Source of the DNA: Acidobacteriota bacterium
GTDB lineage: Bacteria > Acidobacteriota > Vicinamibacteria > Vicinamibacterales > UBA8438
Reading direction: 5' to 3'
Length of the DNA: 64,000 nucleotides
NCBI GenBank assembly: GCA_009838525.1
Contig: VXRJ01000010.1
Span: 222,520-286,519 of the forward strand
The translations under genes and the position numbers were made by a program. Of the stretch, positions 1 through 64,000 are shown in pieces; positions within the stretch are counted from its first letter, which is position 1, and every line of letters begins with the position of its first letter. The notes beneath the pieces were generated by a model. That model did no database searches. It had not been told where the DNA came from and was given only the letters and a program-made list of their open reading frames with translations.

Positions 1-2
1 GG

Positions 3-242
3 TTCGATACGAGTCAGACGCTGGAGTGCGCCCAGCCCATCACGAAGCGCGTATCGCCCAAGGATGCGCGGAACGACTGCACGTTCTTCGAAGCGCGGGT
101 CACTGTAGAAAGGGAAACCCATTCCCGCGCGGCGCCGGCGCCGACCGTGCCGGACGAAGATGCGCCACAGTCGGTTTCCCCGGACGAGCCGTCGCCTGAC
201 GCGGCCAGCGCCCGGCAGGCGTTCGACGATTTATTCAAGTAA
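3..242 (+). CDS. C-terminal part of a small Cys-rich conserved protein (5' end outside window)
   Basis: The frame is open from the window edge and ends with TAA at 240-242, giving 79 visible residues. It contains an ECAQP element followed by KDARNDCTFFE. This resembles the end of a small conserved Cys-rich, zinc-ribbon-like protein in which Cys pairs precede a 'K-ArN-C-F' signature; that family memory is approximate. The last 40 residues are Pro/Ala/Asp/Ser-rich and look disordered. The stop overlaps the next ATG in a TAATG arrangement, so translation of the downstream disulfide oxidoreductase is probably coupled to this gene. The N-terminus, and any first Cys pair, lies outside the window. 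Confidence 0.7.
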   Translation, partial: FDTSQTLECAQPITKRVSPKDARNDCTFFEARVTVERETHSRAAPAPTVPDEDAPQSVSPDEPSPDAASARQAFDDLFK

Positions 243-910
243 TGGACTTCGCCGGCGCGTCCCGTCTGGAGTCCCGTCTGGCGGCACTCGACTCGCCGGT
301 GCGGCTGGTCTTCTTCACGCAGACGTTCGGTTGTGACAGTTGCCTGATGGCGCGGCAGATCGTCGACCGAATTGTCGCGGCGTCCGATCAGTTGACGGTC
401 GTCGAGCACAACCTCGTGCTCGACAAGGACGAAGCGGCGAGATACGGCGTGGACCGGGCGCCCGCCCTTGCGGTCGTCGGCGGCGATGACGATGGCGGTG
501 CGGGCGACGTGGGCTTTCGCTACTACGGCGTGCCCGCCGGTTTCGAAATGGAGTCCATCGTCGAGGCGATCGAACTGGTCGCCGCCGGGGGCGCGGCGGC
601 CGTGGCGGCCGGGAAGTCGGCCCTCAGCGACGAGACCCTCGATACCGTCGATGCGCTCGACCGGGATGTCAATCTGCGCGTCTTCGTGACGCCCACCTGA
701 CGGTTCTGTCCCCAGGCGGTCAGCCTGGCCCTGCGTCTTGCGGCCGCGAGCCCGCGCATCACCGCCTCGGTGATCCAGGCGACCGAGTTCCCTGACCTCG
801 CCCAACGGTACCGCGTCACCGGCGTGCCGAAGACGGTGGTGGACGACGCGATCGAGATAGTCGGCGCCCTCCCCGAAGCGGAGTTCGTGGCGCAGGCTCT
901 CGGCGATTAG
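242..910 (+). CDS. Glutaredoxin-like protein disulfide oxidoreductase, probable selenoprotein (UGA at 698-700 read as Sec)
   Basis: This is a two-domain thioredoxin-fold protein of the archaeal/bacterial PDO (glutaredoxin-like domain protein) type. ATG 242 to TGA 698 gives 152 residues, but the same frame continues past the TGA to TAG at 908-910. The full product is 222 residues, the usual PDO length. Domain 1 carries CDSC (C31-C34), then DRAPA and a GVPAGFE element. Domain 2 has VFVTPT, then the TGA, then RFCPQAV, and later a VPKTVV cis-Pro element. In PDO proteins the residue at the TGA is the first Cys of the second CxxC, so UGA gives U153-R-F-C156. A hairpin fitting a bacterial SECIS follows at 712-728. 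The likely role is cytosolic thiol-disulfide exchange. The alternatives, a nonsense mutation or a sequencing error, fit less well because the reading frame, the motif position and the hairpin all agree. SelA/B/C/D genes are not in the window. Confidence 0.85.
712..728 (+). promoter_or_regulatory. Candidate bacterial SECIS element
   Basis: A perfect 6-bp stem (CCAGGC 712-717 with GCCTGG 723-728) closes a 5-nt loop GGTCA. The stem starts 11 nt after the UGA, and the loop starts 17 nt after it. The loop opens with GGU, like the SelB-binding loop of the E. coli fdhF SECIS, where the apical stem also begins about 11 nt after UGA. The element lies inside the coding sequence, as in bacterial selenoprotein mRNAs. 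Confidence 0.75.
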
Positions 911-1002
911 CAGCCTGTGGTGAAGCCCCGCGTCACACCGAGAATGTAGCGGAGGTTTCACCACGGGCCGTTGAGTCCGGCCACTGCGGCTATCATCAAT
1001 TC

Positions 1003-3399
1003 ATGTCCGTCGCTACCCGCGACCCGGTCTGCGGCATGACCGTGGATCCGGAGCAGTCCCGCTTCTCGTTCGACTACGGCGGCACGACGTATCACTTTTG
1101 TTGCGGCGGCTGCCACGCCGCTTTCCAGCAGGATCCCGAGGCCTTCCTGAAGGCTTCCGGCGGTGCCGCAACCGTCCCCATGATGCATGGCCACCACGCC
1201 GCGCCGACCGAAGAGGCCGCGCGCCCGGACCGGCCATCGCCGGCCGCCCATGGTGTTCCGACGGCGGCCGGTAGTTCGCCCGTCCCTGCGGGCGCCGTGT
1301 ACGTCTGCCCGATGTGCCCGGACGTCCGCGAGACGGAACCCGTGCCGTGCCCCAACTGCGGCATGGCGCTCCAACCGCTCGGGGCGACGCCGGACGAGGG
1401 GCCGAATGTCGAACTGATCGACATGACGCGCCGCTTCTGGATTGCGGCGGCGATCGGATTCCCGGTGTTCGCGCTGGCGATGACGGAGATGGTGGCGGGC
1501 GCCGGCGGACTGCCGATCTCGCGGGCGGTTTCCAACTGGCTGCAGCTTGCCTGCGCGGCGCCGGTCGTCCTGTGGGCGGGCCGTCCCTTCTTCGAGCGCG
1601 CCTGGACATCGCTGGTGAACCGCAGTCCGAACATGTTCACGCTGATCGCCCTGGGAGTGGGCGCCGCGTTCGTCTACAGCGCCGCCGCCACGATTGCCCC
1701 CGGCGCTTTCCCCGACGGCTTCCGGATGAACGGCGGGGTCGAGCCGTACTTCGACACCGCGGTGGTGATCGTGGTTCTCGTCCTGCTGGGCCAGGTGCTT
1801 GAGCTGCGCGCGCGTCACCGGACCGGCGGAGCGCTGCGGGCGCTGCTCGACCTTGCGCCGCCGATGGCGCGCCGCGTGACGGCGGCAGGTGAAGCGGACG
1901 TGCCGCTTGCGGACGTCCAGGTGGGCGACATCCTGCGCGTGCGGCCGGGTGATCGGATCCCGGTGGATGGCGTCGTGACCGAGGGGCGCAGTGCGGTCGA
2001 TGAATCGATGGTCAGCGGCGAACCGATTCCCATCGAGAAGGAGGCCGGATCGCCGGTCGTGGGCGCCACGGTGAATGGCGCCGGCGGTCTCCTGATGCGG
2101 GCCGAGCGGGTCGGCTGCGACACCCTGCTGGCGCGAATCGTCCAGATGGTGTCCGACGCCCAGCGCAGCCGCGCACCCATTCAGCGGGTCGCGGACCAGG
2201 TGGCGAGCGTCTTCGTTCCGGCGGTCGTGTCGGTCGCCGTTGTCGCCTTCATCGCCTGGTCCCTCGTCGGGCCGGAACCGCGCCTTGCCCTCGCGCTGCT
2301 GAGCGCCGTCGCCGTCCTGATCATCGCGTGCCCCTGTGCGCTCGGCCTCGCCACGCCGATGGCAATCATGGTCGGCACGGGCCGCGGAGCCACCGCCGGC
2401 GTGTTGATCCGGGACGCCGAGGCGCTCGAGACGCTTGCGCGCGTCGACACCCTGATCGTCGACAAGACGGGCACGCTGACGGAGGGACGGCCGCGTGTCG
2501 GGACGGTCTCGGGTCCACTGGAGGAGGACGAGCTGCTGCGTCTGGCGGCGGGTCTGGAGCGGGCGAGCGAGCATCCCCTCGCGGCGGCCATCGTCGAGGC
2601 GGCGGAACAGCGGGGCGCCGTTGCGGCGGCGGCCGAGGAATTCGAGTACCGGCCGGGGCAGGGGGTTGCCGGGCGCGTCGAGGGCAGGCCGGTAGTAATC
2701 GGGGCAGCGACGTTCCTGGCGGAACGCGGCGTGGAGGCTGCCGCGCTGGCCGAGGATGCGGAGCGGGCGCGTGAGCGTGGCGAAACCGTCGTGTTCGTGG
2801 CGCTCAACGGTGAGGCGGCAGGGATCATCGGGGTGGTCGATCCGGTCAGGGAGGCCGCGGCCGAGGCGGTGGGCCTGTTGCGGGCGGAGGGCATCCGCGT
2901 CGTGATGGCGACGGGAGACAATCGCGTGACGGCAGGCGCGGTGGCGGCACGGGTCGGCATCGGACGCGACGATATCCATGCCGACGCGCTGCCCTCGGAC
3001 AAGCAGCGGATCGTGTCGGAAGAACTGGCGGCGGGGCGGATCGTCGCGATGGCGGGGGACGGAATCAACGACGCACCGGCGCTGGCCGCGGCGTCAGTCG
3101 GGATCGCGATGGGCACCGGCACCGATATCGCCATGGAGAGCGCGGGGGTGACGCTCGTGCGCGGCGACCTACGGGGCATCGTGAGGGCGCGTCGCCTGAG
3201 CCGGGCGACGATGCGCAATATCCGGCAGAACCTGTTCCTCGCCTTCGTCTACAACGGCGTTGGCGTGCCGGTGGCGGCGGGCGTGCTCTATCCGGTGATC
3301 GGCCTTCTCATCAGCCCGATCTGGGCGAGCGCGGCGATGACGTTGAGCTCGCTCTCGGTGATTGGGAACGCGTTGCGTCTCCGGCGCGCCGCCTTGTAG
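1003..3399 (+). CDS. copA: Copper-translocating P-type ATPase with YHS and heavy-metal-binding N-terminal domains
   Basis: This is a 798-residue P1B-type ATPase that should export copper (or silver) across the inner membrane. The N-terminus has no classic HMA domain. It has instead a YHS domain (about 6-50, with [10 protein letters not shown] and a CCGGCH cluster), a His/Met-containing linker, and a small Cys-rich heavy-metal-binding domain (about 100-128, VCPMCP...CPNCGMAL). The ion-path motif CPC is at 443-445. The phosphorylation motif DKTGTLT starts at D487 and the hinge motif GDGINDAP has its first Asp near 686. CPC places it with the Cu+/Ag+ group rather than CPH or SPC pumps. It follows the selenoprotein candidate by 92 bp on the same strand. 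The start at 1003 lacks a strong ribosome-binding site but gives an intact YHS domain. Confidence 0.93.
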
Positions 3400-3412
3400 G
3401 GCGGGCGTGACC

Positions 3413-3775
3413 CTACGCGCGAAACCGGTCGCGTTCGCGAGACCGGAAGCTGCCGATGAACATCGACATCAGGCCGACCAGGACGGCTCCCGCCACGGCC
3501 CAGAAGAACGACGCCACCTGGAAGCCCGGCACGATCCACGCGGCGAGCGCGAACGCGACACCGTTGACCACGAGATAGAAGACGCCGAGCGTCATTACCG
3601 TCAGCGGCAGCGTGAGGATGAGCAGCACCGGCCTGACGACGCTGTTCACCAGGCCGAGCACGAGGGCGGCGACGGCGAGGGCCGGCAGCGACGTGATCGT
3701 CACGCCGGGCAGGATCCAGGCCGCGACGCCGAGCGCAATGCCGGTCGTCAGCCAGTGCAGGAAGAACCACTTCAT
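3413..3775 (-). CDS. Phage holin family 4-TM membrane protein (PF04020-like)
   Basis: This 120-residue protein is almost entirely hydrophobic, with four predicted membrane segments. The spacing GIALGVAAWILPG ... VAFALAAWIVPGF is an internal repeat typical of the superfamily IV holin-like family. Despite the name, chromosomal members are common and their cellular role is unknown. The short basic tail ends in RSRERDRFRA. Its ATG overlaps the stop of the upstream FAD oxidase gene by 4 bp, so the two are co-translated. It converges with copA, whose stop is only 13 bp away. Confidence 0.8.
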   Translation of the reverse strand: MKWFFLHWLTTGIALGVAAWILPGVTITSLPALAVAALVLGLVNSVVRPVLLILTLPLTVMTLGVFYLVVNGVAFALAAWIVPGFQVASFFWAVAGAVLVGLMSMFIGSFRSRERDRFRA

Positions 3776-5409
3776 CGGAACAGGACTCCCGGCGCGAGCA
3801 CGCCGTCCGGATCGAGGGCCGCCTTGACGGCGCGCATGGCGTTGATCCCGTCGTCCCCGTACAACTGCCGCAGCAGCGCCTGCTTTACCTCGTTGCGCCC
3901 GACTCCATGTTCCGCCAGCGGCGATCCGCCGAGACGGACAATCGCGCGCCCGCAGTCGAGAATCGCCTCGCGGCCCCGTCTCACGTCATCGATCGTACGT
4001 GGGATCACGTTCGGATGCACGTTGCCGTCGGAGATGTGCCCCCAGATCGCGTAGTCGAGGCGACGCGAGTCGAACGCCTCGCGGAACAGCGCGAGGCTCT
4101 CCTCGAAACGGTCGAATGGCACGATCATGTCGGCCGCGGTCTTCGCGATCCCCGTCTCCGAACGCCGCTTCGCGTCACCGACGCGTCGGTTGACTCCTTC
4201 GGGCGCCGCTTCGCGCAGCGCGAGCAATCGCGCCTGCCGGCGGGTGTCGGAGGGGAGTGCGACCTCGGTCCGGTCCAGCACGCCGGCCTCCGCCAACTGT
4301 CGGCAGAGGCGCACGAGCGGGAGGTCAGCGGCATCAGCCGACAGCGCACCGGCGATCTCGGCATACGCTGACGCCGGATCGGTTGCGGCGGCGCTGCCGG
4401 CCGGCAGCTCCATCTGCGCGAGCAGGGCCACCTCCGTGCCGTCCGGCCACGCGATCCCCTGCCGCCGCGCCGCCCCATCCTCACTGACGATCTGCAGGCT
4501 GCGTGCATCGAGATGTTCGATTGCCGCGATGTCGACGCCCGACACGCCGTCCGTTCGCCAACAGTCGAGGGCAGCCTGTCGCAGGCTCCCCGCCAGGGCC
4601 ACCGCGGCCGCTTCGCTCGGCAGCGGGATCCAGACCATCGCAATGCGCGGCGCGGGCATGACGACGGCGAAGGTGATTCCCGTGACGACGCCCAGCGTTC
4701 CCTCCGCGCCGATGAAGAGGTCGATCAGGTCCATTTCCGGCTCGGCGAAGTACCCGGCCGAGCACTTCACCACGTCCGGCATGCGGTAGGGCGGCGCCGG
4801 CACGCGCCGAACCGCGCCCGCCGTTTCCACCTCGAACCAGCCGTCCGGATGCGCGGTAGTCTCGCCTCGCGCGATGTCGAGCACTTCACCCGACGCAAGG
4901 ACGACCGTCAGCCGTCGCACCCAGTCCCGCGTCGTGCCGTACTTGAACGTGGCCGCGCCCGCCGCATTGGTCGACACGACGCCGCCCGCGAACGCGCCGT
5001 CGAATGTGGGGGCCGGCGGGTAGAACCGGTCGCTCCGCGCGAGCGCCGCCTGCAGCGTCGCGATCGGCACCCCGGCCTCGACAGTCACTTCGTCGCCGGT
5101 GATGCGGCCGATCCGGTCGAACCGTTGCATGTCGACGACCACTTCACCCATGGGCGTCGCTCCGCCGGTAAGGGAAGACTGGGCGCCGACCGGCAGGATC
5201 CGGGCGCCCCCGGTAACGAGCGCGGCCACGTCCGCCTCTGTCGCCGGTCGCGCCACGCCAGCGGCATGCCCACCCGGGAAGTGCGCCGCATCCTCCAGGT
5301 ACGCCGTCACGACGGAGGCATCCGTCCGGACCGCCGTTTCGCCCGCGTGTCCGTGCGGCGCTCGCGCCGTGATGCGATGAGAAGGCACCGGGCCGGCATT
5401 ATCGCGCAT
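3772..5409 (-). CDS. FAD-binding oxidase (GlcD/D-lactate dehydrogenase-like)
   Basis: This 545-residue protein has the PCMH-type FAD fold followed by the FAD-linked oxidase C-terminal domain. The N-terminal FAD domain contains an ILPVGAQSSLTGG pyrophosphate-binding stretch and a GGVVSTNAAGAATFKYG element. The C-terminal domain contains IWGHISDGNVHPN and ends with LAEHGVGRNEVK, the conserved His-containing motifs of glycolate oxidase subunit D and D-lactate dehydrogenase. It should oxidise a 2-hydroxy acid to the 2-oxo acid; the substrate is not determinable. There is no Fe-S extension, so it is not a full GlcDEF fusion. ATG 5409 is chosen because upstream residues in the open frame have no family similarity and run into the divergent dsbA-like gene. 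Confidence 0.88.
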   Translation of the reverse strand: MRDNAGPVPSHRITARAPHGHAGETAVRTDASVVTAYLEDAAHFPGGHAAGVARPATEADVAALVTGGARILPVGAQSSLTGGATPMGEVVVDMQRFDRIGRITGDEVTVEAGVPIATLQAALARSDRFYPPAPTFDGAFAGGVVSTNAAGAATFKYGTTRDWVRRLTVVLASGEVLDIARGETTAHPDGWFEVETAGAVRRVPAPPYRMPDVVKCSAGYFAEPEMDLIDLFIGAEGTLGVVTGITFAVVMPAPRIAMVWIPLPSEAAAVALAGSLRQAALDCWRTDGVSGVDIAAIEHLDARSLQIVSEDGAARRQGIAWPDGTEVALLAQMELPAGSAAATDPASAYAEIAGALSADAADLPLVRLCRQLAEAGVLDRTEVALPSDTRRQARLLALREAAPEGVNRRVGDAKRRSETGIAKTAADMIVPFDRFEESLALFREAFDSRRLDYAIWGHISDGNVHPNVIPRTIDDVRRGREAILDCGRAIVRLGGSPLAEHGVGRNEVKQALLRQLYGDDGINAMRAVKAALDPDGVLAPGVLFR

Positions 5410-5464
5410 GGTCACGCACGATCCCGCATGGACGCGCACGCGGGCGGGGTGTACAGTCGGCGGC

Positions 5465-6538
5465 ATGATCAGGGCATATCGAAGGTTGGCGCGGCGCTTG
5501 AGTGCACCGGCGGTCGCGGTCGTTGCGACGACGCTGGCGCTGGCGCTGGCGTTCGGCGGCGTAGCGGTGGCCGCCCAGCAGGCGGATGGCGACGTCGTGG
5601 CACGCATCGGTGATATCGAGGTGACGTTCGGCGAGCTGGAGGCGGCGTGGCGGGATAACGACGCGGCGTCGCGCCTGCGCATGCTGCAGGAGCTGTACGA
5701 CACGCGGCGCCGCGCCCTCGACATACTGCTCGGCGACAAGCTGATAGAACGTGAAGCGGCCGCCCGCGGGATGACCCGTGAGGACTTGCTCATTGCCGAA
5801 TTGCCCAGCCGGACGCTGGAGATAACCGAAGAAGAGATCCAGTTGCTCTGGGACCGTAACAAGGACCGTTTTCCGGATCAGACGATCGAGGATCTCCGGC
5901 CCGAGATCGTTGCCGCCATCGAGCAACAGCGTCCGATGCAGGCGCTGCACGCCTACACGAACGAACTGCGGGAAGCGGCGGGTAATGTCGTCGTCCTGCT
6001 CGATGCTCCGCGGCAGACTATCGAAACGCTCCCGGACGATCCGGCGCGGGGGCCCGCGGAGGCGCCGGTGCAAATCGTCGAGTTCTCCGATTTCGACTGC
6101 CCCTACTGCCAGCGCGCGACCGAGACGATTGAACGGCTCCTCGAGGAGTTCACCGGCCAGATCCGTTTCGTCTACAAGGATTATCCACTTCCGACCCACC
6201 CGGACGCCTTCAAGGCGGCGGAAGCGGGCAACTGCGCGCACGAGCAGGGCCGCTTCTGGGAGCTGCACGACACGATGTTCGCCAACCAGGGCGCCCTCAG
6301 CGTCGACGAGCTGCACGCGTACGCAGAGAACCTCGGACTGGACACCGACGCCTTCGCCGAGTGCCTCGACAGCGGCCGGCACACCGCCACGGTCGAACGC
6401 GACATGGAGATCGGCGACAGTTACGGCGTCTCTTCCACGCCCACCCTTTTCCTCAACGGCCGTGCGGTTCTTGGCGCCGCTCCCTACGACACGTTCGCGG
6501 ACATCGTCCGCGAAGAAATCGCCGCCGCGGGACGGTAG
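5465..6538 (+). CDS. DsbA-like thioredoxin-fold protein with an N-terminal SurA/PpiC-like helical region
   Basis: This 357-residue exported protein begins with a basic n-region, a hydrophobic core and a VAAQ cleavage region. Residues of about 40-185 are helical, with a DVVARIGDIEVTFGELE start and LLGDKLIEREAAARG, as in SurA/PpiC N-terminal domains. The C-terminal half is a DsbA/Thioredoxin_4 domain with CPYC at 212-215, a VYKDYPLPTHP element, and the cis-Pro loop SSTPTLFLNG. It should act as a periplasmic thiol oxidase or isomerase with a chaperone-like N-terminal part. ATG 5465 follows 19 unlikely residues of the open frame and starts the signal peptide. The gene is divergent from the FAD oxidase and 4 bp upstream of a lipoprotein gene, so the two are probably an operon. 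Confidence 0.85.
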   Translation: MIRAYRRLARRLSAPAVAVVATTLALALAFGGVAVAAQQADGDVVARIGDIEVTFGELEAAWRDNDAASRLRMLQELYDTRRRALDILLGDKLIEREAAARGMTREDLLIAELPSRTLEITEEEIQLLWDRNKDRFPDQTIEDLRPEIVAAIEQQRPMQALHAYTNELREAAGNVVVLLDAPRQTIETLPDDPARGPAEAPVQIVEFSDFDCPYCQRATETIERLLEEFTGQIRFVYKDYPLPTHPDAFKAAEAGNCAHEQGRFWELHDTMFANQGALSVDELHAYAENLGLDTDAFAECLDSGRHTATVERDMEIGDSYGVSSTPTLFLNGRAVLGAAPYDTFADIVREEIAAAGR

Positions 6539-6542
6539 CCTC

Positions 6543-6902
6543 GTGACTGCCGGCAGAGCCCTGGCGTTGGCCGTCTGCCTTGCGCTGACCGCTTGCGGCG
6601 CAGCCGAGGAATCCGCCCGCGGCGCGCAGGAGGCGCCATCCCCGACGGAACTCTCGCCACAGCCTCCCGCGGTTGCCGCGAGCCCGGGCGCGGAAGGTGA
6701 CGTCGCCCGCTTCCAGCGCCTCAGCGTCGAAGCGCTCCGCCTGATGATCGCGGCGGCGCAACGCGAGCTTCCGATCGGCCCGATCCAGGATCGGATCAAC
6801 GCGGCGCGCCGCGTTGTGGCGACGGACGCTGCCGATGCCGCCGATCAACTCGATGAGGTCGTGGCAGACTTGAAGGCGATGCTCGAAGCCGCCCCGAACT
6901 AG
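6543..6902 (+). CDS. Small lipoprotein, function unknown
   Basis: A GTG start at 6543 gives 119 residues with a lipoprotein signal peptide and the lipobox LTAC (Cys18). The mature part starts with a Glu/Pro/Ser-rich linker. A helical region rich in Ala, Arg and Asp follows (about 60-119), ending LKAMLEAAPN. No enzyme motif is visible. It sits 4 bp after the DsbA-like gene and is probably translated from the same mRNA. The ORF is open far upstream in this frame, but that part overlaps the DsbA-like gene and is not coding. Confidence 0.65.
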   Translation: MTAGRALALAVCLALTACGAAEESARGAQEAPSPTELSPQPPAVAASPGAEGDVARFQRLSVEALRLMIAAAQRELPIGPIQDRINAARRVVATDAADAADQLDEVVADLKAMLEAAPN

Positions 6903-6936
6903 CCGCACGACGAGGTCAAGCGGCGGCGGTGACCGG

Positions 6937-7695
6937 TCAGTTGCCGGTCAGGAACGACGCTTCTTCCGCAAGCCAGGCGTCGTAGTCCGCCTGCGTCATC
7001 ACGCTGGCGAAGCCGCGCATGCGGTAGTGGCCGAGGCCGCACAGCTGCGAGCAGTTCACCTCGTAATCGCCTATCTCGGTCGGCACCCACCAGACCGGCA
7101 CCTGGATGCCCGGGATCGCATCCTGCTTCACGCGCATCTCGGCGATGGCGAAACTGTGGATGACGTCGTGCGACGACAGGTAGACGATGATCGGCTTGTC
7201 CACCGGCATGTTCAACTGGTTGATGGTGACGATGTCGTCGGCGCCGTTCGGAGCGCTGCGGTCGAGACCGATCACGTTCGTAGGCGTAATCAGGCTGAGG
7301 TCACGCGTCCCGAACCGCCCATCCGCGCCCGGGTAATGCGAGATCCACTCGAACTGTTTCGAAATCAGGTTCACGACGGTCGCTTGCTCGTCCGGCGGGA
7401 CATCGTTGACGCGGTGCGCCCACGCCGGGATGGCGAAGCCGACCAGCAGAACCGCCTCGATGGCCGCCACGGTCCACTCCAGGTAGGTGGAGGTGTGGCT
7501 GGTGACCCCCGTGTAGTCCGCCTTCGGGTTCGCGCTCGCGCGGAACCGGATCAGCGTATAGATGTAGAACGCTCCCCACCCGACGAACAGCACCGCCATC
7601 AGGTAGTGGATGAGGATGATCATCTGATCGATCTCGCCGGCGTGGGCCGACGCCTGAGCCGGCAGTCCGAGAAGCTCGCCCGTCAACTCGTCCAT
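6937..7695 (-). CDS. coxB: Cytochrome c oxidase subunit II
   Basis: This 252-residue subunit has two N-terminal membrane helices (around 25-50 and 75-95) and a periplasmic CuA cupredoxin domain. CuA ligands are visible: the first His in SSHDVIHSF, then C215-x-Q217-x-C219, H223 and M226 in CSQLCGLGHYRM. The residue that binds by its backbone carbonyl is Gln instead of the usual Glu, as in the Thermus ba3 CuA site. There is no fused cytochrome c domain, so a separate donor is needed. It is the last gene of the operon and its ATG directly abuts the stop of the preceding small membrane protein. Confidence 0.93.
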   Translation of the reverse strand: MDELTGELLGLPAQASAHAGEIDQMIILIHYLMAVLFVGWGAFYIYTLIRFRASANPKADYTGVTSHTSTYLEWTVAAIEAVLLVGFAIPAWAHRVNDVPPDEQATVVNLISKQFEWISHYPGADGRFGTRDLSLITPTNVIGLDRSAPNGADDIVTINQLNMPVDKPIIVYLSSHDVIHSFAIAEMRVKQDAIPGIQVPVWWVPTEIGDYEVNCSQLCGLGHYRMRGFASVMTQADYDAWLAEEASFLTGN

Positions 7696-7974
7696 CTACG
7701 AAGTCCCTCCCGCATTGCCACGCTCGTCCGTGGCGTCGAATTCGTTCTCGTTCCCCAGCGCCTGCCGGGACCGCTTCAACAGGTGAAAGATGAAACCGAC
7801 GAAGCCGCTCAGCACACCCCCGGTGACGCCGAGCAACGTGAAGACGGCCCAGTTGAGACTCTGCGCTTCCGCCGAGTCGGGGTCGGCCCCGAAGCAGATC
7901 GGACACGCCCACGCCACTGCGGGAGCAAGCGTAATCACGGCTGCGACAATTGCTGTTGTGGAGAACCTGGTCAT
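7696..7974 (-). CDS. Small exported membrane protein with CPIC motif in the cox operon
   Basis: This 92-residue protein has an N-terminal hydrophobic signal (MTRFSTTAIVAAVITL...) ending at AWA. CPICFGAD follows directly at the mature N-terminus. One strong membrane helix (about 45-68) and a basic, then acidic tail follow. ATG 7974 is chosen because it starts the signal sequence; the upstream open frame overlaps the next gene. The two Cys right after a likely cleavage site could bind metal or form a disulfide, for example in oxidase assembly. This is inference from position between coxD and coxB only. I know no named family. Confidence 0.7.
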   Translation of the reverse strand: MTRFSTTAIVAAVITLAPAVAWACPICFGADPDSAEAQSLNWAVFTLLGVTGGVLSGFVGFIFHLLKRSRQALGNENEFDATDERGNAGGTS

Positions 7975-7994
7975 GGCATAACCCTCCGCCAGCG

Positions 7995-8219
7995 TCAGCG
8001 CATCCCGATCGCGCGCGTCTTCCGGACGAACACCACCGCGTAGACCGCCATTCCAATCACCGCCGCCAGCGAGCCGCCGGCAAACAGCAAGTACCCGCTG
8101 CCGCCCCGCCCGGTCGTGAACATCGCCACGCTCCACCAGGTCATGAGCGCCGCCAGCAGGATGGAGGCGACGATGAAAACGAGGTGAATGGATCGGAGCG
8201 ACATGGCGGCCTCCGTCAT
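7995..8219 (-). CDS. Small two-TM membrane protein in the cox operon
   Basis: This 74-residue protein has two hydrophobic helices (about 8-32 and 42-64) separated by a TTGRGGSGY loop and ends with basic residues VRKTRAIGMR. It lies between coxD (17 bp upstream) and the CPIC protein (20 bp downstream) on the same strand, so it belongs to the oxidase operon. An alternative start at the internal Met6 is possible. No family was recognised. Confidence 0.6.
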   Translation of the reverse strand: MTEAAMSLRSIHLVFIVASILLAALMTWWSVAMFTTGRGGSGYLLFAGGSLAAVIGMAVYAVVFVRKTRAIGMR

Positions 8220-8236
8220 CTCTGCGTTTCGTGTCC

Positions 8237-8581
8237 TCAGTGCGCTGGCGCGGCGGGCGCTGGCGCGTTGGCGTTCGGCACCGTGTAGTACTCGCCCACC
8301 TTGTCGGCATGGCCGAGAAGCGGCAGGAAGATGAGGACCAGGAAGAAAAGGACCGTCAGGAGCAACGACCAGTAGATCAGCTTCCGCTCGCCGATCAGGT
8401 GCATGAAGAAGCTGACCACCAGGGAACCCTTGGTCGTCGCGATGATCAGCGCCACGATGACCGCGATCGGTACGCCCCAGAAATCGATGTACGAAACCAG
8501 CACCGTGACCACGGTCAGCACGGCGAGCGCGATGGCCACCTTCATATACGTCCGAATGTGCGCCTGAACGTCTTCACTCAT
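8237..8581 (-). CDS. coxD: Cytochrome c oxidase subunit IV family protein
   Basis: This 114-residue protein has three membrane helices (about 12-32, 38-58 and 68-90). It contains the FFMHLIGERKLIYW element that is characteristic of the prokaryotic subunit IV (COX4_pro, CyoD-like) family. The C-terminal tail is Ala/Pro-rich (NANAPAPAAPAH). It stabilises the oxidase core and has no cofactor. It starts 28 bp after coxC. Confidence 0.88.
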   Translation of the reverse strand: MSEDVQAHIRTYMKVAIALAVLTVVTVLVSYIDFWGVPIAVIVALIIATTKGSLVVSFFMHLIGERKLIYWSLLLTVLFFLVLIFLPLLGHADKVGEYYTVPNANAPAPAAPAH

Positions 8582-8609
8582 GGGTTCGCTCGTTGTCCTC
8601 CGCGGCCGC

Positions 8610-9206
8610 CTACAACAGGTATAGCACCGGGAACAGGAAAATCCATACCAGGTCGACGAAGTGCCAGTAGAGCCCGGCCGCCTCGATCCGGTTGACGAAC
8701 TGCGTCTTGTTCGTCTCCCACATCCTCGAGCCGGGGAACAGGAAGTATGTGTTGACGATCACGCCCCCGATGATGTGCAGCGCGTGCAGGCCGGTCATCG
8801 TGAAGTAGATGGCGAGATAGGTGTTCGTCCAGGGGAAGTTGCCGATCTCGAACTCGTGGTTGTACTCGTAGGCCTTGACGCACATGAACAGGAGCGCCAG
8901 CCCGACCGTCGCGCCCATGTACTTCTTGAAGCCGCTCAGGTCGTCCATCTTGAGCGACGCGTAGGCCATGACCATCGTGACGCTCGAACCGATCAGCACC
9001 GCCGTGTTGAACGTGCCGACGGGGACGTTCAGGACGTCCACGCCGAACGGCCACGTGCCTTCCGGCGCCATGAGCCGCAACAGGACGTAGGAAGAGAAGA
9101 GGGCGCCGAAGAGCATTACCTCCGACGCGAGAAAGAGCCAGATGCCGAGCTTGACGTTCGTCAGCCCGGTATCCGGCCGTTCATCAACGATGTACGGAAT
9201 ATCCAT
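8610..9206 (-). CDS. coxC: Cytochrome c oxidase subunit III
   Basis: This 198-residue protein has five membrane helices, the short form of subunit III. LGIWLFLASEVMLFGALF and TMTGLHALHIIGG are signature stretches, and the end HFVDLVWIFLFPVLYLL is typical. It belongs to the heme-copper oxidase core and helps proton uptake stability. It follows coxA by 47 bp. Confidence 0.93.
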   Translation of the reverse strand: MDIPYIVDERPDTGLTNVKLGIWLFLASEVMLFGALFSSYVLLRLMAPEGTWPFGVDVLNVPVGTFNTAVLIGSSVTMVMAYASLKMDDLSGFKKYMGATVGLALLFMCVKAYEYNHEFEIGNFPWTNTYLAIYFTMTGLHALHIIGGVIVNTYFLFPGSRMWETNKTQFVNRIEAAGLYWHFVDLVWIFLFPVLYLL

Positions 9207-9253
9207 GTGTCGACGCTATGCCCTGTCGTTCGTTCGTCCGGTTGTCTCTCGCG

Positions 9254-11095
9254 TCAGGCGCCCGCCGGCTCGGGCTCGGTCGCGGGGCTTCCCGAGCCGG
9301 ACGGATCCGGATCGCCCTGCATGATGAAATCGCGCGCCGCGCCCGGGACGCTGTACTCGTAGGGGCCGCGGTACGCCTTCGGCGGGGTGGCGAAGTTGCC
9401 GTGGGGCGGCGGCGACGGCGCCTCCCACTCGAGCGTGGTCGCCTGCCACGGGTTGTCGCCTACCTTCTCTCCGCGCTTGATGCTGTTGAAAAAGTTGTAG
9501 ATGAACGGGAGCTGGGCCAGGCCGAGCGCCCACGCGCCCACGCTGATCACTTCGTTCCAGATCAGAACTTCGGCGTTCATGATGTATTGCTCGCCGCCGT
9601 CGTACATCCGCCGGTTCATGCCGGCGAGTCCCTGGATGAACATCGGCAGGAAGACGACGTTGATGGAGACGAACGATCCCCAGAAGTGGACGCGGCCCAG
9701 GAAGTCGTTCATCTTGCGGCCGGTCGCCTTCGGGAACCAGTAGTAGATGCCGCCGAAGAGCGCCAACAGGGTGCCGGGCGCCACGACGTAGTGGAAGTGG
9801 CCGATGACGTAATAGGTGTCGTGCAGGTGGATGTCCGGCGCCGCCAGGCCGAGGGGCAGCCCGGTCAGCCCGCCGATACCGAACATCGGCAGGAAGGCGA
9901 GCGCGAACAGCATCGGCACCGTGAACCGGATCGACCCGCCGTAGAGCGAGATGAACAACGACGACAGAATGACGACGGACGGGATCGAGATGATCATCGT
10001 CGTCGTCTGGAAGAACGAGCTCATCGTCGTGCCCATGCCGGTCAGGAACATGTGGTGCGCCCAGACGATGAACGACATGAAGCCAAGGAAGACGGCCGAG
10101 TAGACCAGCACGCGGTAGCCCCAGAGCGGCTTGCGCGTGTTGTTGGCGACGATGTCGGCGACGATGCCGAGGGCCGGGAGGATCAGGACGTACACCTCCG
10201 GGTGCGCGAGGAACCAGAAGAGGTGCTGCCAGAGCAGCACGCTGCCGCCCCCGGCGACCTCCACCGGCGCGTCGGCGTAGACCAGGCCGCTCGGCATGAA
10301 GAAGCTGGTGCCGGCCACGCGGTCCATCAACTGCAGCACGCCGGCCGCTTCGAGCGGAGGGAAAGCGAGCAGGAGCAGGACCGCCGTCACGAGCTGCGCC
10401 CAGACGAAGTACGGCAGGCGCATGAACGTCAGCCCCGGCGCGCGCAACTGGATCGTGGTGACGATGAAGTTCACCGAGCCGAGCAGCGACGACGTGATGA
10501 GGAAGATCATCCCGACCAGCCACAGCGTTTGTCCCGTCGTGGCGAGCACCGACAGGGGCGCGTAGGAGGTCCAGCCGGAGTTAGCGGCCCCGCCCGGCAC
10601 GAAGAAGCTGGCGAACATGACGACGCCGCCGAGGAAGAACGACCAGTAGCTCGCCATGTTGAGCTTCGGGAAGGCCATGTCGGGCGCCCCGATCTGGAGC
10701 GGTAGGACGAAGTTGCCGAAGCCGCCGACGGCGAGCGGGACGACGCCGAGGAACACCATGATGGTGCCGTGCATGGCCCCCAACTGGTTGTAGAACTCCG
10801 GCAGCATGATCCCGCCCGGCGCGCGCTCGTCGCCCAGCCACGCGCCGATCAGCGGAATCGGCTCGCCCGGGTAGGCGATCTGCCACCGCATCACCATCAT
10901 CAGGGTGAAGCCGAACAGCAGAAAGAGCAGGCCGGTGACGGCGTACTGGATGCCGATCACCTTGTGGTCGACCGAGAAGACGTAGGTCTGCCAGAAGCCG
11001 AGCTCGTGATGCCCGTGCTCGTCGTGCCCGTGGGCAGCCTCGTGTTCCTCGCCCTCGCCGTGGGCGGTTTCCTTCGTCGTCGTCACGTCAGCCAA
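9254..11095 (-). CDS. coxA: Cytochrome c oxidase subunit I
   Basis: This is a 613-residue catalytic subunit with twelve or more membrane helices. Heme and CuB ligands are present: AHPEVYVLILP (His with the cross-linked Tyr of A-type oxidases), the His pair in VWAHHMFLTGM, and the heme ligands in VIGHFHYVVAPG. GWTSYAPL is also conserved. It reduces O2 to water and pumps protons. The His/Glu-rich N-terminus (EGEEHEAAHGHDEHGHHE) could bind metal. The start is decided by the Shine-Dalgarno AAAGGAG placed 8 nt before TTG at 11095; the longer frame from another TTG at 11113 would include the Shine-Dalgarno itself. It is the first gene of the operon. Confidence 0.92.
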   Translation of the reverse strand: MADVTTTKETAHGEGEEHEAAHGHDEHGHHELGFWQTYVFSVDHKVIGIQYAVTGLLFLLFGFTLMMVMRWQIAYPGEPIPLIGAWLGDERAPGGIMLPEFYNQLGAMHGTIMVFLGVVPLAVGGFGNFVLPLQIGAPDMAFPKLNMASYWSFFLGGVVMFASFFVPGGAANSGWTSYAPLSVLATTGQTLWLVGMIFLITSSLLGSVNFIVTTIQLRAPGLTFMRLPYFVWAQLVTAVLLLLAFPPLEAAGVLQLMDRVAGTSFFMPSGLVYADAPVEVAGGGSVLLWQHLFWFLAHPEVYVLILPALGIVADIVANNTRKPLWGYRVLVYSAVFLGFMSFIVWAHHMFLTGMGTTMSSFFQTTTMIISIPSVVILSSLFISLYGGSIRFTVPMLFALAFLPMFGIGGLTGLPLGLAAPDIHLHDTYYVIGHFHYVVAPGTLLALFGGIYYWFPKATGRKMNDFLGRVHFWGSFVSINVVFLPMFIQGLAGMNRRMYDGGEQYIMNAEVLIWNEVISVGAWALGLAQLPFIYNFFNSIKRGEKVGDNPWQATTLEWEAPSPPPHGNFATPPKAYRGPYEYSVPGAARDFIMQGDPDPSGSGSPATEPEPAGA

Positions 11096-11371
11096 CGTCG
11101 TGACTCCTTTCAAGCACTGTCACGCTGGTTCCGGCCGCTTCAGTCCGCTGGAAATCGTACGAAGCCGATCGCTTCGGATCCAAGACCTGAGGGGCCATCC
11201 CGTATCCGCGGGCCGCACGAATCCACACGACCCGCGCGGATCTTATCCGGCCCCGCCCGATCGACGCAACCACTCTGCGGGGCGCTCGGACGGCGCGTGT
11301 CGCCGGCCTGCTACACTCCCGGATCGCATCGTCGAAATCGGGCGCCGCGCGCCCCGAGGGAGGCTACCACC

Positions 11372-13453
11372 ATGAGCATACCGCCCCACCGATTCCCGGC
11401 CGCGACCGCCGCGGTCGCGACCGCGCTCATCACGCTGACGGCCGGCATGTTCGGGCAGACTCCCGAGCCGGGGAGCGGCTACTCCGCCGCCGACTGGCCG
11501 CTCGCCGGTGGCAACTGGTCCAGCTCGCGCTACACGACGCTGGACCAGATCACGCCCGGCACGATTGACCGGCTGGGCGGCGCCTGGGTAGCGGATCTGC
11601 CGGGGGGCGTGTCGACCCGGGCGACGCCGGTTGTCCAGGATGGCGTGATGTACCTGCCCGGAGGCGCCAACGTTTTCGCCCTCGACGCCCGGTCGGGCGA
11701 GCTGATCTGGCGCTGGCAGCAGGACGATGCGGCGCTGCAGCGGGTGCCGTCGTGGCAGGGCGTCGGGCTGGGCGACGGCAAGGTGTTCGTCGGCCTGCGG
11801 AGCGCGGAAGTGGCCGCGCTCGATCAGGAAACGGGTGAGCTGATCTGGGCGACCCCGGTGGGGAGCCAGCCGCAGGCGGAGGGCGAGACGGTCACGACGG
11901 CGCCGATGTACGCGCGCGGCAAGGTGTTCGTCGGCCTCGCGAACGGCGACAGCGGGGGGCAGGGGCGGATCCACGCCCTCGACGCGCGCACGGGCGAAGT
12001 CCTCTGGACCTTCTTCGTGGTGCCGCGGCCCGGCGAGTTCGGTCACGACACCTGGCCGCAGGATTCCGACATCTGGCAGGTAGGGGGCGGCGGCGTCTGG
12101 CTCGTCGGAACCGTCGACCCCGAGCTCGGCATGGTCTACTTCTCAACCGGCAACCCGGTCCCGATGTACGGAGGTGAGCTCCGGGCCGGCGACAACCTGT
12201 TCACGGCGGCGGTCCTCGCCCTCGACATGGAAACGGGTGAGCGGCGGTGGCACTACCAGGTGGTGCGCCACGACATCTGGGATTCCGACATCGCGACGCC
12301 GGTTCTCCTGTACGACACCGAGATCGATGGCCAGCCGGTGCCGGCGCTCGCCGCGATTCGCGCCGACGGCTACCTCTTCCTCTTCAACCGCGAGACCGGC
12401 GAGCCGATCGTCGAGCTGGAGGACCGCCCGGTGCCGCAGGACGACGCGCTCCTGACCGCGCCGACGCAGCCCTTCCCGGTCGGCGTCGAGAGCATCCTGC
12501 CGGAGTGCTCGTTCTGGCGCGACCGCGTGCCGCCGCCGTTCACGCTCAACTGCAGCCCCTACACGCCGCCGGGAATCGACCAGCAGGCGGTCGTCGCGCC
12601 GAGCGTGCCGATCCCGATGGTGCGCGTCACGCCGATGGCCTTCTCTCCGGATACCGGCTACATCTACGCGCAGGGCCGCGGCCATGTCGGCCGTGCGTTC
12701 CGTTTCGAGGATCCCTGGATCTCGGACAATCGCTCGAGCGGCTACCTGCGGCTGACGCTGCCGGAGTCGGTCGGCATCCTGGCCGCGGTCGACGGCCGGA
12801 CCGGCCGCATCGTCTGGAAGAACGAGTTCCGCGGCGCTCGCCTGGCGACGAGCGGTCCGCTGCTGACGGCGACCGGACTGATGTTCTGGGCGGCGGCGGA
12901 CGGGTTTATCGAGGCCTACGACGCGCGGACCGGAGAGCGGGTCTGGGGCTTCCAGGCGGGCGCGCCGCGGACGCGGCAGCGTCCCGGTCCGGCGATCTCA
13001 TACGAGGTGGACGGCCGGCAGTACATCGCCGCGCCGTTCGAGCGCGCGCTCTGGGCGTTCGCCCTCGACGGCGACGTCCCGGCGCGCGGGCCGGCGGTTC
13101 CCGGCGAGATCGACGATCTGGTCCGCTGGATCGGCCCCCCGCCGCGCGAGACGGATCTGGTGGAGACCGGCACGCTCGTCGAGAACCCGTCCTGGTCGTA
13201 CGGCGGCCGCCGCAACGCGCTGAACGAGCATGCGTTCAATCCGGTGCGCGCCCGCGTCTCGGTCGGAGGGCGGATACGGTTCCTGAACAACGGCCAGCTG
13301 TCGCAAACGGTGACGGCGCGTGACGGAAGCTGGAGCACCGGCACGCTGGCCCCGGGGATGTCCGTCTACGTCACGTTCGACGAGCCGGGAACGTTCCTCT
13401 ATCACAGCGAGGAATACCCGTGGGCGATCGGCGAGATCACCGTCGATCCCTGA
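11372..13453 (+). CDS. PQQ-type quinoprotein dehydrogenase with degenerate C-terminal cupredoxin domain (copy 1)
   Basis: This 693-residue exported protein has a signal peptide ending near MFGQ and a WPLAGGNWSSSRY opening. Multiple propeller W-motifs of the AxDxxTGExxW type follow. The central active-site region contains STGNPVPM, GDNLF and RHDIWDSDI, matching the Asn and Asp positions of alcohol dehydrogenase quinoproteins. No vicinal Cys-Cys and no heme motif are present. The last ~90 residues are plastocyanin-like, but all four type-1 copper ligand positions are changed: Q645, S679, Y682 and A685 where copy 2 has His, Cys, His and Met. ATG 11372 follows GAGGGAGG. It is divergent from coxA across 276 bp. 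The substrate is unknown. Confidence 0.85.
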   Translation: MSIPPHRFPAATAAVATALITLTAGMFGQTPEPGSGYSAADWPLAGGNWSSSRYTTLDQITPGTIDRLGGAWVADLPGGVSTRATPVVQDGVMYLPGGANVFALDARSGELIWRWQQDDAALQRVPSWQGVGLGDGKVFVGLRSAEVAALDQETGELIWATPVGSQPQAEGETVTTAPMYARGKVFVGLANGDSGGQGRIHALDARTGEVLWTFFVVPRPGEFGHDTWPQDSDIWQVGGGGVWLVGTVDPELGMVYFSTGNPVPMYGGELRAGDNLFTAAVLALDMETGERRWHYQVVRHDIWDSDIATPVLLYDTEIDGQPVPALAAIRADGYLFLFNRETGEPIVELEDRPVPQDDALLTAPTQPFPVGVESILPECSFWRDRVPPPFTLNCSPYTPPGIDQQAVVAPSVPIPMVRVTPMAFSPDTGYIYAQGRGHVGRAFRFEDPWISDNRSSGYLRLTLPESVGILAAVDGRTGRIVWKNEFRGARLATSGPLLTATGLMFWAAADGFIEAYDARTGERVWGFQAGAPRTRQRPGPAISYEVDGRQYIAAPFERALWAFALDGDVPARGPAVPGEIDDLVRWIGPPPRETDLVETGTLVENPSWSYGGRRNALNEHAFNPVRARVSVGGRIRFLNNGQLSQTVTARDGSWSTGTLAPGMSVYVTFDEPGTFLYHSEEYPWAIGEITVDP

Positions 13454-13510
13454 CGCCCGCCGCCTCGACGTGCGGACCGGCAGGCGTCAGCCAGGACGCT
13501 TGACGCCACA

Positions 13511-13530
13511 GCGCGCCCGGCTGGGCGCGC
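13511..13530. terminator. GC-rich hairpin between convergent genes
   Basis: A perfect 8-bp stem, GCGCGCCC with GGGCGCGC, closes a GGCT loop in the 81-bp gap between two convergent genes. There is no T-run, so it would be a weak or factor-assisted bidirectional terminator. Confidence 0.45.
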
Positions 13531-13534
13531 GGGG

Positions 13535-14536
13535 TCAGGGACGCAGCTCGCGTCCGTCGCGCTCGAACTGCCGCGCGCCGGCGAGAATGCCATACAGGCC
13601 GATGTTGCCCTCGTGGCACGCATACTCGAAGATCTCGCCCTCCATGCGCCGGAACGGCATCATGACGGTATAGGGCGCCGTGTACCGTGATGGGTCGGTC
13701 ACGGTGTACTCATAGGCGACGGTATCGGGATCGAGACGGGTCAGCCGTTCGATCAGATGCACGCTCGGGCTGATCCGGCCATTGCCCCAATCGCCGAACT
13801 GCGTGGTCTCGATGACCAGCGTCTCTCCCTCCCAACGGCCGCGCGAAACGCCCGTCAACTGCTCGAACCGCGGCTTCTCCGTATCGTCGAGCGGGATGAT
13901 CCGAGCCAGCCGCGCCTGCTCGGTGAGAATCACGACATGGTCGGCGGTCTGGAAGATCATCAGGTTGTTGTTGTACGCGCCGGACCGGATGGGCGGCCCC
14001 GACTTGCCGAACGCGATGCACCGGTCTCCGAGGCTTCGATTCTCGTAGGAGTCGTACATGTGCTCGCGGCGGTGGGCGGCCCGCTCCCGGTCCGCCTGCC
14101 GGGCGGCCTCGGTCAGCGGGGGATACCGCCCGTTCGGCGGATCGATAATGAGCGACGTCCGCTTGTCCGAGGTCAGCTCGACGCCCCGCTCGTACCAGAA
14201 CTCGTTATAGGAGAGCACGCCGCCGTCGGCCCGCGGCTGGTAGCCCGCGCTCGGCTGGCCCGTCTCCGGGTCGAAGAGATCGCGGTTCTGGCGCGTCCGC
14301 TCCGATGCCTCGAAGACCGCCGCAGCCTCCGCGTCCAGCGTCTCCCGGCCCTCGAACTGCTCCGGTCGCTGCATTGGCGTTAGGGTCCGGAACGTGAATG
14401 TGCCGGAAATATCGGGATGCCCGTCGGGCGTCCGCATCGGCATGCCGTCCCCGCGCGGCTGGGCCGTGGCCGGCGAGGCAGCGGACGTGAACAGAACCGC
14501 CAGACCGACGAACGCCGCGAAGCAGGTCTTGCGCAT
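13535..14536 (-). CDS. Secreted ACHEGN-family protein (paralogue 1 of 4), function unknown
   Basis: This 333-residue protein has a signal peptide ending at ATAQ. Features shared with three other genes in the window are: a PDISGTFTFRTLTPMQRP opening, YNEFWYERG, KRTSLIIDPPNGR, DRC plus AYNNN, the SRGRWEGETLVIET strand, VAYEYTVTDPSRY, and the C-terminal FEYACHEGNIGL. No catalytic family is recognised. The conserved Cys-His-Glu in ACHEG is a candidate functional site. ATG 14536 is preceded by GGGAGA. It lies downstream of the ADOP permease on the same strand, 46 bp away. Confidence 0.8.
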   Translation of the reverse strand: MRKTCFAAFVGLAVLFTSAASPATAQPRGDGMPMRTPDGHPDISGTFTFRTLTPMQRPEQFEGRETLDAEAAAVFEASERTRQNRDLFDPETGQPSAGYQPRADGGVLSYNEFWYERGVELTSDKRTSLIIDPPNGRYPPLTEAARQADRERAAHRREHMYDSYENRSLGDRCIAFGKSGPPIRSGAYNNNLMIFQTADHVVILTEQARLARIIPLDDTEKPRFEQLTGVSRGRWEGETLVIETTQFGDWGNGRISPSVHLIERLTRLDPDTVAYEYTVTDPSRYTAPYTVMMPFRRMEGEIFEYACHEGNIGLYGILAGARQFERDGRELRP

Positions 14537-14582
14537 CGGCTTCTCCCTTCGAGAGGTACCTACAATACCAGCCTGGGCCGGC

Positions 14583-16967
14583 TCATTCCGTTCGCAATGC
14601 CGCGGCGGTGTCGAGGCGGGCCGCGCGGCGCGCGGGCAGGTCGCAGGCGAGACCACCCGCCACGAACAGCCCGATCATGCTGGCGCCCACCGTCATGAAG
14701 TCGTGCGGCGCGATGCCGTACAGCTGGCTCCCGAGCAACCCCATCAGCGGAACGCCGGCACCCAGGCCGACCAGCGTCCCCGCCGCCACCACCCGCAATC
14801 CCTGGGACAGCACCAACCACCGCACGGACTCCTCGCGAGCCCCGAGCGCTCTCCGGATCGCCAACTCGCGCGTTCGCTGCCTCACCGCCAGCATCAGGAC
14901 GCCGTAGAGTCCGCCCATCACCAGCACGAGCGTGATCAGCGCCAGGACGCCGGCGAGCAGTGCCGGTGTCCGCCAGCGGCTCAGCGCCTCGTCCACCCGA
15001 TCGCGGAGGGTGCCGGTGTCGCTCACGGGCACGCCGGGATCGACGGAGGCAACGGCCTGCCGCAGATGCCGCACCACGGAATCCGCATCGGCCGGCGACC
15101 GGACATGAATGAAGACCGGCGACATGAACCGCTGTTCCAACGGCAGGTACGCAAGGGGCTGCGTCGATTCCGCCAACGTGCGATAACGCATGTCGTCGAC
15201 CACACCGACCACGGTCCGGTCCCCACCGCTACGCGGGAAGGCCAGGGTCCGTCCGACCGCCGAGCTACCCGGCCACAGCCGCGACGCCAGGGTGCGGTTC
15301 ACCATGGCGACGGGCGGAGCGTCGGGTTGGTCAGCATCGTTGAACTCCCGACCCTCGAGAACGGGCACCCCCAGCGTCCGGAAAAACCCCGCGGAGACTA
15401 TGTTCCCCGGCACGTCCATCGAGGTTCCCGGAACCTCCACGGAGACGCTCAGGAAGAAAACGCTGAGCGGGGTATGCCACGCGAGCGCAGCCGAGGTAAC
15501 GACTCCGCCACGCTCGATCGCGTCCAGTAGACGCCTATAGACGTCGAGCCCTTCCGAGCCCGAAGGCCCCGGCGGGTGTATCCGCGCCGTCACCACGTCC
15601 TGCGCGACGAAACCGTGCGGGATCGACGCCACGCCGTGGGCGCTGCGCAGCAGGAGTCCCGCCGCCACAATCAGGACTGCGGACACAGCGACCTGCGCGG
15701 CCACGAGTATTCTCTGGCGTCCACCGCGCCTCGTTGCCTGGGGTCCGTGCGCGCCGATCAGCGCCGGCGGTCGAACCGCCGTCATCAGCAGCAACCCGAG
15801 ACACATCACGGCCCAGCTCGATGCGGCAACCGTCAACAGCCAGAGCACGACCCCGGCGTCCGCTCCCGCTGCCGTACCCAGCGGCGCCAGTTGCGGCAGC
15901 GCCGAGATGACGCCCCCCACCCACCGCAGAGCCAGCAGGCCAGCCAGCGCGCCGCCGCCGACCAGCACCAGCAACTCGATAGCGAGCGGACTGATGAGGT
16001 CCAGACCCGACGCCCCCAGGGCGCGCCGCACGGCCAACTCATGCGCCTGCTCGGCGTCGCGCGTCAACAGGAGCAGGACTAGGTTGCTGCAGGCCCCGAA
16101 GAGAAACACGCTCGTGAGCAGCATCAGGACGGTCAGCAACCGGCTGGCGGCCCGGTGATACTCGGGACCGAGCCGGACATGATTGACGGGCCGAACGACA
16201 AACCGCCAGTCCTCGGTCCGGGCGGCGGCCACATCGGCCGGTAGCCGATCCCTGGCCAGGGCCGCCAGAATCGCGACATCGCGCTGTGAGGTAGATGTTC
16301 CCAGCCTCCCAACCGTGGACAGCCAGCGCGCCGGCGGGCTGAGCAGAAGCTCGGCGCTGCTCGGCAGCAACTGTTGCAACGCCGGCAGCGGAACCCAGAA
16401 ATCCGGTTCGTGGGCGGGCCCGGACAGCGGGTTGGCAGCGACGCCGACCACGGTGAACGCCTGCGGTCCCAGGCGCACGGCGCGCCCGACGATATCCGGA
16501 TCCCGGCCGAACTGCGTCGTCCAGACGCGCCGCGACACGACGGCCACTGCCGCACCACCGCCTGGGCCGTCATCCGTGGGCGCCAGCAGCCTGCCCTGCG
16601 CCGGGCGCCCCCCCAGCACGCTGAAGAAGTTCGCCGACACGAGCGCAACGTTCACGCGAGTCGGGGTGCCGCCGGCGACGAGCGTGAAATCGAACTGACC
16701 GAAAGTCGCCAGGGAAAACGCGGCCGGCTCCACGCCGCGCAACTGCAGGTACTCGGCGTGACTTAGTGGCGAGAAGCTACCGTCGTCGACCTGGATCTGC
16801 ACGGTGAAGAGCCGATCCGAATCGACGAGGTCCGGCGGCCGCCAGAAATGCCGGCTGACCGTCGACAGCACGATGGCGGGAACGCTGAACGCCAGCGCCA
16901 GCGTCAGCACGACCGTCACCGTGAACGTGCGGCGGCGGACCAGGGATCGCAACGCGCGGCGCAACAC
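14583..16967 (-). CDS. MacB/FtsX-type ABC transporter permease, ADOP family
   Basis: This 794-residue permease has an N-terminal membrane helix after RRRTFTVTVVLTLALAFSVP and a periplasmic MacB_PCD domain. Three helices with LAVRRALGAS follow in the middle. A second periplasmic domain and a C-terminal FtsX triple helix with ELAIRRALGARE complete the protein. This duplicated FtsX layout without a paired ATPase gene is the acidobacterial 'ADOP' orphan permease family. ADOP proteins are numerous in Acidobacteriota and their substrates are unknown. No ABC ATPase is next to it. Confidence 0.88.
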   Translation of the reverse strand: MLRRALRSLVRRRTFTVTVVLTLALAFSVPAIVLSTVSRHFWRPPDLVDSDRLFTVQIQVDDGSFSPLSHAEYLQLRGVEPAAFSLATFGQFDFTLVAGGTPTRVNVALVSANFFSVLGGRPAQGRLLAPTDDGPGGGAAVAVVSRRVWTTQFGRDPDIVGRAVRLGPQAFTVVGVAANPLSGPAHEPDFWVPLPALQQLLPSSAELLLSPPARWLSTVGRLGTSTSQRDVAILAALARDRLPADVAAARTEDWRFVVRPVNHVRLGPEYHRAASRLLTVLMLLTSVFLFGACSNLVLLLLTRDAEQAHELAVRRALGASGLDLISPLAIELLVLVGGGALAGLLALRWVGGVISALPQLAPLGTAAGADAGVVLWLLTVAASSWAVMCLGLLLMTAVRPPALIGAHGPQATRRGGRQRILVAAQVAVSAVLIVAAGLLLRSAHGVASIPHGFVAQDVVTARIHPPGPSGSEGLDVYRRLLDAIERGGVVTSAALAWHTPLSVFFLSVSVEVPGTSMDVPGNIVSAGFFRTLGVPVLEGREFNDADQPDAPPVAMVNRTLASRLWPGSSAVGRTLAFPRSGGDRTVVGVVDDMRYRTLAESTQPLAYLPLEQRFMSPVFIHVRSPADADSVVRHLRQAVASVDPGVPVSDTGTLRDRVDEALSRWRTPALLAGVLALITLVLVMGGLYGVLMLAVRQRTRELAIRRALGAREESVRWLVLSQGLRVVAAGTLVGLGAGVPLMGLLGSQLYGIAPHDFMTVGASMIGLFVAGGLACDLPARRAARLDTAAALRTE

Positions 16968-17133
16968 GGCGGGTTCGCCCCTGTCGTTCCCTGTTATCCT
17001 TCCGCACCAGTAGCGTGCACGGAGGCCTCGAGCTCGACTGCTCGCTCGCCCAGGCAGGGTCCACTCTAGCAGTTAGCGGACGATTCGCATCCACGCGCGC
17101 CGCCGAGTTCGGTGCGGACGCCAGGAGGACATC

Positions 17134-19194
17134 ATGCGCGGACTTCAGTGGAGACTTGGGGTTGCGCTGACAGCCGCCATCGCGGTCACGCCGGCCGGAC
17201 CGGCGGGACAGGCTCCGGAGGCTGGCCGCGGCTATCCGGACGGCGCGTGGCCCCTGGTCGGCGGCAACTGGTCGAGCTCGCGCCACACGTCCCTCGACGA
17301 CATCAACCTGGACAACGTTGAACGGTTGGGCGGCGCCTGGGTCACGGCCCTCCCGGACGGCGCGGCATCGCGCGCGACACCGGTGATGCAGGACGGCGTC
17401 CTCTACCTGACGGCGGGCGCCAACGTGTTCGCCATCGACGCCCGGACCGGCGAGGTCGTCTGGCGCTGGCAACCGCCGGAAGACGAGCCGCTGATGGTTC
17501 CGTCCTGGCAGGGCGTGGGGCTGGGAGAGGGCCTGGTCTTCACCGGTCTGCGCAGCGCGCAGGTGATGGCCCTGCGTCAGGACACCGGCGAGGTGGCGTG
17601 GATCACGTCGGTGGGCAGCCAGCCGCGGCGGGAGGGCGAGGGCGTAACCTCGGCCCCGATGTACGCCCGCGGGCAGGTTTTCGTCGGACTGGCCAACGGC
17701 GACAGCGGCGGGCAGGGGCGCGTGATCGCGCTGGATGCGGCGACCGGCGAGACGCAGTGGACGTTCTTCGTCGTGCCACGGCCGGGAGAGTTCGGCCATG
17801 ACACGTGGCCACAGGACAACGAGAACTGGCGGCTCGGCGGCGGCGGCGTCTGGCTGGTCGGGACCGTCGATCCCGACCTGGGACTGGTCTATTTCTCGAC
17901 CGGGAACCCGGTCCCGATGTTCGGGGGCGAGATCCGGGCCGGGGACAACCTGTTCACCGCGTCGGTGCTCGCCCTCGACATGGAGACGGGTGAGCGGCGC
18001 TGGCACTACCAGGTGGTCCGGCACGACATCTGGGACGCGGACATCGCCACGCCGCTGCTGCTCTACGAAGCGCAGGTGGACGGCGAGCCGCGCAAGGCGC
18101 TGGCCGCGATGCGGGCGGACGGCTACCTCTTCCTGTTCGATCGGGAGACCGGCGAACCGCTCGTCCCCATCGAGGAGCGGGCGGTGCCCCAGGATGCGTT
18201 CCTGCACACGGCGCCGACCCAGCCGTTTCCGGTGGGAGCGGAGAGCATCCTGCCCGACTGCTCGTTCTGGCGAGACCGTGTGCCACCGCCGTTCGAGTTG
18301 AATTGCAGCACGTACACGCCGCCGTCGGCGGACGACCACACCGTCGTGGCGCCCGGCGCGCCGATTCCTCGCGTGCGCGTCACGCCGATGTCGTTCAGCC
18401 CGGACACCGGCTACATCTATGCCCAGGGCCATGCCCATGTCGGGCGCGCCCGCCGCTTCGAGGATCCTTGGCTGTCGCGTCCGAGCGGCGGCCATATCAG
18501 CCTCCCGGACCCCATCGGCATCATGGCCGCCGTCGACCCGCGGACCAACCGGGTGGTGTGGAAGCAGGAGGTGCCGACTCCCCTGCTCGGCACGAGCGGT
18601 CCCCTCACCACCGCCGGCGGACTGATGTTCCGCGGCTCGCCCGGCGGGCAAGTCGAGGCGTACGACGCGCGGACCGGCGAACGCGTGTGGGCGTTCCAGA
18701 CCACGCCCGCCGGTGCGCGGGTGCGACCCGGCCCGGCCGCTGCCTACGAGCTCGACGGCGAGCAGTTCATCGCCATCGCGATGGGCCGCGAGCTGTGGGC
18801 GTTCGGCCTCGGGGGCGCCGTCGCGGCGCGCGGCGAAGTGCCCGCGGACCCGTGGGCCGACCTCCCGCCTTCCGGTCCCGCCCTGCGGCGGACGGAGGCG
18901 ATCGAGACCGCGACGCTTCTGGAGAATCCCTCCTGGTCCGTGGGCGGCCGGCGCTACGCCGTCGACGAACACGCGTTCAACCCGGTGCGCGCCCTCGTGA
19001 CGGTCGGCGCAAGCGTGCGGTTCGTCAACAACGGCGAGATGTCGCACACGGTGGCGGCGCGCGACGGAAGCTGGTCCACCGGCCCCCTCCTGCCGGCGAC
19101 ATGGGAAGTGGTGACCTTCGACGAGCCCGGCACGTTCGTGTACCACTGCACCGAACACCCGTGGATGATCGGCGAGATCACCGTCGAGCCGTAG
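17134..19194 (+). CDS. PQQ-type quinoprotein dehydrogenase with intact C-terminal cupredoxin domain (copy 2)
   Basis: This 686-residue exported protein is collinear with the copies at 11372 and 24033. The propeller has repeated A-D-TGE-W motifs, STGNPVPMFGGE, GDNLF and HDIWDADIATP. No vicinal disulfide or CxxCH is present. The C-terminal plastocyanin-like domain has a full type-1 copper set: H638 (EMSHTV), C672 and H675 (YHCTEHP), and M678 (PWMIG). Electrons from PQQ could therefore leave through copper rather than heme (inference). ATG 17134 has an AGGAGG ribosome-binding site 6 nt upstream. It lies 27 bp before another quinoprotein gene and is probably co-transcribed with it. Confidence 0.87.
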   Translation: MRGLQWRLGVALTAAIAVTPAGPAGQAPEAGRGYPDGAWPLVGGNWSSSRHTSLDDINLDNVERLGGAWVTALPDGAASRATPVMQDGVLYLTAGANVFAIDARTGEVVWRWQPPEDEPLMVPSWQGVGLGEGLVFTGLRSAQVMALRQDTGEVAWITSVGSQPRREGEGVTSAPMYARGQVFVGLANGDSGGQGRVIALDAATGETQWTFFVVPRPGEFGHDTWPQDNENWRLGGGGVWLVGTVDPDLGLVYFSTGNPVPMFGGEIRAGDNLFTASVLALDMETGERRWHYQVVRHDIWDADIATPLLLYEAQVDGEPRKALAAMRADGYLFLFDRETGEPLVPIEERAVPQDAFLHTAPTQPFPVGAESILPDCSFWRDRVPPPFELNCSTYTPPSADDHTVVAPGAPIPRVRVTPMSFSPDTGYIYAQGHAHVGRARRFEDPWLSRPSGGHISLPDPIGIMAAVDPRTNRVVWKQEVPTPLLGTSGPLTTAGGLMFRGSPGGQVEAYDARTGERVWAFQTTPAGARVRPGPAAAYELDGEQFIAIAMGRELWAFGLGGAVAARGEVPADPWADLPPSGPALRRTEAIETATLLENPSWSVGGRRYAVDEHAFNPVRALVTVGASVRFVNNGEMSHTVAARDGSWSTGPLLPATWEVVTFDEPGTFVYHCTEHPWMIGEITVEP

Positions 19195-19221
19195 CCGGTG
19201 CGCCACTAGAATGGACCCATC

Positions 19222-21408
19222 ATGCCTGGATATCTGAGATCGCAGCACATCACCCGCGTCGTGGCAGTCGCCGTCGTTTTCGCCGCAGCCCTGCTGGCTG
19301 GGGCCACCGCGCAGGCGCAACGCCTGACCGGCACCGAGAACGGCGAATGGCGCTACCTCGGCGGCGACGCCGGGCACACCCGCTCGTCGGCCCTCGACCA
19401 GATCAACGGCAGCAACTTCTCGGATCTGGAGGTTGCCTGGATCTGGCGGGGGGACAACTTCGGCCCGAACCTCGATTACTTCAACCGCGCCACGCCGATC
19501 TACGTCGACGGCGTCGTGTACACGGTCGCGTCGCCCCGCCGGCAGGTCGTGGCGATCGATCCCGCGACCGGCGAGACGCTCTGGACGTTCCGCGAGCCGG
19601 AGACGGTCCGGCATCTCCGCTCACCCCGGCAGGCCTACGGCAAGGGCGTCGCCTACGCCGAGGTCAACGGCCGCGGCGTGATCTTCGTTACGAGCCCCGC
19701 CTTCTTCCTCTGGGCGCTCGACGCGGAGACGGGTCGCCCGCTCGAGAACTGGGGACGGCAGATTCCACTGGACGGCTTTCCGGCGAGCGGCGGCCTGGAT
19801 CTGATCCCGCCTCTCGTCGAGGACTGGGGGCGCTGGCAGGACCGCTCCCCCAGCTACGACCCGGGCTACGGCATCCCGCGCGAGCTGGGGATGGTGACCA
19901 GTTCGTCGCCCCCGATCGTCGTGAACGGCGTCGTCGTCGTGCTCGTCGGGCATCAGCCGAGCTACGGCCAGACGCGGATCGAGAACGTTCCGGGCGATGT
20001 GATGGGCGTCGATGCCGCGACCGGCGAGGTGCTCTGGAAGTTCCACATGATCCCGCGGCCCGGCGAGTTCGGCCACGACACCTGGCACAACGATGCTTGG
20101 CAGTGGTCGGGCGACATGTCGACCTGGGCGCCGGCCGCCGCCGACCCGGAGCTGGGCCTCGTCTACCTGGTGACCAACGCGTCGACGGTGCAGAGCTATG
20201 CGGGGCACCGGCCGGGCGACAACCTCTTCGGCGGCTGCGTGCTCGCCCTCGACGTCCGGACCGGTGAACGGCGGTGGCACTTCCAGATCCACCGGAGCGA
20301 TCAGTGGAACTACGACCTGCCGACCGCGCCGATCCTGATGGATCTGACGGTGGACGGCGAGACCATTCCGGCCCTGATCCAGAACACGAAGCAGGGACTG
20401 GTTTTCGCCTTCAACCGGGAGACGGGCGAGCCGATTTGGCCGATCGAGGACCGGGCGGTGATCCAGACCGAGGTGCCGGGCAACTACACCTCACCGATGC
20501 AGCCGTACCCGACCCGGCCGGAGCCGGTCGACCGGATCGTGACCGACGGCCTGACCGAGGAGTTCGTCATCGACTACACGCCGGAGCTCAAGCAGGAAGC
20601 GCTGGCGATCCTGGAGCATTACCGTGTCGGTGGGCTGTACGTGCCGGCCTTGCCGGAGAACCACACGAACGACGACTTCTACAACAACGTCGGCTGCCTC
20701 GGCGGCGGCAACGTCATTCCGCATCCGCCGGTCGCCGATCCGAGCACCGGGATGATGTTCAACTCGCACCGCCGAAGCTGCGGTGCGCCGTCGTTCATGC
20801 GGGCGACGGGCGGGGTCGACGAGGACGACCCGGACTACGCGCGGCCCGGCCCGGGCGGGGCCACGCCGAATTCAACGCCCACCACCGGCACGACGGTCGC
20901 CGCGTGGCTGCCGGGCGGCTTCCGGCGTCCCACTCCGGAGCAGGAGCCGTTCGTCTCGGTGACGGGTCTGCCGACGCTGGACGGCCTGCGCCTCTACAAG
21001 CCGATGGACAACCAGCTCACCGCGTACGAGATGAACACCGGAGACAAGGCCTGGTCGCTGCCGGTGGGCGAGACGGCCCAGGTGATCCGCGAGAATCCGC
21101 GGCTGGCGGGTATCGACATCCCCAACGCAGGAGGCGCCGGCTTCTCCATCCAGCTGGTGACCGGCGACCTCCTGGTGCAGACCCGTTCGCTCAGCGAGGG
21201 GACCCGGCAGATCGTGCCGGACGCCCCGCTGATGCTGCATGGCCGCGACAAGTACACCGGCGAGATCCTCGGAAGCGTCGAGCTCCCCGCCCCCGGGCAG
21301 TACGGCATGATGACTTACCTGCACGAAGGGAAGCAGTACATCGTCGTGCAGGTCGGCAGCATTCAGACTGGTTTCCCCGGCTCGCTCGTGGCCTACGCGC
21401 TGCCGTAG
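19222..21408 (+). CDS. PQQ-binding-like beta-propeller dehydrogenase (glucose/alcohol quinoprotein type)
   Basis: This 728-residue exported protein has a signal peptide ending near AQAQ and propeller repeats such as VVAIDPATGETLW. The active-site region has GDNLFGGCVLALD and HFQIHRSDQWNYDLP. The late element NVGCLGGGNVIPHPPV is Cys-containing, but no vicinal Cys pair occurs. It is more distant from the three cupredoxin fusions and has no cupredoxin or cytochrome domain, so it needs a separate electron acceptor. It forms a tandem pair with the gene upstream. Confidence 0.82.
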   Translation: MPGYLRSQHITRVVAVAVVFAAALLAGATAQAQRLTGTENGEWRYLGGDAGHTRSSALDQINGSNFSDLEVAWIWRGDNFGPNLDYFNRATPIYVDGVVYTVASPRRQVVAIDPATGETLWTFREPETVRHLRSPRQAYGKGVAYAEVNGRGVIFVTSPAFFLWALDAETGRPLENWGRQIPLDGFPASGGLDLIPPLVEDWGRWQDRSPSYDPGYGIPRELGMVTSSSPPIVVNGVVVVLVGHQPSYGQTRIENVPGDVMGVDAATGEVLWKFHMIPRPGEFGHDTWHNDAWQWSGDMSTWAPAAADPELGLVYLVTNASTVQSYAGHRPGDNLFGGCVLALDVRTGERRWHFQIHRSDQWNYDLPTAPILMDLTVDGETIPALIQNTKQGLVFAFNRETGEPIWPIEDRAVIQTEVPGNYTSPMQPYPTRPEPVDRIVTDGLTEEFVIDYTPELKQEALAILEHYRVGGLYVPALPENHTNDDFYNNVGCLGGGNVIPHPPVADPSTGMMFNSHRRSCGAPSFMRATGGVDEDDPDYARPGPGGATPNSTPTTGTTVAAWLPGGFRRPTPEQEPFVSVTGLPTLDGLRLYKPMDNQLTAYEMNTGDKAWSLPVGETAQVIRENPRLAGIDIPNAGGAGFSIQLVTGDLLVQTRSLSEGTRQIVPDAPLMLHGRDKYTGEILGSVELPAPGQYGMMTYLHEGKQYIVVQVGSIQTGFPGSLVAYALP

Positions 21409-21415
21409 CCGTGCG

Positions 21416-21829
21416 TCACTCGGGCAAGCCGGGGACGAGGAACGCTCCGGGAATGCGTTCGTCGAGCGTGGCGAGTCTCGCCCCGTGCGCCTCGGCCAAC
21501 TCCAGAAGGTGAGCGTCCGTCGTGCGGGACGCCTGAAAACACCACTCCGGGAACCTGTCGGCCGACTGGTCATCGGGCAGGAAGGCATGGTGCGCGCCGA
21601 GACTGTGCAACATGCCGGCCAGCGCGCCAGCTGCGGCGCGGACCGTGACGCGTCCCGCCGTGCGCTGAACCGACACACGCACGAACCCGAGTTCCGGGAT
21701 CGGGGACGTGAACAACCTGGAGTCCCGGTGTTTCGCGGTAGCGGCGATCCACTTGGCGGTCTGCTCATGGGCGACATGATCGGACCACCCCCAGGCGACG
21801 AGAACGTTGACGTCCAGAAGGTACTTCAC
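21416..21829 (-). CDS. PIN-domain ribonuclease toxin (VapC-like)
   Basis: This 137-residue PIN protein starts with KYLLDVNVLVAW (first Asp). It has a middle Glu in SPIPELGFVRV and later acidic residues in TTDAHLLELA and LATLDERI. These are the four acidic metal-binding positions of PIN nucleases, which as toxins cleave RNA. The start is GTG at 21829, which overlaps the end of the antitoxin gene by 4 bp, a typical toxin-antitoxin arrangement. The pair is inserted between two quinoprotein genes. Confidence 0.85.
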   Translation of the reverse strand: MKYLLDVNVLVAWGWSDHVAHEQTAKWIAATAKHRDSRLFTSPIPELGFVRVSVQRTAGRVTVRAAAGALAGMLHSLGAHHAFLPDDQSADRFPEWCFQASRTTDAHLLELAEAHGARLATLDERIPGAFLVPGLPE

Positions 21830-22068
21830 GGGAAGTCCGCGAGAAGCTCCCGCACCGTTTCTGTCGTCAGCGGCGGCTGATCCTCCGGGGCAGCGAAGAT
21901 CATCGCGCCCGTATGCGGGCACCGCACGAGCTCTGGCGGGCCGGGCGCGGGCGCGGCCAGACGCGCCCGGCGCCGCAGGTACTCCGACAGGCTGACGCCT
22001 TCTTTCCTGGCCCGCGACCGGATCAGGCGAGCGTCCTCGGCACTGACCTTGAAGGAGACGGTCGGCAT
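21826..22068 (-). CDS. Ribbon-helix-helix antitoxin paired with the PIN toxin
   Basis: This 80-residue protein opens with PTVSFKVSAEDARLI, a beta-strand followed by a helix and SLSEYLRRRA, the ribbon-helix-helix DNA-binding fold. The C-terminal half (LTTETVRELLADF) should wrap the toxin. It precedes and overlaps the toxin gene. A repeat element sits 2 bp before its ATG, consistent with autorepression. No Shine-Dalgarno is visible because the repeat occupies that place. Confidence 0.78.
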   Translation of the reverse strand: MPTVSFKVSAEDARLIRSRARKEGVSLSEYLRRRARLAAPAPGPPELVRCPHTGAMIFAAPEDQPPLTTETVRELLADFP

Positions 22069-22070
22069 TT

Positions 22071-22089
22071 GGGTATTACGGTATTACCC
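22071..22089 (-). promoter_or_regulatory. Probable operator/promoter of the PIN toxin-antitoxin pair
   Basis: Two perfect tandem copies of GGTATTAC (22072-22079 and 22080-22087) lie within outer arms GGGTA/TACCC that form an inverted repeat. Read on the minus strand, each unit supplies TAATAC, a good -10 box. The second ends 5 nt before the antitoxin ATG, suggesting a very short leader or a leaderless mRNA. Confidence 0.5.
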
Positions 22090-22131
22090 TGCCGTCCGGC
22101 CCGTCAACCCGAGGGTACTCCCCCGACGCCG

Positions 22132-23880
22132 CTAGCGAAGCCGGAACACCCAGAGGATGTTGCCGCGCGGCGGCTGCTGGATCTCCGGGGTGACCATTCG
22201 GTACTGGACCCCGCCCCCGGCCGCGATGGCGATGTACTGCACGCCGTCGTGCATGTAGCTGACCGGGAAGCCGCCGGCGCTCGAATTGAGGATCTGCTCC
22301 CAGAGGACGTCGCCGGTCTCCGCGTCGAAGGCCCGGAAGCGCCGCGCGTCATCGGTGACGAACACCAGCCCACCACCCGTGGTCAGGACGGAACCGCCGA
22401 TGCCGGCCCGCTGGCGATGGACCCACCGCGTCTCGCCGGTTGCCATGTCCATCGCGGTGAGCATGCCGACCTGCCCGTCGACGTCCGGGGCCACCTCGCG
22501 CGTGGCGCGCGCCGACCCGTGGTGGTAGCCCGTGCGGTCACGGAACTCGTTGAGGGTCAGGGTCATGCAGACGTTGTTGGTCGGTGCGTACAAGGCGTTG
22601 GTGCCCGGGTGATAGGCGGTCGCATTCCAGTTGATGCCGCCGGTCAGGCTCGGGCAGACGAAAACCGGCTCGCCGACCTGGGGAAACTTGAGGTCCTCGT
22701 TGAGGATCACGCGACGGCTCTCTGCATCGACGTCGGCGACCACGTTCTGCGCGTTCGTCGGCTCGGCCCAGAGAAACGCCCCGGTGGCGGCGTCGAGCGC
22801 CCAGACGATGCCGGTCTTGCCCGGGATGCCGGTCACGATCTTGCGCCGCGAGCCTGGGTTGATCCCGCCGTTCAGCCATTCCACCTCGTCGGGGTCCGGC
22901 GACACCTCGGTCTCGACCACGAGCCGGGCGTAGGGATGGTCGAGATCCCATTCGTCGTTCGGCGTGTGCTGGAAGTACCACACGATTTCGCCCGTGTCGG
23001 CGTCGATCGCGAGGGTCGAGTTGGTGTAGAGGACGTCCCCGTCGCCGGTGCCGCGCTGCACCGAGCCCCACGGAATCGGCACGCCGACGCCGGCGTAGAT
23101 CAGGTTCAGCTCCGGGTCGTAGCTCGGCGCATTCCACGAGGAGCCGCCGCGCCGCAGCTCGTCAGGGATGTCACCCCAACTGTCGTAGCCGAACTCGCCG
23201 GCGCGGGGAATCGTGTACGTGCGCCACACCTCCTCGCCGGTCTCGGCGTCGTGGGCCGAGATCCAGCAGCGCGTATTGATGAAATAGCAACCCGACATTC
23301 CGGCCACCACCCGGCCCTTGATGATCTGCGGGCCGCCGGAATAGTGCTGGCCGACCTCCCAGTCGCCCACCGTCTCGTCCCACACCACCTCACCGGTGCG
23401 CGCGTCGAGCGCCACCAGGTGGGCGTCGTGGGTGCCGATGAACAGCTTGTCGTCGTAGAGCGTCCCGTTGCGGTTCGCGCAGGCGAGCGTTGCGGCGTGC
23501 TCGACCCGCGGCCGGCGATACTCCCACAGGCGGGTGCCGTCGCGAACGTCGAGCGCCTCGACGTAGTCGCACGCCTGCACCAGGAACATGATGCCGTCGT
23601 GCACGAGGGGCGTGGTCTCCTGCAGGCCTTCGGCCATGGTCCACGCCCAGGCGAGTTTCAGGTCGCCGACGTTGGTCGCGTCGATCTGGTCGAGAGGGCT
23701 GTGCCCCCAGTGGTTGTAGGTCCGCCGCCACATCAGCCAGTCGCTCGCCGGCGGGTCGACGAGCATCTGTTCGGTGACCGGCGTGTAGTCGTCGACGGGC
23801 GACTGTGCCGAAACGAGCGCTCCCGCGAGCAGGAGGCAGGCCGCGACTACGCCGAAGACGGGTCGAGGGAACGGTCGCAT
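22132..23880 (-). CDS. PQQ-binding-like beta-propeller dehydrogenase
   Basis: This 582-residue exported protein has a signal peptide ending at VSAQ. Propeller repeats include VEALDVRDGTRLWEY, LVALDARTGEVVW and LAIDADTGEIVW. The region QHTPNDEWDLDHPYARL holds the catalytic Asp region of this family. It has no cupredoxin or cytochrome domain and is one of the shorter quinoproteins. ATG 23880 is preferred over a TTG seven codons upstream because it begins the signal peptide. It is divergent from copy 3 across 152 bp, so the two may share a control region. Confidence 0.8.
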   Translation of the reverse strand: MRPFPRPVFGVVAACLLLAGALVSAQSPVDDYTPVTEQMLVDPPASDWLMWRRTYNHWGHSPLDQIDATNVGDLKLAWAWTMAEGLQETTPLVHDGIMFLVQACDYVEALDVRDGTRLWEYRRPRVEHAATLACANRNGTLYDDKLFIGTHDAHLVALDARTGEVVWDETVGDWEVGQHYSGGPQIIKGRVVAGMSGCYFINTRCWISAHDAETGEEVWRTYTIPRAGEFGYDSWGDIPDELRRGGSSWNAPSYDPELNLIYAGVGVPIPWGSVQRGTGDGDVLYTNSTLAIDADTGEIVWYFQHTPNDEWDLDHPYARLVVETEVSPDPDEVEWLNGGINPGSRRKIVTGIPGKTGIVWALDAATGAFLWAEPTNAQNVVADVDAESRRVILNEDLKFPQVGEPVFVCPSLTGGINWNATAYHPGTNALYAPTNNVCMTLTLNEFRDRTGYHHGSARATREVAPDVDGQVGMLTAMDMATGETRWVHRQRAGIGGSVLTTGGGLVFVTDDARRFRAFDAETGDVLWEQILNSSAGGFPVSYMHDGVQYIAIAAGGGVQYRMVTPEIQQPPRGNILWVFRLR

Positions 23881-24032
23881 CGGCCGCGTGTTGCTCCTCA
23901 AAGTGCCGATGTCCCCGTCCGTCGGTTAAGCAGCAGATGTTTCATGACACGACTCCCTTCACGCACAAAGACGGAAAGTGTAACCGTTCAGGTATATCGT
24001 GGGGCGGACGGAGACCGAAGAAGGAGAGCGTC

Positions 24033-26102
24033 ATGGTCACACGGAGACGTTGTCGCGCCGCCTGGTCTGTCACCGGAACGCTGGTCACGCTCGGGCTGGT
24101 CGCGGCCGGCCTCGCCGGCCAGGCCCCCGAGCCGGGGCGTGGCTATCCTTCGGCCGACTGGCCCTTCACCGGCGGAAACTGGTCCAGCTCGCGCTACTCG
24201 ACGCTCGACGACATCTCGACCGCCACGGTCGAGCGCCTGGGCGCAGCGTGGGTGACGCGACTGCCCGGCGGCGCGGCGTCGCGCGCGACCGCGGTGACGC
24301 AGGATGGCGTCCTCTACCTGACGGGCGGCGCCAATGTCTTCGCGCTCGACGCGCGGACGGGCGAGCCGGTCTGGCGCTGGGAGCCGGACCCAGAGGCGGG
24401 GCGCGTGCCGTCGTGGCAGGGCGTCGCACTGGGCGGTGACCTGGTCTTTTTCGGGACGCGGAGCGGAGAAGTCGTCGCGCTGCGGAAGGAGTCCGGTGAC
24501 GAGGTCTGGGCGACGCAGGCCGGCAACGACCCGCCGACGCCGGGCGAGACCGTGACGACGGCGCCGATGTACGCGCGCGGCAAGATCTTCGTCGGCGTCG
24601 CGAACGGCGACATTGGCGGGCAAGGGCGCATCCTCGCGCTCGACGCGGAGACGGGCGAGGTGGAGTGGAACTTCTTCGTCGTCCCGCGTCCGGGCGAGTT
24701 CGGCCACGACACCTGGCCGCAGGACAACGACAGTTGGACGTTCGGCGGCGGAGGCGTCTGGCTGGTCGGCACCGTCGATCCGGACCTGGGGATGGTCTAC
24801 TTCTCGACCGGCAATCCGGTGCCGATGTTCGGCGGCGAGATCCGCGAAGGCGACAACCTGTTCACCGCGTCGGTCCTCGCACTCGACATGGAGACGGGCG
24901 AACGGCGGTGGCACTACCAGGTGGTCCGGCATGACATCTGGGACGCCGACATCGCCACGCCGCTGCTGCTGTACGACATGACGGTCGACGGGGAGCCGGT
25001 CAAGGGGGTTGCGGCGATGCGGGCCGACGGCTACCTGTTCTTCCTCGACCGCGAAACCGGCGAGCCGCTGCTGCCGATCGAGGAGCGTCCGGTGCCGCAG
25101 GATCCGCACCAGCGGACCGTACCCACGCAGCCGTTTCCCGTCCGGACCGAGAGCATCCTCCCGGAGTGCTCCTATTGGCGCGATCGCGTGCCGCCGCCCT
25201 TCCAACTCAACTGCAGCAGCTACACGCCGCCGTCGGTCGACGAGCAGACCGTCGTCGCGCCGGGCGTGCCGATTCCGCTGGTGCGGGTCACGCCGCTGGC
25301 GTTCTCGCCGCAGACCGGCCACATCTACGCGCAGGGACGGGCGCACGTCGGCCGCGCGCGTCGCTTCGAAGATCCGTTCGTCTGGAACACGGCCAGATTC
25401 CACCTGACCCTGCCGGACGCGGTCGGGATCCTCGCCGCCGTCGACACCCGCACCGGCAGCGTCGTCTGGAAGAAGGAGATGCCGAGCGCGTTTCTCGGCA
25501 CGAGCGGTCCCCTCGTCACGGCCGGCGGCCTCCTGTTCCGGGGCTCCCCCGGCGGGCAGGTGGAGGCGTACGACATGCGGAACGGCGCGCGCCGCTGGGC
25601 GTTCCGGACCAGCGAGGAAGGCTCGCGGTTACGGCCCGGCCCCGCATCGACCTACGAGCTGGATGGGACGCAGTACATTGTCGTCCCGATGGGACCCGAG
25701 ATCTGGGCGTTCACGCTCGACGGCACGGTGCCGGCGCGCGGCGAGCCGTCGCCGGATCCGCCGGTGGACGATCAGCCGAGCGGCCCCGCCCCGCGCGAGA
25801 CGGATACCATCGAGACCGCCACGCTGCTCGAGAATCCACGGGGATCGGTCGGCGGCCGCCGCTACGCATTCGACGAACACAACTTCAACCCGGTCCGGGC
25901 CCGCGTCACGGCCGGCGACCTGATCCAGTTCACCAACAACGGCGAGATGACGCACACGGTGTCGGCGCGCGACGGAAGCTGGACCACCGGCACGCTCACG
26001 CCGGGGATGTCGGCCTACCTCACCTTCGACACGCCGGGCACGTTCCTCTACCACTGTGAAATTCATCCTTGGGCCGTGGGGGAGATCACCGTTGTTCCGT
26101 AA
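24033..26102 (+). CDS. PQQ-type quinoprotein dehydrogenase with C-terminal cupredoxin domain lacking Met ligand (copy 3)
   Basis: This 689-residue paralogue of the genes at 11372 and 17134 has a signal peptide ending at LAGQ and the shared opening WPFTGGNWSSSRYSTL. The propeller carries STGNPVPMFGGE, GDNLF and HDIWDADIATP. The cupredoxin domain keeps H641 (EMTHTV), C675 and H678 (YHCEIHP), but the axial Met position is A681 (PWAVG). This would give a type-1 site with an altered axial ligand. ATG 24033 follows AAGGAGAG. The ankyrin gene begins 31 bp after it. Confidence 0.86.
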   Translation: MVTRRRCRAAWSVTGTLVTLGLVAAGLAGQAPEPGRGYPSADWPFTGGNWSSSRYSTLDDISTATVERLGAAWVTRLPGGAASRATAVTQDGVLYLTGGANVFALDARTGEPVWRWEPDPEAGRVPSWQGVALGGDLVFFGTRSGEVVALRKESGDEVWATQAGNDPPTPGETVTTAPMYARGKIFVGVANGDIGGQGRILALDAETGEVEWNFFVVPRPGEFGHDTWPQDNDSWTFGGGGVWLVGTVDPDLGMVYFSTGNPVPMFGGEIREGDNLFTASVLALDMETGERRWHYQVVRHDIWDADIATPLLLYDMTVDGEPVKGVAAMRADGYLFFLDRETGEPLLPIEERPVPQDPHQRTVPTQPFPVRTESILPECSYWRDRVPPPFQLNCSSYTPPSVDEQTVVAPGVPIPLVRVTPLAFSPQTGHIYAQGRAHVGRARRFEDPFVWNTARFHLTLPDAVGILAAVDTRTGSVVWKKEMPSAFLGTSGPLVTAGGLLFRGSPGGQVEAYDMRNGARRWAFRTSEEGSRLRPGPASTYELDGTQYIVVPMGPEIWAFTLDGTVPARGEPSPDPPVDDQPSGPAPRETDTIETATLLENPRGSVGGRRYAFDEHNFNPVRARVTAGDLIQFTNNGEMTHTVSARDGSWTTGTLTPGMSAYLTFDTPGTFLYHCEIHPWAVGEITVVP

Positions 26103-26133
26103 GATCACCATGGACTCTTGGAGGGCGAAGAGC

Positions 26134-27564
26134 GTGCATGTGAGAAAACTGGCCGGGTCGATGCTCCTGGCGCCGCTGCTGCTGGCCATGGCCGGCCTCG
26201 CCGCCGCCCAGGACACGCGGCTGCTAGACGCGGCCCGGGCGGCGGACTCGACGCAGGTGATCGCTCTGCTCGAACAGGGCGTTTCGGCGATTGCCCGGCA
26301 GGCGGACGGCGCGACCGCCCTGCACTGGGCTGCCCACTGGGACGACGCGGCGATGGCGGATGCGCTCGTTCGGGCCGGCGCGGATGTCGACGCGGCGAAC
26401 GACTTCGGCGCCACGCCGCTCTGGCTGAGTTGCGTCAACGGCAGTGAGACGATGGTCGAGGTCCTGCTGGCGGCCGGCGCCGATGCGAACGCGGCGCTGC
26501 CCTCGGGCGAGACGGTGCTGATGACCGCGTCCCGCAGCGGTTCGGCAGAGGCGGTTCGCCTTCTCGTGTCACACGGGGCGGACGTGAACGCTCGCGAGCA
26601 CACGCGCGGACAGACGGCGCTGATGTGGGCCGTGGCCCAGCAGCATCCCGACGTCGTGGAAGCGCTGGTCGCGCTCGGAGCGGACATCCATGTCCGCTCG
26701 GCCCCGCAGACCCGGCGCATCCACACGCGCACGGCCGGGTTCAATCCCTCCGGAGTCATCGATACCGTACTGGGCAGCAACACGCCTATCCTGTTCGCGG
26801 CTCGAACAGGCAACCTCGACGTCGCCAGGCATCTCGTGGCCGCCGGCGCCGACGTGAACGATACGGCGGCCACGGGAACGAGCGTCCTCGTCGTGGCGGC
26901 GCACAGCGGTCATTCCGCCTTGGCTCTGTTCCTCCTAGAGCAGGGCGCGGACCCGAACGCGGCCGAGGCCGGCTACTCCGCCCTGCACGCCGCCACGCTG
27001 CGCGGCGACGAGACGCTGGTGGCGGCGTTGCTGGCTCGCGGCGCGGATCCGAACGCTCCCGTGGTCCGCGGCAGCCAGGGCCGGCGCAACAGCCCGGACT
27101 ACGTGCTGGAGCACGACGTGGTCGGCGCGACCCCCTTCTGGCTGGCCGCGCACTTCGCCGAGCCCGCCATAATGCGGGCGCTGGCCGACCATGGTGCTGA
27201 GCCGCACGTGGTCGTGGGGGACGGCACGACGCCCCTGATGGCGGCCGTCGCCGCCCGCCGCCGCAGAGAACCGGGGCTGGCCGCCGACCCGGCCGAGGAC
27301 GAGCGGCTCGTGATGGAAGCGGCCAGGACGGCGATGGACGCGGGGATCGATGTCAATGCAGTGGACTCAGCCGGCAACACGGCGCTGCACATCGCGGCGT
27401 CGAGACGCCTCGACACCGTCGTCCAACTGCTTGCGGACCGGGGCGCCGAGCTGGATGCCCTGAACGACCAGGGGGAGACACCGCTCGCGCGAGCCCGTGG
27501 GCGCGGAGACGACGACAACAGCACCGTCGAGCTGCTGCGCCGCCTCGGGGCAACCGGCGGCTAG
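26134..27564 (+). CDS. Exported ankyrin-repeat protein
   Basis: This 476-residue protein has a signal peptide (RKLAGSMLLAPLLLAMAG...AAAQ) followed by about ten ankyrin repeats, such as GATALHWAAHWDDAAMADAL, GETVLMTASRSGSAEAVRLL and GNTALHIAASRRLDTVVQLL. It probably mediates protein contacts in the periplasm or at the surface. GTG 26134 is chosen because GGAGGG lies 8 nt upstream; ATG 26110 upstream has no such signal. It is 31 bp after the quinoprotein copy 3 and converges with the DUF1552 gene, overlapping its stop by 4 bp. Confidence 0.83.
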   Translation: MHVRKLAGSMLLAPLLLAMAGLAAAQDTRLLDAARAADSTQVIALLEQGVSAIARQADGATALHWAAHWDDAAMADALVRAGADVDAANDFGATPLWLSCVNGSETMVEVLLAAGADANAALPSGETVLMTASRSGSAEAVRLLVSHGADVNAREHTRGQTALMWAVAQQHPDVVEALVALGADIHVRSAPQTRRIHTRTAGFNPSGVIDTVLGSNTPILFAARTGNLDVARHLVAAGADVNDTAATGTSVLVVAAHSGHSALALFLLEQGADPNAAEAGYSALHAATLRGDETLVAALLARGADPNAPVVRGSQGRRNSPDYVLEHDVVGATPFWLAAHFAEPAIMRALADHGAEPHVVVGDGTTPLMAAVAARRRREPGLAADPAEDERLVMEAARTAMDAGIDVNAVDSAGNTALHIAASRRLDTVVQLLADRGAELDALNDQGETPLARARGRGDDDNSTVELLRRLGATGG

Positions 27565-28895
27565 ACGCCGGTCAGGCGCTCGGTGCTGAGCCTGCCGTCG
27601 CTCTTCCCCAGTCGCTCGACCGGTACGCCCAGCTTGTCCATCAGGGTCACCAGCAGATTCGGCATCAGCGGGTCGCCTTCATAGCGGATGTGGCGCCCGC
27701 CTTCGAGCTCGCCGGCGCAGCCCCCGAGCAGCAGGACCGGCAGATTGAGCGGGCTGTGCGCGTTGCTGTCCGACATGCCGCACCCATAGAGGAGCAGCAT
27801 ATTGTCGAGCAGCGATCCGTCGCCGTCCGGCGTCGCGCGGAGCTTCTCCAGGTAGCTGGCGAACATCGAGGCGTGGTACGCGTTGATCTTGGACATCGAC
27901 GCGATCTTCTCGGGCTTGTACTCGTGGTGGGAGAGCGGGTGGTGCGCGTCGGCAATGCCGATTTCGGTGTAGGTCCTCGAGCTGACCTCACGTCCCAGCA
28001 TGAACGAGGTCACACGGGTCAGATCAATCTGGTGCGCCAGGACCTGCAGGTCGAACATCAGCTCGACGTGCTCGGCGAACGTGGCCGGAATGCCCTCAGG
28101 CTGGGCCAGCTCGGGCATGTCGTAGTTCTGTCGCTGCTCCGCCCGCTGGATGCGACGCTCGATGTCCCGGACGCCCTCGAGGTACTCGTCCACCTTGAGG
28201 CCGTCGGCGGGCCCGACCTCTCGCTTGAGGTCGGCGGCCTTCCTGGTCACGGAGTCGAGAATCGAGCGGTCGCGTCGCATGCGGGCCCGGCGGACGGCGG
28301 GATCGGTGCTCCCGCTGTCCCCGAACATCTGCTCGAACACAACGCGCGGGTTGTTTTCCATCGGCAGAGGTGTCGTCCGGCTGCGCCAGCTGATGGTGTT
28401 GGTATAAACGCAGCTGTGGTTGCCGCTGCACTGGCCAGCGTTCGCCCGGCTGTCGATCGCCAGTTGCAGCGACGCCAGCTCGGTGTGCTGGCCGTACTCG
28501 CGGGCGAGCAGTTGGTCCATCGAGACGTCGGCGACCGGCGCGGTCTCGCCGGCGACGCCCGCCGCGCCGGTCAGAAACGTCGTCGACGCGCCGGCGTGGG
28601 CCGGAGTCCAGTAGCCTCGCAGACCCGAGACCACCGTGAGCTGGTCCCTGAAGGCCTCCAGCGGTTGGAGAATCGGCGTCATCTCGAACCCGCGCCCCTC
28701 CTCGGCCGGCGTCCAGTACTCCATCGCGATGCCGTTGGGGACGTAGACCACGCCGAAGCGCCTGGTGGGCGCGGCCGCGGTGCGCGACAAGGCCGACGCG
28801 GCGGGGACCATCGCGTCCAGCAACGGCAGGGCCACCGCGGCGCCCAACCCGCGCAGCACGGTGCGTCGAGGCAGCGACATCTTCTTGATGATCAT
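27561..28895 (-). CDS. DUF1552 domain protein, Tat-type signal
   Basis: This 444-residue protein begins with LPRRTVLRGLGAAVALPLLD, a twin-arginine-like export signal. RRFGVVYVPNGIAMEYWTP and LTVVSGLRGYW are characteristic DUF1552 starts. The family is common in Planctomycetes and Acidobacteriota and almost always sits beside DUF1592/DUF1588/DUF1585 genes. The biochemical role is not established. It follows the DUF1592 gene by 36 bp and is probably its operon partner. Confidence 0.88.
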   Translation of the reverse strand: MIIKKMSLPRRTVLRGLGAAVALPLLDAMVPAASALSRTAAAPTRRFGVVYVPNGIAMEYWTPAEEGRGFEMTPILQPLEAFRDQLTVVSGLRGYWTPAHAGASTTFLTGAAGVAGETAPVADVSMDQLLAREYGQHTELASLQLAIDSRANAGQCSGNHSCVYTNTISWRSRTTPLPMENNPRVVFEQMFGDSGSTDPAVRRARMRRDRSILDSVTRKAADLKREVGPADGLKVDEYLEGVRDIERRIQRAEQRQNYDMPELAQPEGIPATFAEHVELMFDLQVLAHQIDLTRVTSFMLGREVSSRTYTEIGIADAHHPLSHHEYKPEKIASMSKINAYHASMFASYLEKLRATPDGDGSLLDNMLLLYGCGMSDSNAHSPLNLPVLLLGGCAGELEGGRHIRYEGDPLMPNLLVTLMDKLGVPVERLGKSDGRLSTERLTGV

Positions 28896-28931
28896 GATGG
28901 GGACCTTGTGCGCCTTGGGGGATGTTAAGCG

Positions 28932-31421
28932 TCAGCGACCCTGAGGGTCCGGACTGCCGGCAACCCGTTCCGACTCGTCCGAACGAGCGCGGCGCCATTG
29001 AAACGGCGTGCTTTCCACGATGCCGAGCACGATCGACGACCAGCGATAGTCGTCGGTTGCGGCGTCGCGCAGGATCCGGCGCACCGCGGGACGGTCCGTG
29101 TACTCCAGCCCCCGCCCGAGCGCATACGCCAGCAGCTTCTCGGTGACGGCGGCGGCGAAGTCATCGCCCCGGCTCAACAGCACCCGCCTCAGCCCCGCCG
29201 GCCCCTCGAAAGCCTCGCCGCTGGGCATCGTCGCCGACGCGTCGATGGGCCGGCCGGCTTCGCTGGCGGCGCGCCAGAGGCCGATGGCGTCGTAGTTCTC
29301 GAGGGCGAAACCGAGGGGATCCATCGGCGCGTGACAGCCCGCGCAGGCGGGGTTGGCGCGATGCCGCTCGAGCCGGTCCCGGACCGATGCAGGCTCGCCC
29401 CCCTCGCCGCGGTCCGGCAGCCCCGGCACGTTCGGCGGCGGCTCGGGCGGCGGTGCTCCCAGGATGGTCTCGAGCAGCCACTTCCCGCGCACGACCGGCG
29501 ACGTCCGGTTGGGATAGGAGGTCACCATCAGGAGGCCCCCGTGGCCGAGGAGGCCGCCGCGCGGATGGTCGCGGTCGAACGTCACCCGCCGGAAGCGGTC
29601 GCCGTAGACCCCCGGGATGCCGTAGTGCCGCGCGAGCCGCTCGTTGACGAACGTGTAGTTGGCGCTGAGCAGCTCCAGGAGGCTCCGGTCCTCGCGGAGG
29701 TTGCTGTCGACGAACAGCTCGGTCTCGCGCCGGAACGCCTCGCGCAGGTTCTCGTCGAACTCGGGATAGTCGGCCGACTCGCGCTCCTGCGACTCGAGGT
29801 TGCGCAGTCGCAGCCACTGGCTCGCGAAGTTGTCGACAAGGGCCCGCGAGCGGCCGTCGGCGAGCAGGCGGCGCGTCTGCCGCTCGAGCTCCGCCGGATC
29901 CTGGAGCCGCCCGTCGGCCGCGGCCTCGAGCAGCTCGTCGTCGGGGATGCTGCTCCACAGGAAGAACGACAGCCGCGACGCCAGCTCGAGGTCGGCGAGA
30001 CGATAGGGCGTCCCTGGTGCGGCGCCCGCCGGATCGCGCTCGATGCGGAACAGGAACTCGGGGTCGACCAGCATCCGTTCCAGCGCGAACTGGATGCCGT
30101 CGTCGAAGCCGCCGTCGCGCCGCCCGGTGCGGAAGAAGTCGAGCAGCGCGTCGAGATCCCCATCGTCGACGGGCCGGCGATACGCCCGGCGGGCGAGCTT
30201 CTCGAGAATCCGGCCGGCGCAGGCCTGCTCCTCGTCGGCCGCGGCTCCCGCCGCGGGCCGGCAGGCGAAGATCTCGCGGCGGCTCGGCGTATCGCCGGGA
30301 CCTTCCACGTTGTAGGGGCCGCCAATCGCGACCTGCTCCACCGCCGCGTCGTCGTCGTAGCGCTCGTCGACGAAGCGGCCGTAGCCCCGGTTGCGCGGCT
30401 GCAGCACGCCCTCCAGCTCCGACAGCCGCCGCACGAACGAGACGCCCACCGTCCGCTGGCCCGCCTTCGCCGGGAAGCGGACCTCCAGGTGAGAGTCGCC
30501 GGTGTTCATGTAGTACTCCCAGTCGGGGTCCCCGGCGATGTTCCCCGAGAAGCTCAGCGGGGCCATCTGCCCGACCGCGTCGGCGTCGCCGACCTCGAAC
30601 CGCTCGACGAGGGCGCCGTCCACGCGCACGTCGAGTTCCTGAGGCGCTGCGAAGCCGAGGATGTAGTCCGAGAAGTTCCGGTGGAGGCGGATCCGGATCG
30701 TGTACTCGCCGTCGACGGGGAAGTAGTGCGGAATCGCGATGCCGCCGCGGGAGCCGAACGACAGCCGTTCGTCCTGCCGGTCGTTCTGGACCAGGCCGGG
30801 ATGCACGCGGTAGGTCGCGACGGCGGGACCGACGGGGGGAATGCCGACGGCGAGGCGGCTGATCCGGCGCGCCGCCGAGAGGTATCGCGCCATCAGGTCC
30901 GGCGAGATCGAGAGCACGTCCCCGTTGTTGTCGAATCCGTGCTCGTAGGTGTCATCGGCCGGCAGCAGCTCGGCGACGTCGACGTCGACCGCGAGCAGAT
31001 CGCGGACGGCGGCGTGGTACTCGGCCCGATTCAGGCGGTGGAACGATTCGCCGCGGCCCGGGTCCGGGCTGACCATGGCCACCGTGTCGATCTCAGTCTC
31101 GAGCCAGGAGGCGACGGCGCGGTACGTGTTCTCCGCGGGCCGCGGGTTCCCCGCGGGCGGCATGGTCCGCGCACGGAGCTTGAGGATGACCCGCTCCCAG
31201 GTCTCGGCGTCGGCGCCGACGTCGGCCAGGTCGTGGGCGTCGAGGGCCAGATCCGCCGTGCGCAACCTATCGTTGTGGCAGCGCACGCAGAAACCGTCGA
31301 GCGTCGCGCGAACCGACTCGGCGGAAGCGGGCTCCGCCGGCTCCGACGTCTGGGCGACAGCGATCTCCGGGCGGCCGAGGGCGGCCAGCACGCCGACCAG
31401 GACGGCCAGGATCCGGACCAT
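28932..31421 (-). CDS. DUF1592/DUF1587/DUF1588/DUF1585 multidomain protein with a cytochrome c-like site
   Basis: This 829-residue exported protein has a signal peptide followed by CVRCH at 45-49, a c-type heme attachment motif. LRARTMPPAGNPRP may provide the Met ligand. RLNRAEYHAAVRDLLAVD is the DUF1587 start, and a carbohydrate-binding-like region follows (YTIRIRLHRNFSDY). DUF1592 and DUF1588 follow (LASRLSFFLWSSIPDDELL, RGGLLGHGGLLMVTSYPNRT). CAGCHAPMDPLGFALENYD is a second CxxCH, and the C-terminus is DUF1585 (LLAYALGRGLEYTDR). Two heme sites suggest periplasmic redox chemistry. ATG 31421 is chosen for its signal peptide; in-frame GTG codons a little upstream are possible. Confidence 0.87.
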   Translation of the reverse strand: MVRILAVLVGVLAALGRPEIAVAQTSEPAEPASAESVRATLDGFCVRCHNDRLRTADLALDAHDLADVGADAETWERVILKLRARTMPPAGNPRPAENTYRAVASWLETEIDTVAMVSPDPGRGESFHRLNRAEYHAAVRDLLAVDVDVAELLPADDTYEHGFDNNGDVLSISPDLMARYLSAARRISRLAVGIPPVGPAVATYRVHPGLVQNDRQDERLSFGSRGGIAIPHYFPVDGEYTIRIRLHRNFSDYILGFAAPQELDVRVDGALVERFEVGDADAVGQMAPLSFSGNIAGDPDWEYYMNTGDSHLEVRFPAKAGQRTVGVSFVRRLSELEGVLQPRNRGYGRFVDERYDDDAAVEQVAIGGPYNVEGPGDTPSRREIFACRPAAGAAADEEQACAGRILEKLARRAYRRPVDDGDLDALLDFFRTGRRDGGFDDGIQFALERMLVDPEFLFRIERDPAGAAPGTPYRLADLELASRLSFFLWSSIPDDELLEAAADGRLQDPAELERQTRRLLADGRSRALVDNFASQWLRLRNLESQERESADYPEFDENLREAFRRETELFVDSNLREDRSLLELLSANYTFVNERLARHYGIPGVYGDRFRRVTFDRDHPRGGLLGHGGLLMVTSYPNRTSPVVRGKWLLETILGAPPPEPPPNVPGLPDRGEGGEPASVRDRLERHRANPACAGCHAPMDPLGFALENYDAIGLWRAASEAGRPIDASATMPSGEAFEGPAGLRRVLLSRGDDFAAAVTEKLLAYALGRGLEYTDRPAVRRILRDAATDDYRWSSIVLGIVESTPFQWRRARSDESERVAGSPDPQGR

Positions 31422-31629
31422 CGAACGGGCTCGGGCCGCCACCAGCGCATGCACCCGCTGATGATAGTGCCGAATGGCCGAAGTCGAAAGTTCGGTGTCG
31501 CGCACTTCGCGCCAACGCGCTCCCGCGCTGGCTGCATCGTTACAATTGGCACCGACCACATTCCAGTCGCAAGTCCCAACACCCAGCGATACGAGTGTTG
31601 GCCGCACCAGGATAGTCACTCCGAAAGCG

Positions 31630-33396
31630 ATGACTCGCCGATGCCTGTCGACGGTCGCCTCGGTTGCGCTCGTGGCGACCGCCGTTTCTCTGGCGGGATC
31701 GGTCGGGGCGACGCAGGTTCCTACCAGCGATCAGGACGGTGCGGCGGGGCGGGTGACGCTCTCCGTCGTCGGCACGACGGACCTGCACGGCCGGGTGTTT
31801 CCCAGCGATGGTCAGGGAGGCCTCGCACTGCTGGGCGGCTACCTGCGCAATCTGCGCGCGGCGCGAGCGACAGACGGAGGTGCGGTGCTGCTGCTGGACG
31901 CGGGCGACACCTTCGAGGGCGGGATTGCTTCCAACATCTCCGAGGGAGCCCTGGTCGTCGATGCCTACAACGCGCTCGGCTACAACGCGCTCGCCATCGG
32001 CAACCACGAGTTCGACTACGGGGCGATCGACACCGTAGCCGGCGGCGGCAGCGGCGCGCCGGACCCGCGCGGGGCGCTCAAGGCGGCAGCCGCGCGCGCC
32101 CGGTTTCCGTTTCTGGCGGCGAACCTGATCGACGCGTCGACCGGGCGCGTGCCGGACTGGCCGAACGTGCGGCCGTCCACGCTGGTCGAAGCGGCGGGCC
32201 TGCGCGTGGGCATCGTCGGCGTCATGACCCGCGACGGTCTGACGAGGACGCTCGCCGCCAATGTCCAGGGGCTGGACACGACGGCTCTCGGACCCGTCGT
32301 CGAGGACGAGGCGCGGCGCCTGCGCGAGCGGGGCGCCGACTTGGTGCTGGTTCTGGCACACGCTGGTGGCGCGTGCTTCGAGTTCGACGATCCCGCCGAC
32401 CTGTCGTCGTGTGACGACGATGCCGAGATCTTCGGGCTGGCCCGGCGGCTGCCACCGGGTCTCGTCGATGCGATCGTCGCCGGACACTCCCATCGGGCGG
32501 TGGCGCACCAGGTCGCGGGCATCCCGATCATCCAGGCCTATTCGCGGGGTAGCGCGTTCGCGCGGGTCGATCTGACCGTCGAGCGCGCCGTGGGGGTCGT
32601 CGCCGCGCGGCTCTTTCCTCCCCAGGCGGTCTGCGCCGCCGTCGCCGCGGACGGGTGGTCCTGCGCGGCCGGTGGCGACGGGAGGCCAGCGGTTTACGAG
32701 GATGCGCCGGTCCGGCCCGACGCGTCAGTCGTCGCCGCGATGCAACCGGAGCTCGAGCGCGTGAACCGCTGGCGCGCCGAGCCGGTGGGCATAACCCTGG
32801 AAGCACCCGTCCCGCGGAACCGGGACGGCGCCGAGTCGCCCCTTGGCAACCTTTTCGCGGATGCGTTCCTGGCCGCCGTCCCGCACGCCGACCTCGCGAT
32901 CGGCATGGGAGCCAGGCGCGGCGGATTGCGTGGGGACCTGCCGGCCGGCGCGCTCACGCGGGGGCAGCTCTACGACGTGTTTGCCTTCGACAATCGAATC
33001 GCCGTCCTGACGATGACGGGAGCACAGCTGCAGCAGGCGTTGGCTGGCGAGCTGGCGCGCGAGCGGGTACGCAATCCGCGAGGGATGCCGAGCGTGTCGG
33101 GAGTCCGCGTCAGGCTGACGTGCGCTGGCGTCGGCCGGCAATTCGAGATCGTCCGGCTAACGGGAGCACCGATCCATCCGGAAGAAACGATAGTCGTGGC
33201 GGCCACGGACTTCTTCGCCCGGCGCGCCGCACGCAACGTCGACGCCGTCTCACCGGGGGCGGCGCTGGCGTCGGCCCCGCTCGTCCGGGAGGCCGTCTCC
33301 CATTGGCTCACCGCTCGCGGCGGACGAATCAGCCCCGCCGACTTCGCGACGCCGCCGCGCTGGGAACTTCCCGACGGTGGAGCCTGCCTCGATTGA
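31630..33396 (+). CDS. 5'-nucleotidase/metallophosphatase (UshA-like)
   Basis: This 588-residue exported protein has an N-terminal signal peptide and a calcineurin-like phosphatase domain. Its metal ligands are TTDLHGR, LDAGDTFEG, GNHEFDYG, VLAHAGG and VAGHSHR. The C-terminal 5'-nucleotidase domain has SPLGNLFADAFL, RGGLRGDLPAG and YDVFAFDNRIAVLTMTG. It should dephosphorylate nucleotides or related phosphoesters in the periplasm. ATG 31630 opens the signal peptide. It is divergent from the DUF1592 gene. Confidence 0.9.
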   Translation: MTRRCLSTVASVALVATAVSLAGSVGATQVPTSDQDGAAGRVTLSVVGTTDLHGRVFPSDGQGGLALLGGYLRNLRAARATDGGAVLLLDAGDTFEGGIASNISEGALVVDAYNALGYNALAIGNHEFDYGAIDTVAGGGSGAPDPRGALKAAAARARFPFLAANLIDASTGRVPDWPNVRPSTLVEAAGLRVGIVGVMTRDGLTRTLAANVQGLDTTALGPVVEDEARRLRERGADLVLVLAHAGGACFEFDDPADLSSCDDDAEIFGLARRLPPGLVDAIVAGHSHRAVAHQVAGIPIIQAYSRGSAFARVDLTVERAVGVVAARLFPPQAVCAAVAADGWSCAAGGDGRPAVYEDAPVRPDASVVAAMQPELERVNRWRAEPVGITLEAPVPRNRDGAESPLGNLFADAFLAAVPHADLAIGMGARRGGLRGDLPAGALTRGQLYDVFAFDNRIAVLTMTGAQLQQALAGELARERVRNPRGMPSVSGVRVRLTCAGVGRQFEIVRLTGAPIHPEETIVVAATDFFARRAARNVDAVSPGAALASAPLVREAVSHWLTARGGRISPADFATPPRWELPDGGACLD

Positions 33397-33427
33397 CCGG
33401 CGCGCCCCGCACGGGCACGACGCCCGG

Positions 33428-34594
33428 CTATTGAGCGACCGCGTACTTCGTGAACGCCCCACCCGCGAAGCGGAGTGAGTTCGGACCCTCGGCGGCGAAC
33501 ACGTTGCCGTCCGCGTCGACCGCGACGCCTTCGCCGGCCGCGCCCTGGTACGGCCGTGTCTCCGCTTCGAACGGCGGGATATAACCCGTGATGCGGTCCT
33601 CGCTCACATGCCCGATGCGCACGCCGTTCACCCAGTTCGGATGGCTGGTCGGGCTCGATTCCGAGTCGATCGCATACAGCATGTCGTCCTCGGTGATGAA
33701 GATGCCGCTGATGCGTCCGTAGGAGTAGAGGGAGTCCAGGTAGTTGCCGTCCTGATCGAAGATCTCGATACGGTGGTTGCCGCGGTCCGCGACGAAGAGG
33801 CGCCCCTGGGAATCGAACGCCAGCGCGTGGGGAGTCCGGAACTCACCGTGCAGCGTGCCGATGCGGCCCCACTCCTTGATGAACGTGCCGTCGGGGGCGA
33901 ACTTCAGGATGCGGCCGGTGGCCCCCGCCTCGCGCCCCGCCTCAATCGCCTGGTTGGTGGTCATGCCCTGGCCGCCGTGGCCGTCCGCGACGTAGATGCT
34001 GCCGTCCGGCCCGGTGACGACGTCGTTCGGCTGGTTGAACTGATTCGGCCCGCTCCCCGGCTGGCCCGGCGTGCCGAGGCTCATGAGGAGCTCGCCGTCG
34101 GGACTGAACTTGTGGACCTGGTGACCCTTGGTCCCTTCCTGGTTGCCCACGAAGTCGGTCACCCACACGTTGCCGTCGGCGTCCACGTGGATACCGTGCG
34201 GCGTCATCATCACACCGCCGCCGAAGTTCGCCAGTACTTCCCCGGTGTGGCGGTCGAACTTGAAGATCGGATCGACGGGGTTGGAATCGCAGTTGACCGG
34301 CACGCCGCCTCCGAAGGAGCCGGCGCCGCAGCGCTCGTACGCCCAGACGTGGCCGTCGTGCGGGTCGATATCGATCCCGGCGGTCGACCCCCACTCCCGG
34401 CCCTCGGGCAGCTCGCCCCAATTCGCAATCACGGTCGCGGTCGGATTGGGCAGGCCCTCACCCGTGATCGTGTTGCCATTCACCGGGTCCGGAGCCGCGG
34501 CGGATTCGGCCGGCGTTTCCGTCGCGCCGGCGCACCCGGCCAGCACGAGAGCGCCGCAGAACAGGAACGTGGACATCAGATATCGTGACGACAT
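33428..34594 (-). CDS. NHL-repeat beta-propeller lipoprotein
   Basis: This 388-residue lipoprotein has the lipobox LAGC (near residue 21) and six-bladed NHL-type repeats. Examples are PHGIHVDADGNVWVTDFVG, QPNDVVTGPDGSIYVADGHG and PHALAFDSQGRLFVADRGN. Such proteins resemble peptidyl-alpha-hydroxyglycine lyase and other propeller lyases or scaffolds, and no active site can be assigned. ATG 34594 starts the lipoprotein signal. A 348-bp gap separates it from the divergent sugar dehydrogenase. Confidence 0.83.
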   Translation of the reverse strand: MSSRYLMSTFLFCGALVLAGCAGATETPAESAAAPDPVNGNTITGEGLPNPTATVIANWGELPEGREWGSTAGIDIDPHDGHVWAYERCGAGSFGGGVPVNCDSNPVDPIFKFDRHTGEVLANFGGGVMMTPHGIHVDADGNVWVTDFVGNQEGTKGHQVHKFSPDGELLMSLGTPGQPGSGPNQFNQPNDVVTGPDGSIYVADGHGGQGMTTNQAIEAGREAGATGRILKFAPDGTFIKEWGRIGTLHGEFRTPHALAFDSQGRLFVADRGNHRIEIFDQDGNYLDSLYSYGRISGIFITEDDMLYAIDSESSPTSHPNWVNGVRIGHVSEDRITGYIPPFEAETRPYQGAAGEGVAVDADGNVFAAEGPNSLRFAGGAFTKYAVAQ

Positions 34595-34942
34595 GGCATC
34601 TCTCCCATCGAATTCACGGTTCGTGATTTCTGGCCCCATGGTAGCCCGAAACCCCCGGCTCGCAGCTATCGTCGCGTTGGGCCGACGGTGACCGATGGCT
34701 TCACGGGGAGTGCGCCCGACCTTGGAGCGCTGGAGGTCGGTGTCGCCGAGCCGCACTATGGACCTCGCGGGGCGACGGCCGGCTGAGGAGGGCCGCAGCA
34801 GGTCCGGTGTGCGCCAGCGGGCAAACCGTGCGCTCCCAGGTAAGCGCCGCGCCCGCTGTCGCTGTCTGTATCCATACGACCATTTCGGGAACGGGGCCTG
34901 TTTCGACAGGTACCGTGACGCCCGCGCTACAGGAGTTTCAAG
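34595..34942. other. 348-bp intergenic region between divergent genes
   Basis: No convincing gene is seen. It should hold the promoters of the NHL lipoprotein and the sugar dehydrogenase. A small hairpin CCTGT-TTCG-ACAGG with a UUCG loop lies at 34897-34910. An AGGAG ribosome-binding site precedes the plus-strand ATG at 34943. I see no clear -35/-10 pair. Confidence 0.6.
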
Positions 34943-36100
34943 ATGATCCGTACCGCCTTCGCCGGCGCCACCGTGGCGTTGACCCTCGTCGGAACCCAGA
35001 TCGCCGCCCAGGAGATTCACCGGTCCGCCTATCACGACTATCGCGCCGTAACCGTCGTCGACGGCCTCGAAGTGCCCTGGTCCATCACGTGGCTGCCGAA
35101 CGGCGACCTGCTTGTCACCGAACGCCCGGGGCGGCTTCGCATCGTTCGCGATGGGGCCCTGCTGCCCGATCCGGTTCCGGGTGTGCCGGAGGTCGTCGCG
35201 GAGGGGCAGGGCGGTCTGTTCGACGTGCTCCCGCACCCTGACTTTGCCACCAACCGCCTGCTGTATCTGAGCTACGCCCGGCCGACGCCGGAGGGTTCGA
35301 CGACGGCGGTCATCAGAGGCCGGTTCGAGGACGATCGGCTCACCGACGTCGTCGACGTTTTCGAGGCGCAATCACAAGGCCGTGGTCACTACGGGGGCCG
35401 GCTCGCCTGGAACCACGACGGCTACCTTTTCGTCTCCGTGGGCGATCGGATGGCGCGCCCGGCCGGCGATCTGGGCGCGCACCCCGCGCAGGACCTGTCG
35501 AACCACCATGGCGTTACCCTTCGCCTCCACGACGATGGCCGCGTCCCGGACGACAACCCGTTCGCCGGGCAGGGTGATGCCCTGCCCGAGATCTGGAGCT
35601 ACGGACACCGGAACGCGCAGGGGCTGCTCGTGCACCCGGAGACCGGCGATCTTTGGGTGAACGAACACGGCCCGCAGGGTGGCGACGAACTCAACCTGGT
35701 ACAACCCGGCCGGAACTACGGCTGGCCGGTGGTCGGCTACGGCGTGAACTACAGGAGCGGGTCGGCCATCCATGCCGGGACCCACGGCGAGGGCATGGAA
35801 TCGCCGTCGCATTTCTGGGTCCCTTCGATCGGCACGTCCGGCCTGATGGTCTACACGGGCGACCGGTTCCCGGAATGGCAGGGCAGCTTCTTCAATGGCG
35901 GGCTGTCGGGGCAACAGCTCGCACGCCTCACGCCAAGTGTCGACCAGCCGGGGCAGATAGAACAGGAAGAGACGCTGGCCTACGGGATCGGCAGGGTCCG
36001 GGACGTCCGGCAGGGGCCGGACGGCTACATCTACTTGGCGGTCGAGGAACGTGAAGGGCCGGGCTGGATCGTGCGGCTCGAACCGGTGGCCCGCCAGTAG
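34943..36100 (+). CDS. PQQ-dependent aldose sugar dehydrogenase (YliI/soluble GDH type)
   Basis: This 385-residue exported six-bladed propeller has a signal peptide ending at IAAQ. Family motifs are VPWSITWLPNGDLLVTERPGRL, HYGGRLAWNHDGYLFVSVGDR (catalytic His region), YGHRNAQGLLVHPETGDLWVNEHGPQGGDELN (calcium and PQQ loops) and NYGWPVVGYG. It oxidises aldoses to lactones using PQQ. It is distinct from the eight-bladed alcohol-dehydrogenase-like quinoproteins in this window. The gene has AGGAG upstream of its ATG and converges with an ACHEGN-family gene. Confidence 0.9.
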   Translation: MIRTAFAGATVALTLVGTQIAAQEIHRSAYHDYRAVTVVDGLEVPWSITWLPNGDLLVTERPGRLRIVRDGALLPDPVPGVPEVVAEGQGGLFDVLPHPDFATNRLLYLSYARPTPEGSTTAVIRGRFEDDRLTDVVDVFEAQSQGRGHYGGRLAWNHDGYLFVSVGDRMARPAGDLGAHPAQDLSNHHGVTLRLHDDGRVPDDNPFAGQGDALPEIWSYGHRNAQGLLVHPETGDLWVNEHGPQGGDELNLVQPGRNYGWPVVGYGVNYRSGSAIHAGTHGEGMESPSHFWVPSIGTSGLMVYTGDRFPEWQGSFFNGGLSGQQLARLTPSVDQPGQIEQEETLAYGIGRVRDVRQGPDGYIYLAVEEREGPGWIVRLEPVARQ

Positions 36101-36146
36101 CGGTCCCGCGGTGGGCGCGCTGGCCGACGGGGCCCGATCCCTTCGC

Positions 36147-37211
36147 CTACCGTCCCGCGGCCGCGTCGGCCTCCGCCTTGCGATTGCCGGCCAGCATGTT
36201 CTCCAGGCCGTAGTTGCCCTCGTGGCAGGCGAACTCGAAGATCGGCAGCTCGCTCCGCAGCATCGGCAGCTCGACCGACCACGGCTGCTCCCAGGTGTCA
36301 GGGTCGGTCACCGTGAACCGGTAGATCAGCGTGTTGGCGTCCACCCGCGTGAAGCGCTCAACGAGCGTCCGGCTGCGGCTCGTGTTCCGCCACGTGTTAT
36401 GCCTCTCGGGGTCGTTGAAGTTCACCGTTTCGACGACCAGCGTGTCGCCTTCCCAGCGGCCGCGCGAATCGCCGACGAACTGCCGGACGCCGACCGCTGG
36501 CGCGGGACGCCCGTCGAGGGGGATGACCCGGACCGTGTGCATCATCTCGTTCATGATGGCGACGTGGTCCGGCGTCTGGAACAACTGCATATTGTTGTTG
36601 TAGACGCCCGGCAGCATCGGCGGCCCCGCGTTGCCGCTCATCAGGCAGCGGTCGGAGTTGCTGTAGTCGAGATGGGACTCCGCCGAGCCGACGGTGTCGC
36701 TGAAGGACGAGCGGGCGCCCATCGTGCGCGCGCGCTCCTGGCCCGCCTCCGTTAGCGACGGCATGCGGCCGTCCGGCGGGTAGACGATCAGCGACGTGCG
36801 CCGGGTGCTGACGGCGGTCGTGCCCCAGTCGAACCAGAAGATGTTGTACGAACCAGTCTGCCCCTGAAGGCTGGGGTGATCGGGCGAGTCGAGCCACCGG
36901 CCGGGGCGATCGCCCGCGGTCGGAATGGCGACCGTGCGCTGCGCCGGCCGCTCTTCCATCGCCTGAATCCGTGCGCGCTCGCGCTCCGCGATTTCCGCCG
37001 CTTGCTCCTCGGTCAGGAACTCCTGGTCGGCGAATTGCTCGGGACGCTCCAGCGGTGTGCGTGTCTTGTACTCCCAGACACCCCCGAGGTCCGGCTGGCC
37101 CCAGGCGGTGCGCGGCGCCGGGTCGGGCTCCGTCTGCCCGGACGCGGAAAGGGGGATCAGCAGCGCCGCGACGGCAACGATGGATGTAACCGTGACAGTG
37201 AGGTTCCGCAT
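36147..37211 (-). CDS. Secreted ACHEGN-family protein (paralogue 2 of 4), function unknown
   Basis: This 354-residue protein has a signal peptide ending at ASGQ. It shares with its paralogues: PDLGGVWEYKTRTPLERPEQF, YNIFWFDWG, RRTSLIVYPPDGR, DRCLMSGNAGPPM plus VYNNN, SRGRWEGDTLVVET, VERFTRVDANTLIYRFTV, and FEFACHEGNYGL. The function is unknown. ATG 37211 has GGAGGAAG just upstream. It is divergent from the amidohydrolase gene. Confidence 0.8.
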   Translation of the reverse strand: MRNLTVTVTSIVAVAALLIPLSASGQTEPDPAPRTAWGQPDLGGVWEYKTRTPLERPEQFADQEFLTEEQAAEIAERERARIQAMEERPAQRTVAIPTAGDRPGRWLDSPDHPSLQGQTGSYNIFWFDWGTTAVSTRRTSLIVYPPDGRMPSLTEAGQERARTMGARSSFSDTVGSAESHLDYSNSDRCLMSGNAGPPMLPGVYNNNMQLFQTPDHVAIMNEMMHTVRVIPLDGRPAPAVGVRQFVGDSRGRWEGDTLVVETVNFNDPERHNTWRNTSRSRTLVERFTRVDANTLIYRFTVTDPDTWEQPWSVELPMLRSELPIFEFACHEGNYGLENMLAGNRKAEADAAAGR

Positions 37212-37405
37212 CTCTCTTCCTCCAACCGCGGATGGACAACTCCGCGCCTCGTGAACCGCCGGCATGCCGCAAGAATACAGCCCGGAGCAGCCACGGATCG
37301 ACCGGAGAATCCGCCCGTTCGGGACCGCGGATCGGCTGTGCTATGTTGCGAGGAGACGGTCCGGGGCGACGCGGGATTGTGGGCGTGCTGAATGAGAGGT
37401 TTGCC

Positions 37406-38785
37406 ATGAGAAGACTTCATCTACTGGCAGCAGGACTGGCGCTGGTCTTCGCTGGGTGCGGAGGCGGAGCGCCGGACGAGAGCGCGGCGCCCGAGGGGGC
37501 CGGCAGCCTCGCGCTTGTGGGAGCGCAGTTGATTGACGCGACCGGCGGCGCGCCGGTCGCCGACTCGGTGGTCGTCGTTCGCGACGGCCGGATCGAGAGC
37601 GCCGGCCCGCGGGACACAACTCCCGTACCCGACGGCGCGGAGACGCTCGACCTGACCGGCAAGACGATCATGCCCGGCCTTGTGAACCTGCATGTGCACT
37701 ATCGGGAGGGACCGGAGGAGATCGAGCGCCAGTTCCGGTCGCAGCTCCACTACGGCGTGACCACCGCGCGGAGCACCGGTAGTGACACGCCGGAGCGGGT
37801 CGCCTACCTGCTCGGGGCCGCCGGCCGCGCCGACGCCCCCCGGACCTACACGGCGGGGATGGGTTTCTCCTACCCCGGCGGCTTCAACGCGGCCGGCAGG
37901 AATGCTCCTACCACGGAAGAGGAAGCTCGGGCGCTGGTGCGGGACCAAGTCGCGCTCGGCGTGCATTTCATCAAGATGTGGGTGAACGAGGTCGCTGAGC
38001 CGGGCCTGAAGATCCCGCCGGAGATACGCGCGGCGATCATCGACGAGGCGGTGGCGAACGGCGCCATCCCCGTCGCCCACATCGACGACGAGGCCGACGG
38101 CCGCCAGCTCGTCGAGGCCGGCCTGTGGGACTTCCTGCACAGCACCGTGCTGACCTTCGGGCCGGGCTCCGGCGTCCCCATGGACGATCCCGAACCCTCG
38201 GCCGAGTTCATCCGGATGTGCCTGGACAACGACGTCTACTTCACCCCGACCCTGTCCATCGTCCAGAACCGCTGGCACTTCGCCGAGCATCCGGAGCTGC
38301 TCGACGACCTCGAGCTGCGCGCCGCGTTCGAGATGTTCAACCCGGATGCACTGGCCGGCTGGGACGACGCGGCACGCCGGGCGGAGGTGCTCGAGGACCC
38401 GGGATTCGAAGACCGCAAGGCTGCGTTCCGGCAGCTTCTGGACTTCGTGAAGACGATGCACGACGCCGGGGTCTCGGTCGCGATGGGCAACGACGCCGGC
38501 ACCCCGAACGTGCCGTTCGGCTGGGGCATGCACCACGAGATGGAGATGTACGTCGAGGCAGGCCTGACCCCGATGGACGCCATCGTTGCGGCGACCGCCA
38601 CCGGCGCGGCTCAGATGCCCCCGGTGGGCGAAGCCGACTTCGGCACCATCGAGGCGGGCAAGGTCGCCGACCTGATGGTGCTGAACGCCGATCCGCTCGC
38701 CGACATCGGCAACACACTGGACATCGACCGGGTCATGCGGCTCGGCGAGTGGGTGGACCGGTCGGCGTTGCCGCCGGCGCCGTAG
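37406..38785 (+). CDS. Amidohydrolase-family lipoprotein
   Basis: This 459-residue metal-dependent hydrolase has a lipobox FAGC and a composite beta-sandwich (LALVGAQLIDATGG ... VVVVRDGRIESAG). The TIM barrel has the HVH metal motif in LVNLHVHYREG. A probable bridging Lys lies in VHFIKMW, a His in IPVAHIDDE and the catalytic Asp in MGNDAGTP. It resembles imidazolonepropionase-like amidohydrolases. The substrate is unknown. It lies 22 bp before an alpha/beta hydrolase gene, a likely operon partner. Confidence 0.87.
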   Translation: MRRLHLLAAGLALVFAGCGGGAPDESAAPEGAGSLALVGAQLIDATGGAPVADSVVVVRDGRIESAGPRDTTPVPDGAETLDLTGKTIMPGLVNLHVHYREGPEEIERQFRSQLHYGVTTARSTGSDTPERVAYLLGAAGRADAPRTYTAGMGFSYPGGFNAAGRNAPTTEEEARALVRDQVALGVHFIKMWVNEVAEPGLKIPPEIRAAIIDEAVANGAIPVAHIDDEADGRQLVEAGLWDFLHSTVLTFGPGSGVPMDDPEPSAEFIRMCLDNDVYFTPTLSIVQNRWHFAEHPELLDDLELRAAFEMFNPDALAGWDDAARRAEVLEDPGFEDRKAAFRQLLDFVKTMHDAGVSVAMGNDAGTPNVPFGWGMHHEMEMYVEAGLTPMDAIVAATATGAAQMPPVGEADFGTIEAGKVADLMVLNADPLADIGNTLDIDRVMRLGEWVDRSALPPAP

Positions 38786-38807
38786 CCGGAACGCCTTGGC
38801 CTTCCGC

Positions 38808-39614
38808 ATGGCGTATGAGCTGGAGGTCATCTCACGGGGAGGCGGTGGCGCGTCGCGCTATCCGCCACTGTTGTTCGTCCACGGCCTGGGTCACGCCGCG
38901 TGGTGCTGGGCCGAGCACTTTCTGGACTTCTTCGCGGAGCGCGGCTTCGATGCCAGCGCGCTGAGCCTCCGCGGCCACGGCGCGAGCGGCGGCCGCGACC
39001 GGCTGCGGTGGGCGTCCATTGCCGACTACGTGAACGACGTCGAGCAGGTGGCGGCGGGCCTGCCGCGCAAACCCGTAGTGATCGGACACTCCATGGGCGG
39101 GCTCATCGTGCAGCGCTACCTGGAGCGGCACGACCCGTCGGCGGCGGTTCTCCTCGCACCGGTGCCTCCCGGCGGGATGTTCCTCCAGACGGCGCGGCTG
39201 TTTCTCGCCAATCCGCGGCTGATGCTGAACGTGTTCCTGACGACCGATCCCGGCAAGCTGTTCTCCCCGCCCGAACGCGCCAGGAAGCTCCTCTTCTCGC
39301 GGGATCTTGGCGAGAAGGCGGCGCGTCGCTACGCGGCCCAGCTCGGGCGCGAGTCGTTTCGCGCGGGCCTGGACGTGACCTACCTGCGGCCCGATCCGGC
39401 ACGCGTCCGCGGCACGCCGATGCTGGTCCTGGGAGCGGAACGCGACCGCCTGATTCCCACGCGCGACGTGATGCGCACGGCCGAGGCCTACGGCGCCGAG
39501 TTACGGATACTGCCCAATCTCGCACACGACGTGATGCTGGACACCGGATGGCGCCAGGCGGCCGACGTCCTGCTGGAGTGGCTGGTGCGCACGCTGGAGG
39601 GACGGAGAGTCTAG
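38808..39614 (+). CDS. Alpha/beta hydrolase
   Basis: This 268-residue hydrolase contains LLFVHGLGHAAWCW (oxyanion HG motif), the nucleophile elbow GHSMGG, an Asp loop region in LGAERDRLIPTRD, and the catalytic His in LPNLAHDVML. It is likely a lysophospholipase- or esterase-like enzyme of the cytosol, as no signal peptide is seen. ATG 38808 is preferred over TTG 38796. Confidence 0.86.
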   Translation: MAYELEVISRGGGGASRYPPLLFVHGLGHAAWCWAEHFLDFFAERGFDASALSLRGHGASGGRDRLRWASIADYVNDVEQVAAGLPRKPVVIGHSMGGLIVQRYLERHDPSAAVLLAPVPPGGMFLQTARLFLANPRLMLNVFLTTDPGKLFSPPERARKLLFSRDLGEKAARRYAAQLGRESFRAGLDVTYLRPDPARVRGTPMLVLGAERDRLIPTRDVMRTAEAYGAELRILPNLAHDVMLDTGWRQAADVLLEWLVRTLEGRRV

Positions 39615-39684
39615 TGCCGGGCCCGTCAGCGCTGGCGACGTTCCTATGCCATGTCAGAATAGGACGCCAGCGTTCGACGGAGTG

Positions 39685-40119
39685 ATGATGCGGTTCACCA
39701 TCGGTTTCTTTGTCGTTCTGTTTGCTGCATCCCTTGCGTTCGCCCAGCGACCCACTGTCGTCCAAGGGTGCGTCGTTGTCGACACGGAGGTGCGGTTGTG
39801 GCCGACTGACGATCCGCAGCGCCTCGACGGTGGCAGCGGTCGTTTTCTTCTGTTGGCCGACGATGACCTCCTGGACGAGATCTCCCTGCACGAAGGGGAC
39901 GAAATCGAAGTGACCGGCCATATCAACCCGTCCCCACCTGAACCGAGCGTGGCGCCGCCGATTCTGCCGCCACCGGGCGGCGGCCTTCCCGGCGTGGGGA
40001 GGCCGGGCAACCCTCAAGTTTCGGTGTCCGAGCGAAGTTACGACCGCCGGGCTCCCGAGGATGTGTTTGTCGTCGAGGAGTTCGAGATAGTCCGACCCGG
40101 GTGCCGCGGTCGTTTCTGA
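39685..40119 (+). CDS. Small secreted protein, function unknown
   Basis: This 144-residue protein has a clear signal peptide (MMRFTIGFFVVLFAASLAFAQ), then a beta-rich domain. That domain contains VVQGCVVVDTEVRLWPT and HEGDEIEVTGHI, resembling an OB-like fold, followed by a Pro-rich loop and an end with VFVVEEFEIVRPGC. The two Cys could pair. The start could be either of two adjacent ATG codons (39685 or 39688). No family was recognised. Confidence 0.65.
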   Translation: MMRFTIGFFVVLFAASLAFAQRPTVVQGCVVVDTEVRLWPTDDPQRLDGGSGRFLLLADDDLLDEISLHEGDEIEVTGHINPSPPEPSVAPPILPPPGGGLPGVGRPGNPQVSVSERSYDRRAPEDVFVVEEFEIVRPGCRGRF

Positions 40120-40194
40120 CGCCCCTCAGCGGGCCGTCATCCCGCGAGTAGCCGTTGCAGACGCACCACTTCATCCGTCAGCGAGGATACCGAC

Positions 40195-41817
40195 GTGCTT
40201 GTGACTACCGTGTCATTCCTGGGCTTCACCCTACTGGTCGCGGTGATTTCCTATGTCTGCACGCGACGCGACCGGATGACGACCTGGGACGCGTACTTCC
40301 TTGGAGGCCGCAGCCTGTCGGCTTGGGTCATTGCGGGCTCGCTGATGCTCACCAACCTCTCGACGGAGCACCTGATCGGTCTGAACGGGGACGCCTTCAA
40401 CCACACCATCGCCGTCACCGCCTGGGAGACGACCGCGGCGATCGCGATGGTCGCGACCGCGCTCTTCTTTCTGCCCCGCTACTTGCGCATGGGCCTGTCG
40501 ACGATACCGGAGTACCTTGCCGCCCGCTACGACAGGGCCACCGGCGTGATCGCCGCGAGCGTGTTCCTGTTCTCGTACGTGCTCGCGATCCTGCCCGTTG
40601 TGCTGCTGTCCGGGGCCACCGGCATCGACAGCCTGTTCGGCTTGCAGGAGGCGTTCGGCCTGAACCAGGCGCAGGTGATCTGGCTCCTTGTCTGGGGCGT
40701 CGGAACGCTCGGTTCGCTCTACGCGATTCTCGGGGGCCTCAAGGCTGTGGCGATCTCGGACACGATCAACGGCGTCGGGTTCCTCGTGGGAGGCCTGTTG
40801 ATCCCGCTGCTGGCGCTGATCCAGATCGGAAACGGGAGTCCCTGGGCGGGACTGGAGACCGTGTACGTGGAGGAGCGTCCGAAGTTCGACATCACGGGCG
40901 ACGAACCGGGGTCGTTCCTGCCATTCGGCGCCTTGTTCACGGGTATGGTCGTCAATCAGGTCTTCGCCTGGTGCACCGGCCAGCAGTTCATCCAGCGCGG
41001 CCTGGGAGCCAGGAGTCTCAAGGAAGGGCAGAAGGGAGTCCTGATCGCAGCGTGTTTCAAGCTGGTGGGCCCTCTCGTCGTCGTGCTGCCGGGTGTGATC
41101 GCGTACCACATGTTCAAGGACACGCTAGGGCCCGAGGACTACCTGCTGGCCTACCCCACGCTCGTGAAGGCGGTCCTGCCGGACTGGCTGACCGGCTTCT
41201 TCGCCGCGGTCATGGTCGGTGCCGTGCTGAGCACGTTCAACAGCGTGCTGAACTCGTCGGCCACGCTGTTCTGCCGTGACATCTACGGTTCGGTCCTGCG
41301 GCCGCGTGCCTCCCCGCGCGAGTTCGTCCATGCGGGACGCGCCTGCAGCATCGCGCTTGCGGTAGGCGCGATGCTCGTCGCGCCGCTACTCGACACGTCG
41401 GGCAGCCTGTACAACTACCTGCAGACGATCAATGCTGCGTTCTTCGGTCCGATGCTCGCCGTGATTCTGCTGGGCATGTTCTCGGCGCGGGTTTCGGCGT
41501 TTGCGGCCAAGGCGAGCCTGATCGGCGGCCCGGTGCTGTTCTTCCTGACGGTCTTCACGTTCGACGATCCCGTGCAGTCGTTCCTGCAGGGCGTGTTGGG
41601 TACGAACGACGAAATCCACTTCCTGCATTTCCTCGCGATCGTCTTCGTCGCGGTGGCCGCGTTCATGCTGGTTTCCGCCAGGCTCCGGCCCGCCCGAAGC
41701 CGTGGCACAGAGCCTGGCGCGGCACCCGTGGACATGACGCCCTGGAAGCACGCGAAAGCGATGGGGGTCTTCGTGAGCGTCTGCTCGATCGCCTGCTATC
41801 TGCTGCTCGCGCAGTGA
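40195..41817 (+). CDS. Sodium:solute symporter (SSS family)
   Basis: This 540-residue membrane protein of the SLC5-like fold has about 14 helices. Typical motifs are WDAYFLGGRSLSAWVIAGSLMLTNLSTEHLIG, MGLSTIPEYLAARYD, YAILGGLKAVAISDTINGVGF, and AAVMVGAVLSTFNSVLNSSATLF. It imports an unknown solute (often sugars) with Na+. The start codon is GTG at 40195. Next to it are a small secreted protein and, converging, an outer-membrane protein gene. Confidence 0.9.
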   Translation: MLVTTVSFLGFTLLVAVISYVCTRRDRMTTWDAYFLGGRSLSAWVIAGSLMLTNLSTEHLIGLNGDAFNHTIAVTAWETTAAIAMVATALFFLPRYLRMGLSTIPEYLAARYDRATGVIAASVFLFSYVLAILPVVLLSGATGIDSLFGLQEAFGLNQAQVIWLLVWGVGTLGSLYAILGGLKAVAISDTINGVGFLVGGLLIPLLALIQIGNGSPWAGLETVYVEERPKFDITGDEPGSFLPFGALFTGMVVNQVFAWCTGQQFIQRGLGARSLKEGQKGVLIAACFKLVGPLVVVLPGVIAYHMFKDTLGPEDYLLAYPTLVKAVLPDWLTGFFAAVMVGAVLSTFNSVLNSSATLFCRDIYGSVLRPRASPREFVHAGRACSIALAVGAMLVAPLLDTSGSLYNYLQTINAAFFGPMLAVILLGMFSARVSAFAAKASLIGGPVLFFLTVFTFDDPVQSFLQGVLGTNDEIHFLHFLAIVFVAVAAFMLVSARLRPARSRGTEPGAAPVDMTPWKHAKAMGVFVSVCSIACYLLLAQ

Positions 41818-41840
41818 ACGGGCGCGTTCGGCGGCGGTGG

Positions 41841-42638
41841 CTATCTCGGCAGTCGAAAACTGAGCCCGGTGCCGACGAACAGATCGTCGGCGGGACCCCG
41901 CAGCCGTCGGCCGACGGACACGTCCCACTGGACGAGCTCGTCCAGCAGAAGCGTGAACCCCGCGTCGACGGAAGCGTTGGTCGCGGCCGCGCCAGCGACC
42001 TGACGGTCGCCGAATACCTCGAGGAACGTTCCCAGCCGGTCGGTCAGGCCGACTCCGAGCGCCAGCGAGTACACGACGAACGCATCGCGATTCGGTTGAC
42101 CTGGCGAGGACTCCCACGCCGCCCCGGCGTTGTAGCCGAGCGAGAGCCGCGGTCCCAGCTCATGGGCGAACGCGAACAGGAACGACGGGTCGGCGCCGCC
42201 GCTCGAATACCGGTCGGCGCCGGTCGGGAGCGACAGTCCGCCCAGGACCGCCAACTGCGGCCGCCAGCCCTCCGGGTCAGGGATCACGTTGACCTTGGCG
42301 CCGATCTCACTGTCGCCGGCGCCGCGACGGCCTCCGCTGCCGATGATGCCGGTGTGGCCGAGGCGGAGTTCCGTCCGCCCGCCGAGGCCGATGCGGACGA
42401 GGGTACCGGGCGCCGTATGGGTGTCGACACCGTCAAGGGCGCGGGCGAACAGGTAGCCGGTTTCCACCTGCACGAGGCCCCGCGGCACGGCTACCGCCGA
42501 TTCGGTCTGGTCCGGACGGTCGGTGACCAGTTCCGGCGCCTGAGTCTGCGCCCTCGCGCCGGTCGTCCCTGCCGCCACCGCCGCAACAAGGAAGGCGACT
42601 CTGGCAATCCGGCCGGCTCGACCTACGCCCCTGTGCAC
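41841..42638 (-). CDS. Outer-membrane protein of the MetA-pathway/transporter type (PF13557-like)
   Basis: This 265-residue protein has a signal peptide ending at ARAQ. LVTDRPDQTESAVAVPRGLVQVETGY, near its mature start, is the hallmark of this family. Alternating hydrophobic strands follow to a C-terminal LSFRLPR. It is predicted to be a beta-barrel, and the family is annotated as a putative channel for aromatic or other small molecules. It is followed by a GC-rich stretch and converges with the SSS gene. Confidence 0.8.
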   Translation of the reverse strand: MHRGVGRAGRIARVAFLVAAVAAGTTGARAQTQAPELVTDRPDQTESAVAVPRGLVQVETGYLFARALDGVDTHTAPGTLVRIGLGGRTELRLGHTGIIGSGGRRGAGDSEIGAKVNVIPDPEGWRPQLAVLGGLSLPTGADRYSSGGADPSFLFAFAHELGPRLSLGYNAGAAWESSPGQPNRDAFVVYSLALGVGLTDRLGTFLEVFGDRQVAGAAATNASVDAGFTLLLDELVQWDVSVGRRLRGPADDLFVGTGLSFRLPR

Positions 42639-42669
42639 GCGTCGGCTCGAGCCGGGAGACGGTGACCGC

Positions 42670-43728
42670 TCAGCGGCCCGCGGCGCGCGCCTCCTCGGCG
42701 CGCGAGCCGGCGAGGATGTTCGTCAGGCCGTAGTTGCCCTCGTGGCAGGCGTACTCGAACATCGGTTCCGTGCTGCGGGCCCACGGTGACGAGCCGGTCC
42801 ACGGGCTGGTCCACACGTTCGGATCGTCGACCGTGAACTGGTAGTCGAGCGTCTCCGGCCCCACGCGGGTGAACCGCTCCACCACCCGCAGGGCCGGGCT
42901 GAGATCCCAGTTGGTGCCGCCCTGCACGCCGGGGCCGGACGAGAACAGGTAGGCGCGATGGCCGAAATTGGTCGTCTCGACGACGAGCGTGTCGCCCTCC
43001 CAGCGGCCGCGTGAATGACCGCCGAACTGGGCGATGTCGTCGTCGATCGCCGGGCGGCCGTCGAGGTGGATGAAGCGCACGTCGTGGATGTGCTCCTGCA
43101 CGATGGCGATGACGTCCGGCGTTTGCACGAGGTGGTAGTTGTTGTTGTAGGCGGTGGGCAGCGACGGGACGCCGCGGTACCAGATGCACCGGTCGCCGTA
43201 GTCGAACTGCTCGTGCGAGTCGGCCGGCACCAGTCCCTCCCGAATGTCCTTCACGCGCTGCCGCTCGGGCGACGCAACGAAGGCTGCGTGCTCGGGCGTG
43301 AGCGCGGGCAGGCGCCCGTTCGGCGGGTCGATGACGAGCGACGTGCGCCGCGTCGGGACGACGGTGGTCCCGCGGTCCAGCCAGAACGCGTTGTAGCCGC
43401 CGACGCTGCCGCCGACCGGCAGCGGCTCGGTGCGCACTTCGCTGGGCGCGTTCGCGCGGGCATTGGCGTCGACGACGCGCTGCTCGATGGCGGCCGCTTC
43501 CTCCGCGGTCAGGAACGCCTTGTCAGCCAGGTTCTCCGGGCGCTGGAGCGGCGTAACGGTGGAGCTGTTCCACACGCCGCCGATATCGGGATCGCCCCAG
43601 GCGGTGCGCGGCGCTTCCCAGCCGTCCGGCGTGGTCGGCTGGGACCACGCGTCGGCCGGCGCCAGGACGACGCCCGCGGCCAGCACCAACGCACCGAAAC
43701 CGACGTGTACGTGGAAATGACGACTCAT
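42670..43728 (-). CDS. Secreted ACHEGN-family protein (paralogue 3 of 4), function unknown
   Basis: This 352-residue protein has a signal peptide ending at AWSQ. It has PDIGGVWNSSTVTPLQRPENL, YNAFWLDRG, RRTSLVIDPPNGR, DRC plus AYNNN, SRGRWEGDTLVVET, VERFTRVGPETLDYQFTV and FEYACHEGNYGL. All the shared motifs of paralogues 1, 2 and 4 are present. It lies 31 bp upstream of the outer-membrane protein gene on the same strand. Confidence 0.8.
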   Translation of the reverse strand: MSRHFHVHVGFGALVLAAGVVLAPADAWSQPTTPDGWEAPRTAWGDPDIGGVWNSSTVTPLQRPENLADKAFLTAEEAAAIEQRVVDANARANAPSEVRTEPLPVGGSVGGYNAFWLDRGTTVVPTRRTSLVIDPPNGRLPALTPEHAAFVASPERQRVKDIREGLVPADSHEQFDYGDRCIWYRGVPSLPTAYNNNYHLVQTPDVIAIVQEHIHDVRFIHLDGRPAIDDDIAQFGGHSRGRWEGDTLVVETTNFGHRAYLFSSGPGVQGGTNWDLSPALRVVERFTRVGPETLDYQFTVDDPNVWTSPWTGSSPWARSTEPMFEYACHEGNYGLTNILAGSRAEEARAAGR

Positions 43729-43810
43729 CGCTGACTCCTTCGCCCGGAGCGATCAACGAGACTTCGTCGATCATACCCGCCCCGGTCGCGGTTGACGGTA
43801 TCCTCACGGC

Positions 43811-44851
43811 ATGCGGGCGCCCGCGATTCTTCCGTTCATCCTTGTCGCGCTGGCGACCACCGCCTCGGCGCAGGAGCACACCCTCGGCTTCATCTGGGAG
43901 GAAGCGCCCTTTCCGCGCGCCCACGCATCGACCATCGTCGAGGCGACGGACGGCACGCTGATCGCCGCCTGGTTCGGCGGGTCGGGCGAGGGGCAGGAGG
44001 ACGTCGGGGTCTGGTCGTCGCGCCGCCCGAAGGAAGGCGAGTGGTCGCCGCCCGTCCAGCTCTACAAGGAGCCGGACCAGCCCGCCTGGAACCCGGTCCT
44101 CTTCCGCGGCGACGGCGAAACCATCTGGCTCTACTTCAAGATCGGCCCCAGCCCCCGCGCGTGGAGCGGCGCCTATATGACGACGACCACGGCGGGAGAG
44201 GAATGGTCCGAGCCGGGTTGGCTGCCGTCCGGGATGCTGGGACCGGTCCGGGCGAAGCCGACCCGCCTCGCTAGCGGCGAGATCCTCGCCGGGACCTCCC
44301 TTGAGAGCTACCGGACGTGGTCGTCATGGATGGAGATCAGCAGCGATGGCGGCGCCACCTGGAGCAAGTATGGCCCGCTCCTCTTCGGCGATCCGGAGCG
44401 GGATCGGATCGGGACCATTCAACCGACCCTGATGGAGATAGAGCCCGGCGTGATCCGCGCGTTCTTCCGGACGCCGCGACGCCTGGGCAGGATCGCGACG
44501 TCGCTATCGCGCGACGGCGGCCGGACCTGGGAGCCCATCCGGCTCACGCGGCTCGATCATCCCAGCGCCGGCATCGACTCGCTCCGGCTCGACGACGGCC
44601 GCTGCCTGCTGCTCTACAACCCGTCGACTACGCAGCGCTCGCCGCTGTCGCTCGCCGTGTCATTCGATGACGGCGAGACGTGGCGCGACTTCTTGGTGGT
44701 CGAGGAACTCTCCGAGGGCGAACGGGGCGAGCTTTCCTATCCCGCGATGATCCAGGACTCGAACGGGGACCTGCAACTCACCTATACCTGGAACCGGCGC
44801 CGCATCCGGCATGTGACGGTGCCGTTGGACTTGGTTCCTACGGGACCCTGA
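43811..44851 (+). CDS. BNR/Asp-box sialidase-like propeller, exported
   Basis: This 346-residue protein has a signal peptide ending near ASAQ. It resembles sialidase-family propellers. Asp-boxes are ISSDGGATW, LSRDGGRTW and VSFDDGETW, and AHASTIVEATDGTLIAAWFGGS fits the N-terminal Arg/Asp region. The catalytic triad cannot be confirmed by eye, and many such bacterial genes hydrolyse other glycans. It is divergent from an ACHEGN-family gene. Confidence 0.83.
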   Translation: MRAPAILPFILVALATTASAQEHTLGFIWEEAPFPRAHASTIVEATDGTLIAAWFGGSGEGQEDVGVWSSRRPKEGEWSPPVQLYKEPDQPAWNPVLFRGDGETIWLYFKIGPSPRAWSGAYMTTTTAGEEWSEPGWLPSGMLGPVRAKPTRLASGEILAGTSLESYRTWSSWMEISSDGGATWSKYGPLLFGDPERDRIGTIQPTLMEIEPGVIRAFFRTPRRLGRIATSLSRDGGRTWEPIRLTRLDHPSAGIDSLRLDDGRCLLLYNPSTTQRSPLSLAVSFDDGETWRDFLVVEELSEGERGELSYPAMIQDSNGDLQLTYTWNRRRIRHVTVPLDLVPTGP

Positions 44852-44914
44852 GCCGGTCACCTCACCGGCGCCACGCAATCGTCTCACGGTGAACACGTAG
44901 CGCGTGCACGCCTC

Positions 44915-45868
44915 TCAAATCCGCCCGCCACGAATCAGGTCATCGACCTCCCCGGCAGTCGGGCTCGCCTCACGGGCGCCGAGGCCGCGGCACTTGAGCG
45001 CCGCCACGGCGTTCGCGTAGCGCAACACATCCTCGACTTCCGCGTCGTCTCCGCCGCGCAGCCAGCCGGCGATGAACCCGCCGCGGAAAACGTCCCCGGC
45101 ACCGGTGGAATCGACGACGGGGACGCGGAAGGCCGGCGTTCTGATCTCGGTGTCGCCGACCAGGGCCAGACTGCCCTCGGCCCCGAGGGTCATGCAGACG
45201 AGGGCCGGGCGGTAGGCGTCGCGGATGGCGCGCAGGGCCGCGCCGGGCGTGCCCTTGCCGGTGAGGGCAGCCGGAAAGTCCTGCGCCGTGACGATCATGT
45301 CGATCTCCGCGAGCAGCGCGTCGATGCCGTCGCGGACGCGCTCCACGTCGATGACGGTCCGGGCTCCGGCCCGGCGGGCGTGGCGGGCGGCCGCCGTCGA
45401 GGCGGCGGTATCGTGGCAGTCGACCAGCAGCACCCGGCCAGCGCCGACCGCTGCCGGGTCGACGTCCTCGGGCCGAAGTTTGAGCCCCGGATCGCGGGAC
45501 CAGAGCACCGTGCGCGCCCCCGTCCCTTCCTCGACGAGAATCACGGACATACCGTTGCGCGTGTCGGGCGCCACCCGGCAGGCGCTGATGTCGACCCCTT
45601 CGGCGTCGAGGCTGGACCGTCCCTGCCGGCCGTTCTCGTCGTCGCCGAAGCAGCCGACGTAGCGAGCGCGCCAGCCCAGCCGCGCGCACGCCACCATGGC
45701 GCTTGCCGCCTGACCCCCCGGCGAGTACGCCTGACGCCGGACCGGTTGCTTGGAATCGGGCGCCGGAAAGCGCTCCAACACGACCAGCAGGTCGGTCATG
45801 TTGAGGCCGAAGCCGACCGCGTCAAAGGGTCGGCCGCCCTGGGGCGGGAGACCGATCGGCATCCGCAT
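44915..45868 (-). CDS. PfkB-family carbohydrate kinase
   Basis: This 317-residue cytosolic kinase of the ribokinase/PfkB fold has GGQAASAMVACARLG near its N-terminus. The ATP/catalytic motif DSTGAGDVFRGGF contains the catalytic Asp of GAGD. It phosphorylates a sugar or nucleoside; the substrate is unknown. ATG 45868 starts the conserved region. It follows the M20 peptidase gene by 20 bp, suggesting an operon. Confidence 0.88.
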   Translation of the reverse strand: MRMPIGLPPQGGRPFDAVGFGLNMTDLLVVLERFPAPDSKQPVRRQAYSPGGQAASAMVACARLGWRARYVGCFGDDENGRQGRSSLDAEGVDISACRVAPDTRNGMSVILVEEGTGARTVLWSRDPGLKLRPEDVDPAAVGAGRVLLVDCHDTAASTAAARHARRAGARTVIDVERVRDGIDALLAEIDMIVTAQDFPAALTGKGTPGAALRAIRDAYRPALVCMTLGAEGSLALVGDTEIRTPAFRVPVVDSTGAGDVFRGGFIAGWLRGGDDAEVEDVLRYANAVAALKCRGLGAREASPTAGEVDDLIRGGRI

Positions 45869-45888
45869 GCCGGAATCGTAGCTCCGCC

Positions 45889-47022
45889 TCAGCAGAACGC
45901 GCGGATCAACTCGACGAGGGTGTCGCGGCAGACGCACACCGAGTCGATCTCGACGTACTCGTCCGGGCCGTGGAGACCCGCCCCGGCCGGGCCGAACAGC
46001 ACCGACGGCGTTCCCGCTCCCCCGAGAATCGCGGCATCCGTCCAGAAGGTCATGCCGGTCGGCGCGTCGTCGAGACCGCGACGGCGGAGGAGCCGCCGCA
46101 ATTCCGAGCACAGGGGATGATCGTCGGCAATCTCGTGGGGCTGACGCGTCAGCAATTGCCGCGCGGAGGCATTGAAGTCATCGTCCTCCCGAGCCAACTC
46201 GGCCAGCGCCTCTCGAACCTCTGTCAGTCCCGCATCCGGTGGCTCGCTGACCAGCGTGCGGCGTTCGACACCAAGCACACAACGGTCGGGGTAGACGCTG
46301 AGGGCCTGACCGCCGTGAATCGTCGAGGCGTGCAGCGACGCCCGACCCAGCCGCGGATGGGTCGCACCGGCTCTGAGCGCCGCCTCCACGGCCTCCAGTC
46401 GTCCGAGCACGCGTCCCATGTGGACGATGGCATCGCGCCCGTCGGCGGGACGGCTGCCGTGGGCGGCGCGCCCGCGCGTCTCGATCTCCACCCACTCGAA
46501 TCCCTTGTGGGCGGTCGCCACTCGCAGATCCGTCGGCTCGGTCACCACCGCCCCGTCGGCGGAGTGGGCCTCGACCAGTGACGCCGCGCCGGCACTGGCA
46601 TGCTCTTCGTCGGCCACCGCCGCCACCACCAGCCTCCCGCGCGGAAGCCCGCCGATGCGCGCCACGCGGACCGCCGCGTCCACCATCGCGGCCACGCCGC
46701 TCTTCATGTCCTGGCTGCCGCGGCCGAAGAGACGGCCGTCGATCACGCGCGGATCGAAGGGTGCGGTCATCCCCTCCACGCCCACCGTGTCGGTGTGGCC
46801 GCACAGCATCAGCGTGCGTCCCGGTGTTCGCCCCTCGATCACGCCGACGACGTTCGGACGGCCGGGGGCGACCTCCGTCAGCTCGACGGCGATGCCGCCC
46901 TTCCGCAGCGCATCCGCCACATGCTCGGCGACCGCTGCCTCGCCGGCGCCGCCGGGAACCAGGGACGGGTTGACCGAATCGATGGCGACCAGATCGCGCA
47001 GCAGGTCAACAACAGGGTCCAT
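45889..47022 (-). CDS. M20-family metallopeptidase/deacylase (ArgE/DapE-like)
   Basis: This 377-residue protein has the five Zn ligands: His/Asp in LCGHTDTVG, Asp in GRGSQDMKSG, Glu-Glu in VADEEHAS, an acidic residue near VVTEPTDL, and the late His in GAGLHGPDEYV. A dimerisation domain occupies the middle. It could deacylate N-acyl amino acids or cleave dipeptides. ATG 47022 is used because the seven residues upstream are basic and non-conserved. Confidence 0.88.
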   Translation of the reverse strand: MDPVVDLLRDLVAIDSVNPSLVPGGAGEAAVAEHVADALRKGGIAVELTEVAPGRPNVVGVIEGRTPGRTLMLCGHTDTVGVEGMTAPFDPRVIDGRLFGRGSQDMKSGVAAMVDAAVRVARIGGLPRGRLVVAAVADEEHASAGAASLVEAHSADGAVVTEPTDLRVATAHKGFEWVEIETRGRAAHGSRPADGRDAIVHMGRVLGRLEAVEAALRAGATHPRLGRASLHASTIHGGQALSVYPDRCVLGVERRTLVSEPPDAGLTEVREALAELAREDDDFNASARQLLTRQPHEIADDHPLCSELRRLLRRRGLDDAPTGMTFWTDAAILGGAGTPSVLFGPAGAGLHGPDEYVEIDSVCVCRDTLVELIRAFC

Positions 47023-47151
47023 CGGTTTGCGGCTCCAACGCACGAATGGTATTCGCGGCGGGCCGGGTGGCTACGGAGCCGACGATTCGACTAACGTGGC
47101 GGTGGCGCCGTTTGGTGGCCATATCCGCCACGGGCCAAAGGAGGGAGCGCG

Positions 47152-47475
47152 ATGCGGCATACGCGGATTCTCTACGGCGGCCCCCTTACGCACCACTGGT
47201 CGTACTTCTGGCTTCGATGGATGGCCACCGTGCGGGGCCTGTGCATCTTTACTGCGGCCATGAGCGCTCTCGCGTTCAACACGTACTGGCAGCGGGGCGT
47301 TGACGTGGTCAATGTGGCGCTTCTGCTGATCCCGCTGATGGCCATCGTCCGCATCGCGCGCCACCTGAAGAAGCGGGAACGGGAACCGGGGCGAACGACA
47401 CCCGATGCGAGCATGGAGTTCTTGTTTGAAATCGCGTGGGTCTTCGTTATTCTGATCCTCCTGATGTCCTTCTAG
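47152..47475 (+). CDS. Small membrane protein, function unknown
   Basis: This 107-residue protein has about three membrane helices: around 25-43 (ATVRGLCIFTAAMSAL), around 52-66 (VNVALLLIPLMAIV) and the C-terminal FEIAWVFVILILLMSF. A basic loop HLKKREREPGR lies between helices. It starts 129 bp from the divergent M20 peptidase gene. No family was recognised. Confidence 0.6.
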   Translation: MRHTRILYGGPLTHHWSYFWLRWMATVRGLCIFTAAMSALAFNTYWQRGVDVVNVALLLIPLMAIVRIARHLKKREREPGRTTPDASMEFLFEIAWVFVILILLMSF

Positions 47476-47593
47476 CCGCGAAAACGCGTGCGCTCACCGG
47501 CTCCGCCATCCAGATCGGCATGACAGCCCGCGCGGGCAAGGCGCCACAATGCCTGGTCGACAGCCGCCCGTCGCGGGCTGGTAGGATCCGGCG

Positions 47594-48616
47594 ATGAGTC
47601 ACCCTTCCCGCTACGGCTTTCTGGCCATCGTCTGCGTCGCCCTGACAACACCGGCGATGGGGCAGTCCGCGTCAACGGTCCAGCGCACGGCGCATGGCGA
47701 TCCCGACATCCAGGGGTTGTTTACGTTTCGGACGCTGACCCCGCTTCAGCGTCCGATCATCGATGCCGGCGCGTCAGCGCTCCTGGCGGGTCGGGAAACG
47801 CTCACGGCCGAGGAGGCGGCCGCTTACGAGGCGTCGCGGCGCCGGGAGCTGAACCGTGACACGCAGGATCTCACGGTCCGAGCCCCGGGAGTGCGCTATC
47901 AGTCCCTCGCGGAGGGCGGTGTCGGTGGCTACAACGAGTTCTGGTACGAGCGGGGCATCGAACTGACCCGAGATAAGCGCACATCGCTGATCGTGGATCC
48001 TCCTGACGGCCGGATCCCCTACCGGGAGGCGTTTCTGGCCGAGGCGCGGGTCCGCGGGGCGAACATCAGCAACGGATTCGCCGACTCCTACACCGATCGC
48101 AGCCTGTCCGACCGCTGTTTGCTGGGGTTCAATGCCGGTCCGCCGATGGTCTCCAGCGCGTACAACAACAACGTGCTGATCGTGCAGACGCCGGATCACG
48201 TCGTGATTCTGAACGAGATGGTGCACAACGCGCGCATCATCCCGCTCGACGGCCGTCCGCACGTCGGCCTCGATCAGTACTCGGGGGACTCGCGCGGACG
48301 CTGGGACGGTGACACGCTGGTGGTGAATACGAAGCACTTCCTGCGCGAGACCAGCCTCAACGGTTCGAGCCGAGACACCATCCTGGTCGAACGGTTTCGG
48401 CGCCTGGACGCGGATACGGTGATGTACGAGTTCACCGTCGAGGATCCGAACGGCTATACGCGGCCCTGGACCGCGCTCATGCCACTGCGCCGCACCGACG
48501 GCCCGCTGTTCGAGTATGCCTGCCACGAGGGCAATATCGGCCTGGCCGGCATCCTCGGTGGCGCCCGGAACCTGGACACGCAGCGGATCCTGCCCGACGC
48601 CGATCCGCAGCAGTGA
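47594..48616 (+). CDS. Secreted ACHEGN-family protein (paralogue 4 of 4), function unknown
   Basis: This 340-residue protein has a signal peptide ending at MGQ. It shows PDIQGLFTFRTLTPLQRP, YNEFWYERG, KRTSLIVDPPDGR, DRCLLGFNAGPPM plus AYNNN, SRGRWDGDTLVVNT, VERFRRLDADTVMYEFTV and FEYACHEGNIGL. It is closest by eye to paralogue 1. It is the only one on the plus strand and precedes the cytochrome/monooxygenase gene by 98 bp. Confidence 0.8.
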   Translation: MSHPSRYGFLAIVCVALTTPAMGQSASTVQRTAHGDPDIQGLFTFRTLTPLQRPIIDAGASALLAGRETLTAEEAAAYEASRRRELNRDTQDLTVRAPGVRYQSLAEGGVGGYNEFWYERGIELTRDKRTSLIVDPPDGRIPYREAFLAEARVRGANISNGFADSYTDRSLSDRCLLGFNAGPPMVSSAYNNNVLIVQTPDHVVILNEMVHNARIIPLDGRPHVGLDQYSGDSRGRWDGDTLVVNTKHFLRETSLNGSSRDTILVERFRRLDADTVMYEFTVEDPNGYTRPWTALMPLRRTDGPLFEYACHEGNIGLAGILGGARNLDTQRILPDADPQQ

Positions 48617-48714
48617 GCGGCGCGGTCACTGCACGGCATCGAGAACCTGCCCGGGACGGACACTCCGTAGTAGGATGTGCGTATCGGAACCAGAGTGTAC
48701 TGAGAGGTGTCGTT

Positions 48715-50073
48715 ATGCTAAACACTCCCCTCCACGCTTCGTCAGGCGGCCGGGTGGTTGCCTGGAGTCTTGGGGTCGCTGTCCTCAGTGTGACCTGGGG
48801 TGCGCCCGCGGCGGCCCAATCGCCCGGCGACGCGCCCGCGGTTACCTTCGCTCGGGACATCGCCCCGATTTTCCAGAGGAACTGCCAGCAGTGCCACCGG
48901 CCCGGCTCGATCGGCCCGATGTCGCTCACGACCTACCAGGAAGCGCGCCCCTGGGCTCGGTCGATCAAGCAGCGCGTGGTAACGGGCGAGATGCCGCCCT
49001 ATCGATACGACCGCGACATCGGGATTCAGGAACTGAAGGACGACCTCCGGCTGAGCCTGTCCGAAATCGAGACGATAGCCCGCTGGGTGGACGACGGGGC
49101 GCCCCTTGGCGACCCGGCCGATCTTCCGCCGCCGCTATCGTTTCCGGATCTCAGCGAGTGGGCCTATGCGGATGAGTTCGGCCCGCCGGACCTGGTGATC
49201 CGGACGAAGCCGTACACGCTGGCGGCCGATGGGTCGGACGTCTGGTGGCGGCCGATCGTGCCGACCGGCCTGACCGAGGACCGGTGCCTCAAGGCGGTCT
49301 CCGTCAAGCCGTCGCCCGCGGGGCGCGCCGCCGCGCACCACGCCAACAGCCAGTTGCTCGATTTCGACGAGGAGAGCGGGGAGTGGGTCCAGGTCGAGCG
49401 GCTCTCCGAGTACGCGCTCGGGAAGGTCGGCGAGATCGTTCCGGAGGACGCCTGTCGTCTCCTCCCGGCCGACTCGATGGTCAGTTGGGACGTCCACTAC
49501 TATCCGACCGGCGAGGTCATCGAGAACGACGTGGTCGAGATGGGCGTGTGGCTCTACCCGAAGGGCCATCAGGAGCAGGTGCAATTCCAACAGGATCTCA
49601 AGCTGTATTCCCTGCTGATGAAGGGCAGCGAGCTCGAGCTTCCACCGCATGGCACGGCGATGACGCAGGGGTTCCATTCCTTCGAGACCCCGGTGCGGAT
49701 CGACAGCTTCCAGCCGCACGGTCACTTCCGTCTAGTGGGCAAGACTCTTGAGATCTTCGATACGAAGACGGGCGATCTGGAGATGGTGAGCTCGGTGTCC
49801 AACTGGACCAACGACTGGCACACCAGTCACATCTACGCAGAAGACGCCGCACCGCTCGTCCCGGCGGGGTCCGTCCTGGTGATCACCGGCTACTACGACA
49901 ATACGGCCGGGAACCGGCAGAACCCCGACCCGAACCAGTGGGTGGGACCCGGCAGCCGTACGGCGGACGAGATGTCGCATGCATGGATCGCCGTGACGCA
50001 TCTCGACGACGAGGGCTACGAGCGTCTGGTGGCCGAGCGGGAGAGTCGCAAGCAGACGGACAACGAGGAGTAG
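48715..50073 (+). CDS. Cytochrome c / copper-type II monooxygenase-like protein
   Basis: This 452-residue exported protein has a c-type heme site NCQQCH (C57-C60-H61) with a likely Met ligand in VVTGEMPPYRYD. The C-terminal part resembles ascorbate-dependent copper monooxygenases of the PHM/DBH type. It has a His pair in AAAHHANSQLL, a His in SWDVHYYPTGE, and an HxH in FQPHGHFRLVGKTLEI. These correspond to the CuH and CuM ligand sets in known families (inference). It would hydroxylate a C-H bond with electrons delivered by the fused cytochrome. The gene ends just before a strong terminator. Confidence 0.8.
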   Translation: MLNTPLHASSGGRVVAWSLGVAVLSVTWGAPAAAQSPGDAPAVTFARDIAPIFQRNCQQCHRPGSIGPMSLTTYQEARPWARSIKQRVVTGEMPPYRYDRDIGIQELKDDLRLSLSEIETIARWVDDGAPLGDPADLPPPLSFPDLSEWAYADEFGPPDLVIRTKPYTLAADGSDVWWRPIVPTGLTEDRCLKAVSVKPSPAGRAAAHHANSQLLDFDEESGEWVQVERLSEYALGKVGEIVPEDACRLLPADSMVSWDVHYYPTGEVIENDVVEMGVWLYPKGHQEQVQFQQDLKLYSLLMKGSELELPPHGTAMTQGFHSFETPVRIDSFQPHGHFRLVGKTLEIFDTKTGDLEMVSSVSNWTNDWHTSHIYAEDAAPLVPAGSVLVITGYYDNTAGNRQNPDPNQWVGPGSRTADEMSHAWIAVTHLDDEGYERLVAERESRKQTDNEE

Positions 50074-50103
50074 CAGCACGGAAACGTGCGGAATCAGTCT
50101 GTG

Positions 50104-50143
50104 GCGAAAGAGCCTCTCGGTATCGAGAGGCTCTTTCGCTTTT
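50104..50143 (+). terminator. Rho-independent terminator
   Basis: A perfect 16-bp stem (GCGAAAGAGCCTCTCG with its exact complement at 50124-50139) closes a GTAT loop and is followed by four T. It ends transcription of the upstream cytochrome/monooxygenase gene and overlaps the leader region of the next gene. Confidence 0.85.
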
Positions 50144-50175
50144 CCGGCGGCAACGCGTTGATGGAGGGAACGCCA

Positions 50176-51054
50176 GTGCTCGGACGATGGCTCGCGGGCG
50201 GCCTCGCAGCCGCAATGCTCATCGGCTCCCCATCGCTGGGGGCCCAGCGGCAACGACCACTTACTCCGCTGCCGCCAAACGGACTTCGGGTGGTCCCGTT
50301 CTTCGACGGCTGGTACCGGAATACGGATGGAACCGTCACCCTGTCGTTCGGCTATTCCAACCTCAACCTGACCGAGGTCGTGGAGATTCCCCTGGGTGCA
50401 GACAACTTCATCGAACCGGCGGAGTTCGACGGCCGGCAACCCACGTCGTTCCCGCCTGTCGCGCGTGAGGGCGCCACGAGCAGGCGCCGGCGAGACCGGG
50501 AGCGGGGGGTGTTCACCGTGACCGTGCCGGCCAGCTTCAGCGGCGACGTCGTCTGGACCCTGGTCAACCAGGAACGGACCTTCTCCGTGCCTGGAAGCGA
50601 CAAGATCGGTGCCTACCAGCTCCGATGGCCGATGGCTATGGGGTCGCAGCCCCCACTGGTCCGCTTCAGCCCCGATGGCCCTGCCGGCCGGGGTCCCACC
50701 GGGATCGACGCGGAGCCGATGCGCGCGTCGGTGGACACGCCGCTTTCGCTGACGGTCTGGATCCATGATGACAGCGTGCGGGACGAAGAACCGCTCCCGG
50801 TCAGACGGCGGGGCGACACCGCGGCGCTGAACGTGACCTGGTTCAAGCATGCCGGTCCGGGCGCGGTGGTCTTCAGCCCGCGCACGGAGCCGATCGCAGA
50901 GACAGAGGGGATGGTGACCACGACTGCGACCTTCGAGCAGCCGGGCGAGTACGTGATCCGTGTACGCGCCGACAACTTCGGCCGGGTCGACAGCTCCGCC
51001 GGCAACCAGTGCTGCTGGACGAATGGCTATGTGAAGGTCACCGTCACGCCGTAG
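50176..51054 (+). CDS. Secreted protein, function unknown
   Basis: This 292-residue protein has a GTG start at 50176 with GGAGGG 7 nt upstream; an ATG at 50161 has no such signal. A signal peptide ends at LGAQ. It contains a beta-sandwich-like region (GTVTLSFGYSNLNLTEVVEIPLG), a second region FTVTVPASFSGDVVWTLVNQE, and an Ig-like end with EYVIRVRADNFG. A Cys pair lies in NQCCW. It follows a terminator, so it needs its own promoter. Confidence 0.7.
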   Translation: MLGRWLAGGLAAAMLIGSPSLGAQRQRPLTPLPPNGLRVVPFFDGWYRNTDGTVTLSFGYSNLNLTEVVEIPLGADNFIEPAEFDGRQPTSFPPVAREGATSRRRRDRERGVFTVTVPASFSGDVVWTLVNQERTFSVPGSDKIGAYQLRWPMAMGSQPPLVRFSPDGPAGRGPTGIDAEPMRASVDTPLSLTVWIHDDSVRDEEPLPVRRRGDTAALNVTWFKHAGPGAVVFSPRTEPIAETEGMVTTTATFEQPGEYVIRVRADNFGRVDSSAGNQCCWTNGYVKVTVTP

Positions 51055-51092
51055 CCGTCCAGAGTCCGCGAGCCGCTGGACCCAGCTTCGAG

Positions 51093-53009
51093 TTATGGCA
51101 GCGTGAAGGCCAGCAGCGTGGTCCCCGCGGCCACCGCGACGTACTGCTTTCCGTCATCGCCCAGGTAGGTGATGGGGTTGGAGCCGTTGATCAACTGCTC
51201 GGTCTCGAAGCTCCAGAGTTCGCGCCCGGTCTTCGTCTCGTAGGCGCGGAACAGTCGATCGGTGGCCCCGCCGATGAAGAGCAGGCCGCTCGCGGTGGAG
51301 GTCGGCCCGCCCTTCTGAGAGTTGGGGGCGCCGGTGTTCACGCCGGGCGGTGCGCCTTCCACGGTGCCGAACGGGATCGTCCAGGCGATCTCGCCGCTGT
51401 TGACGTCCACGGCGACCAGTCTCGACCAGGGCGGCTGCCAGCAGGGCCAGCCGTTGACGGACGGCCGGGTGACGACGTGCCAGTAGATGCGGCGCGACTC
51501 GGGCGGGCCCACGTAGCCGCCGCGGTCCGGATCGTCCTCCACCCGTACGAGCTGGCTGATGTGACCGGTGTCGGCGTAGTTGATGATGTAGTACCCGAGG
51601 CTCGGATCGAAGGTCCCGCCGGTGAACTCCGTCCCCCCGCCGGTCGACGGAAACACGAGCGCACCCTCCTCGGACGGCGGCGTGTAGGGGCCGCGGTTTC
51701 GCCCGCCGTCGTACTGCATCAGCATCTCGCGGCACGCCGCCGTGTGCTCCGGCGTCACCGTCGCTATCTCGTCCATCGTGAAATCGATGCGTCCGATGGG
51801 CGGCGGCTTGACCGGGAACGGCTGGGTCGGCGAGTAGTACTCCCCGGGCATGTTCCCGGCGGGTACGGGACGTTCCTCGATCTCGTAGATCGGCTCGCCG
51901 GTGACCCGGTTGAAGATGAACAGCACCGGGTACTTCGTCATGACGCCGACGGCGGGAATCGTCTCGCCGTCCCGCTCGACATCGAACAGGATGGGCGGCG
52001 CCGGCATGTCCAGGTCCCACAGATCGTGATGGACGGCCTGGAAGTGCCATAGCCGCTCGCCCGTCAGGGCGTCGACGGCCACGATCGAGTCCGAAAAGAG
52101 GTTGTCCCCGGGGCGGTCGTGGCCATAGAAGTCGTTGTGGGCGGAACCGAGGGGCATGTACAGAATGCCGCGCTCCTCGTCGATGGTGAAGAACGACCAG
52201 GTGTTGGCGCCGCTAACGTTGCGCCACGAGTCGTCGAGCCAGGTCTCGTTGCCGAACTCACCGGGGTGGGGCACCGTGTGGAACGTCCAGACGAGTTCGC
52301 CCGTCCGCAGATCCCACGCGCGCGTGTCGCCCGCCGGCCCCTTCGATCCCGTCTCGTCCGCGTTGTGGACACCCGTGAACACCAGATGCTTCCAGATGGC
52401 CACGCCGGACGAGATGCCGTAGTGCATGTCCGGGAAGCCGTTCATCACGTCGGGGGTCTTCATGTCGACGAAGCCGTCGTTGCCGAACCGCGGGTTGGGG
52501 AGGCCGGTCGCCGCGTTCAACGAGATCAGCTCGCCCTCTTCGGTTCCGAACACGATCTGCGGGGGTATCGTGTCGTTGCCTTCCCAGTACGCCAGCCCCC
52601 GCATCGAACCACCCGTCCAGTGCAACTGGTGCTCCGGCGAGTTCCAGTCTCCAGGCGCCGTGTACTCCCAGATCTCCTCACCGGTCTCCGGCTCCAGGGC
52701 CACCACGCGGTAGTACGGAAACGACAGGTACAGGACGCCGTCGACCATGAGCGGGGTCGACTGCGCCGGCCGTGACGGCACGCCCGCCTTCGTCATCTCG
52801 TAGCGCCATGCCGGCACCAGCGTCGAGACGTTGTCGATATTGATCTGCGTCAGCGGCGAGTGCCGCTGGTTGCCGGCGTCGCGTCCCCAGTGCACCCAGT
52901 CGTCCTGGGCTTGCACCGCCGGCGCCTGCGCGGCGAGGGTCGCGACCAGGAGGAACCACAGCGAGCGCCGCACCGCACGATGTCGTATCGTCGGGAACCT
53001 TGTTGCCAT
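51093..53009 (-). CDS. PQQ-binding-like beta-propeller dehydrogenase (sixth quinoprotein)
   Basis: This 638-residue exported protein has a signal peptide ending at VQAQ. Repeats include VVALEPETGEEIW, VAVDALTGERLW and LVAVDVNSGEIAW. The active-site region has GDNLFSDSIVAVD and HFQAVHHDLWDLDMP. There is no cupredoxin domain and no CxxCH. It resembles the glucose or polyol quinoproteins more than copies 1-3. ATG 53009 follows AGGAGG by 12 nt; a second ATG eight codons upstream is possible. It converges with the secreted protein gene. Confidence 0.82.
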   Translation of the reverse strand: MATRFPTIRHRAVRRSLWFLLVATLAAQAPAVQAQDDWVHWGRDAGNQRHSPLTQINIDNVSTLVPAWRYEMTKAGVPSRPAQSTPLMVDGVLYLSFPYYRVVALEPETGEEIWEYTAPGDWNSPEHQLHWTGGSMRGLAYWEGNDTIPPQIVFGTEEGELISLNAATGLPNPRFGNDGFVDMKTPDVMNGFPDMHYGISSGVAIWKHLVFTGVHNADETGSKGPAGDTRAWDLRTGELVWTFHTVPHPGEFGNETWLDDSWRNVSGANTWSFFTIDEERGILYMPLGSAHNDFYGHDRPGDNLFSDSIVAVDALTGERLWHFQAVHHDLWDLDMPAPPILFDVERDGETIPAVGVMTKYPVLFIFNRVTGEPIYEIEERPVPAGNMPGEYYSPTQPFPVKPPPIGRIDFTMDEIATVTPEHTAACREMLMQYDGGRNRGPYTPPSEEGALVFPSTGGGTEFTGGTFDPSLGYYIINYADTGHISQLVRVEDDPDRGGYVGPPESRRIYWHVVTRPSVNGWPCWQPPWSRLVAVDVNSGEIAWTIPFGTVEGAPPGVNTGAPNSQKGGPTSTASGLLFIGGATDRLFRAYETKTGRELWSFETEQLINGSNPITYLGDDGKQYVAVAAGTTLLAFTLP

Positions 53010-53317
53010 GAGTCGAGAGCGCCTCCTGCGCATGGAGCCTCACCCGGGCACCGTCGGGATGAGCTCGCCGGTCCGGAACGGTTCGTCAATCTAACGCCGT
53101 TTCGTGCGGCGACTCAAGCGAAATCCTCGGACTGGCGCCGCCAGTTGCGCCATCTTCTGCTCCGGATAGCTCTTCTGGAGTGAACACTCGAAGATATCAG
53201 TTTGCAGTGGTCGGGGTACTTGATAGAGATTAGGGGCGTCCGGCTTCGTGACAGTATTCTCCGTCGGCCTCGCCGCCGCGGCGACGGTCGGCGTGTCACT
53301 CGGGAAGGAGGTCACCC
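53010..53317. other. 308-bp intergenic region between divergent genes
   Basis: No gene is seen. AT-richer sequence at 53180-53235 is a likely promoter area. A possible weak sigma-70 pair is TTGCAG at 53202-53207 and TAGAGA at 53224-53229 (spacing 16). The plus-strand gene has a perfect AAGGAGGT ribosome-binding site just before its GTG at 53318. Confidence 0.5.
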
Positions 53318-54112
53318 GTGAAGCTGCAACAAACGGTCCTGGCGGTGGCGGTCATTGCCCTGGCGGCGTGCGGCGGTCCGGACGCGGTCGACACCGAAGC
53401 GGCGGCGGCGCAGGATGGAGAGGCCGCGTCGGCCGGCGCGGCTTCCGCCGAGCCGTTCACGCCGCGCGAGATGACGGAGGCCGAGATCCCGCCGGGGATT
53501 CACGAGGATTCGCTGGCGCGGCTCCCGCGGATCACGCGCGAGTCGCTCGACGCGGACGGGCAGCGGGCCTACGACGTCATCGTCCATCCCGATAGCCGTT
53601 ATTCCGACGGCCTGCGCGGGCCGATCGGCATGTGGATGTACAGCCCGCTGATGGCCGAGCATCTCTTCCCGGCCAGCAGCTACCTCCGCTTCGGCGCGGA
53701 CGGCAACCGCGATCAGCGGCTGGCGGAACTGGCGATCCTGACCGCCGCCCGGCTCCTCGACAGCCAGTACGAGTGGTCGGCCCACGAGGGGCTCGGCCGG
53801 AGCGCCGGTCTGGAGGATGAGATCATCGACCTGATCCGGTACGACCGTCCGCTTGCCGATGCGGGCGACCTGCCGGGGCTGGGCGAGACGGAACGGACAA
53901 TCATCCGCGCCGTCCGGGAGATGATCCTCGAGCCGAAGCTGAGCGACGAGACGTTCGAGGCCGCGCAGCGCCTGCTCGGCAACACGGGCATCATGGACCT
54001 GGCCGGCCTCATCGGCCACTACACCACCGTGAACTACACGCTCAAGGCGTTCGACATACAGCGGCCGCCCGGCAGCATGCTGACGCTGCCGCCGCGCGAC
54101 TCGCTTCCCTGA
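53318..54112 (+). CDS. Carboxymuconolactone decarboxylase-family lipoprotein
   Basis: This 264-residue protein has a lipobox LAAC and an all-helical core with DQRLAELAILTAARLLDSQYEWSAHEGLGRSAG. That is the CMD/AhpD-like signature, with Glu and His but without the AhpD CxxC pair. It may therefore be a decarboxylase-like or unknown-function member. GTG 53318 is set by AAGGAGGT 5 nt upstream. It precedes the enolase-superfamily gene by 23 bp. Confidence 0.8.
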   Translation: MKLQQTVLAVAVIALAACGGPDAVDTEAAAAQDGEAASAGAASAEPFTPREMTEAEIPPGIHEDSLARLPRITRESLDADGQRAYDVIVHPDSRYSDGLRGPIGMWMYSPLMAEHLFPASSYLRFGADGNRDQRLAELAILTAARLLDSQYEWSAHEGLGRSAGLEDEIIDLIRYDRPLADAGDLPGLGETERTIIRAVREMILEPKLSDETFEAAQRLLGNTGIMDLAGLIGHYTTVNYTLKAFDIQRPPGSMLTLPPRDSLP

Positions 54113-54135
54113 TTCCGCCCTGCGCCGCCCGGACG

Positions 54136-55236
54136 ATGGACACCGCCACGGCTACGCGGGAGTCGCTGCTCACGATTCGCGGCCTGACGGCGCGCGCCGT
54201 GGCCGCGCCGCTCGCCCGTCCCCTCCGGACCGCGTCGGGGGACGTGCCCGTGTCGCCTCTCGTCCTGATCGACGTCGCGTCGGAAGAGGGTCCGGTAGGC
54301 CGGGCCTACGTCTTCGGCTACACCACGCTGTCGCTGCGGGCCCTCCAGGCGTTCCTCGAGGACCTGGACGAGGTGGTGCGGGGACGGCCCGCCGCGCCAT
54401 CGGCGGTCTACGACGATATGGCGGCGCGCTTCCGCCTGATGGGCCGCCAGGGCATCGTCGGCATGGCGCTGTCCGGCCTGGACATGGCGCTCTGGGATCT
54501 GCAGGGGCGGGCGCAGGAGCGGCCGGTCGTCGAGCTGCTTGGCGGTCGGGCGGCGCCGGTCCCCGCCTACGACAGCTACGGCGTCGTCGATCCGGTTGCG
54601 GATGGGGCGGCGCTGCGGCGGAGCGTCGACCAGGGGTTCCGGGCGATCAAGATCAAGCTGGGAGTCGGCGGTCTCGACCTGGACGTCGCCACCGTCGCTG
54701 CCGTGCGCGACCTGATCGGCGCGGACGTCCGGCTGATGGTCGACTACAACCAGTCGCTGACGGCGCCGGAAGCGCTGCGGCGCATCCGCGCCCTCGCCCG
54801 CTTCGATCTCGAGTGGGTGGAGGAGCCGGTGCCGGCCGAAGACCTCGCCGGCCACGCGCGGGTCCGCGCGGCCTCACCAGTGCCCGTCCAGACCGGCGAG
54901 AACTGGTGGTTCGGTCACGACATGGCGCACGCCCTCGCCGCCGGCGCCTGCGACTTCTGCATGCCGGACCTGATGAAGATCGGGGGCGTCACCGGATGGC
55001 TGCGCGCCATGGGGCAGGCCGAGCAGGCCGCCGTGCCGATCTCGAGCCACCTGTTCATCGAGGCGAGCGCCCACGTCCTGCCCATCACGCCGCTGGCGCA
55101 CTACCTGGAGTTCCTCGACCTGGCCGGGGCCGTGCTCGCCGAGCCGCCCCGGGTGGTCGACGGCTGCGTCACCGCCCGCGGCCCGGGGCTCGGCCTGGAA
55201 TGGGACGAGGCGGCGGTGACGCGCTATCTGGAATAG
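54136..55236 (+). CDS. Mandelate racemase/muconate-lactonizing-type enolase superfamily enzyme
   Basis: This 366-residue protein has a capping domain and a TIM barrel. The catalytic motif AIKIKLG places K172 and K174. D203 and N205 in VDYNQS, EEPV, and GENWW supply metal ligands. PDLMKIGG and ISSHLFIEAS provide the mandelate-racemase-subgroup His, and LEFLD a late Glu. It should abstract a proton alpha to a carboxylate (dehydratase or racemase). The pairing with a CMD-family protein hints at aromatic or sugar-acid catabolism. Confidence 0.88.
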   Translation: MDTATATRESLLTIRGLTARAVAAPLARPLRTASGDVPVSPLVLIDVASEEGPVGRAYVFGYTTLSLRALQAFLEDLDEVVRGRPAAPSAVYDDMAARFRLMGRQGIVGMALSGLDMALWDLQGRAQERPVVELLGGRAAPVPAYDSYGVVDPVADGAALRRSVDQGFRAIKIKLGVGGLDLDVATVAAVRDLIGADVRLMVDYNQSLTAPEALRRIRALARFDLEWVEEPVPAEDLAGHARVRAASPVPVQTGENWWFGHDMAHALAAGACDFCMPDLMKIGGVTGWLRAMGQAEQAAVPISSHLFIEASAHVLPITPLAHYLEFLDLAGAVLAEPPRVVDGCVTARGPGLGLEWDEAAVTRYLE

Positions 55237-55316
55237 GACGCGGCCCGGCACCGGTGATGCCGTACGGCGCCGACCAGACCGGCGCGTGCTGGCGGCGAGC
55301 TTGGGACCTGGGTATA

Positions 55317-55357
55317 ATTGTTGTCAATCACTTCGCAGAAGTGTGATTTGCAACAAT
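55317..55357 (+). promoter_or_regulatory. Imperfect inverted repeat over promoter exit and start codon of the DUF4143 gene
   Basis: Arms ATTGTTG (55317-55323) and CAACAAT (55351-55357) are perfect, with inner pairs AATCA/TGATT and CTTC/GAAG around a GCA centre. TATAAT at 55313-55318 is a consensus -10 box that runs into the repeat. The TTG start at 55348 lies inside the right arm. It could be an operator or an mRNA hairpin that masks the start. Confidence 0.5.
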
Positions 55358-56517
55358 ACATAGCGCGTCCGGGCCTGCTCGCCGAAACCACCACGGGACT
55401 CGCCGAAGCGCCGGTGGTCACCCTGCTGGGCGCGCGGCAGGTCGGCAAGACGACGTTAGCCGGGCAGGTGGCGGCATCGTGGCCCGGACCGACCACCGTC
55501 TTCGACCTCGAGGTGGCCGCGGCGCGCGAAGCCCTGTCCGCCACCCCGGAGCGGCTGCTCCGCCATAGTGAAGGCCTGGTTGTCATCGACGAGGTGCAGC
55601 GGAGACCGGAACTGTTCGAGGTGTTGCGGCCGATCTGCGACGATTCGGATCGGCGCGCAGTCTTCCTCCTGTTGGGCAGCGCCTCTCTGGACCTCGTCCA
55701 GGGCGTGTCCGAGACGTTGGCCGGACGCATGCTGTTCGTCGACGTGGGCGGGTTCTCGCTGGCCGAGGTCGGGGCGGAGCAGGACCGCCTCTGGATGCGC
55801 GGCGGGTTTCCGCGCGCCTGGCTGGCGCCGTCGGCCGCGGCCTGGACGCGCTGGATGCAGTCGTTCACGCGCACTTTTCTGGAGCGGGACGTCGCCCGCG
55901 GGTTGGGGTCGGCTGTCTCCCCCGACGCGTTGGGCCGCTTCTGGCGCATGCTGGCGCACGTGCACGGACAGACGTGGAACGCCGCCGAGCTGGCGCGCTC
56001 GATGGGCGTGAGCGCGACGACGGTGAACCGCTACCGTGACCTGTTGGCGGGCGCCTTCATGCTCCGCGTGCTGCCGCCCTGGTTCGAGAACCTGCGCAAG
56101 CGCCTCGTCAGGTCACCCAAGGTCTACGTGCGCGACAGCGGCATCCTGCACTTCCTGCTCCGGCTGGAAGAGCGGCGAGACCTGCCGCTGCACCCGCGTT
56201 ACGGGGCAAGCTGGGAAGGGTTCGCCCTGGAGCAGACGCTGCTGGCGCACGGGGAGCGCGAAGCGTACTTCTACGGGACCCAGCGGGGCGCTGAACTGGA
56301 TCTTCTCCTGTTGCGGCGGGGGCGGCGCTGGGGCTTCGAGTTCAAGTGCGCCGACGCCCCGCGCACCACCCGTTCGATGCACGTCGTCATCGACGACCTC
56401 GGGCTGGAGCACCTGTGGGTGGTCTACCCCGGCGACCGGAAGTACCCACTGACCGGCCGCATCACTGCCTTGCCGCTGACGCGTATTCGCGACATCGAGC
56501 TGCGGCCGGCGTCGTGA
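55348..56517 (+). CDS. AAA ATPase with DUF4143 domain
   Basis: This 389-residue protein has Walker A LLGARQVGKTTLA, Walker B VVIDEVQRRPELF, and a sensor region LLLGSASLDLV. The DUF4143 domain has YVRDSGILHFLLRL and a C-terminal nuclease-like element (YFYGTQRGAELDLLLLRRG ... WGFEFKCAD) with the D-x-n-E-x-K pattern of PD-(D/E)XK folds. The family's role is unresolved, and it often occurs near toxin-antitoxin genes. TTG 55348 is chosen because QQYIARP aligns with the family's usual start. A toxin-antitoxin pair follows. Confidence 0.85.
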   Translation: MQQYIARPGLLAETTTGLAEAPVVTLLGARQVGKTTLAGQVAASWPGPTTVFDLEVAAAREALSATPERLLRHSEGLVVIDEVQRRPELFEVLRPICDDSDRRAVFLLLGSASLDLVQGVSETLAGRMLFVDVGGFSLAEVGAEQDRLWMRGGFPRAWLAPSAAAWTRWMQSFTRTFLERDVARGLGSAVSPDALGRFWRMLAHVHGQTWNAAELARSMGVSATTVNRYRDLLAGAFMLRVLPPWFENLRKRLVRSPKVYVRDSGILHFLLRLEERRDLPLHPRYGASWEGFALEQTLLAHGEREAYFYGTQRGAELDLLLLRRGRRWGFEFKCADAPRTTRSMHVVIDDLGLEHLWVVYPGDRKYPLTGRITALPLTRIRDIELRPAS

Positions 56518-56519
56518 CT

Positions 56520-56536
56520 TGATTGCATTGCAATCA
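56520..56536 (+). promoter_or_regulatory. Operator palindrome and promoter of the FitAB-like pair
   Basis: TGATTGC and GCAATCA form a perfect 7-bp inverted repeat around ATT. It overlaps the spacer between a -35-like TTGATT (56519-56524) and a -10-like TAGTCT (56542-56547) at 17 bp spacing. This suits autorepression by the antitoxin. Confidence 0.5.
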
Positions 56537-56576
56537 TCGAGTAGTCTGGATTTCGACCTGAACAGGTACTGCGAGC

Positions 56577-56819
56577 ATGGCGAGCATCACGATCCGCAAT
56601 CTCGACGACGATGTGAAGACCCGGCTTCGGACCCGCGCGGCGGGGAACGGTCGTTCCATGGAGGAGGAAGTGCGGCTTATCCTGCGGGAGGCGACCGACC
56701 GGGAACCCGAACCGGAGAATCTGGCGAGGTTCATTCGCGAGTGTTTCGCGCCCTTCGGCGGCGTAGAACTCGAACTGCCGCCGCGTGAACCGATGCGCGA
56801 GCCCCCGAAACTCGATTGA
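56577..56819 (+). CDS. FitA-like ribbon-helix-helix antitoxin
   Basis: This 80-residue protein starts ASITIRNLDDDVKTRLRTRAAGNGRSMEEEVRLILREA, the typical FitA/Arc ribbon-helix-helix domain. The C-terminal acidic region (FGGVELELPPREP) should bind the toxin. The stop TGA is one base before the toxin ATG, so expression is coupled. Confidence 0.88.
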   Translation: MASITIRNLDDDVKTRLRTRAAGNGRSMEEEVRLILREATDREPEPENLARFIRECFAPFGGVELELPPREPMREPPKLD

Positions 56820-56820
56820 G

Positions 56821-57252
56821 ATGGCGGCAATGGTGGTGCTCGACACGAATGTGGTGTCCGAGTTGATGCATCCCGCCGGCGATCCCGTGGTTGCGTCGTG
56901 GGTTGCGGAGCGTCCGACATCGAGCCTGTTTCTGACGGCGGTGACCGAGGCCGAGCTGCGCTTCGGTCTTGCAGTCATGGCCGCGGGCAAACGCCGGGAC
57001 GGCCTGGCAGCGGGACTTGAGCGGATGTTGCGAGCAGGCTTTGCAAACCGCGTCCTGCCCTTTGACAGCGCCGCCGCACGCGCGTATGCCGAGATCGCCG
57101 CCGCCCGGCGCTTGATGGGCCGGCCGGTCTCGCAGGCGGACGCTCAGATCACGGCGATCGCGAGCGCCCGGGGCATGGCCGTGGCGACACGCAACGTTCG
57201 GGATTTCGAAGACATGGGGATCAACGTGATCGACCCCTGGGAGAGCACCTGA
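56821..57252 (+). CDS. FitB/VapC-like PIN-domain toxin
   Basis: This 143-residue PIN protein has MVVLDTNVVSELMHP (first Asp plus a later Glu), TAVTEAELRFGL (Glu), SQADAQITAIA (Asp) and TRNVRDFEDMGINVIDPW at its end. These are the acidic and FitB-typical C-terminal motifs. It should cleave RNA when released from the antitoxin. Confidence 0.9.
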   Translation: MAAMVVLDTNVVSELMHPAGDPVVASWVAERPTSSLFLTAVTEAELRFGLAVMAAGKRRDGLAAGLERMLRAGFANRVLPFDSAAARAYAEIAAARRLMGRPVSQADAQITAIASARGMAVATRNVRDFEDMGINVIDPWEST

Positions 57253-57274
57253 GCAGTTCCTGCTCGACTCGGTT

Positions 57275-58000
57275 CTAAGCCGTGCCTGTCGCCTCCGTGA
57301 TCGCCTGCCGCGCCGTCTTGGTCACGACGGCGGTCACCGCGATGGTGGCGAGCAACCCGACGACGACGACCGCGTAGTACAGCGGCCCGCGTTCCGGGCC
57401 GGCGTCTCCGGCCAGGCGAATCACGTCACCGACGAGGAAGCCCGAATAGGTATAGAGGAACGAGCCGGGCAGCATGCCGATGGACGCCAGCACGTAGTCG
57501 CGGAACCGGACCTTCGTCAGCCCCAGCCCGTAGTTCAGCAGGTTGTACGGGAAGACGGGCGAGAGCCGCAACAGCACGACGATCTTCCACCCTTCGCGCC
57601 CCACCGCGCGGTCCACCGCCGCGAACTTCGCGTTTCCGGCGATGCGTTGCTCCACGGCCTCGCGGGCGACGTAGCGCGCGAGCAGGAACGCGACGGACGA
57701 GCCGAGCGTCGCCCCGGTCATCACGTAGAGGACGCCTTCTCCCAGGCCGAAGATCGCGCCCGCCGCGAGCGTCAGCACGGAGCCCGGAATGAAGGCCACC
57801 GTCGACCCGATGTAGCCCAGAATGAACACGATAGGCCCCAGTGGGCCGAGCCCGTCCACCCATTCCACGAACCGATCCAGGAACACGCCGAACGTCCGTC
57901 CGAGCGCGACCAGCGCCACGACCGCCACAAGCCCGAACAGGATCCGCCCGATGGGGAGCGGTTTCCGGGTGTTCGCCTGCGCCTCTTCGACTTCCGCCAT
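57275..58000 (-). CDS. TVP38/TMEM64 (DedA-like) membrane protein
   Basis: This 241-residue membrane protein has FIPGSVLTLAAGAIFG and RLSPVFPYNLLNYGLGLTKVRF, the conserved re-entrant loop elements of the VTT domain. It has about six helices. Related proteins act in lipid scrambling or transport. It converges with the FitAB toxin gene. Confidence 0.9.
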   Translation of the reverse strand: MAEVEEAQANTRKPLPIGRILFGLVAVVALVALGRTFGVFLDRFVEWVDGLGPLGPIVFILGYIGSTVAFIPGSVLTLAAGAIFGLGEGVLYVMTGATLGSSVAFLLARYVAREAVEQRIAGNAKFAAVDRAVGREGWKIVVLLRLSPVFPYNLLNYGLGLTKVRFRDYVLASIGMLPGSFLYTYSGFLVGDVIRLAGDAGPERGPLYYAVVVVGLLATIAVTAVVTKTARQAITEATGTA

Positions 58001-58099
58001 GCGATCAGTCTACTGGAACGCCTCTGCGGGCCCGCCCGGCGGGCCGGGCCGCCGGCAGTCGCTTGACGCCGGATGGGGTGTGGGCGAGACTCCGGGGCC

Positions 58100-59791
58100 G
58101 TGCATCCCGTCGACTGGACCATCATCGTCGCCTATCTCGCCTGGGTGTTGTACGACGGCGTGAAGCGGGCGAAGGGCACCGGCGCCGTCGAGGGCTACTT
58201 CCTCGCGTCGCGCTCGCTGCCGTGGTGGGCGGTCGGACTGTCGGTGATGGCGACGCAGATGAGCGCCATCACGCTGGTCGGGACCACCGGCCAGGGATAC
58301 GACGACGGGATCCGCTTCGTGCAGTTCTACTTCGGGCTGCCGCTGGCGATGATCATCCTGTCCGTCACCCTGGTCCCGTTCTTCCACCGGGCCCGGGTCT
58401 TTACCGCCTACGAGTACCTCGAGCGGCGCTTCGACGCCCGCACGCGCGCGCTGGCCAGCTTTCTCTTCCTGATGTCGCGCGGCCTCAGCGCCGGCGTGAT
58501 CATCGCGGCGCCGGCCGTCATTCTCTCCATCGTCTTGGGGTGGAGCCTGCCCCTCACCATTCTCGCCATCGGCGTGCCGACGACGCTCTACACGATGTTC
58601 GGCGGCGTGCAGGCGGTGACCTGGGCCGACGTCAAGCAGATGGTGGTGATCATGGTGGGGGTCAGCGCGGCGGTAGCGGCGCTGATCGCCGGATTGCCGG
58701 ACGATGTCTCGCTGGAGCCGGCGCTGCAGGTGGCGGGGGCGACGGGCCGGCTGCAGGCGATCGACTTCACCTTCGACCTGAACGAGACCTACACGTTCTG
58801 GTCGGGCCTGCTCGGCGGTCTGTTCCTGATGCTGGGCTACTTCGGCTGCGACCAGAGCCAGGTGCAGCGCTATCTCACCGCGAAGTCGATCGACGCCGGA
58901 CGCCACTCGCTGCTGATGAGCGCCTACGCGAAGATCCCGCTCCAGGTGCTCATCCTGATGATGGGCGTTCTGGTCTTCTGCTTCTACCTCTTCACCGAAC
59001 CGCCGATGCTGTTCAACGACTCGCACCAGCCCGCGGTGGAAGCGAGTGGGCGGGCGGGCGAGTACCGGGCGCTCGACGAGCAATTCCGCGCGGCCCATGC
59101 GGCGCGACGCTCCGACGCGGAGGCGGTCGTCGCGGCGCGGCGGGCGGGTGACGAGGCGGCGTTCCGGTCGGCGACGGCGGCCTTCGAAGCGAGCGATCGG
59201 CGGGTGGTCGACGTCCGCGCCCAGGCGCGCGACCTCGTGCGCGACGTCACCGGCGATGCCGCCTACAGCGACGTCAACTACGTTTTCCCGACGTTCATCA
59301 CGACGCAGCTCCCCATCGGCCTCGTCGGGCTGCTCATCGCCGCGATCTTCGCGGCGGCGATGTCGAGCATCGCGGCGGAGTTCAACGCGCTCTCCGCCGC
59401 CACCACCATCGACTTCTACCGCCGCCACATCAAGCGCGAAGCGTCGGACGCCCACTACCTGCGGTTCTCGAAGATCGCCACCGGCTTCTGGGGCCTCTTC
59501 GCGTCGGTCACCGCCCTCTACGCCGCCAATCTCGGCTCGCTGATCGAGGTCGTCAACCGCTTCGGCTCTTTCTTCTACGGCTCGCTCCTCGGCGTCTTCG
59601 TCCTCGCGGTCGGCATGCCGCGCGTCACCGCCGCCGGCGCCTTCTGGGGGCTCATCGGCGGCATGGCATCCGTCGCCGCGGTCGCCACGTTCTTCCCCGA
59701 CGTGTCGTTCATGTGGCACAACCTCGTGGGGGTCGTGGCGGTGTGCGCCATCGGCGGGATCACCACGCTGCGCCGACCGGCGTCTGCTTAG
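58100..59791 (+). CDS. Sodium:solute symporter with a charged loop insertion
   Basis: This 563-residue SSS protein starts with GTG 58100 ([19 protein letters not shown]). Motifs are [44 protein letters not shown] and [30 protein letters not shown]. Between two helices lies an insertion of about 85 mainly Ala/Arg/Glu residues ([18 protein letters not shown]...ARDLVRDV), likely a coiled-coil. It imports an unknown solute with Na+. The gene precedes the sigma-54 module by 135 bp up to the first promoter element. Confidence 0.86.
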
Positions 59792-59926
59792 GACGTTCAG
59801 TGGACATCACGTGCACAGGGGTATGACATTTGGTGTCTATCCTACCTGCGAGTGCGGTGTCGGGACCAACCTCCGTTCCTTGCGTAACAACCGGCGATCC
59901 AGGCACTTGTGAGAATGCCGAGCGAC

Positions 59927-59942
59927 TGGCACGGTGCTTGCT
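59927..59942 (+). promoter_or_regulatory. Sigma-54 (-24/-12) promoter
   Basis: TGGCAC at 59927-59932, five bases, then TTGCT at 59938-59942 match the RpoN consensus with the correct GG-to-GC spacing. Transcription should start near 59953, about 33 bp before the ATG of the DUF5671 gene. Confidence 0.75.
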
Positions 59943-59985
59943 TTCATCGGAATCACGCACTGCTGCACGGTAGGGAGGAACGAGA

Positions 59986-61053
59986 ATGGCGCTCAGCCCG
60001 GAACTGGTCGGTTTCGTCAAGGAAGGTCTCGAACGGAAACTCTCGCGGGAACAGATTGCGGACATTCTGACCCGCGCGGGCTGGCCGGCGGATCAGGTTC
60101 GGCGGGCCTTGGCTGGATTCGCGGACGTCGAGTCCCCGATCCCGGTCCCGCGGCCAGCCGTGTCGACCCGGCCGCGCGAGGCCTTCCTCTACGTCGTGAT
60201 GTTCATGGCGCTGTTCGTCAGCGCCTACAGCCTGGGAGCGGCGGTCTTCGGGTTGATCGATACCTATCTGCCCGACCCGGCCGGATTGCCGCCGTTCGTG
60301 ATCCGCGAGATCCTCCGGTTCTCCGTGTCGGCCCTGGTCGTGGCGAGTCCGGTGTTCGTCTTCGTCACCCGGGTCATTCGGCGCGGCGTTGAAGAGCAGC
60401 CCAGCTCCCGGCGATCGCGCATCCGCCAGCAACTGACGTACCTGACGCTGTTCGTCGCGTCGTGCGTTCTGGTGGGCGCTGTCACCGGGCTCGTTTACAG
60501 CTTCCTCGGGGGTGAGCTGACCGCCCGCTTCGTGCTGAAGTCGCTGACCGTGACCGCGATCGCCGGTGGCGTGTTCAGCTATTACCTACGGGATCTGCGG
60601 GATACGGAGCGGGACCCGCGCGAAACGCGGACGCCGCGCCGGCGCGATCTCCTTCCCGCCCTCGGCGCCGCGTCGGTGCTGGTCGCCGTGGTCGCCGGCC
60701 TGGTGGCGCTCGGGTCGCCGGCCGACCAGCGGATGGAACGGCTGGACGCGCGCCGCGCCCAGGACCTCGACGCCATCTCGCGGGCCATCGACCGCTACGA
60801 GGCGACGCACGAGAGGCTACCGGCGACGCTCGACGAGTTGCAGCGCAATTCCGACGTGCAGGTTGCGATTGCGGACCCGGTGACCGGCGAGCCGTACGGC
60901 TACGCGGCCGGGGAGGGAACGGCCTACGAGCTGTGCGCCACCTTCGAGCGGGCCAGCGAAGAGCGTGAGTTCCGCCGCGGGCGGCCCTTCTCACGGCACG
61001 AGGCGGGCCGGCATTGTTTCCCCCTTCGGGCTGAGCCCGACCGCAGCGGGTGA
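59986..61053 (+). CDS. DUF5671 membrane protein with pilin-like C-terminal part
   Basis: This 355-residue protein has an N-terminal helical segment with LSREQIADILTRAGWPADQVRRAL, a UBA-like pair of helices. Several membrane helices follow (AFLYVVMFMALFVSAYSLGAAVF and beyond), as in DUF5671. The C-terminal periplasmic part with LDAISRAIDRYEATHERLPATLDEL resembles the helix-then-loop pattern of type II secretion pilin-like proteins. The ribosome-binding site GGGAGG precedes the ATG. It is driven by the sigma-54 promoter and sits directly before the sigma-54 activator gene. Confidence 0.78.
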   Translation: MALSPELVGFVKEGLERKLSREQIADILTRAGWPADQVRRALAGFADVESPIPVPRPAVSTRPREAFLYVVMFMALFVSAYSLGAAVFGLIDTYLPDPAGLPPFVIREILRFSVSALVVASPVFVFVTRVIRRGVEEQPSSRRSRIRQQLTYLTLFVASCVLVGAVTGLVYSFLGGELTARFVLKSLTVTAIAGGVFSYYLRDLRDTERDPRETRTPRRRDLLPALGAASVLVAVVAGLVALGSPADQRMERLDARRAQDLDAISRAIDRYEATHERLPATLDELQRNSDVQVAIADPVTGEPYGYAAGEGTAYELCATFERASEEREFRRGRPFSRHEAGRHCFPLRAEPDRSG

Positions 61054-61089
61054 TTGACATGAAATGTACACGGACGTACATTTCATGTC
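61054..61089 (+). promoter_or_regulatory. Sigma-70-like promoter embedded in a perfect 14-bp inverted repeat
   Basis: GACATGAAATGTAC (61056-61069) and its exact complement (61076-61089) flank a 6-bp centre. TTGACA at 61054-61059 and TACATT at 61077-61082 form a -35/-10 pair with 17 bp spacing. The arms therefore cover both boxes, so any protein bound there would block the promoter of the activator gene. Confidence 0.7.
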
Positions 61090-61122
61090 TTGTCACTCTT
61101 TAGGCCGCAAGAGCGTCGAACC

Positions 61123-62631
61123 ATGGAGTCGCTGGCGCGGCTGGCCTACACCAATCCGTTCGGCTCCGAGTTCATCGAGATCGAACACGCGGTTCTCGGC
61201 GACGACTTTGTGCCGCATGGGCCGGTCTGGAGCCTCGAGGCAGGCTACGAGGGGAATCCGGCCCTCGAACCGCTGGTGTCCGCCTCCGAGCGGGCGGCGC
61301 GGGACGCCAGGGAACGCCTACTGCGGTCGGGATCGGCGACTCCGGAGGAGCTGGCGCTGTACGCCTACGTCGTCGGCCAGATGCTCTACTGGCGGTACGA
61401 GGACGACCTGCACCAGGTCCACGTCGACCCCAGCCGCAGCCGTCGCCGGCTGGCGTTCTACGAGCGATTCCACCGGGACGTAGAGCACTTCCTGACGCTC
61501 GACGGAATCCCGTTGCCGTGGCGCGTGGAGCCGCCGCACCTGTTCGCCTGCTTCTTCCAGGCCCGCCGCGCGTTCGACCTCATCTTCCGGAACATCATCG
61601 GCACGTCGAAGGCCGCCGCGAAGCTGCGCGCGGATGTGTGGCAATCCATCTTCACGCACGACATGCGGCGCTACCGCCGCTCGCTCTACCGGCGCATGCA
61701 CGACGTGACGACGCTCGTAACGGGACCGTCCGGAACGGGCAAGGAGCTGGTCGCCCGGGCCATCGGGCTCTCTCGGTACATCCCGTTCGACCCTCAGCCC
61801 GGGACGTTCGCGGCGAACCTCGACGGGGCGTTCCACGCCGTCAATCTGTCCGCGCTGTCGCCGACCCTCATCGAATCGGAACTGTTCGGGCACCGGAAGG
61901 GCGCTTTTACCGGGGCGCTGCAGGATCGCATTGGATGGCTCGAATCGTGCCCGCCACTCGGCACGGTGTTGCTGGACGAAATCGGCGAGCTCGACCCTTC
62001 GATTCAGGTCAAGCTGCTGCGCGTCCTGCAGAACCGCGAGTTTCAGCGGATCGGCGAGACGACGCCCCGCGAGTTCAAGGGCAAGCTGATCGCCGCGACG
62101 AACCGAGACCTCGACGCCGAGATGCGCGCCGGCCGCTTTCGCGAAGACCTCTACTACCGGCTGTGCGCGGATCTCATCGAAACGCCGTCGCTCCGCGATC
62201 AGTTGCGCGACTCGCCGGACGAGCTCCGCAACATGGTGCTGTTCGTCAGTGAGCGCGTGGTCGGGTCCGACGAGGCTTCGGACGTGGCCGGGGAAGTGCT
62301 GGCCTGCATCGAGCGGGATCTCGGGCCCGACTATGCGTGGCCGGGCAACGTGCGGGAGCTCGAACAGTGCGTCTGCAACGTACTGGTGCACAAGCGCTAC
62401 CGGCCGAGGACGGCTCCCGAGACATCGGATGCAGCCGATGGCGTGGTGGCGGCATGGCGTGAAGGCGATCTGACCGCCAAGGAGCTCCTTCGGCGCTACT
62501 GCACGCGCGTCTACGCGACGACGGGAAGCTATCAGGAGACCGCGCGCCGCCTGGATCTCGACCGGCGCACCGTCAAGCGGTCGATCGATCCCGATCTGCT
62601 CGGGCGACTGACGGCCGCCGAGCCGAACTAG
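61123..62631 (+). CDS. Sigma-54-dependent transcriptional activator, no receiver domain
   Basis: This 502-residue protein has an unfamiliar N-terminal region of about 185 residues (with YWRYEDDLHQVHVDPSRSRRR) in place of a receiver, PAS or GAF domain I can name. The AAA+ domain has Walker A TGPSGTGKE with K207, GAFTGA at 260-265, Walker B TVLLDEIGEL and an R-finger region REDLYYRL. The C-terminal helix-turn-helix includes YQETARRLDLDRRTVKRSI. It activates RpoN promoters. ATG 61123 follows a TTG eleven codons upstream; the ATG is preferred. Its neighbours carry -24/-12 promoters. Confidence 0.88.
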   Translation: MESLARLAYTNPFGSEFIEIEHAVLGDDFVPHGPVWSLEAGYEGNPALEPLVSASERAARDARERLLRSGSATPEELALYAYVVGQMLYWRYEDDLHQVHVDPSRSRRRLAFYERFHRDVEHFLTLDGIPLPWRVEPPHLFACFFQARRAFDLIFRNIIGTSKAAAKLRADVWQSIFTHDMRRYRRSLYRRMHDVTTLVTGPSGTGKELVARAIGLSRYIPFDPQPGTFAANLDGAFHAVNLSALSPTLIESELFGHRKGAFTGALQDRIGWLESCPPLGTVLLDEIGELDPSIQVKLLRVLQNREFQRIGETTPREFKGKLIAATNRDLDAEMRAGRFREDLYYRLCADLIETPSLRDQLRDSPDELRNMVLFVSERVVGSDEASDVAGEVLACIERDLGPDYAWPGNVRELEQCVCNVLVHKRYRPRTAPETSDAADGVVAAWREGDLTAKELLRRYCTRVYATTGSYQETARRLDLDRRTVKRSIDPDLLGRLTAAEPN

Positions 62632-62733
62632 CGACGCCCTGGCGGGCGCGGCCGGCGCAAGCTCGTAGCGCGCCCGTCCCGGCACGTCCAGGAATCCGGC
62701 CAGGCGCGACCCTCCGCATCGCAGGCTCAGGAC

Positions 62734-62748
62734 GGCACGCAATTTGCA
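62734..62748 (+). promoter_or_regulatory. Second sigma-54-type promoter
   Basis: GGCAC (62734-62738), GCAAT, then TTGCA (62744-62748) give the GG-to-GC spacing of RpoN promoters. The base before GG is C instead of T. The expected start site at about 62758 is only 3-4 nt before the ATG at 62762, implying a nearly leaderless mRNA. Confidence 0.6.
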
Positions 62749-62761
62749 TCCTGCTACCGGC

Positions 62762-63370
62762 ATGGATGCACGATTACTCCTTCATCGCTCGCTCGGGGTG
62801 GCCATTGTGCTGCTAATGTGCTCGCCCGCCGCGGCTCAGGAGGCGCAGCCGAAGCCGCGGACACACCACGTCAGCCTGCAACCGGGCGTCTTCAACAACT
62901 CGGCCGAGGGCTTCGAGTTCGGCGGCCTCGACCTCGACGCCGGCAGGGACACGTTCTACGGCGCCGTCAGCTATCGGTACTCCCTCAACCCCTCCATTGA
63001 TCTCGCCTTGCACGCCGGGCACTGGATTGGCCAATGGACAACGGCGACGTCTCACATCGTCGAGTTGGCCAGCGGATTCATCGGCCCCGGCGTCCGCGTC
63101 AATGGTCGGCGCCGGGCGGCCGGGCGCGTCGTCCCCTATCTCCAGACGAACGTCTACTTCGTGCAGGAGCAACTGGTTCTCGAGCGGGCGTGGTCGAAAC
63201 GAGTGACGCAAAACGCCTTCGGAGTTGGCCTCATGGGCGGCCTCAACGTCGTTCTCGGTGAACGCGTTTCGATTCCGATCGAAGCGATCTATCTGGCGAC
63301 CACCGGTAACGCAGGAATCGATGACCTTTCCGGAGTCGGTCTTTCGATCGGCGTCGACCTGAGCTTCTGA
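62762..63370 (+). CDS. Outer-membrane beta-barrel-like protein
   Basis: This 202-residue protein has a signal peptide ending at AAAQ and a beta-rich body with TFYGAVSYRYSLNPSIDLALHAGHW and GPGVRVNGRR. The end GLSIGVDLSF is a typical C-terminal Phe barrel signal. Its function is unknown. It is downstream of the sigma-54 activator and has a -24/-12 promoter just before it. Confidence 0.72.
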   Translation: MDARLLLHRSLGVAIVLLMCSPAAAQEAQPKPRTHHVSLQPGVFNNSAEGFEFGGLDLDAGRDTFYGAVSYRYSLNPSIDLALHAGHWIGQWTTATSHIVELASGFIGPGVRVNGRRRAAGRVVPYLQTNVYFVQEQLVLERAWSKRVTQNAFGVGLMGGLNVVLGERVSIPIEAIYLATTGNAGIDDLSGVGLSIGVDLSF

Positions 63371-63372
63371 CA

Positions 63373-64000
63373 ATGGCCGCCATCCTGCGAAGCCTGATTC
63401 TGGTGGCGGCCGTCGCGTGGGCCAGCGCGATGCCGACCGCCCGTACGCAGGCCAATGACATCGACGCACTCATGGAGCGGGTGCTGGAGAACCGGTACAC
63501 GTCATGGCAGGAGCTCGGGGACTTCACCCTGCGCCACGTGCTTGCCGTCGACCTTGAAGCGCCGCTGGAGATTCCGTTCCCGGGGCTCCGGCGCGAGTAC
63601 GAGTGGTACGTGCTCGACGGTATGGCCATCCGCAGCCCCGTGCGGTTCAACGGCATCGACCTCGACGCGGGCGACCGTCGCGATGCGGAGAACGATTGGC
63701 GGCGCGGCGAGCGCCGCCGGCGCGCCCACGGCGACCCGCAGGATCTCGCGCCGCGCTTCGTCAGCGACGCGTTCTACGGCACCGAGTTCCCGTTCGAGCC
63801 GGGCGCCTACTACTTCGCGGGCCATGACACGGTCGCCGGCCGCGAGGTCGTTCGAATCGAGTACTACCCGACCGGTCCGGATCCCAAGTCGTCCAGCACG
63901 CGGCTCAATCAGGGGTTCAACAAGACTTCGCTCGTCACGTTCTGGGTCGACGTGAAGACAGAGCAGATCGCGAAGTACGAATTCGCCAACGCCGGAATGG
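63373..64000 (+). CDS. Secreted protein, partial (continues past window)
   Basis: ATG 63373 opens a frame that stays open to the window end, giving at least 209 residues. It begins with a signal peptide (MAAILRSLILVAAVAWASA...). DIDALMERVLENRYTSWQELGDF follows, then VVRIEYYPTGPD and TFWVDVKTEQIAKYEF, which resemble outer-membrane lipoprotein-sorting-like folds. It starts 2 bp after the outer-membrane protein gene stop and is probably co-transcribed from the sigma-54 promoter. Confidence 0.75.
   Translation, partial: MAAILRSLILVAAVAWASAMPTARTQANDIDALMERVLENRYTSWQELGDFTLRHVLAVDLEAPLEIPFPGLRREYEWYVLDGMAIRSPVRFNGIDLDAGDRRDAENDWRRGERRRRAHGDPQDLAPRFVSDAFYGTEFPFEPGAYYFAGHDTVAGREVVRIEYYPTGPDPKSSSTRLNQGFNKTSLVTFWVDVKTEQIAKYEFANAGM

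Follow-up and report, generated by a model that had tools for sequence, protein, structure and literature searches.

A predicted selenocysteine-containing protein disulfide oxidoreductase in Acidobacteriota, its Sec/Cys exchanges and the loss of its first active site in relatives

Does an in-frame TGA in a redox enzyme gene of an Acidobacteriota bacterium end the protein, or is it read as selenocysteine (Sec)? Genes with such a codon are easily missed, or truncated at the TGA, in automatic annotation. The gene that raises the question lies near the start of a 64,000-nucleotide stretch of DNA (the window; the gene, its active sites, its hairpin and the gene just upstream, all described below, are on its forward strand) from a Vicinamibacterales genome of 4.29 Mb (97% complete, 38 contigs). 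Its frame runs from an ATG at 242 to a TAG at 908–910, and the sole interruption is a TGA at 698–700, codon 153 of 222. A reading of the letters alone, which we call the sequence-only reading, had proposed that the gene encodes a two-domain protein disulfide oxidoreductase (PDO) with Sec in its second active site.

The product, with Cys substituted for Sec, matched the family model TIGR02187 (PDO_seleno_TRX) over residues 8–219 with 212.6 bits (cut-off 185), and the genomic DNA read through the TGA scored 204.2 bits. In a profile search of the genome, this gene was the only TIGR02187 match and had exactly one internal TGA. The PDO structures 2ywm, 2ayt and 1a8l aligned over nearly the full product, across the TGA, at E 2e-29 or better, and homology to 2ywm and 1a8l predicts two thioredoxin folds, each with a CxxC motif (U allowed). 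The first, N-terminal active site, C-D-S-C at 332–343, corresponds in the alignments to CESC in 2ywm and to CQYC in 1a8l. The second, C-terminal site, U-R-F-C (UxxC), spans 698–709, and its TGA (residue 153) is aligned to the Cys that opens the second CxxC in solved PDOs, for example 2ywm and Pyrococcus furiosus 1a8l (VFVTPTCPYCP). Judged by homology, 242–910 is a two-domain PDO gene. Translation, the TIGR02187 match and the structural alignments bear out three points of the sequence-only reading, namely a two-domain frame that continues through the TGA to the TAG, a first active site that keeps CDSC, and a TGA where the second site would have its first Cys. No tandem repeats were found near the gene.

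Next, we turned to relatives of the gene. Scanning named genomes gave 14 PDO relatives, each from a MAG of the Acidobacteria, Vicinamibacteria or Terriglobia, and 13 of them carry TGA at the position of residue 153; the exception (L030) has TGC, and its locus has neighbours in common with the window. Among 396 genomes of the phylum, the family was present in 74: 29 have TGA forms (30 genes), in 42 the form is uninterrupted and scores above the cut-off, and three have weaker matches. In every TGA-bearing gene examined from the phylum, the TGA was found in the second active site, at the same codon. One genome (G385) holds two nearly identical Sec-PDO copies (L087 and L088) on two short contigs, either a duplication or redundancy of assembly or strain.

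If the TGA were a true stop, as it is in the standard bacterial code, the 152 open codons before it would make a one-and-a-half-domain protein of 152 residues, and the remainder would be a separate or vestigial frame. The TGA would, however, cut the second thioredoxin fold exactly at its catalytic codon, and an in-frame restart at GTG 770 (46 aa) would be without the catalytic motif. Substitution rates also speak against a stop. For the window against L021–L023, the three relatives closest to it, dN/dS after the TGA was 0.11–0.19, and among these relatives it was about 0.08–0.13. In the comparisons with the window, dN was 0.11–0.12 after the TGA versus 0.26–0.34 in the 36 codons just before it. 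The downstream part is thus better conserved than the stretch directly ahead of the TGA, and no less conserved than the upstream part. By these rates, the sequence past the TGA is under purifying selection, and we regard termination at codon 153 as very improbable.

The genome also holds the means to insert Sec. We detected SelA (462.8 bits), a SelB frame (304.4 bits; cut-off 242), SelD (308.5 bits) and a tRNA-Sec (60.6 bits; gathering 47), that is, all four components for which the sequence-only reading had suggested a search. Across the phylum, SelA was present in 28 of the 29 genomes with a TGA-PDO versus 18 of the 42 with a Cys-PDO (Fisher p 2e-6, a value that overstates independence because the genomes are related). 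The sole TGA-PDO genome in which SelA gave no match at E 1e-30 (G333, locus L072) does encode SelB (335.6 bits) and a tRNA-Sec (72.8 bits), and its selA is probably missing through an assembly gap. These results bear on the reading that general suppression or an altered code makes UGA stand for Trp or Cys. Relatives have Cys at this position, so Cys would work there. Nevertheless, the genome has machinery dedicated to Sec, which accompanies the TGA form throughout the phylum, and the TGA is confined to the redox-active codon instead of occurring at scattered ones; we consider Trp or Cys decoding highly unlikely. A nonsense mutation or sequencing error that turned a second-site TGC or TGT into TGA and left a pseudogene would take one base change, and Cys homologues with shared neighbours such as L030 exist, but this reading, to which we give next to no weight, is refuted by a TGA that 13 of 14 independent assemblies and 30 genes from 29 genomes have in common, that is conserved across genera and families and is thus neither an error nor unique to this strain, and that stands in an otherwise undamaged frame with purifying selection downstream and Sec machinery in the genome.

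We then asked whether the mRNA carries a signal for Sec insertion. A putative bacterial SECIS hairpin, CCAGGC-GGTCA-GCCTGG, lies at 712–728, with its loop at 718–722, and was found just as the sequence-only reading had described it: a 6-bp stem that starts 11 nt past the TGA and a GGTCA loop. The bSECIS model calls for a loop of 3–9 nt, a stem of 4–16 bp, a G in the first two loop positions, a spacing of 16–37 nt and low free energy (PMC13188914). The hairpin's geometry fits this model (loop of 5 nt, stem of 6 bp, loop starting 17 nt after the UGA), and the 45 nt following the TGA fold at -15.5 kcal/mol. Since the DNA is GC-rich, the hairpin of the window is unexceptional by itself: 11.5% of synonymous recodings score as well (p 0.115, not significant for a single gene). 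Because this single-gene test is weak, we used the hairpin solely as comparative evidence.

Upon comparison across the family, the best-scoring hairpin in most Sec genes has a loop that begins 17–18 nt after the TGA and typically reads GGTCA, GGTC, GGT or GTC. The median best hairpin score was 15.8 for Sec forms versus 11.2 for Cys forms, and p was 0.05 or less against synonymous recoding in 10 of 35 Sec forms versus 2 of 29 Cys forms. The six stem pairs in the window's register form in 53–82% of 34 distinct Sec genes, and one of them varies among these genes (C-G, A-T, G-C). Over eight positions, pairing in this register filled 59% of cells in Sec forms, versus 42% in Cys forms and 22–52% when the register was slid; the 42% kept by Cys forms indicates that part of the pairing stems from common coding sequence. 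Judging from these alignments, the recurrence of a hairpin at one place across Sec homologues and the conserved TGA together exceed chance. Rfam models, run at gathering and relaxed levels over the window and over the local stretch, returned no SECIS, a null that is uninformative because bacterial SECIS elements differ widely.

Taken together, the conserved TGA, the Sec machinery, the purifying selection downstream, the recurring hairpin and the co-occurrence with SelA lead us to conclude that this is a selenoprotein gene and neither a nonsense mutation nor a sequencing error. The central claim of the sequence-only reading, Sec in the second active site, is upheld on the same grounds. The gene very probably encodes a cytosolic PDO of two thioredoxin folds in which UGA 698–700 is decoded as Sec.

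How might such an enzyme be made and work? SelB and Sec-tRNA-Sec would decode the UGA as Sec, directed by the hairpin just downstream. In the predicted protein, Sec153 would stand in for the Cys that makes the attack in the C-terminal CxxC. If the Cys enzymes are a guide, this site may do most of the thiol-disulfide exchange; mutants of the Sulfolobus PDO showed that the C-terminal site is fundamental for thiol transferase activity (PMC7465337). Sec153 would form a mixed selenide-sulfide with the substrate, which Cys156 would resolve, and the N-terminal CDSC pair may pass on electrons that an NAD(P)H-dependent reductase supplies, much as the Sulfolobus PDO is reported to be reduced by NADPH through thioredoxin reductase (PMC7465337). 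The location is presumably cytosolic. Sec has been reported to raise catalysis in UxxC thioredoxin and glutaredoxin selenoproteins (PMC13188914). The proposal of the sequence-only reading that Sec in the C-terminal site of a PDO would make it a stronger reductant is plausible.

The sequence-only reading suspected that the variant was undescribed, and here it was wrong. The Sec form of the PDO family is already known, and the gene of the window is a correct selenoprotein call within it. UxxC selenoproteins of TIGR02187 have been listed since 2006, when a "homolog of AhpF amino-terminal domain" was reported as a selenoprotein in Carboxydothermus and Symbiobacterium (PMC1794560), and the model itself bears the name PDO_seleno_TRX. 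Reviews of 2022 and 2026 list TIGR02187, UxxC and ABB15282.1 (PMC9312934, PMC13188914), and a Sec form of the family was described in Asgard archaea (Sifarchaeia) in 2024 (PMC11227280). These AhpF N-terminal-domain homologues, for example those of Symbiobacterium thermophilum and the Sifarchaeia, share the family model, UxxC and a single Sec with the protein of the window, but they come from other phyla, whereas ours is from Acidobacteriota (Vicinamibacterales). The N-terminal domain of AhpF (1zyn, 1hyu), to which residues 89–210 of our protein are similar, has tandem thioredoxin folds with a CxxC in the second; hence we presume that the Sec of ABB15282.1 also lies in the second CxxC. Unlike AhpF, the PDO of the window is free-standing, without a flavin reductase part, and has a CxxC in its first fold as well. 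With the Cys-type PDOs (P. furiosus 1a8l, 2ywm/2ayt and Sulfolobus), of which the characterized ones are from thermophiles, it shares two thioredoxin folds and two active sites, but Sec replaces the first Cys of the second. Selenoprotein thioredoxins and glutaredoxins (UxxC) also have Sec at the N-terminal position of a thioredoxin-fold CxxC, but are single-domain proteins, whereas the PDO has two domains.

What the present analysis adds is the spread of Sec-PDOs in Acidobacteriota, on which we found no paper within a partial coverage of the literature, together with repeated Sec/Cys exchange and the loss of the first CxxC with Sec kept. A tree of 62 PDO proteins required 11 changes between Sec and Cys, at least 6 of them forced by well-supported branches. 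L021–L023 and the protein of the window group together in a supported Sec clade, which has the Cys form L030 as its neighbour. Two close relatives from one genus, a Sec form (L057, genome G331) and a Cys form (L042, genome G323), both come from genomes with SelA, and this pair suggests a recent exchange. Two further genomes (G253 and G261) have Cys forms that nest among the Sec forms of their order; neither genome yielded SelA, or SelB above the cut-off.

Upon inspection of the first active site, we noted that several relatives have lost the N-terminal CxxC and kept Sec. These are L072, L074 and L086 among class relatives, and L076, L077, L078, L079, L082, L083 and L085 in one family of the order; the lost sites read, for example, TQTFGGSESG and SQALADPESE. 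Such losses fit the view that the C-terminal site is the essential one. From the lineages concerned (f11 and f12 among the class relatives, and f3, a family of the order), we raise the tentative and rather doubtful idea that the Sec-PDO of Acidobacteriota serves as a main reductase of disulfides in the cytosol and is on its way to an AhpF-like enzyme with one site. In this scenario, Sec might enable a single site to do what otherwise takes two, and the enzyme would have a new reductase partner, which might be a conserved Cys-rich protein encoded upstream. The close Sec/Cys pairs, such as L057 and L042, and the first-site losses offer a natural series in which to ask what advantage Sec brings to an enzyme of thiol-disulfide exchange. 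The main gain is of annotation grade, a reliable selenoprotein call and a phylum-wide Sec/Cys map of one redox enzyme, and the general picture of Sec use is unchanged.

Lastly, we examined the genes around the PDO. The 3′ end of the upstream gene occupies 3–242, its start lying outside the window, and it encodes the Cys-rich protein of 169 aa (L065:7733-8242; CDRCGQ...CEGCGADLHSCAQC...), which had no match in Pfam. Its TAA overlaps the start of the PDO gene (TAATG), an arrangement that suggests possible translational coupling of the two genes. Relatives of this Cys-rich frame sit upstream of the PDO in 21 loci. The Cys-rich gene is itself preceded by one for a reductase-like protein with an NAD-binding domain, which is otherwise found near the PDO only in L030. 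The Cys-rich protein and the reductase-like protein are possible candidate partners of the PDO. Downstream of the PDO, 1003–3399 encodes a heavy-metal P-type ATPase with Cys-rich N-terminal stretches resembling metal-binding ones, and a relative of this ATPase also adjoins the Cys-PDO of L030. A second thiol-disulfide protein is encoded nearby at 5408–6538, where a SurA-like N-terminal part is joined to a C-terminal DsbA/Thioredoxin_4 domain (FDCPYC).

Follow-up and report, generated by a model that had tools for sequence, protein, structure and literature searches.

Introduction

In Escherichia coli, pspF is transcribed divergently from pspA and is negatively autoregulated through the upstream activating site (UAS) that they share, and the PspF protein is not known to have an N-terminal regulatory domain. 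As described in the available part of PMC3708866, PspF is the sigma-54 activator (enhancer-binding protein, EBP) of the phage-shock regulon, where it activates a membrane-stress operon. One-component EBPs of Desulfovibrio vulgaris are, in the available part of PMC4641369, encoded divergently to, inside or upstream of sigma-54 operons, and the UASs of their regulons lie about 100 bp from the promoter. The same part of PMC4641369 proposes that one of these EBPs is autoregulated, and reports nine operons with EBP sites that have no sigma-54 promoter. An EBP regulating its own promoter is therefore an ordinary mechanism, and a circuit joining autoregulation to a target gene next to the EBP gene is of a known kind.

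Here we describe such a locus in a 64,000-nucleotide stretch of an Acidobacteriota genome (the window), where a perfect inverted repeat covers the promoter of an EBP gene. As in the PspF system, the layout is divergent in many orthologs of this EBP. Unlike PspF, the family carries an N-terminal domain of about 200 aa (202 residues), predicted to be all-helical, and in the window the proposed target gene is located upstream on the same strand and has its own putative UAS. Furthermore, whereas the D. vulgaris motifs were, according to the available part of PMC4641369, reconstructed in Desulfovibrio and its relatives, the motif found here is common to several phyla while the target genes change. 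In a literature search limited to open-licence papers, we recognised no report of this EBP family, of its dyad motif or of the target exchange.

Results

The original prediction placed, directly after the stop of the upstream gene, a perfect palindrome with 14-bp arms and a 6-bp centre covering both a -35 TTGACA and a -10 TACATT. These features are all present. The upstream ORF ends at 61053, the arms (61056-61069 and 61076-61089) are complementary at 14 of 14 pairs (100%) around a 6-nt centre, and the -35 (61054-61059) and -10 (61077-61082) elements lie on the plus strand with a spacer of 17. Only the span of 61054-61089 needs adjusting: the palindrome, to which no strand is assigned, occupies 61056-61089, and the two leading T of TTGACA fall outside it. 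TTGACA-N17-TACATT, which a promoter scan assigns to the EBP gene, is the sole sigma-70-like promoter in 59700-62900 (10/12; shuffle mean 0.2).

The repeat has 41% G+C, versus 69% for the window, and is the second-longest perfect inverted repeat of the window for loops of up to 20; in ten dinucleotide shuffles of the window the longest arms reached 10-13, versus 14 here. The longest, at 50104-50139 (16-bp arms, 4-base loop), has the look of a terminator stem. A search for the same palindrome elsewhere in the genome, which had been proposed as a check, returned at up to 3 mismatches one site in the window and one in the 4,292,814-base genome; a mobile or repeated element as its source was rejected on this copy number of 1. 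An Rfam search of the window gave 0 matches, and the 46-bp site had no match in a phage collection. The half-site, scanned over the genome at up to 2 mismatches, gave 18 matches, two of them the palindrome itself; two others with 1 mismatch (L034 and L035) have no dyad of at least 12/13.

The palindrome is best read, from its sequence, as two 15-bp GTACAWTNNATGTAC-like dyads in opposite orientation, 21 bp apart and placed on the -35 and the -10. Dyad 1 (TGACATGAAATGTAC, 61055-61069, minus strand) lies over the -35 and dyad 2 (GTACATTTCATGTCT, 61076-61090, plus strand, start-to-start 21 bp from dyad 1) contains the -10, each matching GTACAWTNNATGTAC at 11/13. The ACAT-N3-ATGT that had been pointed out within each half proves to be the conserved unit. 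The perfect 34-bp palindrome is particular to the source genome, its relatives having two unequal dyads, and the site overlaps the EBP's own promoter, as an autoregulatory operator does. In six family genomes (G006-G011) the -10 of the ortholog's TTGAC-N17-TACATT is covered by a GTACATTNNATGTAC-like site. At up to 1 mismatch, GTACATNNNATGTAC occurs at 0-3 sites per genome in 13 family genomes; one GTACATNNNATGTAC-like site in each of G006-G011 is the ortholog promoter, and the exact matches of G009, G010 and G011 are all there. Among the 43 orthologs whose dyad reaches 11/13, 23 have a -35 of at least 4/6 at the dyad spacing of the window, versus 11% of offsets by chance.

The gene following the palindrome (61090-62631, plus strand) encodes a sigma-54 EBP of 513 aa with a helical N-terminal domain, an AAA+ domain with GAFTGA and an HTH-like C-terminal end. 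Its coding start is most likely the TTG at 61090, directly after the palindrome, rather than the ATG at 61123, since the orthologs share the N-terminus MxLxxxxER. In eight orthologs (L100, L105, L116, L118, L121, L123, L126 and L146) the in-dyad -10 ends 8-12 bases before the start codon, so that these mRNAs, and likewise that of the window gene read from its TTG, are probably leaderless. The AAA+ domain matches Sigma54_activat (PF00158, E 2.6e-47, 161 bits versus a cut-off of 20.2). We aligned 40 rows (alignment A1), namely the window and 39 of 40 picked loci, omitting L086, whose frame stops at codon 106. In the GAFTGA loop (residues 271-276), G271, T274, G275 and A276 are invariant in 40/40. 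The C-terminal end, TGSYxETARRLxLDRRTVK, is conserved, and no Pfam HTH model was reported there.

The N-terminal 202 residues (61090-61695) have a mean column identity of 53% over the 40 rows, and their structure model contains helices and no strand (pLDDT 89.9). No Pfam family matched this domain, and comparison of its fold with the PDB was uninformative (Foldseek best E 0.77, VIA best Z 5.4). The best NCBIfam match and the PADLOC matches of the protein are to RtcR, the CARF-AAA-HTH RNA-repair activator, and all fall in the AAA+ part. However, the score is 194 against the 650-bit RtcR cut-off, and the matches begin at residues 184-208, so that the CARF part is unmatched. The domain was found in 9 of 120 sampled genomes of the order, one copy each and all in the window's own family, hence the EBP gene is patchy. 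The same genome has one copy of sigma-54 (rpoN; PF04552, E 2.0e-64).

We derived the dyad consensus from Vicinamibacteria and tested it on orthologs outside that class (Planctomycetota, Methylomirabilota, Bryobacterales, Deltaproteobacteria, Verrucomicrobia and others, as named in the record titles). We used 78 of 80 ortholog loci, L097 and L136 being without a gene start; five from Vicinamibacteria formed the training set, leaving 73 held out. Within 150 bp upstream, a dyad of at least 11/13 was present in 34/73 held-out loci, with a shuffle expectation of 0.22, and one at 12/13 in 15/73, versus 0 of 3650 shuffles. Lowering the threshold to at least 10/13 brought the count to 49/73 (1.7 expected), the best upstream dyad of the other 24 being below 10/13. 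By comparison, 2.4% of the upstream regions of 967 other ORFs at the same loci reached 11/13, and these include divergent genes sharing the site. The original prediction had been made to depend on conservation of the palindrome next to orthologous genes, and its half-unit is indeed kept in several phyla.

The tandem arrangement recurs as well. Over the 53 loci whose dyad reaches 10/13, a second dyad (counted at 8/13 or better) lay at -21 in 16, -22 in 6, +21 in 4 and +22 in 6; no other offset was found in more than 3 loci, except ±11, which partly reuses half-sites. The motif is rare: 20 further genomes gave 0-7 matches each at up to 1 mismatch to GTACAWTNNATGTAC, both strands summed. Beside 16 paralogous EBPs the dyad was not seen (best 8-9/13, nothing above 9/13; best tandem 14-16), compared with 8-13 and 14-22 for 11 orthologs.

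Conservation has its gaps. In genus g10 (L073-L075) the own-promoter dyads are absent in 3/3 loci, so that self-control is not universal but an optional part. G026 (L005, L075) has no dyads whatsoever, and in G024 and G025 the EBP's own promoter is free of them. In G002, the nearest relative at 84% identity, the tandem is weak (17) and a DUF5671 neighbour is missing.

Directly upstream of the EBP gene, on the same strand, lies the proposed target, a gene for a DUF5671 membrane protein (59986-61053). It is preceded by a sigma-54 promoter, TGGCACGGTGCTTGCT (59927-59942, plus strand, 12/12; 11 exact matches in the genome), and by two candidate UAS dyads without assigned strand, A (GGACATCACGTGCAC, 59802-59816, 9/13) and B (TGACATTTGGTGTCT, 59824-59838, 8/13, 22 bp from A). 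Individually these dyads are weak, below the 10/13 cut-off of the 86-locus count given below. Together, 59802-59838 ranks second to the palindrome among the tandem dyads of the whole window, and a tandem score of at least 17 was seen once in 304,743 neutral positions. Distances from the centres of A and B to the promoter (59927) are 118 and 96 bp, near the spacing at other loci, and among 30 sigma-54-like sites tested (those with loci, of 41 found) only 59927-59942 has a tandem of that score upstream. A further sigma-54-like site (62733-62748, 11/12) precedes the beta-barrel outer-membrane gene downstream of the EBP gene; its best upstream tandem is 12, and it was not assigned as an EBP target.

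Sigma-54 sites were accepted at 9/12 or better with GG and GC fixed. By this measure none lies within 400 bp upstream of 61090 on either strand (L065). Over the 78 loci, 39 sites in the 400 bp before the EBP start face away from the gene (7.9 expected) and 14 face it, versus 7.8 expected. We then counted coupling over 86 loci, the 73 held-out ones and 13 family loci, with dyads of at least 10/13: in 36/86 a sigma-54 promoter has a dyad 60-200 bp upstream of it, whereas 60 permuted motifs gave a mean of 3.1 (sd 3.0, max 15; top words e.g. ATGCAT and TGTACA). The distances cluster at 102-107 and at 114-119 bp. The placing typical of a UAS, some 100 bp before a -24/-12 promoter, is seen in the window and in these 36 loci.

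The neighbours of the EBP gene, clustered after leaving out ORFs over the EBP gene itself, include an MFS-acyltransferase-AMP-ligase (acyl-ligase), a VIT-VWA protein with a rhomboid-family protein behind it, DUF2339, a GNAT-aminotransferase fusion and a PEGA lipoprotein. In g4, g5 and g10, dyads also follow the EBP gene and precede a sigma-54-like site of the gene after it, in 6/10 loci examined (L068, L069, L070, L072, L073, L074); none is found there in L065, L066, L067 and L075. That next gene is PEGA by Pfam in L069 and was elsewhere judged by eye from translations. In g10, which has no own-promoter dyads, two of the three loci (L073, L074) keep a tandem dyad before the next gene's sigma-54-like site, which indicates that the motif follows the EBP target and not only the EBP promoter. 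Two sites away from the EBP gene look, by sequence, like candidate trans targets: in L158 (G044), a 22-bp tandem with a sigma-54 site at 102 bp precedes a DUF2157-like gene just below the Pfam cut-off, and in L064 (G025), a dyad has a sigma-54 site at 105 bp and an LGT-like gene. The sites L166 and L167, common to two NC10 genomes, have neither a second dyad nor a sigma-54 site.

Discussion

A motif that is conserved by orthologs, rare, not seen at the paralogs and placed before sigma-54 promoters has the pattern expected of binding sites for this EBP. We consider it quite probable that the EBP uses the palindrome as a double operator to repress its own promoter, and that it also activates the DUF5671 gene from 59802-59838. 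A dimer of the EBP C-terminal helix-turn-helix would bind each arm as one 15-bp dyad, the two dyads standing two helical turns apart, one over the -35 and one over the -10 of the sigma-70-type promoter. Bound EBP would occlude this promoter and so hold its own level down. It may also occupy the second tandem dyad (59802-59838), and a signal switching its helical N-terminal domain would let it activate sigma-54 RNA polymerase at 59927-59942, which would open that promoter for transcription of the DUF5671 gene. The sequence features, their conservation, rarity and spacing, and the promoter coupling are observed, and the EBP binding, the own-promoter repression and the signal are inferred; the sign of the own-gene regulation is suggested solely by the overlap with the -35 and -10. 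The operator or autoregulation reading of the original prediction is supported by ortholog conservation, rarity, no sighting at the paralogs and recurrence before sigma-54 promoters, but as a general rule of self-control it does not extend to every ortholog.

The EBP could bind the dyads yet act at its own gene mainly as an enhancer, through positive feedback or as a UAS that another sigma-54 promoter also uses. A divergent sigma-54 promoter stands some 80-120 bp from the own-promoter dyad in many orthologs, where a single site could serve both, and in the window read-through would carry the sigma-54 transcript from the DUF5671 gene into the EBP gene. We nevertheless consider this unlikely for the window, which has no sigma-54-like site in the 400 bp upstream of 61090 and whose dyads coincide with the -35 and -10, -35 matches being enriched at that spacing in orthologs. 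Ownership of the palindrome by an unrelated repressor seems more doubtful still. Sites for one-component repressors are typically palindromes over a promoter; however, this motif tracks the EBP across phyla while the neighbours change, other regulators appear in at most 4 loci each in the ten largest neighbour clusters (cluster 7 is ECF-sigma-like by eye, at varying distances), and the sites cluster, like UASs, 102-119 bp ahead of sigma-54 promoters. We reject an action of the repeat as RNA, either as a terminator of the DUF5671 transcript or as a hairpin blocking the TTG start, because, although the window RNA folds to a 14-bp hairpin (-20.3 kcal/mol) between the stop and the next start codon, the T tract is absent, 59700-62900 has no terminator-like site, and 14 folded ortholog sites lose the long hairpin (-2.0 to -11.4 kcal/mol, other pairings) and keep both dyads.

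With the double-operator reading, an uncharacterised activator family acquires a DNA code together with predicted targets and a predicted loop of autoregulation. It further provides an example in which the regulator and its operator remain constant across long distances and the membrane genes under their control change, the exchanged predicted targets being DUF5671, the PEGA lipoprotein, VIT-VWA with a rhomboid protease, MFS-acyltransferase-acyl-ligase, DUF2339 and GNAT-aminotransferase. That the DNA code is kept while the sigma-54 targets are exchanged suggests a portable envelope-stress switch. We lean, with some reserve, towards an EBP family of many phyla with a new all-helical sensor domain and a DNA code of its own, namely GTACAWTNNATGTAC dyads repeated in tandem at 21-22 bp, in which one input would drive interchangeable outputs.

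Elsewhere in the window, at 56577-57252, two small overlapping genes resemble a pair of antitoxin and PIN-domain toxin.
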